37,427 nt of DNA, taken from a virus. The stretch lies in IMG/VR virus record IMGVR_UViG_3300042308_000104, positions 1 through 37,427 of that record; one strand, written 5' to 3'. This document shows, piece by piece, positions 1 through 37,427 of this stretch. A program made the position numbers and the translations under genes. Numbering within the stretch: position 1 is the stretch's first letter; each line of letters begins with the position of its first letter. Under the pieces are notes generated by a model. That model ran no database searches, was not told the origin of the DNA, and worked only from the letters and a program-made list of their open reading frames with translations.

Positions 1-124
1 TTGAAGTGTAATAGTCCATCCTATAATGCAAAAGCACAACCACGAAAAGGAGTCCCGATGCACTATTTCCAGTTTGAAATTAAGGAGTGGGTGGCAAACA
101 CCGCCCACCTCACACTAGAGGAGG
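1..124. repeat. Direct terminal repeat, left copy
   Basis: Bases 1-124 are identical to 37292-37415 and the two copies diverge at the 125th base. The repeat carries the promoter, leader and first 22 codons of the DUF1376 gene and the last codons of rusA. It shows that the two ends join, giving a unit of about 37,291 bp. Whether this is a real terminal redundancy, a circularly permuted genome or only an assembly overlap cannot be told from sequence alone. Confidence 0.9.
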
Positions 125-810
125 AAGCCGCTTATTTGCGGCTCATTTTCTTCTACTATGACTCAGAGCGACCCATCCCACACGATGACTTGAGCATGGT
201 GTTCCGCAAGTGCCGTGTTCCTGAGGAATTGGGCAAAGGCATTATGCTGGAGTTTTTCACCATGAATGGCAGTCTTAATGCTTGGACACATAAGAGATGC
301 GACAGTGAACTTGCCAGATACCATGCCAAGCATGAGCAAGCCTCCCGAGCAGGGAAAGCATCTGCTCAGGCTCGGTTCAACGCCCGTTCTGCTGACGTTC
401 AACCAATCATAAATCATAAATCATCAATCACTAATCAAGAATCAAAGAATACAAAGCCGACCAAGGTCGGCACCCCTGTCGGGGTTTCTGAATCTGTTTG
501 GCAGGACTTCATGGCTGTTCGACAAACCAAGAAAGCCAAGATGACGGAGACCGCTCTTAAGGGATTGGTGAGAGAAGCAAATAAGGCTGGCATCCCTTTG
601 GAAGATGCAATTCGCATTTGCTGTGAACGGGGGTGGGTTGGGTTCAAGGCAGATTGGATTGCTGAACACTTGAGGAATAAGCCTTCGGCATACCCAGACA
701 AGAACATTGCCGCCGCTCGGGCAATCTTTGGCGATGAGCGCAGATTGACTCAACCAGCAATTATTGAGGAGGGTTTTGTCAATGACCACAAACCAAAACA
801 GATTACCTGA
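58..810 (+). CDS. DUF1376 (YdaU-like) phage replication protein
   Basis: A 250-residue protein. Residues 1 to about 100 match the DUF1376/YdaU family, beginning MHYFQFEIKEW and containing the conserved L-x-x-E-E-x-A-Y-x-R-L helix. A polar, low-complexity linker (about 115-140) joins it to a C-terminal helical region ending near a GWVGFKADWI motif, as in phage replication-initiation and DnaT-like proteins. The family sits with replication genes in phages and prophages; its biochemical role is not settled. The ATG at 58 is chosen because CACGAAAAGGAG (41-52) lies in front of it; an upstream TTG at position 1 has no ribosome site and overlaps rusA. The next gene overlaps by 29 bases. Together these two genes probably recruit the host helicase, since no phage polymerase is present. 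Confidence 0.8.
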   Translation: MHYFQFEIKEWVANTAHLTLEEEAAYLRLIFFYYDSERPIPHDDLSMVFRKCRVPEELGKGIMLEFFTMNGSLNAWTHKRCDSELARYHAKHEQASRAGKASAQARFNARSADVQPIINHKSSITNQESKNTKPTKVGTPVGVSESVWQDFMAVRQTKKAKMTETALKGLVREANKAGIPLEDAIRICCERGWVGFKADWIAEHLRNKPSAYPDKNIAAARAIFGDERRLTQPAIIEEGFVNDHKPKQIT

Positions 811-1177
811 CCAGTGGGTGCAGAAAATCTTTGCCACAATGCAAGGGCACTACGGCACTCGGTTCCTCAATATGTGGAAAACGGGGCAAGTGCTACCTGA
901 CGGCAATGATGCTGGGGTGGTCAATGCTATGAACCATTGGGCAGAAAAACTTGGGTGGTATGTCAATTCACCCAACACCATCAAAGAAGTTCTCGAAAGC
1001 CTTCCTATTGAGCCGCCATCACTCCCGCAATTTGCAGAGATGCTTCGTCACGCTTACAAGCCTCCAGTAGTGCCGCAAATTGAGCGGAAGTGGACACAAG
1101 AAGAACTTGATGCCAACAAGCAAAGAGTTCGAGAAATGCTAGAAAAATTAAACCTCACGAAAAGGATAAAACCATGA
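782..1177 (+). CDS. Probable helicase loader, lambda P-like
   Basis: A 131-residue protein. The pattern of an N-terminal aromatic helix (IFATMQGHYGTRFLNMW), a central segment on residue pairing with the helicase region, and a late P-x-x-x-P-x-F-x-x-x-L/C-R motif (PPSLPQFAEMLR) resembles the lambda P and Burkholderia-type phage replication loader family. Its position directly after the DUF1376 gene agrees. By family analogy it would bring host DnaB to the origin. The start is the ATG at 782, with GAGGAGGG ten bases upstream, inside the end of the preceding gene. The C-terminal tail is basic. Assignment is by motif and context only, so a different replication accessory role remains possible. 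Confidence 0.55.
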   Translation: MTTNQNRLPDQWVQKIFATMQGHYGTRFLNMWKTGQVLPDGNDAGVVNAMNHWAEKLGWYVNSPNTIKEVLESLPIEPPSLPQFAEMLRHAYKPPVVPQIERKWTQEELDANKQRVREMLEKLNLTKRIKP

Positions 1178-1389
1178 AACCCTTTAGGCTTGCATACTGC
1201 GACTACATCGCATGGCTCATAAGCACAGAACTTAAAACCCTCGACACAGCAGGTCAGAAACTTCTGTCTTCAGTTGGAACAGTGCAGTTTGACCTTGGAC
1301 ACTTTGATGAGTTTGTGTCTACCACCAAAACCATCGACATTGAAGACCGCTTCGGAAAGCAATATCGAATTACCATACAGGAACTCTAA
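1174..1389 (+). CDS. Small protein of unknown function
   Basis: A 71-residue protein that I do not recognise. It is soluble-looking, with an N-terminal helix containing Tyr and Trp and a C-terminal beta-rich acidic and basic mixture. Its ATG overlaps the stop of the loader gene (ATGA), and a strong ribosome site CACGAAAAGGA (1156-1166) of the type seen at the promoter-proximal genes precedes it. Translational coupling with the replication genes suggests a role in DNA metabolism, but nothing in the sequence identifies it. Confidence 0.7.
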   Translation: MKPFRLAYCDYIAWLISTELKTLDTAGQKLLSSVGTVQFDLGHFDEFVSTTKTIDIEDRFGKQYRITIQEL

Positions 1390-1391
1390 TC

Positions 1392-1736
1392 ATGACCGAC
1401 ACGACACAAGAAGACATTAGCCCATTTAAGGCACTAGACTACATCCGAGACAACGCAAAAGCCTACGCACAAGCAAAGGCAAACGTGGTTTACATGACGG
1501 AGTACCGCAAGACCATTAAAGCCACTTTGATGGCATCTTGCTCTGAAAAAACGGAGTCAGCAAAAGAGTCATACGCCTACTCTCACCCTGAATACAAGAA
1601 GCATCTTCTTGCCCTGCAACAAGCAGTGGCAGAGGCTGAGTTCTTACGATGGCGCATGGTTGCCGCAGAAGCAAAGATTGAAGTATGGCGGTCACTGGAA
1701 TCATCAGCGAGGGCAGAAGGAAGGTCAACCGTATGA
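1392..1736 (+). CDS. Small helical phage protein of unknown function
   Basis: A 114-residue protein, almost entirely helical and rich in Ala, Glu, Lys and Tyr. Residues about 45-110 look like a continuous coiled coil ending in an E-x-W-R-S segment. Proteins of this look (a SAKESYAYSHPEYKKHL stretch followed by AAEAKIEVWRS) are common beside nuclease and resolvase genes in phages, with no known function. It starts two bases after the previous stop and its own stop overlaps the next start, so it belongs to the same rightward operon. Confidence 0.7.
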   Translation: MTDTTQEDISPFKALDYIRDNAKAYAQAKANVVYMTEYRKTIKATLMASCSEKTESAKESYAYSHPEYKKHLLALQQAVAEAEFLRWRMVAAEAKIEVWRSLESSARAEGRSTV

Positions 1737-2122
1737 TGCGAAACCCCGATGCAAGACACTTGGATTTTCAAGACTTGGCAGGGTTGATTCCAGAGAATCC
1801 AAAGTTCCTGCCCTCTAACCTCGACATGGTTTATGAGCGGCGGGGACATTTTTTGGTCTGTGAGTGGAAGCGACCTCACGAACAATTTGGTGGTGGGCAA
1901 TGGATATTGCTTCAAGCCCTTGCCCGTACCCCCAAATTCTCAGTGCTGATTGTTACAGGCAACACTGATGCTGGCATGAGTGTGCAAGCACTAGAGTACC
2001 TAAAGCCTGACGGGTCACTTGAGCATAAGGGTGCTACCATGGTGGAATTCGAACAACTGATTCTTAAGTGGTTCTACCATGCCGAACGCCAGCACACGCA
2101 AACACTACAACGAGGTGGCTGA
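1733..2122 (+). CDS. Putative PD-(D/E)XK nuclease
   Basis: A 129-residue protein. Residues about 27-45 read as a PD-(D/E)XK core: an Asp in LDMVYE, a short hairpin, then a strand ending E-W-K (FLVCEWKR). This is followed by a helix with Gln (GGGQWILLQALA) and a further strand (VLIVTG), the order seen in VRR-NUC and Hjc-like nucleases. It is compact, so it may act alone on branched or single-stranded DNA or as a partner of the Ref-like nuclease encoded next. The ATG at 1733 overlaps the preceding stop, with AAGGAAGG upstream. The metal-binding pattern is clear; the subfamily is not. Confidence 0.6.
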   Translation: MMRNPDARHLDFQDLAGLIPENPKFLPSNLDMVYERRGHFLVCEWKRPHEQFGGGQWILLQALARTPKFSVLIVTGNTDAGMSVQALEYLKPDGSLEHKGATMVEFEQLILKWFYHAERQHTQTLQRGG

Positions 2123-2369
2123 CCTTGGTTGTATTCTTTGCCGACATCTAGGGTATAAGGGCACCCCTGCTGAGATTCACCACATTCGCCGTCTTGGTGG
2201 GGTCAGAGATGATTCTCCCGTCATTCCCCTTTGTCCTGAGCACCACAGGGGCAACTCAGGGGTTCACGGCATGGGGCGCAAAGCCTTTGCTCGTCACTAC
2301 GGGCTGACTGAAGAAGACCTGCTAGAGCGGGTCACTACCCTACTATTTCAAAGTGTGGAGCATCGATAA
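2079..2369 (+). CDS. HNH nuclease of the P1 Ref (RecA-dependent nuclease) type
   Basis: A 96-residue protein. It has a CxxC pair (C18, C21), an H-H-I-R motif, a P-L-C-P-E-H-H-R-G segment and a G-x-H-G-x-G-R-K-x-F-x-x-x-Y-G tail, the order of conserved residues in phage P1 Ref. In P1, Ref cuts DNA in RecA-made displacement loops and stimulates recombination. The protein lacks the long N-terminal extension of P1 Ref and is nearly only the HNH core. The gene overlaps the nuclease before it by 44 bases. Its 3' end overlaps the convergent endolysin gene by 35 bases, so the two transcription blocks meet here without a spacer. Confidence 0.75.
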   Translation: MPNASTRKHYNEVADLGCILCRHLGYKGTPAEIHHIRRLGGVRDDSPVIPLCPEHHRGNSGVHGMGRKAFARHYGLTEEDLLERVTTLLFQSVEHR

Positions 2370-2793
2370 ACGGGCGTTCGTTCTGTTTGCGCCGACTGTC
2401 AATGTAGTACTGCATAGCGGCTTCCATAGTGCCATTCCACTTGGTAATGTCTGGAATGTTCCATGCCGCTCCCCAACGCAGGGGCAACTTGATTTCTCGG
2501 GCGGCTGATGCCATGGCAAGGGCAATGTCGTCGTACAGGTTCAACTCCCAAGAAATACGCCCACCAATAAATGCTACCAAGTCAACCGCTTTGCCTTCAA
2601 CGTGTTTGCCGCCTTCACGAACTTGGCTGGCTCCTTTGTTGAAGAGTTCAATTTGCCGTGCTTTGGTTCTTACCCCTTCAGTCACAGCAAAGTCAATGGT
2701 AGTCAATTCAATGGCTCTCTTGACGCAATCTATCAATCGCTCATCTACCCCTGCCAATCTGTCTAGGCTTCGTTGCGACAACTTATAAGTCAT
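2335..2793 (-). CDS. Endolysin, M15 family L-Ala-D-Glu type peptidase
   Basis: A 152-residue peptidase of the M15/VanY type. The zinc signature is visible: H64 and D71 in GKHVEGKAVDL and H147 in the C-terminal DAPHFEI. It would cleave peptidoglycan peptides at the end of infection. There is no signal peptide or membrane anchor, so export depends on the holin encoded immediately upstream; the start overlaps the holin stop (ATGA). The length fits single-domain phage M15 endolysins. It is the last gene of the leftward late block and converges with the Ref-like nuclease. Confidence 0.88.
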   Translation of the reverse strand: MTYKLSQRSLDRLAGVDERLIDCVKRAIELTTIDFAVTEGVRTKARQIELFNKGASQVREGGKHVEGKAVDLVAFIGGRISWELNLYDDIALAMASAAREIKLPLRWGAAWNIPDITKWNGTMEAAMQYYIDSRRKQNERPFIDAPHFEIVG

Positions 2794-3161
2794 TTCTTAC
2801 CCCACCCAGCGACAATACGTGAGCCGAACAGAAAACCGAAAGCAATGTTTGCCGCTTCAAGAGCAAGCCTTCGCATTTCGTCAGAAACGGGGTAATACAG
2901 GGTTGAAACCCCGACACCTATTACCAGTAGTGCCCCAAGGTATCGGGCTGAAGCACGAAGGTCTATGACCCATTGGCTAGGGGTTCCGATTGGGGCATCT
3001 AGTTTGGCAAGGGCTTCAATGCGAGAAATCTCATTCTGGTCAAGTTTGATTTGCTCATCAATGGTCGTTGGTTTGACCCCGCCCATCCACTTGGTAATTA
3101 ACTGCTTGCCGCCTTCAACTGCTACAGGGACAAGTGCCCCCAAAATGGTTTCGAGTAGCAT
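2790..3161 (-). CDS. Holin, 3-TM (GTA-type) family
   Basis: A 123-residue protein. There is a hydrophobic N-terminal stretch (residues about 4-18), a charged middle helix with a D-Q-N-E-I-S-R-I-E segment, and two clear membrane helices (about 72-92 and 98-117), ending in a basic tail. This matches the 3-TM holins of gene transfer agents and many phages. It would form the pore that releases the endolysin, whose gene overlaps its stop. The ATG at 3161 is preferred over a GTG one codon earlier because it lies six bases after GGAGG. Confidence 0.75.
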   Translation of the reverse strand: MLLETILGALVPVAVEGGKQLITKWMGGVKPTTIDEQIKLDQNEISRIEALAKLDAPIGTPSQWVIDLRASARYLGALLVIGVGVSTLYYPVSDEMRRLALEAANIAFGFLFGSRIVAGWGKK

Positions 3162-3463
3162 CACTTACCTCCTAGTCCAAGTTTTGCGGACAGCCCAACC
3201 AGCACTAGACCGCAGATAATTACAAGAAGACCCCAGACACCTTTCTTGGCAATCTCCAGTTTAAGTTCCCGCCAGAACATCGTTTGTGCTTCTGCAGCTT
3301 CTATCATGGACTCGTGATACCTGCGGTGACCATCAAAGTCCACTGACCCGTCAGGACCACGAGCAAAAGCACCATTGATTTTTTTAAGTTCGGTGAGAAT
3401 TTCATCAAACCGTTTATCAAGGTGAGTATTGTCGCTTTTAGAGAGGTGGACTTCATCTATCAT
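3161..3463 (-). CDS. XhlA-like lysis-associated membrane protein
   Basis: A 100-residue protein with an N-terminal coiled-coil-like region (about 5-32), a central D-G-H-R-R-Y-H-E segment, an amphipathic helix and one C-terminal membrane helix (about 75-96) followed by Lys. This topology resembles haemolysin XhlA proteins that assist holins. The stop overlaps the first base of the holin start, and an AAGGA site precedes its own ATG. It could instead be a spanin component, but spanins usually have their membrane helix at the N-terminus and no overlapping partner is visible. Confidence 0.55.
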   Translation of the reverse strand: MIDEVHLSKSDNTHLDKRFDEILTELKKINGAFARGPDGSVDFDGHRRYHESMIEAAEAQTMFWRELKLEIAKKGVWGLLVIICGLVLVGLSAKLGLGGK

Positions 3464-3473
3464 TTTTTATTCC

Positions 3474-3932
3474 TTATGCTAATTGCCAATCCTCCGTTGG
3501 CATAGTAGGCCAGACGATTTCTCCTGCAACTGGATTGATGGCGTACTGCCTTACGGCATTTCGGTAGTTGTTGAATTCATTTGCGTTTGCAAGGTATGGG
3601 TTACTCTTAAGCGGGTCAGAGACATCTGGCAACGCAGTCCAATCAGTGGCAGACAGCAAACCCATAGCTTGTTGCTTGTTGTCTGCTGCAGAAGGCGGCT
3701 CAGGAGGCACAGGAATGCCAGCCTGCTCCCATGCAGCAATGGCGTTCTCTGCCCATTGGGGCAATGCTTCGATGGCTTCATTAAGAGAGCCATCATTGTG
3801 CTCAATCCAACCCGACACCTCATACCACTGCAAGGCATGGACAGTCACAGGGGTGCCAGCCCAAGTCAGCGGCTGACGGCACAGGTCATTGACGTAGACA
3901 GCCCCATCAATGGGGATAATGGTTACTCTCAT
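3474..3932 (-). CDS. Tail fibre assembly or XkdW-like protein
   Basis: A 152-residue protein. The C-terminal part has the pattern LLSATDW...D...NPYLAN...F..YR..VRQYAINP...WPTMPTEDW, typical of XkdW and phage tail fibre assembly proteins encoded next to fibre genes. The N-terminal half is a separate domain with many Trp. It likely helps fold or attach the fibres encoded upstream. Its ATG overlaps the stop of the preceding gene (ATGA). Confidence 0.6.
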   Translation of the reverse strand: MRVTIIPIDGAVYVNDLCRQPLTWAGTPVTVHALQWYEVSGWIEHNDGSLNEAIEALPQWAENAIAAWEQAGIPVPPEPPSAADNKQQAMGLLSATDWTALPDVSDPLKSNPYLANANEFNNYRNAVRQYAINPVAGEIVWPTMPTEDWQLA

Positions 3933-4225
3933 TTAGCACCTCCAAGCATCCGTTGATTGTGAGCAGTCACCAAAATCTCTTGCGTCATCTGGTTGCCTTT
4001 CACCATCTCATTGCGGAACGACTCCACAGCCGCACCAGTCTGCCTTTGTTGCTGACTGTTCTCAATCATCAGCATTGGCATCCATGCAACTGCACAACCC
4101 CAGTTATCTACTTCTTCTCCTGTGTTCGGGTTATGCCCACGAATTTGAATGAACCAACCACACTCCAATTCTTTGCAAGGCTGGAAGTTGTTCATTGGGC
4201 AGTTGTTTTTGGGTTTGATTTGCAT
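3929..4225 (-). CDS. Conserved phage protein with Cys motifs, unknown function
   Basis: A 98-residue protein. Four cysteines lie in the N-terminal half (C9, C17, C22 and one in a W-G-C-A segment at about 43), beside a G-x-N-P-x-T-G-E motif. A helix rich in Gln (IENSQQQRQTGAA) follows. The pattern suggests a small metal-bound or disulphide-bonded fold. Similar proteins are, as far as I recall, widespread in aquatic phages and unassigned. Its place between the large fibre and the assembly protein suggests a role in fibre assembly or attachment. Confidence 0.6.
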   Translation of the reverse strand: MQIKPKNNCPMNNFQPCKELECGWFIQIRGHNPNTGEEVDNWGCAVAWMPMLMIENSQQQRQTGAAVESFRNEMVKGNQMTQEILVTAHNQRMLGGAK

Positions 4226-4227
4226 TT

Positions 4228-6399
4228 TTAATCCTTTGTCGCAATGATGGCATCCACATACTGCACAGCCAAGTTGATGGCGGTTCCCGTAAAAGTGCCG
4301 CCTGAGTGAGTGTGACTGCTACCACCCCCTGTAGAGGTCACGTTGTAGTTGGTATTCATAGTCGCAGTACTTCCTGCAACAAAGTTAGCAAGCATCCCGT
4401 AATTGCCACCATCACTAAAGTTGACCGTAGAGGTTCTGGCTCTTGGAGTATGAACGTGAGATGGAATTTGACTCTCAGACAACGTAGTAGCACCGCTAGT
4501 GCCAACTGTTCCTGAAACCGCTTGGGATGCAAACGCCGTGGTAAACGCCACAGAGCCACCAGAAGATGCAGTGCCGCTTACAACTCGCAATGCTTTGTTG
4601 TCGTGAGTTGTACTCTTTGTCCATCCAGTGGGTGCTGATGTCTGCACAAAAAGCATGGCAGTACCAGCAGGGAAGGCTGACGGTGCAGAGCCAGAAGATG
4701 CCGCCGTTATCCTGCCTTGTGCGTCAACAGTGATGCTGGAATAAGTGTAAGAACCCGGTGTGACCGCTGTATTAGCAAGGGAAATAGTGCCTGTCGTAGT
4801 AATTGTTCCACCTGACAATCCCGTGCCAGTGGCAACTGAGGTGACTGTGCCACCTGAGTTGGTCCAAGGGACATTGATTACCCCTTGCCCAGCGGCGTTG
4901 ACTTGCAAAGCGTAAGTTCGTGATGCCGTTGCAGTCACAGCATTTGCCGCTACTGTCTGAGCAGTGTCAGAACCTAACTCAATCAGCCCCAAAACAGTCG
5001 AAGTAGCGGCAGAATAGGTTGTGTCTGTCCATGGCACATTGACCACACCTTGACCTGCCGCATTGACTTGCAAGCCGTAAGTGCGACTCGCTGTGGAGGT
5101 AACAGCATTGGCGGCAGTGCTTTGCACTGTGTCGGAATTCAACTCAATCAAACCAGCCACAGTTGAGGTGGCGGCAGAGTAAGTGGTGTTGACACTGGAA
5201 ATAGTGAAGTTGGGGTAGGTGCCCGAAATGCTGGTAGCCCCTGCACCAGTCAAGGATACCGTTTGGTCAGGGGCGGTATTCGTAATAGTGAAGTTTGGGT
5301 AGGTACCACTGGTGCTGATGCCCGTGCCAGAGGTCAATGCAACTGTCTGGTCTGGTGCGGTGTTAGTGATGGCGATGCTTCCCGCCCCATTGGTCACACT
5401 AATGCCAGTGCTGGCAGTCAGGCTGGCGTTTTTCCATAGGCTGGAGGATGCGTCATAGATGAGAGTGTTGCCGCTGGCTGGTGAAGTGATAAGAACATTG
5501 TGGAGTTCTTCCAGTTCCCAGCCGTTGTTGATGTTGATAAAAATCTCACCACTAGAAGCATTGACTTTAATGACCCAACCAAGTGCAACGATGTGCTGCG
5601 GAGCGACAGGCTTAGTAGCCGTAAACGCTCCTGCTGTTGAAGACAAGTAGATTGGTGCTCCTGCAGTAAAGGCAGAAGTATTCAGCCCACGAACCAAGCC
5701 AAAAGTGCAGACAAAGCCTTCTGCGCCGTTTGCGATGGCTTCTGCAGTAACGCCTAGTGTCGGGGCACTTAAAGCCTCAGAATCAGCATCTGCAAGGACT
5801 ACTGACGGGCGTTGACCTTGTGCCCCTGAAACAGCAACGACAGAGCCTTTGGCAATGGTTGAGCCTGTGCCGTTGTAGACCAGAGCGACACTTTCTTGTC
5901 CAAGTTGAAGTGAAGTATTGGCATTAAGAACAACGCTTGGTGTGCCATCTCCTGAATCCCAAAAGACCGAGCCAGCAGTGGTTGGTGCACTTGTTGGGCT
6001 GGTGTTGAACGACAGCCCATTGACTGCGGCAAGATTGCCGTTGTCGTCTTGAGTAACAGTGCCATTCTGAATTAACTTGCCCGTAGTGCCATCAAAGCGC
6101 ACCAGTGCATTGTCAGTGGCAGAAGCAGGACCAGCGACATCACCAGTACCAGCATTTGAGTTGACCCATTTGCCAGTAGATGAGTTGTAAGACAGCCCCT
6201 GTCCATTGGTGGGTGACGAAATGTTGGTGTCGCCAAGACCAGTCAAGTTGCCAGCACCAACTTGCACAACAGCCGTGCCGTTGTTGATGTAGACTTTCTT
6301 GTCTGCCATGTTGACTGCCAACTCACCAGAAGAGAGTTGACCTGTCGTAGGAACAGTACTTGCCGTATTGCTCCGTTTTGGCTTAATAATGTTTGGCAT
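4228..6399 (-). CDS. Large tail fibre protein with internal repeats and collar-like tip
   Basis: A 723-residue protein, strongly enriched in Thr, Ser, Gly, Ala and Asn. Residues 1 to about 50 form a short N-terminal attachment region (GELAVNMADKKVYI), followed by G-L-G-D-T-N fibre motifs and a globular part. Repeated beta segments come next (GTYPNFTI and NTAPDQTV motifs), then two 55-residue tandem repeats. The C-terminal 150 residues resemble tail collar and fibre tip domains: M-L-F-x-Q-T-S-A-P-T-G-W, a S-H-x-H pair and a final Q-Y-V-x-A-I-I-A. It probably binds the host surface. A GGGGAGG site precedes the ATG. A palindromic leader lies between it and the preceding fibre gene. Confidence 0.75.
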   Translation of the reverse strand: MPNIIKPKRSNTASTVPTTGQLSSGELAVNMADKKVYINNGTAVVQVGAGNLTGLGDTNISSPTNGQGLSYNSSTGKWVNSNAGTGDVAGPASATDNALVRFDGTTGKLIQNGTVTQDDNGNLAAVNGLSFNTSPTSAPTTAGSVFWDSGDGTPSVVLNANTSLQLGQESVALVYNGTGSTIAKGSVVAVSGAQGQRPSVVLADADSEALSAPTLGVTAEAIANGAEGFVCTFGLVRGLNTSAFTAGAPIYLSSTAGAFTATKPVAPQHIVALGWVIKVNASSGEIFININNGWELEELHNVLITSPASGNTLIYDASSSLWKNASLTASTGISVTNGAGSIAITNTAPDQTVALTSGTGISTSGTYPNFTITNTAPDQTVSLTGAGATSISGTYPNFTISSVNTTYSAATSTVAGLIELNSDTVQSTAANAVTSTASRTYGLQVNAAGQGVVNVPWTDTTYSAATSTVLGLIELGSDTAQTVAANAVTATASRTYALQVNAAGQGVINVPWTNSGGTVTSVATGTGLSGGTITTTGTISLANTAVTPGSYTYSSITVDAQGRITAASSGSAPSAFPAGTAMLFVQTSAPTGWTKSTTHDNKALRVVSGTASSGGSVAFTTAFASQAVSGTVGTSGATTLSESQIPSHVHTPRARTSTVNFSDGGNYGMLANFVAGSTATMNTNYNVTSTGGGSSHTHSGGTFTGTAINLAVQYVDAIIATKD
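4855..5184 (-). repeat. Two tandem 165-bp repeats in the fibre gene
   Basis: Unit 1 (5184-5020) and unit 2 (5019-4855) each encode 55 residues starting TYSAATSTV and ending NVPWT. The peptides differ at only a few positions (for example GLIELNSD against GLIELGSD and GLQV against ALQV), while the DNA differs at many third codon positions. The duplication is therefore old and held by selection on protein, lengthening the beta-helical shaft. Confidence 0.75.
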
Positions 6400-6414
6400 A
6401 AGCCTCCCCTTTCT

Positions 6415-6455
6415 GCTCTATATAGAGCGGGTTTATAGCCCACTATGTAGTGGGC
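6415..6455. repeat. Two palindromes in the leader of the large fibre gene
   Basis: GCTCTATATAGAGC (6415-6428) is a perfect palindrome, and 6438-6455 forms an 8-bp stem (GCCCACTA/TAGTGGGC) with a two-base loop. Both lie in the 65-base gap between two fibre genes. Neither is followed by a T run in the leftward direction, so they are not ordinary terminators. They may stabilise or process the mRNA or hide the ribosome site at 6401-6410. Confidence 0.6.
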
Positions 6456-6464
6456 GGTTGATGA

Positions 6465-7868
6465 TTAGAATGTGCCGCCGTCGATTGTGATTCCGTCAAA
6501 GGTGGTCAAGTTTGTAATGCTACCACCAGTGATTGCTACGTTGTTGGCATTCTGAGTCGACATCGTTCCCAAGCCCGTAATGTCGGTATTGGGAATAGTT
6601 GCAGATGCAGTGAAAGCAGAAGTGCCGTTACCTTTCACATAGCCAGTAAGAGTCACTGCACCTGTACCGCCAGATGCCACAGGCAAAGTGCCAGTAGTTA
6701 GGGCAGAGGTAGAGGTCGCATAGACAGCACCGCCTGAGGTAAACGAAGTAAGACCTGTGCCGCCATAGCCTGTGGCAATGGTTGTGCCTTGCCAAGTGCC
6801 AGTGCCAATCGTGCCAAGAGTAGTAATGCTGGTTTGACCGACATAGGTAGAAGCAATGTCAATGCCGCCAGCACCAACAAAAATGCGGTCAGTTGTGCCA
6901 ACTGCTGAGAACTGTGAGCCAACCAGCGTCAGACCATTGCCAGCACTGTAGGTGCCAGCACCTGAGAATTGCACCCAAGTGATTGCTGTGCTACCCAGTG
7001 TGCCGCCTTGGTTGACCGTACAAACCCAGCCTGTGTCTGCTTGGGTAGAGCCTTCTTCTACGAAAGTAAAAGCACCGGGGAAATCTGTCCAAGCATCCAT
7101 GTCGCTTGAACGTGCCCATGCTGTGGCAGAAGCCACATAAATACCGTTTTGTGACTGGGTGGTTTGATTCTTAACCAGCACTCGGTCACCAGACACAACC
7201 GTAACACCATCAATCGTCAGCAAACCAGACAGGGTGGCAATGTCGACTGTGCTTGCACAACGAACCGATGCTTTTACATCCAAGCCCTGTGCCGTGGAAT
7301 CTACATAAATTTTGGTAGCCGCATCTTGTGCGTTTACAGGGTCAGCAAGGTTGGTCAGTTTGTTGCCACCAAAGCCAAAGTCAGCCGTAGGTGCAGACAG
7401 GTCAGTCAGGCTTGCTTGAGAGCCAGCCGTTGCCAAGCCTTTGGCATTGATGGTGACCTTAGTGTAGGTTCCGACATTGCTGTTTACTGTTGCCAGCGTC
7501 AATGCCGCAGACACATTGGCAGAGCCGTCCACACTAGACAGAGTTGCCGTGCCGTCACCTGTCAGAGACAAGTCACGGGCTGTCGCCCACTTGGTTGCTG
7601 TGCCAGCATTGCCATTGATAGAACCAACAATAGTGTCGGTGAAAGTTTTGACCCCGCCTACAGTTTGGGCACTGCTGGTGTCTACAAATGCACCATTGCC
7701 AGCAATTGGGATGACTGAAGTTGCTGTGCCACCCGCACCGCCAGTTCCTGTGCCGTAATACAGAACATTCGTTTGCTCGTTAAACGCCAGTTCAGCGTTC
7801 GCTAGTGTTGTTGGTGCACCCGCACCACCGCCGTTGGCACGGCGTTTAATTCGTATGGTATTAGCCAT
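6465..7868 (-). CDS. Tail fibre protein
   Basis: A 467-residue protein of fibre composition (Gly, Thr, Ala, Ser, Asn and Val rich). It begins with a basic, Gly-rich N-terminus (IRIKRRANGGGAG) with an A-E-L-A-F-N motif shared with other fibre N-termini. A typical N-A-x-D-A-A-T-K-x-Y-V-D segment appears at about 180, as in many phage tail fibres. A beta-rich region with a G-D-R-V-L-V-K-N-Q motif follows, then repetitive G-T-G sequence to a short C-terminal end. AAGGAG lies eight bases before the ATG. It lies within a run of five fibre-type genes. It probably forms a shaft, since no obvious tip domain is seen at its end. Confidence 0.7.
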   Translation of the reverse strand: MANTIRIKRRANGGGAGAPTTLANAELAFNEQTNVLYYGTGTGGAGGTATSVIPIAGNGAFVDTSSAQTVGGVKTFTDTIVGSINGNAGTATKWATARDLSLTGDGTATLSSVDGSANVSAALTLATVNSNVGTYTKVTINAKGLATAGSQASLTDLSAPTADFGFGGNKLTNLADPVNAQDAATKIYVDSTAQGLDVKASVRCASTVDIATLSGLLTIDGVTVVSGDRVLVKNQTTQSQNGIYVASATAWARSSDMDAWTDFPGAFTFVEEGSTQADTGWVCTVNQGGTLGSTAITWVQFSGAGTYSAGNGLTLVGSQFSAVGTTDRIFVGAGGIDIASTYVGQTSITTLGTIGTGTWQGTTIATGYGGTGLTSFTSGGAVYATSTSALTTGTLPVASGGTGAVTLTGYVKGNGTSAFTASATIPNTDITGLGTMSTQNANNVAITGGSITNLTTFDGITIDGGTF

Positions 7869-7880
7869 AGTTCTTGCTCC

Positions 7881-8174
7881 TTAAAAGTTGCCGCCATCGG
7901 CGATTTCGGTTTGGGGGATATTCGTCCACTCATTGCTGACGAACATTAACGCATCGTATGGTTGTGGTGTCGTAACGCTAATCGGATAGCCGCCAATCTC
8001 ATTCGGTCCCGGTGGTCCTGCAACACCTCTGCTAATGTTGATGACCTGTCTCGCTTGTGGCGTGACTTGGAGATTGATGTTGCTTCCGCTAGTGATGTTG
8101 GCAGTGATGTTGTTGCCATCCTGCACTGTCACCGAGGTGTTCGATGGAACGGCTTGGACAGAAATGTTTGCCAT
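7881..8174 (-). CDS. Small fibre-associated protein with collagen-like segment
   Basis: A 97-residue protein with a beta-rich N-terminal half (VSVTVQDGNNITANI type) and a short collagen-like stretch (GVAGPPGPNEIGG) in the middle. A C-terminal half ending IADGGNF follows. Collagen-like triplets are common in fibre trimers and in proteins connecting fibres to the tail tip. The gene starts one base after the upstream stop and ends 12 bases before the next start. Function is inferred from composition and neighbours. Confidence 0.6.
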   Translation of the reverse strand: MANISVQAVPSNTSVTVQDGNNITANITSGSNINLQVTPQARQVINISRGVAGPPGPNEIGGYPISVTTPQPYDALMFVSNEWTNIPQTEIADGGNF

Positions 8175-8175
8175 A

Positions 8176-8664
8176 TCACACCTTCACGATTGCGTCTGAC
8201 CGAACAATGAAGAGCAAGAAAATGATGTTGTCCTCAGGTGGTGTTGTGCCAATTTGAGGAAATGAGATTTTGATGCGCCCCGAATAACCAGCCCCGTTGA
8301 TGCTGTCAATGTTTAAGGCGGCATCTGAAGCAAGCAAGCCCCATGACGTATCGTCAATGACCAAAGTGAATTCTCCTGACGCATTCACACGGTTGGTGAT
8401 GGTCAAAGGAATAGCAGTTGGAGTTGGGGTGAAGTTGCCAATGTCAAAGGTCAGCCCATAGCGGGTGTCTTTGACGTTTGAGAGTGTGCGGCGAATGATT
8501 TGTGCGTCAATGGTTGCACCAGTCAGGTCAACCGGAGTCACATTGTCATCTGCCGTCAGGGTGAGATTCCAAAAGGTGCGCTGTTGGTAAACCAACTCAC
8601 CTGCAATAATTGGATTGTCAAACCCGCTGACCTGCGTCAGGGAGTTTTTGTTGAATACAGCCAT
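8176..8664 (-). CDS. Probable baseplate or fibre connector protein
   Basis: A 162-residue protein. It is beta-rich with a D-L-T-G-A-T-I-D-A-Q-I motif in the first half, as seen in N-terminal domains of BppU-like and other upper-baseplate proteins. No catalytic motif is visible. AAGGGG lies five bases before the ATG. The preceding gap is the widest of the tail region and may contain a promoter. A structural role linking fibres to the tail tip is likely but not proven. Confidence 0.5.
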   Translation of the reverse strand: MAVFNKNSLTQVSGFDNPIIAGELVYQQRTFWNLTLTADDNVTPVDLTGATIDAQIIRRTLSNVKDTRYGLTFDIGNFTPTPTAIPLTITNRVNASGEFTLVIDDTSWGLLASDAALNIDSINGAGYSGRIKISFPQIGTTPPEDNIIFLLFIVRSDAIVKV

Positions 8665-8727
8665 GTCAGCCCCTTATCTCGGTTGTAGCTCCTATGCACT
8701 CACAGGAAGCCGCCAATCATGTCGTGT

Positions 8728-8757
8728 CTTATATTTCTAGCATCAATTATGCCTTAA
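8728..8757 (-). promoter_or_regulatory. Possible promoter upstream of the fibre genes
   Basis: On the minus strand TTAAGG (8757-8752) and TATAAG (8733-8728) are 18 bp apart, the same spacer as the other promoters of this phage. The 107-base gap 8665-8771 is otherwise empty of genes. The -35 is poor and the site has no TAATAGTC octamer, so this is only a candidate. Confidence 0.3.
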
Positions 8758-8771
8758 GTCTCATATAAAAA

Positions 8772-9398
8772 TCAACGAAGTTCTGCCCAAATTTTATTGT
8801 TAGACATCACAGCAATATCACAGGTAACGGAGTAGGTTTGTCCGGGCGGGACAATAAAAGTGGTGTTGACACTATTATCTTCTATGGCAAAAAACAATTT
8901 TACGAAATCTATTGTTACTCCATTAACCACACTGGTCACAGTGACATAACTGTTAGTGTTATCGCCTCGGTAAAAACTGACTTTTACCATAATAGGACGG
9001 CTTGTGCCGTTGGTATACGTTGTTCCAGAATTGCGGCTTGCAGACAGGTTTTGCCATGATTGCCCAATGCCAAAATGCTGGTTGTCAGTGGTTGCCGTTG
9101 CCGCATTGCCAGTACAAGCCGCCGCTGTGGTTGCACTTGTTGCACTTGTTGCGGCTGTTGCGGTTGCGGCATTGCCAGTGATGTTGATGCCCCACGTTCC
9201 AGAAGCGCCTGTGCCCGTTGGGCTTGGTACGTTGGTTCCAATCACCAGCCCTAAGTTCGTCCTCGCGGCTGATGCGGTTGATGCGCCCGTGCCACCATTA
9301 GTCAGAGGGACATTATTTACCAACCCGTCAGTAGCATCTAGTTGACCAGATGAGTTAAGGTTATTTGCAAGTTGTGAGAGGTTATAGGCTTGAGTCAT
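8772..9398 (-). CDS. Short tail fibre with globular tip
   Basis: A 208-residue protein. The N-terminal half carries the common fibre motif V-P-L-T-N-G-G-T-G-A-S-T-A-S-A-A-R-T-N-L-G (about 29-49) followed by an Ala/Thr-rich low-complexity shaft (ATATAATSATSATT). From about residue 105 a different, aromatic domain begins (QSWQNLSASRNSGTTYTN) that ends with a F-I-V-P-P-G-Q-T-Y-S-V strand, the pattern of phage fibre head domains. It is likely a receptor-binding fibre. AAAGGA precedes the ATG, and the gene starts nine bases after the tail tip gene. Confidence 0.7.
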   Translation of the reverse strand: MTQAYNLSQLANNLNSSGQLDATDGLVNNVPLTNGGTGASTASAARTNLGLVIGTNVPSPTGTGASGTWGINITGNAATATAATSATSATTAAACTGNAATATTDNQHFGIGQSWQNLSASRNSGTTYTNGTSRPIMVKVSFYRGDNTNSYVTVTSVVNGVTIDFVKLFFAIEDNSVNTTFIVPPGQTYSVTCDIAVMSNNKIWAELR

Positions 9399-9407
9399 GG
9401 TTTTCCT

Positions 9408-12400
9408 TTATGCCGCACCTATTCGTGCGAATGTTTGTTGATTGAGCAATGTGGTGTTGTTGGTGAACGCTGTAGTCAGCGTAAAGTTATTTGCCGTTGC
9501 TGTGTAGTCATACCCTGCACCTTGCGCCAGCAATGCACCATTGGCGTACACCTCAAACGACAACGGATTGTTTGGAAATGGATAAGTCAGTTGCCCTGAC
9601 AATGAATACGCCACTGTGTTCGCAATGTTAGAGGCTGGCACTGCAAGGTTGTTCTGGGTATACATGATAATAGTCATGCGTCCAGTTACCGCCGCAGGGA
9701 AACCATCTATGGTATTGCCTGTCAGGTTGTAGTCAATCTCATTGATTTGCGAGCCATTGATGTAGATTGATTCAAAACCATTATTTAAGGCATACGTTGT
9801 CGGGCTAAAAGAGTTTATGGCTGAGACATCTTGGTTGTACCGAGTAAACGGAGCATAGTTAGACCCAGCCGCCCGATAACGGTACACCGTAGCCCCTGCT
9901 GTTGCACCAGCAATGGTAGTGGTAAAGGTCACCACTTTAGTTGTCTGGTTTACAGACTGCACTGTGTATTGTGTTGGTGTGCCAGTATTTGCAAAAGTAA
10001 GTTTGTCTCCCACTGCAATTTGATTCCATGGTGCACTGTTATAGGTAATGGTGTTGGTTGTGCTTGAAGCAATCGTCACATTGAGCGGCTCGTAGTATTC
10101 CGATGTGCTTACCCCTCTCATGTAAATGATGACTACAACCTCTCCCACAGCACAAGCATTTGCCATAACCACCGTGGTTGATGTTTCCGAATACTCTGAC
10201 GGGTCAAGCAAAATTCCATTACGGAACACTAGCACCCACCCAACCGTATGAGTGTTGCTAAAACTTGTTTGCCCTGCTGTTGCCGTATAAACAGTTTCCG
10301 TATAGAAAAAATCGTCTTGCTCACTAAATCCAACTACCCGTCCATAAATGTCGATGGTGAGTGTTGCCGCATTAAATGACTTGGTGTAAACACCAGAGCC
10401 AAAATTTAGAAAACTATGTAGGTTGACCCCCATAGAGCCGTCTGTATTGTTGATGATAGACAGGAAGCCATCGTTTAGGTTATTGCCTGTTGCGCCAGCA
10501 ACAATGATTTGCCCTGTTCGAGCATCCAAGTCAATAAATGACTGCAAACCACCAGACGGGTCAAGCAATGCTGACCAAAGACTTGAGTCATAGACAGATG
10601 TCTCAGTAGGGACAAATGCCCCGCCAAGATTGACGTAGCCAGCGTTGCCGACATTAAAACTAAACTTGCGGTTTTGTCTGCTGGCATACAGCAAGTAATT
10701 TACTGTGCCAAAGTTAACGTCAGCTTGGTACCAAGTGTAAAGAGTTGGGTCTGTGCCCCCGTTGGCAGTGACGTTGTTGTATAGCCCAAAATAGGCTTTG
10801 TTTCTTGGGTCAAAACTAAAGCCACTGGTGCCTGTTGCATTGTTGGCATACGCCACAGCCAAATACCTTTCCTCATACTGGAAAGTGGTTGGTCGCCACT
10901 GCAAAAGAGTACTAGCAGGGCTGTACTTAGATGTGCCAAGGCTGTTGACCATGCGGGTAAACAAATACCAATTTCCTGCTGGGATGTTGCTCAAACTTGC
11001 CGCAGGAAGAGTGACTCCGGCACCCCACGGGTTGCCGTTAGATTGCACTTCACTTGTGCCAGCAAAGAGCAACTGTGCAGTTGTGGGTGCGGCAAAAGCC
11101 GAATACCAAATTTCTGCATACTGAGTGATACCAGCAGAAGGTGTGGTAATTGTGAGTGAGAAAAATGGAATAGCGGCAGACGGAAATTGTCCCGACACTA
11201 CTGGGGCAGACAAGGCTCCAAAAAAAGATGGGTCAGGAATGCCAGTATTGGGAGATGGCTCAAACTGTGTAATGGAAGCATCATCAAACACCGCAGGGTT
11301 GTACTCCGTCATGGTCAACTTTACCAAGATAGACCCATCATCAGAAAAAGTTTCTGTTACCTTATTCAGTCTAAATAACTTGGCAACCCATCCGTAGTTG
11401 GCATTGGTGATAGTCACCACATCCCCTGCCTCTAGTTGGAAACCTGAAAAATTGATAGAGAGGTCAACTTGCAAGTCTTCTCGAGCCGCTTTTAAGAAAC
11501 GATTGGCAAGATATTGGGCACGGACATCATCATTGACTAATGGCAATGCCAATGACTGCTTATTGACTGGCTCATTAGGAAACAGCAAAGCAGGGTCAAT
11601 CTCTGCAAGGTCAAAGGTAGCCGAGTTAAACGCATCCTGATTGCTCTTGTCTGGAAATTTGACCTCCACCACATTAAAAGTGCTGGCAATGTCTATCGGG
11701 GTAATTTGAATAGCCGAGACAATGTTGGAATCACTCAAAGCCATTGCAACGGTATACGATGGGCTTTGAACGATAACTCCCCACTTGCCAGTGATTTCGT
11801 TGTACTTGAGCAAACAGTCACAACTTGTACTCATGTCTTGCAAGTTCTGCATGATGGTGCGGTCTGTGTCGACAGTGCCATCAAAACGGAAGCGAGGCTG
11901 AGTTGCTGTACCACCTGTGTTGGTGGTATAGGTAAATGACTGGTTGCTGTATGTGTTGAGCGCCGTCAGGCTAGTAGTGTCAATCTGTTCTAGAGGAAGT
12001 GCCGCCCCGTAGCGAGTGTTGGTCATGTAGTCAAGAAAGCTGTCTCCGGGTTTGTATCGAGCATTCCTAACTTGAAACTTGGTCTGCTCAATGCCAGTGA
12101 CTCGTTTCTCTGAGTTGTAGTTCAACCGCAAAATTGCAAAAGCAGTATTGCTCATTAACTTGGTTGAATTCCATTTGTAAGTCAATGCAGAGTTTTGCAT
12201 GACTTGGATGGCAGTGAGTGTGGTGTTGACGGGACTATTTGACCCGTTGCTGTAAAGGTAGAAATTGATGTAGTTTTCGACATCCGTGTTTACTTCTCCA
12301 GTTGACTCATCTGTCAAAGATGCTACCGTCACACCGTCAGGCTTAAAGTTGACTCGTTTGCCACCGTAGTAAATGTCCCCGAAGGTAATAGCATCAGGGG

Positions 12401-12806
12401 TTTGTCCTGTGTCGCTATTGGTCACCTCACAAAGAGCAATGACATAGAAAAGCATTTGGTTGTCATTGCTGATACTTAAATCAACAATGGTTCCACCAAG
12501 CCAAGCATCCCCATACACCACCGGCAACTTGTTGTCTGTTGCTGGAGGAATTTGCTGTCGGTTGCCGGGGTTTGGTGACTGCCCTGCCGCTCCCATATCC
12601 CCACCGGGAGGCTTAAACAGTGCTTTACTGATGACTGTAGACACCACCATGTTGATGGCAAAGGCAATCACTGTCGCCAGCACAGCATTGGCGGCAACCC
12701 ATGATGCGCCCATGACCGCCGCAACAATGATAGAGCCAGCGGCAAACGCATCAACTGTTGCAGTGACACCGACAATGACTATGAGTAGTTGTGCAAGTCT
12801 CATCAT
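9408..12806 (-). CDS. Tail tip attachment protein (lambda J-like)
   Basis: A 1132-residue protein. Residues about 3-60 are strongly hydrophobic, as in many J-like central tail proteins. Residues about 65-500 resemble the conserved core of phage tip proteins: P-V-V-Y-G-D-A-W-L-G-G, a G-D-I-Y-Y-G-G-K-R segment, a T-R-Y-G motif and a V-N-D-D-V-R-A-Q-Y-L-A-N-R-F-L-K-A-A-R motif. Downstream are beta-sandwich domains and a C-terminal part with Y-N-S-A-P-W and F-E-V-Y-A-N-G type motifs that could contact the receptor. The ATG at 12806 overlaps the stop of the acetyltransferase gene. It is the largest gene and would form the tail hub and tip. Confidence 0.8.
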   Translation of the reverse strand: MMRLAQLLIVIVGVTATVDAFAAGSIIVAAVMGASWVAANAVLATVIAFAINMVVSTVISKALFKPPGGDMGAAGQSPNPGNRQQIPPATDNKLPVVYGDAWLGGTIVDLSISNDNQMLFYVIALCEVTNSDTGQTPDAITFGDIYYGGKRVNFKPDGVTVASLTDESTGEVNTDVENYINFYLYSNGSNSPVNTTLTAIQVMQNSALTYKWNSTKLMSNTAFAILRLNYNSEKRVTGIEQTKFQVRNARYKPGDSFLDYMTNTRYGAALPLEQIDTTSLTALNTYSNQSFTYTTNTGGTATQPRFRFDGTVDTDRTIMQNLQDMSTSCDCLLKYNEITGKWGVIVQSPSYTVAMALSDSNIVSAIQITPIDIASTFNVVEVKFPDKSNQDAFNSATFDLAEIDPALLFPNEPVNKQSLALPLVNDDVRAQYLANRFLKAAREDLQVDLSINFSGFQLEAGDVVTITNANYGWVAKLFRLNKVTETFSDDGSILVKLTMTEYNPAVFDDASITQFEPSPNTGIPDPSFFGALSAPVVSGQFPSAAIPFFSLTITTPSAGITQYAEIWYSAFAAPTTAQLLFAGTSEVQSNGNPWGAGVTLPAASLSNIPAGNWYLFTRMVNSLGTSKYSPASTLLQWRPTTFQYEERYLAVAYANNATGTSGFSFDPRNKAYFGLYNNVTANGGTDPTLYTWYQADVNFGTVNYLLYASRQNRKFSFNVGNAGYVNLGGAFVPTETSVYDSSLWSALLDPSGGLQSFIDLDARTGQIIVAGATGNNLNDGFLSIINNTDGSMGVNLHSFLNFGSGVYTKSFNAATLTIDIYGRVVGFSEQDDFFYTETVYTATAGQTSFSNTHTVGWVLVFRNGILLDPSEYSETSTTVVMANACAVGEVVVIIYMRGVSTSEYYEPLNVTIASSTTNTITYNSAPWNQIAVGDKLTFANTGTPTQYTVQSVNQTTKVVTFTTTIAGATAGATVYRYRAAGSNYAPFTRYNQDVSAINSFSPTTYALNNGFESIYINGSQINEIDYNLTGNTIDGFPAAVTGRMTIIMYTQNNLAVPASNIANTVAYSLSGQLTYPFPNNPLSFEVYANGALLAQGAGYDYTATANNFTLTTAFTNNTTLLNQQTFARIGAA

Positions 12807-13237
12807 TGAATCCAATTCTCATCTTTTTTGCGAAACCCAAACCGACCGTAGTCAAGGTCAGGGCTTACATCTAGTTTCGTCATCGTGAAGTATTTAATGC
12901 GCCCCTGCTCTTTTAATTGCCGCCCGTATTGGATGTAGGCTTCAAACAGGCGATAGCCTGTTGACCCATTGCGCCAGTTTGGATGCACATACCAAGCCAA
13001 CTCATGCAAGGCGAACATCTTCTCATCCCATACAGTAGGCAAAATCATGCACATGAGCAAGCCTTTGTCTTCAGCGTAAAAAACCTTTCCTGCTCCTGCA
13101 AAAATTCTATCTAGCAATCGATGCCAGTATTCGACGTTATCCTCTGCCAGCACTTCAATGAAGTCAGCAGAGTCACGAAACCGCTTCATTAAAGCAATGA
13201 TTTCGTCTTTGTCGAATCGGTTGGCTTCACGAATCAT
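12803..13237 (-). CDS. GNAT-family acetyltransferase-like protein
   Basis: A 144-residue protein with GNAT features: an N-terminal I-R-x-A helix, a strand-turn with F-Y-A-E-D-K-G, the central H-E-L-A-W-Y-V-H-P-N-W-R strand and the R-N-G-S-T-G-Y-R-L-F acetyl-CoA loop (Q/R-x-x-G-x-G/A variant). A short acetyltransferase inside a tail operon, overlapping both neighbours (ATGA on each side), is recurrent in some phages. It may modify a tail protein or a host target. The loop lacks the second canonical Gly, so activity is uncertain. Confidence 0.65.
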   Translation of the reverse strand: MIREANRFDKDEIIALMKRFRDSADFIEVLAEDNVEYWHRLLDRIFAGAGKVFYAEDKGLLMCMILPTVWDEKMFALHELAWYVHPNWRNGSTGYRLFEAYIQYGRQLKEQGRIKYFTMTKLDVSPDLDYGRFGFRKKDENWIQ

Positions 13238-13830
13238 GCTTCTTCTTTTCCGAATGGATAGTTGATGGTAGTAATAAACGCCACCCTGTCCATGCTAGTG
13301 TCTCCGGGATTGAAGAACTGCCATGCGTTGTCGTTGGTGTACCTACCAGCAACTCTGTTTTGCAAAATCAACTGAATAGAAGATGCGGCAACCGAAATGA
13401 TTCCAACAAATTGACGGGCTTCTTCAAGCCATTGCTCAGTGATTGAGAAGGTAGAAATGTAGCCGTTAAAAAATTGGTAAAGACCGCCTGCACCGCCTGT
13501 GGTAATAAGGTTGCCATCAGTATCAAAAAAACCTTTCCATGCCTCAATCTTAGAGCCTTTGATTTGTTGACCTAAGACAAATCCAAGCATGGCAGTGTCA
13601 ATGCCAACCAATGAAAAAGTGGTTTCATTGGCTGTAGATTTGATGTCTCGTTGAGCGTCACCAACTTTGACTAAGATGCCAAGAGCATTGAACGGGTTAA
13701 TGTCTACAGCAGGAATAGTCAGTGGGGATGCAGTAGTGGCAAAGCGGTAAGTCCCGCTTGGACTTATGACCCGCACAAAGTCAGCGTAACGAATGTTGTT
13801 GGTGTTTTGGACAGGAGCAATTGGGTTCAT
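13234..13830 (-). CDS. Minor tail protein
   Basis: A 198-residue protein. The C-terminal part has an I-L-Q-N-R-V-A-G-R-Y-T-N-D-N-x-W-Q-x-F-x-P-G-D motif, similar to the R-x-A/P-R-R-Y-T-x-x-x-Q-x-x-F-P-G-D pattern in tail proteins encoded between tape measure and tip in lambda-like and gene-transfer-agent-like tails. The N-terminal part is beta-rich. It overlaps both neighbours by four bases. It likely forms part of the distal tail ring. Confidence 0.6.
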   Translation of the reverse strand: MNPIAPVQNTNNIRYADFVRVISPSGTYRFATTASPLTIPAVDINPFNALGILVKVGDAQRDIKSTANETTFSLVGIDTAMLGFVLGQQIKGSKIEAWKGFFDTDGNLITTGGAGGLYQFFNGYISTFSITEQWLEEARQFVGIISVAASSIQLILQNRVAGRYTNDNAWQFFNPGDTSMDRVAFITTINYPFGKEEA

Positions 13831-14507
13831 AGCACGCTCTCAAATGCACTAAAGGAGCCTGACCACTGGATGAACGAGTCATTGTTTGTTGGCATCAATG
13901 TGTATGTCGGGTAGTCACGCAAGATTACTGGGAAGGTCACTCCTGTATAGGATGACCCACCCATGCTGACCGTTGTTCCAAATTGACCAATGACTGCCGC
14001 CACAGTGCTACCAAGTGGAGTAATAAGATTTCGGTGGACAGGAATAGTCACTGTTGCACCGGCTCCCCTTTGAACATCTGCCGTTGCTATGTAAGCATAT
14101 CGCTCCACTTGGCAAAAGTCTCCTGCTCTCACAATGTAGGCAGTAGATGAAATAGAAGGCAAACTGCCCAGCACAAGATTTTTTGCCGCAGAACTGGTTT
14201 GCCATTGGCAAGAAGCAATTTGCCCTGAGTTCATATCCCCTTGGTATTTGATGTAGTTGACCCAGCCTGTTGCCCCAAAGTTGAGAAACTGTTCTAGTGC
14301 TTTGTCAGGAATACGCAAAGCATTTAGCAATGCCCTGCTCTGTGAGTAGAGCAGATATGCCATAGGCTTCATGTCAAAAGAAAACGGCACTACGGTAATG
14401 ATTTCTGAGGTGCTAAGTCGCTGGTTGCGGGACACCACTTGACCAATAAATCGGTGGTCATTGATTCCCACAGACTCAGAAATAGAAAGAATAGTAGTCA
14501 GACTCAT
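13827..14507 (-). CDS. Minor tail protein of unknown subfamily
   Basis: A 226-residue protein of mostly beta composition with an aromatic segment (AGDFCQVERYAYIATA) in the middle that looks like the start of a tail-hub strand pair. The position between tape measure and the next minor tail protein corresponds to lambda M/L or GTA hub proteins. No enzyme motif is visible. It starts four bases after the tape measure stop and ends overlapping the next start. Confidence 0.55.
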   Translation of the reverse strand: MSLTTILSISESVGINDHRFIGQVVSRNQRLSTSEIITVVPFSFDMKPMAYLLYSQSRALLNALRIPDKALEQFLNFGATGWVNYIKYQGDMNSGQIASCQWQTSSAAKNLVLGSLPSISSTAYIVRAGDFCQVERYAYIATADVQRGAGATVTIPVHRNLITPLGSTVAAVIGQFGTTVSMGGSSYTGVTFPVILRDYPTYTLMPTNNDSFIQWSGSFSAFESVL

Positions 14508-14510
14508 TGC

Positions 14511-17021
14511 TTACCTCGATTGCGGAATAGAGCGTTGTGCCGATTGATTGGCAGACCACACCGCCATCTTGTTCTTGGCAATGAACTGCATGCCTGATTG
14601 AGTGTCGATTGCGCTCATGTTGTTGATATAAGGTCCGTTGTAATTAATGGTCTGCCCACCCATGCCACCAGAACCACCAAGCCGCTGATTTGGAATGATT
14701 GCGCCCCCTGTTTGCGGCACAAACAACTCAGGACCATTCTCACCTACCATGTATGGAATGCTCTGAGACACTGCACCACCGCCAGCCTTAGCGGTAAAGC
14801 CAGTAAAGCCCATTGATTGCAATGCGGAGTTCAAAAGAAACGCCGCCTGTGCTTTGAGTTGGATAGCAATCAAGTCTTGAATGATTGACTTAGCAAGGTC
14901 TTTAAACGACAACTTGCCTGTCCGCACAAAGTTGTCGATGGCACTATTCATGTTGCCAACAACTGAGTCAAACATATTGCGAGCCACATCTCCGTAGCGT
15001 TGCACATTCTTACCAAAGTCACGCAATGCGGCTTCCCAGCCAGCCGACCACGACATTGCCTCTTGCTCATCAAGAGCAATACCTTCTAGTCGAATCTTTG
15101 CTTCACCACGGGCAAGTGACTCCATATTGTTGAGCCGTTGCATTTCTGCTTGATATTCCTCACTCATTACATCTTTGCGATTGGTTCGCAATGCTTCACG
15201 TTGTTGCTCAATGTCTCGAAGTTTTTGAGTCAGGTCTAGACCTTCTTGTGCACGGCGAACTTCGAAGTCAGTCATGTTCCGAGCCTTGTTCCCCAACTCA
15301 GCCATCTGCAAACTTAATTCATTGCGCTTTTTCATGTATTCCAATTCTTGACGCATCAAGTCTCGGCGCACCGTTTCTTCACGGGTGATAATTTTTACTT
15401 GTGAAGCATACTGGTCTTGTAAACCACGACCTCGTTCATCAAACCGTGCAATGGCTTGCTTGTATTCCCAGCCCTCTTTGTACGCATCTTTATTTTCTTG
15501 CTCATAGCGAGCACGCTCTTGGGCAAGGTCTTGCATCCGCTGGTCAAACTGCAACTGCGCCCTGTTCCTTTCGAACTCACCTTCATTGATGTCTCTTCTC
15601 TGTTCTTCTAGACCAAGCAACTGTCGAGCAAAACTGTGTCTGGCTTTCATCTGGTCAAGTTCCAGATAGCCTAACTCTCTAGTTTTTGCTTCTTGAGCAC
15701 CTAAAAGTCTCACACGGTTATTGTGGTCAGAATTTGCCTTCTGAACTTTGACTTGGTACTCTTTTTCGATGACCCCTTTTAATTCACTGGTCAAGTTTTC
15801 TTTAGCAAGGGCTTGGTTGCGCTCATGTCCTGCACGATTTTTCTCTTGCTCAAGTTGCAATTCACTTTCTTGCAATTTGAGATGACTTTGTGTGCCAGAC
15901 AAATACTTGATTTGCAAGTCATTGCGTTCTTTGTCAAATTGAATTTGTGCTTGTATTAGTAGCAAGCGTTGACGCTGTTGTTGAGCGGCATCACCCCCTT
16001 GCTTGCCACCCATCTCATTTTTTGCATCTGGTGAGTCAGGACTCACAGGAGGAGTTGTAGCGTCACCAGCGTCCTCATCTTCTTCTAGTGCTTTCATTAC
16101 CCCCAAGTAAGTGGCAATACCAGCCGCACCCATTGCCAAGCCTTTGCCGCCCTTCATAGAGCCAAGAGCCGCAGACAGTGCCGCTGTGCCTTTTAATGCA
16201 GTATTAAGTGCCTTAAATGCCGCCACCAGATTCATAATCTGACCAACGACAAGAGCAGAGCCAATAGCAAAAATAGCGGCTTTGAATTGTTCTACCGTAG
16301 CAACTTTAGTTGTGGTAAATGGAGCCAACAATTCAGCAATTGCCATTTTCAAATTGGCGTATGTCTGCTCTAAAGCATCAGCCATCTTGTCCCATTTTTT
16401 CAGGGTTTCGGCTTGCTCATCAAACTTCTTGGTTGATTTGCCAAGAGCATCAGCAATATCTGTAATGGACTTTCCAAGCCCTGCTTTGCCTAGCAGTTCT
16501 TTAGTGACACGAACACGCTCAAAAGAATCACTAATTTGTGCCAGCCCGTCATAAACTTTCTTGATAACTTCATCTGGAGTAGCAGTTTTAAGTTCTTGGA
16601 ATGAAATTCCCAATGCTTCAAATTGAGCAATAGCGACATCATTTCCGTCACGAGCGGCGGCAATCTTAGTAAACAATGTTCCAAGAATAGTGCCAGCATC
16701 TTCTGCTTTGCCTCCTGCAACTACCAATGCTTTTTGAAATTGAAGAACCCTGCCTTCAGTCAAGCCTGTGGAGTCAGCAAGGTCTTGCATCTTGCTTGCC
16801 ATGTCCATAATGGCGGCAGTCATTGCCGTCAGCCCTGCAACACTTAAACCTGCGGCACCTCCAAGGTTCATAAAGAGTTGCTTGAGGTTAGTCATGTCAA
16901 TGCCAAGTTTGGCAAATGCAGACTGCAAGTCTTTTGCTTCTTGCTTGGCTTTCGCAGTCGCCTTGTCCCACTCGACCGTGACAAGACCAAGTTTTACGGT
17001 TAGTGAGCCAATAACTGCCAT
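14511..17021 (-). CDS. Tail tape measure protein
   Basis: An 836-residue protein. Residues 1-60 match the N-terminal tape measure start. A hydrophobic segment (about 55-75) and a globular part with K-x-L-L-G-K-A-G-L-G-K-S follow. A hydrophobic helix lies near 250-280. A long, charged, Gln/Glu/Arg-rich coiled coil runs from about 345 to 640. The C-terminal part (about 680-780) has the lambda H C-domain pattern (FVRTGKLSFKDLAKSIIQDL and M-V-G-E-N-G-P-E-L-F). By the common rule of about 0.15 nm per residue the tail would be near 125 nm. AAGGATAAGTC precedes the ATG. Confidence 0.88.
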   Translation of the reverse strand: MAVIGSLTVKLGLVTVEWDKATAKAKQEAKDLQSAFAKLGIDMTNLKQLFMNLGGAAGLSVAGLTAMTAAIMDMASKMQDLADSTGLTEGRVLQFQKALVVAGGKAEDAGTILGTLFTKIAAARDGNDVAIAQFEALGISFQELKTATPDEVIKKVYDGLAQISDSFERVRVTKELLGKAGLGKSITDIADALGKSTKKFDEQAETLKKWDKMADALEQTYANLKMAIAELLAPFTTTKVATVEQFKAAIFAIGSALVVGQIMNLVAAFKALNTALKGTAALSAALGSMKGGKGLAMGAAGIATYLGVMKALEEDEDAGDATTPPVSPDSPDAKNEMGGKQGGDAAQQQRQRLLLIQAQIQFDKERNDLQIKYLSGTQSHLKLQESELQLEQEKNRAGHERNQALAKENLTSELKGVIEKEYQVKVQKANSDHNNRVRLLGAQEAKTRELGYLELDQMKARHSFARQLLGLEEQRRDINEGEFERNRAQLQFDQRMQDLAQERARYEQENKDAYKEGWEYKQAIARFDERGRGLQDQYASQVKIITREETVRRDLMRQELEYMKKRNELSLQMAELGNKARNMTDFEVRRAQEGLDLTQKLRDIEQQREALRTNRKDVMSEEYQAEMQRLNNMESLARGEAKIRLEGIALDEQEAMSWSAGWEAALRDFGKNVQRYGDVARNMFDSVVGNMNSAIDNFVRTGKLSFKDLAKSIIQDLIAIQLKAQAAFLLNSALQSMGFTGFTAKAGGGAVSQSIPYMVGENGPELFVPQTGGAIIPNQRLGGSGGMGGQTINYNGPYINNMSAIDTQSGMQFIAKNKMAVWSANQSAQRSIPQSR

Positions 17022-17024
17022 GAC

Positions 17025-17537
17025 TTATCCTTTCTTCCGCTTCTCAGCGATTTGTTGAATGGCTTGCCACACTGACCAGCCAAGCCGAGATTCAACTCTT
17101 GGTATGTTAAGTTCCATTGCAGGGCGAAGAAATGGTTTGGCGGCGTGATTAGCATTACCAAACTCTTGAGATACGGGAGCGGGTGATTTGTTTGCCCATG
17201 TTGCTCGCAACTTGCCCTTGCTATTGACTGTGTAGTTCAGCACTGACTCAGAGCGAATTGGGCTTGCTGTCACCCTTGCCATGTATGCTTCACCTGCATA
17301 CCTTTGTCCCTGCTTGTCCCGAGCCATTGGACGATGAACTTTCATGTAGATGCGACTTGCCATCTCACCCGTTTCTTTAGGAGCAAATGACTTGGCATCT
17401 TCTAGCACAGGTTGCATGGCATAGCCCATTGCTTTGCGCCAGATAGCATCTGTCTTGGCTTTGCCAATTTCTTGCCCCAACTCATCCATCTGCTTGATGA
17501 GTTCTTCGAAGCCTTCCATTTTGAAAGTGACGGTCAT
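17025..17537 (-). CDS. HK97 gp10-like tail completion protein
   Basis: A 170-residue protein beginning with the M-E-G-F-E-E-L-I-K-Q-M helix of HK97 gp10-like proteins. It continues with A-P-K-E-T-G-E-M-A-S-R and a Y-x-x-x-x-E-F-G-x-x-x-x-A-A-K-P-F-L-R-P-A segment, the conserved signature. These proteins join tail to head or complete the tail tube. Its place here, after the tail chaperones and before the tape measure, is unusual: the gene normally lies upstream of the tube protein. The start overlaps the stop of the frameshift extension. Confidence 0.75.
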   Translation of the reverse strand: MTVTFKMEGFEELIKQMDELGQEIGKAKTDAIWRKAMGYAMQPVLEDAKSFAPKETGEMASRIYMKVHRPMARDKQGQRYAGEAYMARVTASPIRSESVLNYTVNSKGKLRATWANKSPAPVSQEFGNANHAAKPFLRPAMELNIPRVESRLGWSVWQAIQQIAEKRKKG

Positions 17538-17893
17538 CGCTTGAACCTTTCTAAAGAAAAGCCCTTTGCTTGGGCAATGTAGCCCAGCAGGGAGTTGCTC
17601 ACCTGCTCGTCTTTGGTTGGCTCTGTGTCGGGGTTTTGCCAGTAAAGGTTAATCCACGGGAACAAGTCATTTGCTTTGTATGCTGGTGCATTTGGTGGGC
17701 GAATGTAGTTGAAAACGCCAGCCGTCAGTGGGGCTATGGAGTCAAAGACCGCTCTGTTTCCAAGCATCCCGTCTGCGTACATGACCTGAATCTCCGTAAA
17801 AATTTCCTCATTTATCTCACTGACCGACTTCTCCGTATGTCCATTGAAAATCAAGGCGGCGGTGACTTGCCTACGAAGACTACTCCTTAGTTT
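17534..17893 (-). CDS. T extension of the tail chaperone, read by -1 frameshift
   Basis: This frame has no plausible start of its own: the first possible codon is a TTG (17854) without a ribosome site. It is open back to the A9 run at 17891-17899 at the end of the upstream chaperone gene. A -1 shift there joins the two frames with residues KLRSSLRRQVTAALIFNGHT, giving a 290-residue fusion. The extension contains the E-I-x-x-E-I-F-T-E-I-Q helix and N-x-L-L-G-Y-I-A seen in T parts of other phages. In lambda the GT product binds the tape measure and recruits tube subunits; the same role is likely here. Confidence 0.8.
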   Translation of the reverse strand, partial: KLRSSLRRQVTAALIFNGHTEKSVSEINEEIFTEIQVMYADGMLGNRAVFDSIAPLTAGVFNYIRPPNAPAYKANDLFPWINLYWQNPDTEPTKDEQVSNSLLGYIAQAKGFSLERFKR

Positions 17894-18405
17894 TTTTTTG
17901 TTGTCCTGTAATCAGGGGCAACTGCACCCTGAATAGCCGACACAATTTCTTTGACCACAAACTCAGGGAACTCAGCAATGATTTGCTCATATTGCTCAGT
18001 CACAGGCTCGTTAGTCTCAGACATCAAAAGGTGGAAATATTCTTCTACCTTCTGCTCTTCCATTGCTTGCAGTTGTGCAATCTGACGCAAAGATGTGCCA
18101 TCGAACACAAGGTCATCATCCGTCATTACCACAGTCTGCTTTTTATCATTGAGTGCTTTAAGAAAGTCTTCTCCACCCTCGACAATAGTTTGCCGCATAG
18201 GGGCAGACAGTCGCTGATAGATTTCTTCTACTTTCTCAGGGGTAGGGGCAAGAATGCGAGCCGTGATTTCTTCCATCTGCTTTTTGAGAGGAACACGAAC
18301 TCGCAAGTCAAATCTGACTTCTCCAAGGTCAACCGTAATCTTACGGATAGACAGTTCTTCACTGACCTGTTGGATGCCCTTGCCAAGTTTTTTGCTGATA
18401 GTCAT
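17887..18405 (-). CDS. Tail assembly chaperone (lambda G-like)
   Basis: A 172-residue acidic helical protein with a M-x-E-E-x-x-x-x-I-L-x-P-T-P-E-K-V-E-E-I segment and a C-terminal helix ending in P-D-Y-R-T-T-K-K-N. Its position (after tail tube, before tape measure) and the slippery A run at its very end identify it as the G-type chaperone. It keeps the tape measure soluble during tail assembly. It starts overlapping the preceding stop (ATGA). The product without frameshift is expected to be in excess. Confidence 0.8.
   Translation of the reverse strand: MTISKKLGKGIQQVSEELSIRKITVDLGEVRFDLRVRVPLKKQMEEITARILAPTPEKVEEIYQRLSAPMRQTIVEGGEDFLKALNDKKQTVVMTDDDLVFDGTSLRQIAQLQAMEEQKVEEYFHLLMSETNEPVTEQYEQIIAEFPEFVVKEIVSAIQGAVAPDYRTTKKN
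17890..17899 (-). promoter_or_regulatory. Programmed -1 frameshift site
   Basis: On the minus strand the zero-frame codons are ACA-AAA-AAA-AAC followed immediately by TAA. Both A-AAA-AAA (17899-17893) and A-AAA-AAC (17896-17890) fit the X-XXY-YYZ slippery rule. An AGGA about ten bases upstream could act as a stimulatory Shine-Dalgarno element. The arithmetic closes: 872 bases plus one re-read base equals 291 codons. Confidence 0.8.
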
Positions 18406-18632
18406 TCTGCTGTTCCTTTCAATAGTTTTTGGAAGATGGCATTGTTGAGCCGCACTACGTATTCCACTACTTCCTCAGGCGACATCTTGTCGGCATGAGC
18501 AATAGCGATTTCGTAGGCAAGGTGAATCCCCGCAATGCGTTGTTGCGGAAATCCAAACCAATTCTTCTGACCCGTTTGGGAAAGGGTCACTAGATAGGAA
18601 AGCAGGTCATTGCTGTTTTGTATTGTCGTCAT
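18402..18632 (-). CDS. Small protein between tail tube and chaperone, unknown
   Basis: A 76-residue helical protein with an N-W-F-G-F-P-Q-Q-R-I-A-G-I-H-L-A-Y-E-I-A segment that I do not recognise. The ATG at 18632 is preferred over one at 18659 because the latter lies inside the terminator hairpin. Its ribosome site is weak. The position corresponds to small unassigned tail proteins upstream of the chaperones in several siphoviruses. Expression would depend on readthrough of the terminator in front of it. Confidence 0.6.
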   Translation of the reverse strand: MTTIQNSNDLLSYLVTLSQTGQKNWFGFPQQRIAGIHLAYEIAIAHADKMSPEEVVEYVVRLNNAIFQKLLKGTAE

Positions 18633-18638
18633 CGTGTG

Positions 18639-18657
18639 AAAAAGCCCCCGAAGGGGC
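18639..18657 (-). terminator. Intrinsic terminator with UUCG tetraloop after the tail tube gene
   Basis: The leftward RNA reads GCCCC-UUCG-GGGGC-UUUUU, a 5-bp GC stem closed by the very stable cUUCGg loop and followed by five U. It lies three to five bases after the stop codon of the tail tube gene. Partial termination here would give excess tail tube mRNA over the downstream minor tail genes. Confidence 0.8.
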
Positions 18658-18662
18658 ATCCT

Positions 18663-19193
18663 TTAAGTGTTGGTAGACCAGCCGTAAGAGTTGCCGCCTG
18701 TTGGGTGAAGCGTGAAGATAAACTTGCCTTCAGCAGAAGGCGACATATCCCATTGCAAACCACCAACACGGGCGTTGAACGCATAGGCAACAGTGTTAGT
18801 GCCATCGTACACAGCAACAACGTAAGTGCGAATGGTTGTACCGTTGTACCCGTCTGTACGAATCTGCAAAAGAGCAGTGTCAGCAGGGTTCCATGCCGCA
18901 GTGATGGTCATGGAAGTCACTTGGTTCTGCGTAGTGATTTTTGCACCAGTACGAGCACCAGCCACTGAGTAAGCGGCAAAGGCATCATCTGCACCAAAAG
19001 CAGGGATAGCCTCTACGGGAACAGCTAGACCAGTACTAGGTGAACCAGTCCCGCCAGCGGCAGTACCAATGATGGAGCCGACTTGTGCTGTCCAAGTAGA
19101 CAGTTGTGCATCGGTCAGAGGGGTTGGAGTTGCGTCATCCTGCATCCACAGTGTTGCGGAATATCCCGGCATGACTTTATTGATTAGTGCCAT
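18663..19193 (-). CDS. Major tail tube protein
   Basis: A 176-residue protein, beta-rich, starting M-A-L-I-N-K-V-M-P-G-Y. Its C-terminal half (I-T-A-A-W-N-P-A-D, then V-x-A-Y-D-G-T-N-T-V-x-x-F and a W-D-x-S-P-S-A-E-G-K-F-x-F-T-L-H-P pattern) matches the lambda V/tail tube fold. It would polymerise into the tube around the tape measure. AAAGGA precedes the ATG, and a strong terminator follows directly, both fitting high expression. Confidence 0.8.
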   Translation of the reverse strand: MALINKVMPGYSATLWMQDDATPTPLTDAQLSTWTAQVGSIIGTAAGGTGSPSTGLAVPVEAIPAFGADDAFAAYSVAGARTGAKITTQNQVTSMTITAAWNPADTALLQIRTDGYNGTTIRTYVVAVYDGTNTVAYAFNARVGGLQWDMSPSAEGKFIFTLHPTGGNSYGWSTNT

Positions 19194-19230
19194 TTTTCTT
19201 TCCTTTCAAAATGAGTTGGTCAATCGTGTC

Positions 19231-19647
19231 TTATGTCGGAACATCCAAGGTGCAGTCCAGAATGATTTGGTTGAGTCCGAGTTCATTGTCGTAAGTGTTG
19301 TAGAGCCAATCCACATCTACTTTCGATACCACAAACCCCGACACCCCGCCAAACTGTCCTGAATATCCATGGAGTGATTGTAATATAGTGTTCGAGATAG
19401 AGAAAGCATCCTGCATACTTTGGGCAAAGATAGATACCTGAAAGACAGGTCTGTCGATGCCTTTGTTGCTTTGGATTTGACCCGTATAAACAGGCTGGTG
19501 GACATTCCTCAACTGCCAAGTGAGGAATTTCGGCTGGGTGGCAAAGTTACGGTTAAAGACCGCATAGACAGGAACAGGAGCCACCGTAGTGGTCAACTGA
19601 GCCTGTATTGCCTCCGCATAATCGACGGGATTCTGTTGTACGCTCAT
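19231..19647 (-). CDS. DUF3168-like tail terminator or completion protein
   Basis: A 138-residue protein. The pattern of an N-terminal helix followed by P-V-Y-x-V-F, then V-F-Q-V-S-I-F-A-Q and a helix with I-L-Q-S-L-H-G-Y-S-G-Q-F-G-G-V matches the DUF3168 neck or tail terminator family (gp17-like). It would cap the tail tube at the head-proximal end. Its start overlaps the stop of the head closure gene (ATGA). Confidence 0.7.
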   Translation of the reverse strand: MSVQQNPVDYAEAIQAQLTTTVAPVPVYAVFNRNFATQPKFLTWQLRNVHQPVYTGQIQSNKGIDRPVFQVSIFAQSMQDAFSISNTILQSLHGYSGQFGGVSGFVVSKVDVDWLYNTYDNELGLNQIILDCTLDVPT

Positions 19648-19988
19648 ACTGGCACCACAGGGTCATTGCGGTAGCAGGTAAAGGTGGCTTTCTGACGGTC
19701 ATTCGATTCCCGAACATCCGTGATTCGCCAATCCCTGTTGCGCCAAGTAATTGAGTATTTGTCTTGGTCATCTACCATCTGCTTCACATTGGGTGTGTAG
19801 TTCAGGGTAATGCTCACCAAGTCAGTATACGCCCGATATCTCTCTGAAATTCTCAGGCTATTGGCAATGTCGTGAACCAGCCCACGAGTCTCAAACCATG
19901 TCGTGACGGTTGTAGTCTGCTCACCAATAGCACTTACGCCATTGGTGACGTTGTTGATGGTGAGATTCTCGTATCTGACGATTGCCAT
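19644..19988 (-). CDS. Head closure or head-tail joining protein
   Basis: A 114-residue protein with a beta-barrel-like pattern (Y-S-I-T-W-R-N-R-D-W-R-I-T-D-V-R-E, then A-T-F-T-C-Y-R-N) like the head-tail joining proteins of the SPP1 gp16 type. The ATG at 19988 is used because it lies one base after the connector stop; longer reading would overlap the connector with no ribosome site. It sits between connector and tail terminator, where a stopper protein is expected. Confidence 0.6.
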   Translation of the reverse strand: MAIVRYENLTINNVTNGVSAIGEQTTTVTTWFETRGLVHDIANSLRISERYRAYTDLVSITLNYTPNVKQMVDDQDKYSITWRNRDWRITDVRESNDRQKATFTCYRNDPVVPV

Positions 19989-19989
19989 A

Positions 19990-20643
19990 TCACATGACCA
20001 AAGGCTTGTACGGACGAAGCAACTGCGCCACACCAAATGGAATCTCTTTGAGATTGATGTCGGTAGTGTTGGAGCGGTTGTTGTAGATGTGGGTCAACAG
20101 CATCAGCCCCGCTTGCTTGATGACGGGGTATTGAGCAATGATGCTGGTATTCTGGGTATAGGTCACCACAATCGGGTTGACGATGTTCTGGTTTAGATTG
20201 TTTGGCAATTGGTTCAGAATGACTCGGTTGCCTGTTGGGTCATACGAATACGCAGTGGTAGCAAGAGTTACCGGAACTGTGTTCGATGTGGTGTAGACCT
20301 CTACTTTGTTGATGGTCACACCAGTTGCACCAAGCCCTACCTCTGGCAAGTCAAGGAACCACTGAGTGTTGTAGACACCCAAGTTGGCGTAGTAAGTGCG
20401 CCATGTGGTTGGAAAGATTGCCAAGCCAAGAAAGTCCTCAATCGCCATCCGAGTGGCGAGTTCAATGGACTCTAGATATTGGTCTTGGCTTTCATCTTGG
20501 AACAGGTTAAGTTGCTGAGTGATTTCGTCAAGCGTCAGCCATGCAGTAGCCAAATCCCTCGAAACCTGCTCAATCTTGGCATAGTTAAAAGGATTGCGAT
20601 TGCCCGCATAAAACGGAGCAAGCGTCATGTTTTCTACTGGCAT
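19990..20643 (-). CDS. Head-tail connector (HK97 gp6-like)
   Basis: A 217-residue protein with an N-terminal helical region (A-T-A-W-L-T-L-D-E-I-T-Q-Q-L and L-E-S-I-E-L-A-T-R-M-A-I-E-D-F-L) typical of gp6-like connectors, which form the ring beneath the portal. The middle part is beta-rich, and the C-terminus has the common F-G-V-A-Q-L-L-R-P-Y-K ending. AAGGAG lies six bases before the ATG. Confidence 0.8.
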   Translation of the reverse strand: MPVENMTLAPFYAGNRNPFNYAKIEQVSRDLATAWLTLDEITQQLNLFQDESQDQYLESIELATRMAIEDFLGLAIFPTTWRTYYANLGVYNTQWFLDLPEVGLGATGVTINKVEVYTTSNTVPVTLATTAYSYDPTGNRVILNQLPNNLNQNIVNPIVVTYTQNTSIIAQYPVIKQAGLMLLTHIYNNRSNTTDINLKEIPFGVAQLLRPYKPLVM

Positions 20644-20653
20644 GGATTACTCC

Positions 20654-21676
20654 TTAAGCGGCAGATGCACGGACACCTGCAAACGGGTCACGGACAGTAG
20701 ACACAAGCCGCTTCTCGCAGTACATGGTCACGAATCCGGGTGCAGTTTCCTCCATCATTTGGCAAGTCATTTCTTCCACGTCTGCAATCGTCAGGAAACA
20801 TTCCCAGCAAGCAAGATAAATTGGGAAAGTGTTAGACAGGTAAGAGTTCGGAATAACAGGCCAGCCAAAAATAGAGCCGACAGCCCCGCCCTCTCCCGGT
20901 TCACCCAACTCCAAAAACAACGGCAAGTTGTTGGTGTCCTTCAACTGACGCAAAGTCTGAATCATGGTTGGAGTCATGTGCCATGCTACATTGCCCCGTG
21001 CCCAATACTGAGCAGGGAGAGTATTGGCAATGTCTACGATTTTGTTGTACGTAACCGTTGCACCAGCCAGCGACACAGTAGCAACAGTGTGGATGCCATT
21101 GGTCATAGCCGCACCGCTAGTGCCGTATGCAGAAGCGGCACCCGACAGGTACATATCCAAGCCACGCAAGCCTTCTGTTGCGCCTGTGATGGTTGTGGTG
21201 CTTCCAGATTGGTCATTGTTGGTTGCCATGGATGCACCTTCAACTTGTGCAAATTCCATCGCAAGGTCTTCAAGCAAACCAGCCTCTAACCCATTGATGT
21301 CGTCAAGAGCGGCAAGACGAACAGGCAACTGAGCCGTCACCACACGGGTGGGCAATTGCCAGAAGGTAGTCGCCACATTAGGACTACCAGAGTTTGGTGT
21401 AAAAGTGTAGCCCCATGGATTAGTCGAATTGGTGGCGTTACCTGTCTTGGCAACAAAAGCCACTGCCGACATATCCGGTGCTTTAATGTTCCTTGAACCC
21501 ATACGCAAAGGGTTGGCAAGACGGGCACGGGCAAATACATCATCGAAGTGAGTACGACCGCCGACATCCAGACCTGACCCAGTAAGGGTCGAAGCCTCAC
21601 GCAGGTCAATCGTCACACGCTCACCAGTGAGTAGTGACTGTTTGATGCCTTCTAAAATTTTCTTTTCTGCGGTCAT
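20654..21676 (-). CDS. Second major capsid protein paralogue, HK97 fold, no delta domain
   Basis: A 340-residue protein clearly homologous to the capsid protein encoded just upstream. Shared blocks include L-T-G-S-G, G-G-R-T, L-A-N-P-L-R, A-K-T-G-N-A, W-Q-L, A-L-D-D-I, G-L-E-A, a Gly-Ser-Thr-Thr-Thr loop after N-N-D-Q, G-L-R-G-L-D, Q-Y-W and the C-terminal P-G-F-x-T-x-Y-x-E-K-R-L. Homology starts at residue 28 here and at 108 in the paralogue, so this protein lacks the long N-terminal scaffold and resembles an already matured subunit. It may form pentamers, in analogy with T4 gp24, or be a minor capsid subunit. Its ribosome site GAGAGG can pair into a hairpin (21685-21700). Confidence 0.8.
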   Translation of the reverse strand: MTAEKKILEGIKQSLLTGERVTIDLREASTLTGSGLDVGGRTHFDDVFARARLANPLRMGSRNIKAPDMSAVAFVAKTGNATNSTNPWGYTFTPNSGSPNVATTFWQLPTRVVTAQLPVRLAALDDINGLEAGLLEDLAMEFAQVEGASMATNNDQSGSTTTITGATEGLRGLDMYLSGAASAYGTSGAAMTNGIHTVATVSLAGATVTYNKIVDIANTLPAQYWARGNVAWHMTPTMIQTLRQLKDTNNLPLFLELGEPGEGGAVGSIFGWPVIPNSYLSNTFPIYLACWECFLTIADVEEMTCQMMEETAPGFVTMYCEKRLVSTVRDPFAGVRASAA

Positions 21677-21684
21677 ATCATTTC

Positions 21685-21719
21685 CTCTCGTTGAAGAGAG
21701 AGGGGCTTGCGCCCCCCTC
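21685..21719 (-). promoter_or_regulatory. Two mutually exclusive hairpins between the capsid genes
   Basis: Hairpin A pairs CTCTC (21685-21689) with GAGAG (21696-21700) and buries most of the ribosome site of the second capsid gene. Hairpin B pairs 698-706 with 711-719 (GNRA-type GCAA loop in the RNA, one mismatch). Both use 21698-21700, so they cannot form together. B lacks a T run and is not a standard terminator. The pair could set the ratio of the two capsid proteins. Confidence 0.45.
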
Positions 21720-21725
21720 GCTTAA

Positions 21726-23069
21726 TTACGCACCCGTTGCGGTAGAACGGTAACGGATGATGCTGAACGGGTCTACTACGCTCGAGCACAAACGCTTTTC
21801 ACCATAGAAGGTGATAAATCCGGGTTGCGTTTGGTCGTAGCGACGAAGAACCATATTCAAGCGGTCAACGATGCTGTGTCCACGATTGAAGTCACCAAAA
21901 TACATTGGGAACAGGTTGGTTGTGCCAGCAGATGCACCTTTGGCGACAGGGCTGTCGACATAGGCGTTAACCACCACATCGTAGCCGAGCAGTTTGCCAA
22001 CAATGCCCTCGTACACCAGAGGAGACATACGCTCAAACACAGGGGTACCGTTGTCATCTTTCAGACCACGAATACCAGCCAGCATCAGAGGAGAAACCAA
22101 GAACTTGTTCTGGTTGCCCCAGTATTGTTGCGGCAGGCTATGCAAGAAAGTGATGATGTCTTCAAAGGTAACCAAGTTGGCAGAGCCGAAGCCGTTGGTA
22201 GTCAACTGGTCATAGGTGGCAAGGCTGTGCATACCATCAGAGTTAGCAGTACCAGACGAACCAAAAGCGGCTGTCGAGATAGTGCCACCAGTGTAGGAAG
22301 CATTCGAACCCGGATAAGAATCCAAACCACGCAAACCATCAGTACCACCAGTTGCAGTAGTGGTCGAACCTGCTTGGTCATTGTTGATAATCATGCTGGA
22401 GCCTTCAGCCTGACTGAATTCCACAAGCATGTCGTCAACTACGTTTGCTTCCAAACCATCGATGTCGTCAAGAGCGGCAGTACGAATTGGAAACTGCACG
22501 TTCAAGTCTTTAAGGTTCAACTGCCAAATAGAAGTCGATTCGGTAGTTGCCGCACCGTTGTTCTGAATGGCATAGCCCCATGCTGGTCCAGCGTTGCCCG
22601 TCTTTGCTCTAAACTGATAGGTTGCGCCATCAGTAGAGACATTGCGTGAAGTGCCACGCAAAGGGTTGGCAAGACGCAAGCGATGGAACACAGGGTCATA
22701 CGCAGTACGACCACCGATACCAGCACCAGAACCCGTCAGGGCAGATGCTTCGTTCATGTAAGCCGCATACTGGTCAACAGACTCAAAGAGTTTGAGTTCA
22801 TTTTGCACACGACCATTGCCTTTGGCAAAGTTGCGCAGTTGCTCAGTCACCATGCGGTTCACATCTGCACGAATAGTTCGGGCAGGTGCACGCATAATTT
22901 CTGGCACATTGATAGAAGCAACTTTTGCCTCTAGTGCATTGAACTTCTCTTCGATTTCCGCTTTAGCAGTTTCAACTGACGAAGCAACCGAGGTTTTCAT
23001 TTCTTCAATTTTGGACAGGTTTGATGCTTCAATAGCATCAACCTTCTCCAGTACTTTTTCGATACTCAT
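21726..23069 (-). CDS. Major capsid protein, HK97 fold, with N-terminal delta domain
   Basis: A 447-residue protein. Residues 1 to about 55 form a charged coiled coil and 55-105 a basic linker, together the delta (scaffolding) domain normally removed by the protease encoded immediately upstream. The HK97-fold capsid body begins near residue 105 (LTGSG and GGRT motifs) and ends with P-G-F-I-T-F-Y-G-E-K-R-L. The start overlaps the protease stop (ATGA). The gene order portal, protease, capsid is standard for HK97-like heads. Loops longer than in the second paralogue (about 255-300 and 385-400) would face outwards or contact neighbours. Confidence 0.88.
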   Translation of the reverse strand: MSIEKVLEKVDAIEASNLSKIEEMKTSVASSVETAKAEIEEKFNALEAKVASINVPEIMRAPARTIRADVNRMVTEQLRNFAKGNGRVQNELKLFESVDQYAAYMNEASALTGSGAGIGGRTAYDPVFHRLRLANPLRGTSRNVSTDGATYQFRAKTGNAGPAWGYAIQNNGAATTESTSIWQLNLKDLNVQFPIRTAALDDIDGLEANVVDDMLVEFSQAEGSSMIINNDQAGSTTTATGGTDGLRGLDSYPGSNASYTGGTISTAAFGSSGTANSDGMHSLATYDQLTTNGFGSANLVTFEDIITFLHSLPQQYWGNQNKFLVSPLMLAGIRGLKDDNGTPVFERMSPLVYEGIVGKLLGYDVVVNAYVDSPVAKGASAGTTNLFPMYFGDFNRGHSIVDRLNMVLRRYDQTQPGFITFYGEKRLCSSVVDPFSIIRYRSTATGA

Positions 23070-23887
23070 TTTGCGATTCCTTTTTGAATGCGTTTATCAA
23101 GTGCCTTTGCGAGTTCCCTTGCGGCAAGAGCCTCTAGGAGTGCATTGGCTTCCAATGCCACCGCATCAGAATCACTCTGAATTGGCGTTTTATCAAGCGG
23201 CTTTGTGACTGCCTCACGCAAGTCAACTGCACGTTTGAAAACCAAAGATGCGGTGGTCGCATCCTTTCTTGATAGACCCGCCTCACGCAAGGTCTTCTCA
23301 ACTGAACGGACATTCAGATGTCCATCGACATCGAACATCTCTAACTTTTGAATTTCGGCATCTGGATTGTTCGGGTACATGACCACAGACACTTCACGCA
23401 GACCGCCTTTGCTAATTTGGAAGTAGGCTTCCTCAAAATCAAAGTCCATTGCCTCAGGGTCAAGAATATCGCCTTCAGCGTTGACCCAGCATGCTTCGTC
23501 AGCGTATGCGCCAACAGACACACCGCCAAACATACCGGGAGATTCTTTGAGGATTTGGTAGAGGTCATTGCCTCCTGCCGTGTTAAGGTAGAGCCGACCT
23601 TCAGCAGTCATGCCGTCATCGTCAAACTCAAACTTTGTCCACTCACCCATCGGCATACCGAGGTCATTGTGGTTGAGGAACATTGGAAGCGGCTTACCTG
23701 CTTCTTTGAATTCTTTTGCCCAATCGGCAAAACCTTCTGGCTGGTAATTGAACTTGCGCCCGTCAGCACCTTCACGGGCACCCCAAGTGGTTACTCGGGC
23801 TTCAATTTGTCCGCTTGGGTTTTGTGCTTCGTTTGGGCTTTGCGCTAACTTTACTTGCGCTTCGCATACCAGAGTCAGTTTTTTCAT
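23066..23887 (-). CDS. Prohead maturation protease, HK97 gp4-like
   Basis: A 273-residue protein. The catalytic His in L-N-H-N-D (H73) and the Ser in G-G-V-S-V-G (S124) have the spacing of the HK97-type serine protease. The core ends around residue 175 (R-E-V-S-V-V-M-Y-P-x-N). The remaining 100 residues are helical and charged and probably bind the scaffold or are self-cleaved. It would remove the delta domain from the capsid protein encoded next. GGGGTG precedes the ATG. The 5' end overlaps a possible small gene in another frame. Confidence 0.85.
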   Translation of the reverse strand: MKKLTLVCEAQVKLAQSPNEAQNPSGQIEARVTTWGAREGADGRKFNYQPEGFADWAKEFKEAGKPLPMFLNHNDLGMPMGEWTKFEFDDDGMTAEGRLYLNTAGGNDLYQILKESPGMFGGVSVGAYADEACWVNAEGDILDPEAMDFDFEEAYFQISKGGLREVSVVMYPNNPDAEIQKLEMFDVDGHLNVRSVEKTLREAGLSRKDATTASLVFKRAVDLREAVTKPLDKTPIQSDSDAVALEANALLEALAARELAKALDKRIQKGIAK

Positions 23888-24017
23888 GTATCACCCCGTC
23901 TTGGATAGATTGATTGTCATGTCGTATCGTGTGGGGTTTTTCTAATACTGGAAGTTTAACACTAGGTTTCTTGACTTGTGAAGTCAAATGCGCTAATGCC
24001 TTCTTTAGTAGGTTCAT
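23802..24017 (-). CDS. Possible small basic protein between portal and protease
   Basis: A 71-residue reading frame with a good ribosome site (GGGAG, eight bases before ATG) that starts right after the portal stop. The protein is basic with an N-terminal amphipathic helix (LLKKALAHLTSQVKK) and a Lys/Pro/Ser-rich tail. The last 86 bases overlap the protease start in another frame. The wide gap between portal and protease would be empty without it. It could equally be a chance frame; no family is recognised. Confidence 0.4.
   Translation of the reverse strand: MNLLKKALAHLTSQVKKPSVKLPVLEKPHTIRHDNQSIQDGVIHEKTDSGMRSASKVSAKPKRSTKPKRTN
23971..23987. repeat. Inverted repeat TTGACTT-GTG-AAGTCAA
   Basis: A perfect 7-bp inverted repeat with a 3-bp spacer lies between the portal and protease genes, inside the possible small gene. 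It could be a hairpin in the late mRNA or a protein-binding site; there is no T run after it in either direction. Confidence 0.6.
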
Positions 24018-24018
24018 T

Positions 24019-25416
24019 TTAAGTGCTCCCGATATTCATGCGGCGAGTTTGATTGCCACCACCACCGCCTGTGTCTTGGGGAGAACTCCCCGGCAATGGC
24101 TCCTGAGGCTTGCCTCCAGACTGCAACTCATCTGCCCCTTCGATTTCAGGCATATTGAGATACTCCCTTGCCTCATTGGGAGTCATAATCCCTGCTTTGA
24201 CCCCAGCAGTTGCAAAATTCATTTGGTCAAGCGGGGCACCCTTCAAGAAATCTTTGGTGTCAAACCTGACGCACAAGTTAGGGTAACCACGGAATAAGTG
24301 TTGCTTAAGTTTTTGCTCCACATTGATGACCATTGGATACATGACGGTCTTGTAGAACTCATCTAGCATGGTCTGAGTATTGTTGTATTTTTGGTCTTCA
24401 ATACCCAGCATGGCAGGTGGAACACCGAAAAGACCGCAGATGCGCTTCATGGTCTGCACTTTTAACTGCGCCGCCTCTGCATCTTGTAGCGTCAGCATAT
24501 CGATGGGCGTGTACTTCATGCCTTGGTCAAGAAGCATACCCTGACCAGCCTTGGATGGGTCACTGTTGCGAGCACCCGTCATGGCATTCCATGTTTCCTT
24601 GATGCGTGAGGCTACTTCTTTAAACTTGGCATCTGGGATGACTTGGTCAGTAGTAAACATGCCCGAAGGCTTTGCCCCGTTCTGCATAATGAAGTTGGCA
24701 TAGATGTCGATGTCTTGGTCAAGTGCAACCAACTCAGTAGCCAGAATGCCTTTGTTGAAGCCTGACGAGCCTTGCCAAGCGGCTTCTTTCAAGTGCATGA
24801 CTTGGTGGTATTCAAGCGGCTCATCTTTGGAGAAGCCGTAAGATGGGGTAGACAGTCGATATTGGGGATAACGAGTAGGGGTTAATACTACCGTAATCAA
24901 GGTGGAATCGAGGTTATACATCTCAATCGGTGTCTGACTTGGGTCTTTTTGGTCTTTGCGCCACCACAGGGTAAATGACTCCCCTGCCAAGTCCTGCCAC
25001 ATACACCACTGGTACCAAAACTCATATTGGTTTTGAAAGTTGTTCGGGTTATGGAGCAGGTTTAGAACTTGCTTTGCTTTGGCTTTGTCCCGTGCCCCGA
25101 CAGATTCATCCCGCAAAGCATCTACAAAAGTGCCGTCATCTTGCTTGGACATGATGCTAAGAGAACACTGCGCCAATGCCCGTGCTTTCACGCCAACGCA
25201 AGCCATGATGGTGCTATTACGGGTAAGTGCAGAAATGTCCAGCACCCGCCCTGCAACCGTTGTGCTTGAGGTGGTGACATAAAGCAATTGCTGGGCTGTC
25301 TGCCCTTTGTTGGCGGTTCCATAGATGACTTGGTTGCCCAACTGGAGTTGACCAAGCACCGTGTTGCTCTCATTTTGAGCCACACTTTTCCGCTTAAAAA
25401 TGTCCAGAATTGCCAT
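24019..25416 (-). CDS. Portal protein, HK97 family
   Basis: A 465-residue protein. Motifs typical of HK97-like portals are present: the P-N-N-F-Q-N-Q-Y-E-F-W-Y-Q-W segment near 130, L-D-Q-G-M-K-Y-T-P-I near 300, and K-R-I-C-G-L-F-G-V-P-P-A-M-L-G near 335. These are followed by the T-Q-T-M-L-D-E-F-Y-K-x-V-M-Y-P helix. The C-terminus is a Gly-rich disordered tail. It forms the dodecameric DNA gate and binds the terminase encoded upstream. GGGG lies before the ATG. Confidence 0.88.
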   Translation of the reverse strand: MAILDIFKRKSVAQNESNTVLGQLQLGNQVIYGTANKGQTAQQLLYVTTSSTTVAGRVLDISALTRNSTIMACVGVKARALAQCSLSIMSKQDDGTFVDALRDESVGARDKAKAKQVLNLLHNPNNFQNQYEFWYQWCMWQDLAGESFTLWWRKDQKDPSQTPIEMYNLDSTLITVVLTPTRYPQYRLSTPSYGFSKDEPLEYHQVMHLKEAAWQGSSGFNKGILATELVALDQDIDIYANFIMQNGAKPSGMFTTDQVIPDAKFKEVASRIKETWNAMTGARNSDPSKAGQGMLLDQGMKYTPIDMLTLQDAEAAQLKVQTMKRICGLFGVPPAMLGIEDQKYNNTQTMLDEFYKTVMYPMVINVEQKLKQHLFRGYPNLCVRFDTKDFLKGAPLDQMNFATAGVKAGIMTPNEAREYLNMPEIEGADELQSGGKPQEPLPGSSPQDTGGGGGNQTRRMNIGST

Positions 25417-25445
25417 GTTTTACCCCACTTTTTTCATTATTCTAC

Positions 25446-27113
25446 TCAGAAACTGCGGAAACCGAAAGAAGAATTAACAAAAGGATTATCCAATGAGCAG
25501 TGTACCGCAATAATCAATGCAATGATTCCGTCAACTTTTGCGGCTTTGTCTGCTTCATTCTTCCTGACTTTAATGTTTCCGTTAACGTCTGTAAAGACCT
25601 CGCAGTTAGACAACTGCCAGCCCACGAACGGATTGCCGTCATGACGAATTTGCTTGTTTAGAATAGATTTCTCAACAAATTTTGACGGGTTGTTGAGAAC
25701 AGCCATCCCTTGACCAACCTTCTTGACTGGCACCCCTGCCTCATATAAACGGGCAACCAAAGAGGCGGCATTGTAGGCATCGTAGCCTACCTCCTTTACC
25801 TGATACTTGTCGCATTCGCTAGTAATGTAACTGAAGATTTCTCGGTCATCCATGACGTTGCCTTCTGTCAGTTTTAAAACACCTGTACTGATTGCCCCAC
25901 GGAAGATGTCAAGGTAATGCTTGGGAATCAATCCAAGGCTTTCCTCTGGCAAGAAAAACTTGAAGTCAGCCTCATAGTCATTTTCTCCGTATCTGCGTAG
26001 GGTGCAGACAGCGTTCAAGTCACGGGTAGCGGCAAGGTCAAAGCCAATAAACACTGCTTCCGGTTCAGGCTTGGATTCTTGACGAATACTGGCAGGGTCA
26101 TCCCAGTAAGAGCGGTCAATCCATGCGGCGTTGGCAGATACGTAAAGGTTAAGGGTCTTACAAAGAAACTCATTTAGGGCGGCAGGTTTATGCCTTGCTT
26201 CCTCTGCACGATTTTGGATGGCATCTTCGAACACCGAAATGCCGTGCATCGGGTTGACCTTCTTCCATGTTGACGGCTCCCGCCAATCGTCACCGGGGTC
26301 AGGGCGGTAAAGCAATCCAAACCATCTTGGGTTGTCTTTGGCATCCCCGTTGAGCATGGCTTCGTACATTGCCATGTCTTCATAGAACTTGGTGTCCTTG
26401 GTAAATGATGCGGTGGTAATGTAGATGCGTAGAGGGTTCTGTCGGGCAACCATGCCTGAGTGAAGAACTTCAATGGAGTTGCGGTCAATGATTTGAGCCG
26501 CCTCATCCACAATGACGCAGGAGGGGTTTTTGCCGTCACCCGTTTTCTTGGTGTCTCGGGACAAGGCTTTGAACATGGATTGCGTGTCCCCTGCCTTGGT
26601 AATCTGATACTTGGACAAAGCAAAGTGTCCAGCCATTGCCGAAGGCATAGTTTCGATAAAGCCCTTTGCGGCATCAAAAACGATGGTTGCCTGTTCCCGA
26701 TTGGTTGCCAAGGTAAACACCTCCGCACCAGCCTCACTGAACACCAACTCATAGAGGGCAATAACTGCCGTCAAGGTTGACTTACCAGCCTTGCGAGGAA
26801 TGAACAGTATTACGTCAGTCACCATGCGCTTAGTGGCATCCCGCTTTGAGCGAAAGCCGTATACCGCACAGATGAAGAATATCTGGAAAGGTTCCAGTAT
26901 TACAGAGTCACCAGCCTGTGGTCCTTTGGTGTGCCGCAGGTTGTTGGCAAACTCCAGTATGTGCTGGGGATAGTCAGGGTCAAAGACCCATTCCCACTCT
27001 TGGTTCTCATACTGGTTAATAAACCGCTGACAAGCCAGCCGAATGTCTCGGTTGACGTTAATTTCGCCCTTTGCCACGTCGATGGCATAACGGACACCCG
27101 TTTGCCAATCCAT
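25446..27113 (-). CDS. terL: Terminase large subunit
   Basis: A 555-residue protein of the HK97 gp2-like (Terminase_1) group. The ATPase has a Walker A IPRKAGKST (105-113) and a Walker B VIVDEA (about 200-205). The nuclease starts at G-F-D-L-A-A (D359), with a second Asp at 365. The C-terminal part ends F-V-N-S-S-F-G-F-R-S-F. It packages DNA into proheads and cuts the concatemer. The ATG at 27113 is chosen because AAAGG lies seven bases upstream; an in-frame TTG at 27119 overlaps the stop of the small subunit. Confidence 0.9.
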   Translation of the reverse strand: MDWQTGVRYAIDVAKGEINVNRDIRLACQRFINQYENQEWEWVFDPDYPQHILEFANNLRHTKGPQAGDSVILEPFQIFFICAVYGFRSKRDATKRMVTDVILFIPRKAGKSTLTAVIALYELVFSEAGAEVFTLATNREQATIVFDAAKGFIETMPSAMAGHFALSKYQITKAGDTQSMFKALSRDTKKTGDGKNPSCVIVDEAAQIIDRNSIEVLHSGMVARQNPLRIYITTASFTKDTKFYEDMAMYEAMLNGDAKDNPRWFGLLYRPDPGDDWREPSTWKKVNPMHGISVFEDAIQNRAEEARHKPAALNEFLCKTLNLYVSANAAWIDRSYWDDPASIRQESKPEPEAVFIGFDLAATRDLNAVCTLRRYGENDYEADFKFFLPEESLGLIPKHYLDIFRGAISTGVLKLTEGNVMDDREIFSYITSECDKYQVKEVGYDAYNAASLVARLYEAGVPVKKVGQGMAVLNNPSKFVEKSILNKQIRHDGNPFVGWQLSNCEVFTDVNGNIKVRKNEADKAAKVDGIIALIIAVHCSLDNPFVNSSFGFRSF

Positions 27114-27115
27114 GG

Positions 27116-27583
27116 TCAACCTTTAGGTCCACGCATCAGTTTTGCCATTGGGGTGTCTTCTTCCATCTTGCCAGCCGACAGGCGGCTGCGGGGAGTCAGC
27201 CCGAGTTCATTCATTAGCTGGATGATTAGCGTTGTGGTCTTGTTTCGAATGGAAATAAGCGGATTCGGTCCCGGTGTCGAGCCGTTGTTGTAGTTGATGA
27301 TGAGCGTGTTCTTGCGGATGCTTCTTGTGCAGTGCACGTAGGTGTCAATGTGGTCGGCAAGAATAGACAGCACATGCTTGTCTTGGTCATTGCCAATGCC
27401 ATACACCTCGAACAGGAAAGCCGAAGTTTCTTCAATGAACTTGTCTTTGTCCCAAGAATCAGGATTGTCCATCCATTCGGCTTTGGGAATCCGCTTTCTA
27501 ATACTCTGCGGCAAAAGGACAGCCCTCTCCCCTCTTGGAGTTGTCCCGTCAATCAAATGAAGTTCTGGCGGTTTTTTGTTCAT
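27116..27583 (-). CDS. terS: Terminase small subunit, P27 family
   Basis: A 155-residue protein. The pattern P-K-A-E-W with a following W-D-x-D-K-F-I-E-E-T helix, then S-I-R-K-N-T-L-I and a P-N-P-L-I-S-I-R-N-K-T-T-T-L-I-I-Q-L-M-N-E-L-G-L-T-P motif is typical of P27-type small terminases. It recognises the packaging site and delivers DNA to the large subunit. It starts the leftward late operon. No ribosome site is visible; instead a hairpin lies 13 bases before the start. Confidence 0.8.
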   Translation of the reverse strand: MNKKPPELHLIDGTTPRGERAVLLPQSIRKRIPKAEWMDNPDSWDKDKFIEETSAFLFEVYGIGNDQDKHVLSILADHIDTYVHCTRSIRKNTLIINYNNGSTPGPNPLISIRNKTTTLIIQLMNELGLTPRSRLSAGKMEEDTPMAKLMRGPKG

Positions 27584-27638
27584 GTCTTATTTTTTTGGGC
27601 ACAAGCCCCAAATTTTTTGTAATAGATTGAGGATAACT

Positions 27639-27659
27639 ATTATACCCCCCCTGTGTCAA
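27639..27659 (-). promoter_or_regulatory. Late promoter candidate with abnormal spacing
   Basis: TTGACA and TATAAT are both perfect consensus but only nine bases apart, separated by CAGGGGGGG. They cannot act together as one sigma70 promoter. The TATAAT could be used with an activator binding the upstream half, and a TAATAGTT sequence overlaps it, one base off the TAATAGTC octamer. A role in late transcription is inferred from position. Confidence 0.4.
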
Positions 27660-27726
27660 CTTACTTTGTGGGGAATTGGGTACCCGGCTTGGTCTTCTGG
27701 AACCTGTTTCTTTTTAAGTTTCAAAC

Positions 27727-27749
27727 AAAAATGTCCCGCAAAGGGGACA
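27727..27749 (-). terminator. Terminator after the HNH gene
   Basis: The leftward RNA forms UGUCCC-loop-GGGACA (27749-27732) followed by five U (27731-27727). It lies four bases after the HNH stop codon and separates the early and middle genes from the late operon. Confidence 0.7.
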
Positions 27750-27752
27750 AAT

Positions 27753-28199
27753 CTAAGGGTTATCCACACCCATGAGCCGCTCATAGTCAACCAACCGATA
27801 GGTCATGACTATCTCATTGGTGTAGTGAGTGATGATGCCTCTGCGCTCCTGCTGTGTCTTATGGCTATGGCAGTCATGGCACAGGCTTTGGAACAGGTTG
27901 CGGTAGAAGGCTTGTCCCCCTAGTTGTCTCCAAGGGAATACATGGTCAACCTCATTAGCCCCAGTTATGATGCCTCTGGTCAAGCAGGATTGGCACAGGG
28001 GCTGCTGGGACAGTTGTCTTACCCTATGCCTTTTCCATTGGGCTGTGAGGTAGTAAGCATGGGCTTTGTCCCGTTCTTCATTGCGGTAGAAGGGTTGGGT
28101 GTCCCTGCCGCCATGCTCTAAGCAATTGCTGGATAGTTTGCTTCTTGGATTCTTGCAGCCTAGTTGAGAACACTTGGCATTAGTTGGAACAGTTGGCAT
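27753..28199 (-). CDS. HNH endonuclease beside terminase
   Basis: A 148-residue protein. Two CxxC pairs (P-L-C-Q-S-C and L-C-H-D-C-H) frame the V-D-H-V-F-P-W-R motif, ending in N-L-F-Q-S-L-C-H-D-C-H-x-x-K-T, a classical HNH nuclease fold. In HK97-like phages an HNH protein next to the terminase is required for specific cleavage during packaging; that role is likely here. There is an additional N-terminal Cys-containing extension (C10, C15, C26), possibly a second metal site. No strong ribosome site precedes the ATG. Confidence 0.8.
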   Translation of the reverse strand: MPTVPTNAKCSQLGCKNPRSKLSSNCLEHGGRDTQPFYRNEERDKAHAYYLTAQWKRHRVRQLSQQPLCQSCLTRGIITGANEVDHVFPWRQLGGQAFYRNLFQSLCHDCHSHKTQQERRGIITHYTNEIVMTYRLVDYERLMGVDNP

Positions 28200-28209
28200 T
28201 TATATGGAA

Positions 28210-28246
28210 ATTAGCCATGTTATCGGCTGGCAATAAGATGGCTAAT
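28210..28246. repeat. Inverted repeat ATTAGCCAT / ATGGCTAAT
   Basis: Perfect 9-base arms (28210-28218 and 28238-28246) are separated by 19 bases, in the gap between queE and the HNH gene. No T run follows, so it is more like an operator than a terminator. TATATGG also occurs on both sides (28201 and 28254). Confidence 0.55.
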
Positions 28247-28270
28247 CTTTGTCTATATGGCATAGGCAGG

Positions 28271-28939
28271 CTATCGCACACCAATGAACTTATGGGTCTG
28301 GATGCTTACCTTCCAGTTGTTCTCTATTGCTGTGTTAACGCATAAGGAGGTTGCTTTTGGGGATTGGGATAGGGGCTGTAGCCATAAGGGGACACCGGTG
28401 AGCATCTTTACCATGACCTGTTCCGTTACCTTATGGATGTCTGACTCTTTACCCATTGGATACTTCACTTCATTTGCCCTAGCGATGCACTCATCTAATA
28501 CTTCTAACCCTCCCGGCATATCCAGTTTTGGGCTGAGTGTTACCCAGCATCGGTCATCTACTCGAATGGGGAATGTGCCTGAGGTTTCAATCTGGCAAGT
28601 CCTACCGCTGTCGCAAATGGCTTTGGTATGGGCTTCTAAGTTGTAGATGCAAGGCTCCCCGCCAGTTAGCACAATGTGACGGGCTTGGAATTGGTCAAGG
28701 CATTCCATAAGGTCATCCACACTGAACTTGGCAAAGGTTGGCTCATCCTCTTGCTTTAAGAACAGGATTGTCGGGGTGACTTGCTTGTCCAAATCCACAT
28801 CCCAAGTGTGCTTGGTATCACACCAAGGGCATCCCACGGGACAGCCTTGAAGCCTTACAAACACAGAAGGGGTGCCAGTGTAGGTGGCTTCCCCTTGGAT
28901 GGTTTCAAAGATTTCGTTGACGTAAACAGTATTGCTCAT
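28271..28939 (-). CDS. queE: 7-carboxy-7-deazaguanine synthase (radical SAM)
   Basis: A 222-residue radical SAM enzyme. The CxxxCxxC cluster motif is at C33, C37 and C40, preceded by F-E-T-I-Q-G-E-A and followed by the L-T-G-G-E-P motif (about 92-97). It converts 6-carboxytetrahydropterin to 7-carboxy-7-deazaguanine. It is the last gene of the deazaguanine operon and its start lies inside the phosphoribosyltransferase gene (35-base overlap). Together with FolE, QueD and QueC it gives the complete preQ0 pathway. Confidence 0.9.
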   Translation of the reverse strand: MSNTVYVNEIFETIQGEATYTGTPSVFVRLQGCPVGCPWCDTKHTWDVDLDKQVTPTILFLKQEDEPTFAKFSVDDLMECLDQFQARHIVLTGGEPCIYNLEAHTKAICDSGRTCQIETSGTFPIRVDDRCWVTLSPKLDMPGGLEVLDECIARANEVKYPMGKESDIHKVTEQVMVKMLTGVPLWLQPLSQSPKATSLCVNTAIENNWKVSIQTHKFIGVR

Positions 28940-29297
28940 AATCTTCCATTGCCTTGTCTTTGTTTTCCCACGGGAACACTATCCAATCTTCAGTAAAGGT
29001 GTCTACGGTGTTGATGCCAATCGGGCTAAGGGTTTCTCGCCTGAGAAGCACATGAACTGGGGAGTTTCCAAAGCGGATTTTGTGTTGAAGGTAGGTGCGC
29101 CCCGAGTCAGCAATATCATCGACGAACACGCTTTTTTTGGTAGGGCGTTCCAAGATGGGTATGCTGAATTTGTGGCTAAGTGCAAGAGCGTAAGCCATCC
29201 CACCACGAGGGATAGGCACCAAACCGTCACAGATAGGTCGCTGGGTTCGTCTGACTGCGTCATCAAAATCCTCCCATGTGTAATAGCGCAGGTTCAT
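28905..29297 (-). CDS. Phosphoribosyltransferase-like protein in the deazaguanine operon
   Basis: A 130-residue protein. The PRPP-binding motif V-F-V-D-D-I-A-D-S-G-R-T lies at 57-68, preceded by I-P-R-G-G at 29-33, the two conserved loops of type I phosphoribosyltransferases. It is shorter than most cellular enzymes. The ATG at 29297 overlaps the queD stop (ATGA). Substrate is unknown; it might salvage guanine for GTP to feed FolE, or act on a deazapurine base. The name pyrE or gpt cannot be justified. Confidence 0.75.
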   Translation of the reverse strand: MNLRYYTWEDFDDAVRRTQRPICDGLVPIPRGGMAYALALSHKFSIPILERPTKKSVFVDDIADSGRTYLQHKIRFGNSPVHVLLRRETLSPIGINTVDTFTEDWIVFPWENKDKAMEDYEQYCLRQRNL

Positions 29298-29713
29298 AGT
29301 GCATAACTTGCTGAACACTTACGGGTTTCATCCACAATGCACTCAACCAAAGTCACCCCTGTGCCTTCCAGCAACTTAGGGGCAACCACATTGACCAAAT
29401 GGATGGCAATGTTTTCTGCTGTTGGGTTGAACGGAACAGTAACAACCGTTGGGTCAATACCTTTAAGTGCAGATGCCAAGGGGTCAAGTTCATATACCAA
29501 GAAATGATGGTCCCAGTTGTCTTCCAGCCACATACAGAGAGTAGATTTGATGACTGAGAAATCAATCACCCTGCCAATCTCATCAAGGGTTGGTGCTTCA
29601 CAATGGAAGTGAACTCGATAGTTGTGTCCATGCAAATGCTGGCATTTGGATTCATGGTTGGTAACCCTGTGTCCAACAGAGATGTCGTGATAACGGATTG
29701 CTTTAACGGTCAT
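29294..29713 (-). CDS. queD: 6-carboxytetrahydropterin synthase
   Basis: A 139-residue protein. The zinc ligands H15 and the C-x-x-L-H-G-H motif (C24, H28, H30) are in place. An E-T-x-K-C segment lies near the C-terminus, as is typical for QueD. It converts dihydroneopterin triphosphate, the product of the FolE encoded upstream, to 6-carboxytetrahydropterin. It overlaps folE by 11 bases and the phosphoribosyltransferase gene by 4. Confidence 0.88.
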   Translation of the reverse strand: MTVKAIRYHDISVGHRVTNHESKCQHLHGHNYRVHFHCEAPTLDEIGRVIDFSVIKSTLCMWLEDNWDHHFLVYELDPLASALKGIDPTVVTVPFNPTAENIAIHLVNVVAPKLLEGTGVTLVECIVDETRKCSASYAL

Positions 29714-30368
29714 TGATTAAACGGAAGAATTCCGCCCTCGCTTCTGGTTCGTCACGGAAACAACCACGCATGACTGACGAGGTCATACGGGTTTCGGATT
29801 CACGCACACCACGCCAAGTCATGCAGTTGTGGGTGGCTTCAATGACCACAGCCAAGCCCTTTGGCTGGATAAGTTGCTCAATCAGGTCAGCCAGTTGGAC
29901 TGTCGCTTCTTCTTGAATTTGCGGTCTTGCCATAACCCAATCAGTGAGGCGAACAAATTTACTGATGCCGATAACACGGTCAGAAGGCAAAATACCAATC
30001 CAAGCACGCCCAGTAATAGGAACGAGATGATGACTGCAAGCAGAACGAACGGTAATTGGACCCAGCGTGTAAATCTGGTCGAGGTGCTTAGCATTGGGGA
30101 AGTCAGTGATTTTCGGGGGTTCCGTATATCGCCCATGGAATACCTCTTTGAGATACATCTTTGCGACCCGTTTGGCAGTCTCTTTGGTATTGTGGTCATT
30201 CTCCGTGTCGATGATGAGAGATTCCAGCAACGCCTGAACTGCCTCAGTGACCTCCTCTTGCAAGCGGTCAACCTCTCCCGGCATGATGAACGGGGCAATA
30301 TTGTCATTGGCATGGAATGAAGCCCCTGCTTCTCGAATCCTGTTTTTAATTGCTTCCGTTGTCTTCAT
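29703..30368 (-). CDS. folE: GTP cyclohydrolase I
   Basis: A 221-residue protein with the complete zinc-binding set C111, H114 and C182 (motifs S-A-C-S-H-H-L-V-P-I and H-N-C-M-T-W-R-G-V), and R-x-x-K-M-Y-L-K-E-V-F-H-G near 75. It opens GTP to dihydroneopterin triphosphate, the first step. Its presence means the phage does not depend on the host enzyme for flux. The ATG at 30368 follows GAGGA by nine bases and overlaps queC by 23 bases. Confidence 0.9.
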   Translation of the reverse strand: MKTTEAIKNRIREAGASFHANDNIAPFIMPGEVDRLQEEVTEAVQALLESLIIDTENDHNTKETAKRVAKMYLKEVFHGRYTEPPKITDFPNAKHLDQIYTLGPITVRSACSHHLVPITGRAWIGILPSDRVIGISKFVRLTDWVMARPQIQEEATVQLADLIEQLIQPKGLAVVIEATHNCMTWRGVRESETRMTSSVMRGCFRDEPEARAEFFRLINDR

Positions 30369-31164
30369 TTCGAAGTTCCTCATAGTTGGGGGTGTCTGGC
30401 AATGCCATCAGCCCTTCTTTCCAAGCCCGAACCACCAAGGGGTCAGGAGTATTGGCTTCTAAAAAGCCTTGCGCTCTAAGCACACTGGCATGGTCTTTGC
30501 CCACAGGCGGGTACTGACCATCGTATGCAGTGTGTGACTGTGCTAGTGCATCCATGCACCCATCCAATGTCTTGGCAAGAGCAATAGATTGGGCTTTGGT
30601 CATGTTCATAAGCGGGGCATGAATCTTGAACTGCTCAATGCCCAGTGCCCGATTGATGGTTTCCTCTTGGGAACTGATAAACACTTGACGGCAGTCAGGG
30701 TAGTTGGCATTGTCTTGCTGGCATACGCCAGTGACCAATTCAAAGCAATCTTTCTCTAGTGCATAGTTTGCCGCCACAGTAAGAAAGAAAGCATTTCGCA
30801 TAGGGACAAAAGTCAGTTCTACACGGTCACCAATGATTTTGTCCATGGTGGCGTAGTCGTCATATTGCTCCAATACCTCTCCATGACTGACTAGAGGGCT
30901 TCTGCTTCTCAGCACTTTGGGAATGGTGACGAATTCATGGCTAGTTACCCCTGCCATCTTGCCAATGCGGTGTGCCGCTTTAACTTCAATCTCATGCTTT
31001 TGCCCATAACTGAAAGTAATGGCATGAACTTCTTTGAAGTGTTGCTTTGCCCAATACAGGCAAGTAGTGGAATCCTGACCGCCTGACAATACCACCATGA
31101 CTTTGTCAGAGCGGGGCATATCCCCTTCAAATTTGTCTTTGGTCATTGCTCGTTTTGCTTTCAT
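30346..31164 (-). CDS. queC: QueC-like preQ0 synthase lacking the zinc cysteines
   Basis: A 272-residue protein. The PP-loop SGGQDS (27-32), the V-P-M-R-N segment (120-124) and a T-G-V-C-Q-Q-D segment (about 145-151) identify QueC, which turns 7-carboxy-7-deazaguanine into preQ0 with ATP and ammonia. The region that in cellular QueC holds four cysteines binding structural zinc (C-Y-x-G ... C-G-x-C-x-x-C-x-x-R-x-x-G-F) is present as H-T-A-Y-D-G ... [12 protein letters not shown] (about 211-234) without any of the cysteines. Fold is conserved, metal is apparently lost. Confidence 0.85.
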
Positions 31165-31565
31165 TTTTCCAGCCTCACTGTTGGGTTGATGGAAATGCCA
31201 CCACGGGGCATAAAGTCACCCCTTACCTCAATCCAGTGCGGGTGCATAAGGTTAAAGAGGTCATGTGCGATGGTGTTGATGCAGTCCTCATGGAAAGAAC
31301 CATGTTGACGGAATCCAAACAGATACAACTTCAATGCTTTACTTTCAACTAGCCGTTGGTCAGGGCAATAGCGAATAGTAATGTTGGCAAAGTCAGGCTG
31401 TCCTGTTTTTGGGCAGATGTGAGTGAACTCAGGGCACTCCATCTCAACCTCATATTTATTGCTTGGAAACTGGTTTTCAAATGTTTCCAGAATACCAGCG
31501 TTATAGGTGTTGCCGTATTCTGTGCCAGCAGAGCCAAGCAAGGTAAGGTCTTTAGTGTCACTCAT
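31161..31565 (-). CDS. queF: preQ0 reductase (unimodular QueF)
   Basis: A 134-residue protein with all key residues at Bacillus-type spacing: C51 ([11 protein letters not shown]), D58, the E-S-K-A-L-K-L-Y motif (74-81) and H92-E93 (F-H-E-D-C-I-N). It reduces the nitrile of preQ0 to the amine of preQ1 with NADPH. Its presence next to dpdA predicts that the base put into DNA is preQ1 rather than preQ0. AAAGGA precedes the ATG, which overlaps the dpdA stop. Confidence 0.9.
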
Positions 31566-32446
31566 CGCATTTCCTTTCGGGTGGTTAAAAGATTTAAGGC
31601 ATCGTAGACATTTTGCACCTGTGGTTCACCGCACAATGCCAAATAGATTCGGGTGCCAAGGTTTTTCTCGACATCCATAGCCCTGCGAACATGGCTAGTA
31701 ACGGTCATAAACGCTGCGAGACCACGGGAACTAGAACCTCGTAAAGGGCTAGCACCTCCCTCCCAAGAATCTTGCTTGGCGAGTAGCGCAATTTCTTTCA
31801 TGGTAAAGCCGCAACTGGTCAATGAATTGATGACCGGGGCAGGTGGTGGCTTGTTTAACTGCTTGCGGTTGATGCCTTTAAGCAATGCACCACCGACATA
31901 GTATTGAAGTGTCCCAAACCGTTGACCGTTGTAGAGGGTACTGCTGTCTACTGACTTAGGTTTGTAGTGTTTAATGAATGGTACGTTGACAAAGCCTAGC
32001 CAATGGGCATTCCTGCCTTTGTTGACTTCACAAAACCACTTCACATAGTTTCGGTTCTCACCCCCAATGACGATGCCTCCGAACATGATGTAGTCAGTGT
32101 GCGAGTAAAACTCTTCTAGCCGCTCAAGTGAGTCACCCCGAGTAAATACGGGCATGATGTTCTCAAAACCAGCATCCAGCATACGGTGGTAGTTTTCGTA
32201 TGTGCCTTCAGGGTTGCCAAAGACATCCAACTGGACGGCTTTGTATTCCCAGTGACTTGGAATGGTTTTGAGAAACTTCACGTAGTCATCAAGACGAATC
32301 TCCCTGCCTGTGTTCCAAGCAGTAAACGCCCCTGAGTCAACAATTAGCCGAAAAGTGCTCGGGTCTTTTTCAGACAGAAAGCGATAGATTCCTTGCGAGA
32401 AGTAAGGAAAGGCAACGAGGATGTTTAACTTATTCGACTTCGACAT
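31562..32446 (-). CDS. dpdA: DpdA-like DNA guanine transglycosylase
   Basis: A 294-residue TIM-barrel protein related to tRNA-guanine transglycosylases. Recognisable elements are V-D-S-G-A-F (36-41, catalytic Asp of the base pocket), Q-L-D-V-F-G (72-77), F-G-G-I-V-I-G-G (122-129, equal to G-G-L-A-V-G in TGT) and S-V-D-S-S-T (165-170, candidate nucleophile Asp). The C-terminal zinc motif of TGT is not visible. DpdA enzymes exchange guanine in DNA for a 7-deazaguanine. The ATG at 32446 gives a 17-base overlap with the ParB-like gene; a longer start at 32467 has no better ribosome site. Confidence 0.8.
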
Positions 32447-32981
32447 CGTGAAGCCCGAGGTCATCAATCAGGTTAGTAATTTTTTCACGAAGCATCTCAT
32501 GCTCTTCCTGACTGCACTTGATGATGATTTTTTCTTTGGCGGCTGAGTCAACTGGCTCGATGTTGTCCATGCGGTCAATGTCTGACTGCCAGCCATTAAA
32601 GAGAATATTGAGTTCCTCAGGGGTAAAGCCTGTAGCCAATTGCTCAATGTCGGTCATGCCTTCCAATTCCAACTTGAGCAATTCTTCATCCCAGCCAGAG
32701 TTAAGAGCAATCTTGTTGTCGGCAATGATGTAAGCCTTGCGCTGGCTTTCAGTCAGGTGAGTAAGCCGTATGCACGGCACTTTGTCTGACTCCAGCATAC
32801 GGGCGGCAAGCACCCGCCCATGCCCTGCAATGATGGTGTCTTGCTCATCAATCAAGACAGGGTTGTTGAACCCGAATTGTCTAATACTTGCCGCAATCTG
32901 TGCCACCTGAGTCTCAGAGTGGGTACGGGCATTGTTGGCGTAGGGCACCAGTTTGCTGGTAGCAATCTGCTCAATTTTCAT
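32430..32981 (-). CDS. ParB/sulfiredoxin-fold protein, possible DpdB-like partner
   Basis: A 183-residue protein. Residues 1-100 have the ParB N-terminal pattern: L-V-P-Y-x-N-N-A-R-x-H at 11-21, P-V-L-I-D at 41-45 and the nucleotide-binding loop I-I-A-G-H-G-R-V-L-A-A at 50-60. In many proteins this domain is fused to a DNA methyltransferase; here no methyltransferase follows and the C-terminal part is short and charged. In the bacterial dpd system a ParB/sulfiredoxin-like ATPase, DpdB, works with DpdA, so this overlapping upstream gene may play that part. AGAGG precedes the ATG, which lies inside the winged-helix gene. Confidence 0.7.
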   Translation of the reverse strand: MKIEQIATSKLVPYANNARTHSETQVAQIAASIRQFGFNNPVLIDEQDTIIAGHGRVLAARMLESDKVPCIRLTHLTESQRKAYIIADNKIALNSGWDEELLKLELEGMTDIEQLATGFTPEELNILFNGWQSDIDRMDNIEPVDSAAKEKIIIKCSQEEHEMLREKITNLIDDLGLHDVEVE

Positions 32982-33231
32982 TTCTGACCTCTAGGTAGCG
33001 GTTGTCGGAATAGGTGTAGAGCCAAACTTTTTTGCGCTCTCTAACAGCACTATTATCAACTGGTTCACGGATGACATACTTCTGCCGCATGAAGTAGCAC
33101 AGCGTGGATGAAATTTGCGGAGCGTTAAGGTCAGGAAGCATTTCCCGAATGTCACGCAAAGTTAGAGGGCGTTGCACCTGTCTGAATACCTGACGAATTT
33201 TGGTGACTGCCTCTGAGCGGGAAGAGGACAT
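32971..33231 (-). CDS. Small winged-helix DNA-binding protein
   Basis: An 86-residue protein that reads as one winged-helix domain: helix (EAVTKIRQVFRQV), L-T-L-R-D-I-R-E-M-L-P helix, recognition helix A-P-Q-I-S-S-T-L-C-Y-F-M-R-Q-K, then a wing with the V-I-R-E-P-V and K-K-V-W-L-Y-T-Y strands. It heads the deazaguanine operon and lies just downstream of a promoter with the TAATAGTC octamer, so it may be the phage regulator of these promoters, including its own. The ribosome site overlaps the terminator hairpin before it. Target sites are inferred only. Confidence 0.65.
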   Translation of the reverse strand: MSSSRSEAVTKIRQVFRQVQRPLTLRDIREMLPDLNAPQISSTLCYFMRQKYVIREPVDNSAVRERKKVWLYTYSDNRYLEVRNEN

Positions 33232-33258
33232 AAAAAAACCCCATCTGTGTGGATGGGG
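33232..33258 (-). terminator. Terminator overlapping the start of the deazaguanine operon
   Basis: Leftward RNA from upstream forms CCCCAUC-loop-GAUGGGG (33258-33239) with seven U, then directly the AUG of the winged-helix gene. It stops transcripts arriving from the DUF932 gene. RNAs starting at the promoter just upstream begin near 33256 and lack part of the 5' arm. Confidence 0.75.
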
Positions 33259-33262
33259 TAGA

Positions 33263-33290
33263 GTATTACCGAAAGACTATTAGTAGTCAA
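33263..33290 (-). promoter_or_regulatory. Promoter of the deazaguanine operon
   Basis: TTGACT (33290-33285) and TAATAC (33268-33263) are 16 bp apart on the minus strand. The octamer TAATAGTC (33282-33275) is part of a palindrome GACTA-CTAA-TAGTC within the spacer. The start point would fall inside the terminator hairpin just downstream, so RNA starting here keeps only part of that stem. Confidence 0.6.
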
Positions 33291-33309
33291 GCACTCTGTC
33301 ATAGTCCAT

Positions 33310-33333
33310 AAAAAAGCCCTGCAAAAGCAGGGC
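33310..33333 (-). terminator. Terminator after the DUF932 gene
   Basis: The RNA is GCCCUGC-UUUU-GCAGGGC followed by six U, a 7-bp perfect stem. It lies 18 bases after the stop codon of the DUF932 gene. With the next terminator it forms a tandem block isolating the deazaguanine operon from upstream transcription. Confidence 0.85.
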
Positions 33334-33351
33334 AAAGAGGACTATGAGAGG

Positions 33352-34323
33352 TTAGCCGACCAATAATAAGTCCAATGCGTCATTTTTAGCTTTGTCACCA
33401 CGCCCAAACCAAGCCGAATCCAGACGGGCATCATCTGAACGGGCAGGGGCATGGTGGTCAAAGTATTCGGTGACTGCATTGAGCATTCCCCACTTGGTAT
33501 GCCCGACCAGTTCGAAGCCTTTGGATTGCCCGTCGAACAGGGACAGAATCTTCTGGTATGACTTGTTCTTGGTCACATCGAAGTTCTCACCCTGAATCTG
33601 AGACATGGGGCTAATAAGGTCAGACAAGAACCGCTCTGCCGCTTTGACGTTAAGTTGCTGGGCTTGCAGAAGTTTGGCTGAATCCATAAAAGAGCCAAAA
33701 GAACCAACTGCCTCCATCAAGCGGGTCTGCATCTTGTCCGAATCAAACTTAGACAGGTGAGTAAACGACACCACATGGGACTTGTCACCCATTGCCATCT
33801 GAAGAGTGTTGTTGCAAACCACCCGCACAGAGGTGAATCGGGCAGTGGTTGCCAGTGTGCGGTCACAGGAGGTAGACAGGAGCAAGAAGCCGCCCACACC
33901 GTCATCCTTGGTGACTTCACCATAGCGACCCGTCTGAGCAATTGCCCACATACGGCGACCACCCATAAGTGTGCCAGCCACTTGAATCTTGAACCCTGCC
34001 GTGTCCACCAGCGAACGGAAGAACTCTAATACTTCTTTAGGCTGGACAGGATGGTAGCGATTGGTCACCACCGACAGGGCGGCTTTGGTGTCTGAGCGGT
34101 GCAGGACACGCTGACCTTCAAACGTGTGCAGATTCTGGTTATCGCCAGCACCAAAGAACTGGACAGGAGCAGATTCGATTGTCCAATCCATGCCAGCCTG
34201 AACCTGCCATTCTTCAATGGTTGCGTCAGGGTTGATTTCTTGACCAAGACCGTGCCAAGGGGTTTCGCCAACAAAAGCGATTTCTGCAAAGCCGTCAGTG
34301 CGGATAGTAAGTTCGTGAGCCAT
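33352..34323 (-). CDS. DUF932 phage/plasmid-like protein
   Basis: A 323-residue protein of the DUF932 family. Conserved elements are T-P-W-H-G-L-G near 20, V-V-T-N-R-Y-H-P-V-Q near 85, G-G-R-R-M-W-A-I-A near 120, S-T-S-C-D-R-T near 150 and V-C-N-N-T-L near 170. It is expected to be abundant early because it has its own promoter and the CACGAAAAGGA leader. Function is unknown in the family, which is common in phages and plasmids carrying large DNA metabolism clusters. No catalytic motif is clear. Confidence 0.85.
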   Translation of the reverse strand: MAHELTIRTDGFAEIAFVGETPWHGLGQEINPDATIEEWQVQAGMDWTIESAPVQFFGAGDNQNLHTFEGQRVLHRSDTKAALSVVTNRYHPVQPKEVLEFFRSLVDTAGFKIQVAGTLMGGRRMWAIAQTGRYGEVTKDDGVGGFLLLSTSCDRTLATTARFTSVRVVCNNTLQMAMGDKSHVVSFTHLSKFDSDKMQTRLMEAVGSFGSFMDSAKLLQAQQLNVKAAERFLSDLISPMSQIQGENFDVTKNKSYQKILSLFDGQSKGFELVGHTKWGMLNAVTEYFDHHAPARSDDARLDSAWFGRGDKAKNDALDLLLVG

Positions 34324-34366
34324 GATGTTTCCTTTTCGTGTGATGTAGCACTATTGCTACAGGTCT

Positions 34367-34396
34367 ATTATGAGTTCGTATTTAGAACGAATACAA
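34367..34396 (-). promoter_or_regulatory. Promoter of the DUF932 gene
   Basis: TTGTAT (34396-34391) and CATAAT (34372-34367) are 18 bp apart. The spacer contains an inverted repeat (TTCGT/ACGAA, 34375-34391). The transcript would begin with a perfect 6-bp stem and four-base loop (34345-34360) directly followed by CACGAAAAGGA (34340-34329). Confidence 0.7.
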
Positions 34397-34429
34397 CCCC
34401 GTGCCTAAATACCGACACAGGGCGGTTCG

Positions 34430-34597
34430 TTACTTGCCATGGTTAATGATGATGCACTCGTTCATGTGACGGACACCATTGGCATCGATGTATGACTCAC
34501 CACAGCCAGCCATCCATTCGATAAACATGACTGCCATCAAACCAGCAAACAGCACAGTGAGCACAGCGGCTCCGACAACCTCTAAAAACTTCTTCAT
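34430..34597 (-). CDS. 55-residue single-span membrane protein
   Basis: A small gene translating to a protein that begins MKKFLEVVGAAV and ends CIIINHGK. Residues about 6-29 form one membrane helix; the remainder contains two Cys (C32, C48) and a Y-I-D-A-N-G segment probably outside the cytoplasm. The start has an excellent ribosome site (AAAAGGAG six bases before ATG), a promoter and a 5' stem-loop of its own, so it is very likely real. Function is unknown; superinfection exclusion or inhibition of a membrane process are possible roles for an early membrane protein of this size. Confidence 0.75.
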   Translation of the reverse strand: MKKFLEVVGAAVLTVLFAGLMAVMFIEWMAGCGESYIDANGVRHMNECIIINHGK

Positions 34598-34638
34598 GTT
34601 GACTCCTTTTCGTATATGGCAGGATTGCCATGAGGTGT

Positions 34639-34668
34639 ATTATGGGATGGTATTTGCAATGAATACAA
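34639..34668 (-). promoter_or_regulatory. Promoter of the 55-residue membrane protein gene
   Basis: TTGTAT (34668-34663) and CATAAT (34644-34639) are 18 bp apart, a near copy of the DUF932 promoter; the two regions also share the upstream CGGGGTTGTATTC. The RNA would start with a 6-bp stem and GGAT-type loop (34616-34631), followed by ACGAAAAGGAGT (34613-34602). Confidence 0.7.
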
Positions 34669-34677
34669 CCCCGAGCC

Positions 34678-34705
34678 AAAAAAACCCCCTGAATTGCTCA
34701 GGGGG
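34678..34705 (-). terminator. Terminator of the recombination/SSB operon
   Basis: CCCCCUGA pairs with UCAGGGGG (34705-34685) with a five-base loop and seven U. It ends the leftward operon from the acidic protein gene to ssb and stands right in front of the next promoter. Confidence 0.88.
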
Positions 34706-34818
34706 AAGCCCGTGGGAGTACGGGTGGCTACTGCGAAAAGGTAGGGCGGGAACCACGAAAAGGAGTTGCAGATTTTGGGGATGCAAGCCCCGCTCCCGCC
34801 CTGAAACGCATTCTAGAC
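34706..34818. other. Structured gap downstream of ssb
   Basis: No gene of credible length. There is a long-range stem between GGGCGGGA (about 34744-34751) and TCCCGCCC (about 34794-34801) and a hairpin CCCGT/ACGGG (34709-34724). Between the long arms, on the plus strand, lies CACGAAAAGGAG (34754-34765), the ribosome-site element of the early genes, in antisense to the surrounding operon. It could be a structured 3' RNA or the relic of a lost gene. Confidence 0.5.
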
Positions 34819-35235
34819 CTAGAACGGGATGTCGTCATCCATTCCGTCAAAATCATTGCCCTGCGGCTGTTCTGCTTGGTTTTGACGGGGTTCTCTTGGC
34901 TTACCCTCACCCTTGCCGCCAAGCATCTGCATCTTCTCAGCGACAATTTTGGTGACATAGCGGGTTTGCCCGTCTTTCTCATACTTCTCAGTCTTGAGTT
35001 TGCCCTCAACATAGACCTGACTGCCTTTGGTAAGGTATTGCCCTGCAATCTCAGCCAGTTTGCCAAAGAACACTAAGTTAACCCATTCAGTCACTTCTTT
35101 GGGTTGCCCGTCTTTGTCTTTGTACCGCTCAGTAATGGCGATGCTGACGTTGCAGACAGCGTTGCCATTGGGCATAAACCGCATCTCAGGGTCTTTGCCA
35201 AGGTTGCCGATGCCGATAAATTTGTTGACTGCCAT
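34819..35235 (-). CDS. ssb: Single-stranded DNA-binding protein
   Basis: A 138-residue OB-fold SSB starting [17 protein letters not shown] and including [13 protein letters not shown] and the [10 protein letters not shown] motif. A Gln/Gly/Pro-rich linker leads to the acidic tip D-D-D-I-P-F, the peptide that binds host repair proteins in bacteria. It works with the annealing protein and exonuclease encoded directly upstream. AGGAG precedes the ATG, two bases after the YqaJ stop. Confidence 0.92.
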
Positions 35236-35237
35236 GT

Positions 35238-35879
35238 TTATTCTCCTAGTTTGATGATTAAAGATTCGACTTCTTCCAGAAACTTCAGCGTGTCGGCTTC
35301 CATCTCTTTGATGATTTTCTCATCTCTGAGCATCCGCACAACCAGCAGTTGGTTCCGCTTGGGCAAGCGAGGGTCAAAGGAAATAAAGTCACACCATGCC
35401 CGATTGGTCACCCACAACTGGCACTGGATTTGTTTGACATACTCAGGCGGCACCCTGTTCTCAAAGATGTAGTTCAGGTGGGTAGTAGTAGCAGGACACT
35501 TGACCTCAACCAGCCCCCCATCCCCGACAAGGCGGTCAGGTGATACCCCTACCCACTTGATGGTGGGGTGTAGCCAAAAACCTGTTTTGTCCAAGAATGT
35601 CTCTTGGGCGACTTCGTATGCCATGCAAGCAAACTGCTCCTGCTCAATGCCCCACTCCATATACGAATTGGAATAAGAGTCTTGAGAGGCGGCAGTCATA
35701 CGCTCGGCTACCAGTTTGACTTTGTACTTGTTGCGGGTCAGGCTTTCTTTGCCCTCTTTGCCCTTGCTCATTACGTCAGCCATGTTGCTAGCAGTCACAT
35801 GACCAAGACGAATCTGCTTCCACAGGTCAGAGCCTTGCTCAACATTCTTGGTGTCTATGGTGGTCATGTCAATTAGCAT
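35238..35879 (-). CDS. YqaJ-family recombination exonuclease
   Basis: A 213-residue protein. The lambda-exonuclease-like PD-(D/E)XK core is visible: G-H-V-T-A-S near 25, Y-M-E-W-G-I-E-Q-E near 74, S-P-D-R-L-V-G near 114 and the E-V-K catalytic triplet. The C-terminal part has L-W-V-T[15 protein letters not shown]. It resects DNA ends to give single strands for the DUF1071 protein. GAGGCGG lies nine bases before the ATG at 35879; a later ATG at 35867 has none. It overlaps the annealing protein gene by 11 bases. Confidence 0.88.
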
Positions 35880-36522
35880 TTTGCGCCGCCTCATGTGCTT
35901 GGTTAGACAATTCAATCTTGCGGCTGTCTTTGGCTGACTCCAGCACCTTAAGTGCGTCAGTGTTGTTGCCCACTGCTTTGACTGCGGCAATGTAGTTTTT
36001 CTTGAGCGTGTCCATGTCTGCCGCTGTTTGAATCGGCACAAGCAAGACATCCAAGTCCACAGGTTCAGGCGGTGCTTCTTCGGGCAAGTCTTCACCCGCA
36101 TAGATGTAGAGCGCAAGACCAAACATGGCAAGGTTTTTTACCAAGCACCGCATGATGGTTTTATTGATGTCGAACATGGTGTAAGCATCAACCATCTTCT
36201 CCACTGTCTGCTTGGTTTTCCAATCCCTGACGGTGTAGGCATACGGGGCTGACTTCATGGCTTTATTTTTGCCATCCATGACTGGAAGCCACATCTCATG
36301 CGTTTGCCCGTCAGCAGTTACTTTGGTGTAGACCATTGCGCCAGCCTCACTCTCAAAGTAGGGCAAGCCTTTGTCGGTCTTGACCACCTCATAAGTAGCA
36401 TCTGGACAAGCCTGTTTAAATTCGTCCCACGCCCATGCCCACGACAAGTAGGTGAGTCCGTCTTTTTTCTCAACCCTGTCGTTGACGTTCAAGGTGCGAA
36501 GTTTGGTAAATGTATTGCTCAT
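35869..36522 (-). CDS. DUF1071 (Sak3-type) single-strand annealing protein
   Basis: A 217-residue protein. The conserved DUF1071 elements are seen: L-T-Y-L-S-W-A-W-A-W near 25, M-x-x-M-D-G-K-N-K-A-M near 83 (here LPVMDGKNKAMKSAP), and V-D-A-Y-T-M-F-D-I-N-K-T-I-M-R-C-L-V-K-N-L-A near 110-133. It anneals complementary strands in phage recombination, together with YqaJ and SSB. AAAGGA lies before the ATG. The C-terminal third is acidic and helical. Confidence 0.85.
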   Translation of the reverse strand: MSNTFTKLRTLNVNDRVEKKDGLTYLSWAWAWDEFKQACPDATYEVVKTDKGLPYFESEAGAMVYTKVTADGQTHEMWLPVMDGKNKAMKSAPYAYTVRDWKTKQTVEKMVDAYTMFDINKTIMRCLVKNLAMFGLALYIYAGEDLPEEAPPEPVDLDVLLVPIQTAADMDTLKKNYIAAVKAVGNNTDALKVLESAKDSRKIELSNQAHEAAQNAN

Positions 36523-36543
36523 GGTTAATTTCCTTTCGAGTGA

Positions 36544-36879
36544 TTAAAAGTCGCCGCCATCACGGTCATCCCCTGTCCAGCCTTCGTTGTACCGCTTGAC
36601 CGCTTCGTTTTCAGCGTTGCGGTGGCAGTATTCATAGACGGCGTTGTAGATGACTGAACCCAGTTTGGCGAATCCGGGTTCAGGGTCTTTGAGAGCCTCT
36701 GCCAGTTTTTCCTGCACTTCATACAGGGTGGCATCGTCAATGGCTTGCAAAAAAGTCTCTGCGTTTGTTGGGTCAAACTCAGGCTCTTGCAACACCTCTT
36801 CAACGATGGCATCAATGGCATCGTCACGCTCTGCTTGCTCTTGGTATGGCTGTTCCAGCCAACGGTCATAGTCGGTCAT
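36544..36879 (-). CDS. Acidic protein of unknown function, first gene of the leftward early operon
   Basis: A 111-residue, strongly acidic and helical protein (I-V-E-E-V-L-Q-E-P-E-F and W-T-G-D-D-R-D-G-G-D-F end). I do not recognise it. The start ATG at 36879 follows CACGAAAAGGAG (36885-36896) after five bases; an in-frame ATG at 36909 has no ribosome site. As the first gene after the main leftward promoter it would be made very early and could be a host takeover or DNA-mimic protein, but only the charge supports this. Confidence 0.7.
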   Translation of the reverse strand: MTDYDRWLEQPYQEQAERDDAIDAIVEEVLQEPEFDPTNAETFLQAIDDATLYEVQEKLAEALKDPEPGFAKLGSVIYNAVYEYCHRNAENEAVKRYNEGWTGDDRDGGDF

Positions 36880-36922
36880 ACTTTCTCCTTTTCGTGTACC
36901 TGCCACCATGGCAAGTCTGACT

Positions 36923-36952
36923 ATTATAGGATAGACTATTACAGCATGCCAA
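36923..36952 (-). promoter_or_regulatory. Main leftward early promoter
   Basis: TTGGCA (36952-36947) and TATAAT (36928-36923) are 18 bp apart on the minus strand. TAATAGTC occurs twice, in the spacer (36941-36934) and just after the -10 (36926-36919, overlapping it). The -35 overlaps the start codon of rusA, which runs the other way. The transcript would begin with a 5-bp stem (36901-36913) and the CACGAAAAGGAG element. Confidence 0.7.
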
Positions 36953-37302
36953 CCCTAGAACTTACCCTTCCATATCCCCCGTCAGTTAATACCTACTGGG
37001 GCTTTCATGGACACCGCAGATTTCTTACAGATAAAGCCGTTGACTTTAAGAAGGCGGTGGCTCACTGGGTGAGCCTGTCAGGGCAAAAGTTTGGCAATGC
37101 TCGGCTAAAGGTCACCATCATCACTCATGCCCCTGACCGCAGGGCACGGGACATCGACAATATCGTCAAGCCCACACTGGATGCCCTTGTCCAAGCGGGG
37201 CTGTTTAATGATGACTCACAAGTAGACATGCTGACAGTCAAGCGGGGTCACGTGGTCAAAGGCGGCAAGGCAATGGTCTATGTCGGGGTTGTTGAAGTGT
37301 AA
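36946..37302 (+). CDS. rusA: RusA-type Holliday junction resolvase
   Basis: A 118-residue protein with the RusA signature: L-P-Y-P-P-S-V-N-T-Y-W near the start, R-R-A-R-D-I-D-N-I-V-K (66-75) with D69 and D71, an L-D-A-L helix and D89-D90 that with the former bind Mg. It cuts Holliday junctions formed by the recombination genes before packaging. No ribosome site is visible in front of the ATG at 36946, and no other in-frame start exists, so translation may be weak or leaderless. The stop overlaps the promoter of the next rightward gene. Confidence 0.88.
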   Translation: MPTLELTLPYPPSVNTYWGFHGHRRFLTDKAVDFKKAVAHWVSLSGQKFGNARLKVTIITHAPDRRARDIDNIVKPTLDALVQAGLFNDDSQVDMLTVKRGHVVKGGKAMVYVGVVEV

Positions 37303-37318
37303 TAGTCCATCCTATAAT
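37289..37318 (+). promoter_or_regulatory. Sigma70-like promoter for the rightward replication genes
   Basis: TTGTTG (37289-37294) and TATAAT (37313-37318) are 18 bp apart; the -10 also lies at 22-27 in the left copy. The spacer holds the octamer TAATAGTC (37300-37307) just upstream of the -10, as at two other promoters of this phage. The promoter overlaps the 3' end of rusA. The leader of the DUF1376 gene follows, with CACGAAAAGGAG six bases before the start codon. Confidence 0.7.
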
Positions 37319-37415
37319 GCAAAAGCACAACCACGAAAAGGAGTCCCGATGCACTATTTCCAGTTTGAAATTAAGGAGTGGGTGGCAAACACCGCCCACC
37401 TCACACTAGAGGAGG
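37292..37415. repeat. Direct terminal repeat, right copy
   Basis: This is the right copy of the 124-base terminal repeat. It includes a second start (ATG at 37349) of the DUF1376 gene, which is cut off by the end of the window. Downstream of 37415 the sequence stops matching the left end and instead folds back on itself. Confidence 0.9.
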
Positions 37416-37427
37416 GCGGTGTTTGCC
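37384..37427. repeat. Fold-back inverted repeat at the end of the window
   Basis: Bases 37384-37397 and 37414-37427 are perfect inverted copies of 14 bases separated by 16 bases. At the corresponding place in the left copy the gene simply continues (codons for EEAAYL), so the terminal arm replaces real coding sequence. The likeliest explanation is a chimeric or hairpin read end; a true hairpin terminus is less likely. Confidence 0.75.

Follow-up and report, generated by a model that had tools for sequence, protein, structure and literature searches.

Two tandem HK97-fold capsid paralogues, the second without the scaffold coiled coil, are conserved in a lineage of small aquatic siphophages

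Why would a siphophage with a genome of modest size keep two HK97-fold capsid genes side by side? The locus that raises this question lies in a viral contig of 37,427 nucleotides (IMG/VR record IMGVR_UViG_3300042308_000104, positions 1 to 37,427), the whole of which we call the window. Two consecutive open reading frames on its minus strand, separated by 49 nt, encode the capsid proteins that we call A and B (Table 1). The succession of TerL, portal, protease, A, B and connector genes is typical of a siphovirus head module, and no Rfam family matched in window positions 18000-24500.

Table 1. Features of the head-gene region, in order of transcription; positions are those of the window.
Feature	Position	Strand	Support or remark
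TerL	25446-27119	minus	
Portal protein	24019-25416	minus	PF04860 E 1.7e-62
S78 prohead protease	23066-23887	minus	PF04586 E 1.6e-9; phrog_3244 E 1.9e-13
Capsid protein A, 447 aa, full N-terminal scaffold (delta) domain	21726-23069	minus	PF05065 E 1.5e-26; phrog_10 E 4.5e-27
Predicted coiled-coil part of A scaffold domain (residues 3-52), absent from B	22914-23063	minus	low-confidence AF2 helix
A Glu107, P1-like residue of putative site [LMIV]-x-E/A-S (slash, putative cut)	22749-22751	minus	weighted frequency 1.00 in 151 distinct A proteins
GC-rich hairpin in A-B spacer, T-run weak (TCTCTCTTC)	21698-21719	minus	spacer MFE -23.3 kcal/mol
Capsid protein B, 340 aa, paralogue of A without scaffold coiled-coil part	20654-21676	minus	PF05065 E 4.5e-18
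B N-terminal helix-strand (residues 3-24), PDAR-like candidate scaffold remnant	21605-21670	minus	DSSP on model: H3-17, E21-24
B Glu27, P1-like residue of putative site L-R-E/A-S	21596-21598	minus	weighted frequency 1.00 in 157 distinct B proteins
Head-tail connector, directly 3' of B	19990-20643	minus	phrog_442 E 7.5e-13

The relationship between the two proteins is clear. BLASTP aligns nearly all of B with A at 40% identity over 361 alignment columns (E 1e-77), both proteins match PHROG major-head families, and both exceed the curated Pfam cut-off of 24.2 bits for PF05065 (93.9 bits for A, 66.1 bits for B). The first-pass annotation of this DNA had called a tandem of HK97-fold capsid paralogues at these coordinates, and that reading holds; the sequence blocks that it named all lie inside the BLASTP alignment. 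By sequence profile, the nearest solved structure for both A (E 4e-9) and B (E 7e-7) is the capsid protein of RcGTA, Rcc01687, which serves as a single capsid protein. Structure prediction for the two proteins, using alignments from which rows of the isolate P19250A were left out, bore out the fold in one of them. The AF2 model of B (pLDDT 68) has the HK97 capsid fold over its whole length, with VIA Z scores of ~21 over ~250 residues to the RcGTA capsid (6tb9), a top structural match, and to the cf-PICI EcCI2 capsid (9gyi), and of 17.9 and 17.7 to D3 and HK97 prohead I, respectively. The model of A, built from 29 sequences, has a mean pLDDT of 51 and is too poor for fold comparison.

Over the mature body, A and B are nearly co-linear and have 46 invariant columns in common, the core invariants of A being kept in B. 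Some positions are fixed differently (for example, R154 in A versus V75 in B, and G423 in A versus A320 in B), and in the joint alignment three loops of A are missing only in B, all within the region that corresponds to the A-domain. The length of B is mostly 337-360 residues among relatives; most of the longer B reading frames are upstream extensions that overlap the end of A in another frame, and we discounted them as longer B proteins.

The A-B pair is universal in the lineage, an extensive family of small phages from fresh and marine waters with genomes of ~37 kb, wherever a contig has room for both genes; the exceptions are two outgroups and one unusual junction. We collected 382 sequences from viral contigs, genome contigs and a few other records, with some contigs taken more than once, and found A followed by B, in the same order and on the same strand, in 355 of them. 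A single A or B occurred in 26 sequences, 22 of which are cut by the contig end. Two of the other four (L300 and L301) are distant single-capsid phages that we took as outgroups. In the third (L270:7338-7680), an HNH-endonuclease-like reading frame, probably a homing element, replaces the hairpin between A and B, and the start of B is present after it. The fourth, from a Polymorphobacter MAG (L246, 207-6207), has an A fragment and no B in 6 kb, but it is no clear case of B loss: the phage sequence stops shortly after A and its hairpin and is followed by bacterial-looking sequence, so that this may be a chimeric contig or an odd junction. The one close phage isolate, Methylophilaceae phage P19250A (KX815270), carries the same tandem, at 57% identity for A (APC43890) and 52% for B (APC43891); its record lists one 'gene transfer agent capsid protein' and one 'hypothetical protein', the latter being B, so the second capsid gene is unrecognised there. 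Two contigs are peculiar in other respects. One of 76 kb (IMGVR_UViG_3300022748_000017; L065, L227, L296) has two different A-B pairs ~40 kb apart and, at twice the usual genome size, is either an assembly artifact that fuses two phages or a genuine double genome. Another, of 38.9 kb (JAHEYD010000010.1; L241), is binned in an archaeal MAG of Candidatus Nitrosotalea, most likely by mis-binning.

B is also an old and maintained gene. In a tree of both proteins, a single branch with SH-aLRT support of 100 divides A from B sequences, which thus form separate clades. Among the first 241 loci, which contain 157 distinct A and 166 distinct B gene sequences, median pairwise dN/dS is 0.195 for B and 0.169 for A, with a maximum of 0.46, values to be read with the high dS of many pairs (median ~0.9) in mind. 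No decayed copy of B was found among the loci examined. A dN/dS of ~0.20, far from one, together with this lack of decay indicates that B is maintained by purifying selection; the erosion in relatives that the first pass had named as the outcome that would speak against a functional second gene is not what we see. Evolutionary distances of B track those of A, protease, portal and connector (r 0.71-0.73), slightly less closely than those genes track one another, and B therefore moves together with the rest of the head module. A duplication within the lineage is likely, and we go no further than that because, on rooting with the two nearest single-MCP phages (VW-6S and IMGVR 15682261), outgroup branches of 2-3 changes per site leave the monophyly of A unsupported.

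How much of the scaffold domain does B lack? It had been described as having no delta domain and as beginning where the scaffold of A ends, a description that needs amending. What B is without corresponds roughly to A residues 1-65, the coiled-coil part, for which the joint alignment finds no counterpart in B; in the A model, this part is a long N-terminal helix with pLDDT of about 60-70. B keeps ~26 residues, modeled as a helix and a strand, before the invariant Glu and the mature N-arm motif common to both proteins. A fused scaffold of the HK97/D3 type consists of a coiled coil and a PDAR (P-domain associated region), ~100 residues before the cleavage site; A has this arrangement, its long helix being modeled at low confidence, and the N-terminus of B is too short for it. 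HK97 gp5 and the major capsid protein of Pseudomonas phage D3 resemble A in having a fused scaffold domain that is removed by the phage protease, but in both phages one capsid protein fills hexamers and pentons, and there is no second paralogue.

The D3 structure suggests what the short end of B might be. In D3, residues 81-113 form the PDAR (helix 81-94, linker, strand 104-109), which clamps the scaffold to the shell; the residues before it form coiled-coil towers, and cleavage follows it (PMC12749128). The VIA alignment of the B model with D3 prohead 1 starts by pairing model residue 2 with D3 chain residue 81, so that in the model the PDAR corresponds to the B N-terminus. B thus resembles a capsid protein stripped of its tower but still bearing the clamp, in a region modeled at pLDDT 62-67. 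MAFFT places the N-terminal helix of B at A68-87, weakly; the profile-profile alignment of A and B begins at A101/B22, does not reach into this region and does not support homology of the helix to the end of the A scaffold.

The same short end bears on proteolysis. Just before an invariant GG(R), A and B share the motif [LMIV]-x-E-A-S-x-L-T-G-S-G, whose cleavage-like portion, [LMIV]-x-E-A-S, is equally conserved in the two proteins (weighted frequencies in the 157 distinct B proteins: A28 0.99, S29 0.97). Several prohead proteases cut behind x-x-E motifs, and the invariant Glu of A and B, with a hydrophobic residue at P3, is in a similar setting. The T4 protease gp21 has an I/L-x-E site. The prohead protease of SPN3US, gp245, has an AXE site (PMC10052503), and in T4 the prohead protease removes 10 residues from gp24 and 65 from gp23 (PMC9958956). 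The motif in B comes after 26 residues, a gp24-like short propeptide if the putative site, read from the sequence, is used. The S78 protease presumably processes A, and B is probably cleaved as well, because the invariant Glu stands in the common [LMIV]-x-E/A site and a short pro-region has been kept. The proposal that B comes ready matured from its gene and can dispense with the protease is therefore unsupported.

A second conserved element lies between the two genes. A-B spacers are mostly 47-82 nt long and very different in sequence, yet nearly all of the 118 distinct spacers contain a GC-rich hairpin, usually followed by Ts. Across 127 distinct sequences downstream of A, 91% are terminator-like and 99% fold below -12 kcal/mol. 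No terminator-like sequence follows B, TerL, portal or connector (0% each); the figure is 1% downstream of the protease gene and 33% downstream of the gene in the major-tail-protein position. Against dinucleotide shuffles, the mean z is -2.7 (116 distinct spacers). The window's own hairpin has a strong stem and a poor T-run and was not called by a consensus terminator scanner. Downstream of the gene in the major-tail-protein position (18663-19193), the window has another terminator-like hairpin (18644-18657, minus strand), a feature also found in one-third of relatives, and such hairpins may mark high-copy structural genes. The A-B hairpin is a probable leaky terminator/attenuator or 3' stabilizer of the A mRNA, and it probably lowers expression of B and of everything downstream; its frequency after A and absence after B place B on the low-expression side. 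Because the hairpin would also reduce expression of the tail genes, B need not be what it is tuned for: the likely effect, most transcription for the abundant protein A, fits a minority shell subunit and would hold equally if only the tail genes mattered.

What, then, does B do? We infer that it is made at lower dosage than A, is cleaved, is present in virions and sits in pentons. That B is a shell subunit of the virion is very probable. That A is the scaffold-bearing major protein and B a low-copy, co-assembling subunit, most likely a T4 gp24-like penton, we regard as having somewhat better than even chances. In this penton model, B is an old duplicate of A that would have lost the coiled-coil part of the scaffold. 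First, the hairpin 3' of A would cut transcription into B and the downstream genes, leaving B in the minority. Second, B would enter the prohead by the HK97 body that it shares with A and by its short helix-strand. The latter could grip the P-domain in the manner of the D3 PDAR, and B would add no coiled-coil tower inside. Finally, the S78 protease would cut after A107 and B27 to give mature subunits of ~340 and 313 aa, and B pentons would occupy the non-portal vertices, as gp24 pentamers do, at 11 vertices, beside gp23 in T4. The most economical reading is a division of labor in one lattice, with A as the scaffold-bearing major subunit and B in the minority; an HK97-fold subunit that is obligatory but rare would find its natural place in the pentons, with T4 as the precedent. 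The A-domain, to which the three loops lost in B correspond, lines the capsomer axes, and mutations that bypass T4 gp24 map to the A domain (PMC9958956); shorter A-domain loops are compatible with pentons but no proof of them. A penton without towers would be a departure, because the D3 penton carries a scaffold tower (PMC12749128).

The alternative to be taken most seriously, although we consider it rather unlikely, is a mosaic shell in which hexamers (and pentons) contain both A and B, combined at random or with B in a fixed minority proportion. B would then have no specific lattice position, and dilution of the coiled-coil towers would tune interior crowding or head size. The common fold and near co-linearity of the mature bodies would permit such mixing, and scaffold coiled-coil length does correlate with capsid size (PMC12749128). 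There is also a structural parallel in the PDB: family 2B encapsulins of Streptomyces lydicus (9bje, 9bix) are described as building one two-component shell from two HK97-fold paralogues, although these are cellular nanocompartments with no scaffold, protease or portal. Strict 1:1 retention of the genes, the fixed A/B differences and the loops lost only in B argue against a mosaic; such long retention with fixed differences suggests a distinct niche rather than random mixing.

It is improbable that B is expressed like A and forms an alternative major shell under some conditions, with the hairpin serving only to end or stabilize the A mRNA. A 3' hairpin can protect the mRNA upstream of it, and the ribosome-binding region of B looks normal. 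Nevertheless, most relatives have a T-run after the hairpin, and B alone probably would not assemble, since the coiled-coil part is missing from it and no independent scaffold gene can be recognized next to it. There is similarly little to recommend B as a specialist of the portal vertex, taking up subunits of the portal-proximal hexamers, where a tower and the 12-fold portal could collide: low copy number, as from the hairpin, would be enough for this role, and B is without the coiled coil that projects inward in HK97 and D3 proheads, but no feature of B points to portal contact, and HK97 fits its portal with one capsid protein and a flexible scaffold (PMC10275583). Finally, a role for B outside the virion, as a regulator of assembly or a remnant that persists for some other purpose, would suit its 'hypothetical protein' label in P19250A and is most unlikely given purifying selection over the whole body, its narrow length range, the invariants that it shares with A and the lack of decayed copies.

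Some relatives carry additional domains on B. At nine loci in two sub-lineages (L133, L134, L137 and L254-L256; L273, L294 and L295), a ~100-aa domain, phrog_2859, is fused in frame 5' of B. Synechococcus phage S-CBS3 and Roseobacter phage CRP-406 have long capsid proteins that begin with the same domain, which also matches a Halogranum virus prohead protease. In one further relative (L139:6095-7333), B has an insert of ~70 aa after FVAKTGNAT, in the E-loop region, that matches tail-fiber families phrog_21413 and phrog_38233 and is possibly a display domain on the shell. We saw N-terminal fusions and E-loop inserts on B and none on A; B may have more freedom to bear cargo. The fullest version of the penton model thus has two tandem paralogues dividing the labor: A as scaffold-bearing hexamer protein, B as penton protein keeping the shell-clamping end of the scaffold, the A:B ratio set by a conserved attenuator, and in some lineages extra domains carried by B inside the head or on an E-loop insert. 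We offer this complete picture tentatively, as a candidate that falls a little short of an even chance.

A capsid paralogue for a special position is already known from T4, and gp24, which the first pass had invoked, is indeed the closest precedent: a separately encoded vertex protein, presumed to have arisen with gp23 by gene duplication within the HK97 fold, whose propeptide, like the putative one of B, is much shorter than that of the major capsid protein (PMC9958956). The systems also differ. In T4, a large myovirus with a prolate head, the core scaffold is separate, whereas here the scaffold is fused to A; gp23 and gp24 are ~20% identical, compared with 40% for A and B; and the A-B pair has a terminator-like hairpin between its genes and a vertex position for B that we infer. 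Moreover, the B profile matched RcGTA capsid chains and no T4 chain among PDB sequences, which makes the likeness to gp24 one of analogy and not of membership. As far as we have searched, the new elements are a capsid pair throughout a lineage of ~37-kb siphophages with a fused scaffold, a second subunit that is tower-less and clamp-bearing, and a conserved hairpin between the genes. In the papers that we searched, there is no account of tandem HK97 capsid pairs in siphophages; the P19250A genome paper may mention one.

There are several implications. For annotation, hundreds of relatives have a second capsid protein that is listed as 'hypothetical' in the one annotated record. More broadly, if the penton model is true, dedicated pentons are not limited to large T4-like phages and would have had a separate origin in abundant aquatic siphophages. 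Cultured P19250A would then provide a small, clean system for studying how HK97-fold subunits discriminate between fivefold and sixfold positions, and the lineage as a whole would allow one to ask which half of a fused scaffold, the tower or the shell clamp, is needed where.
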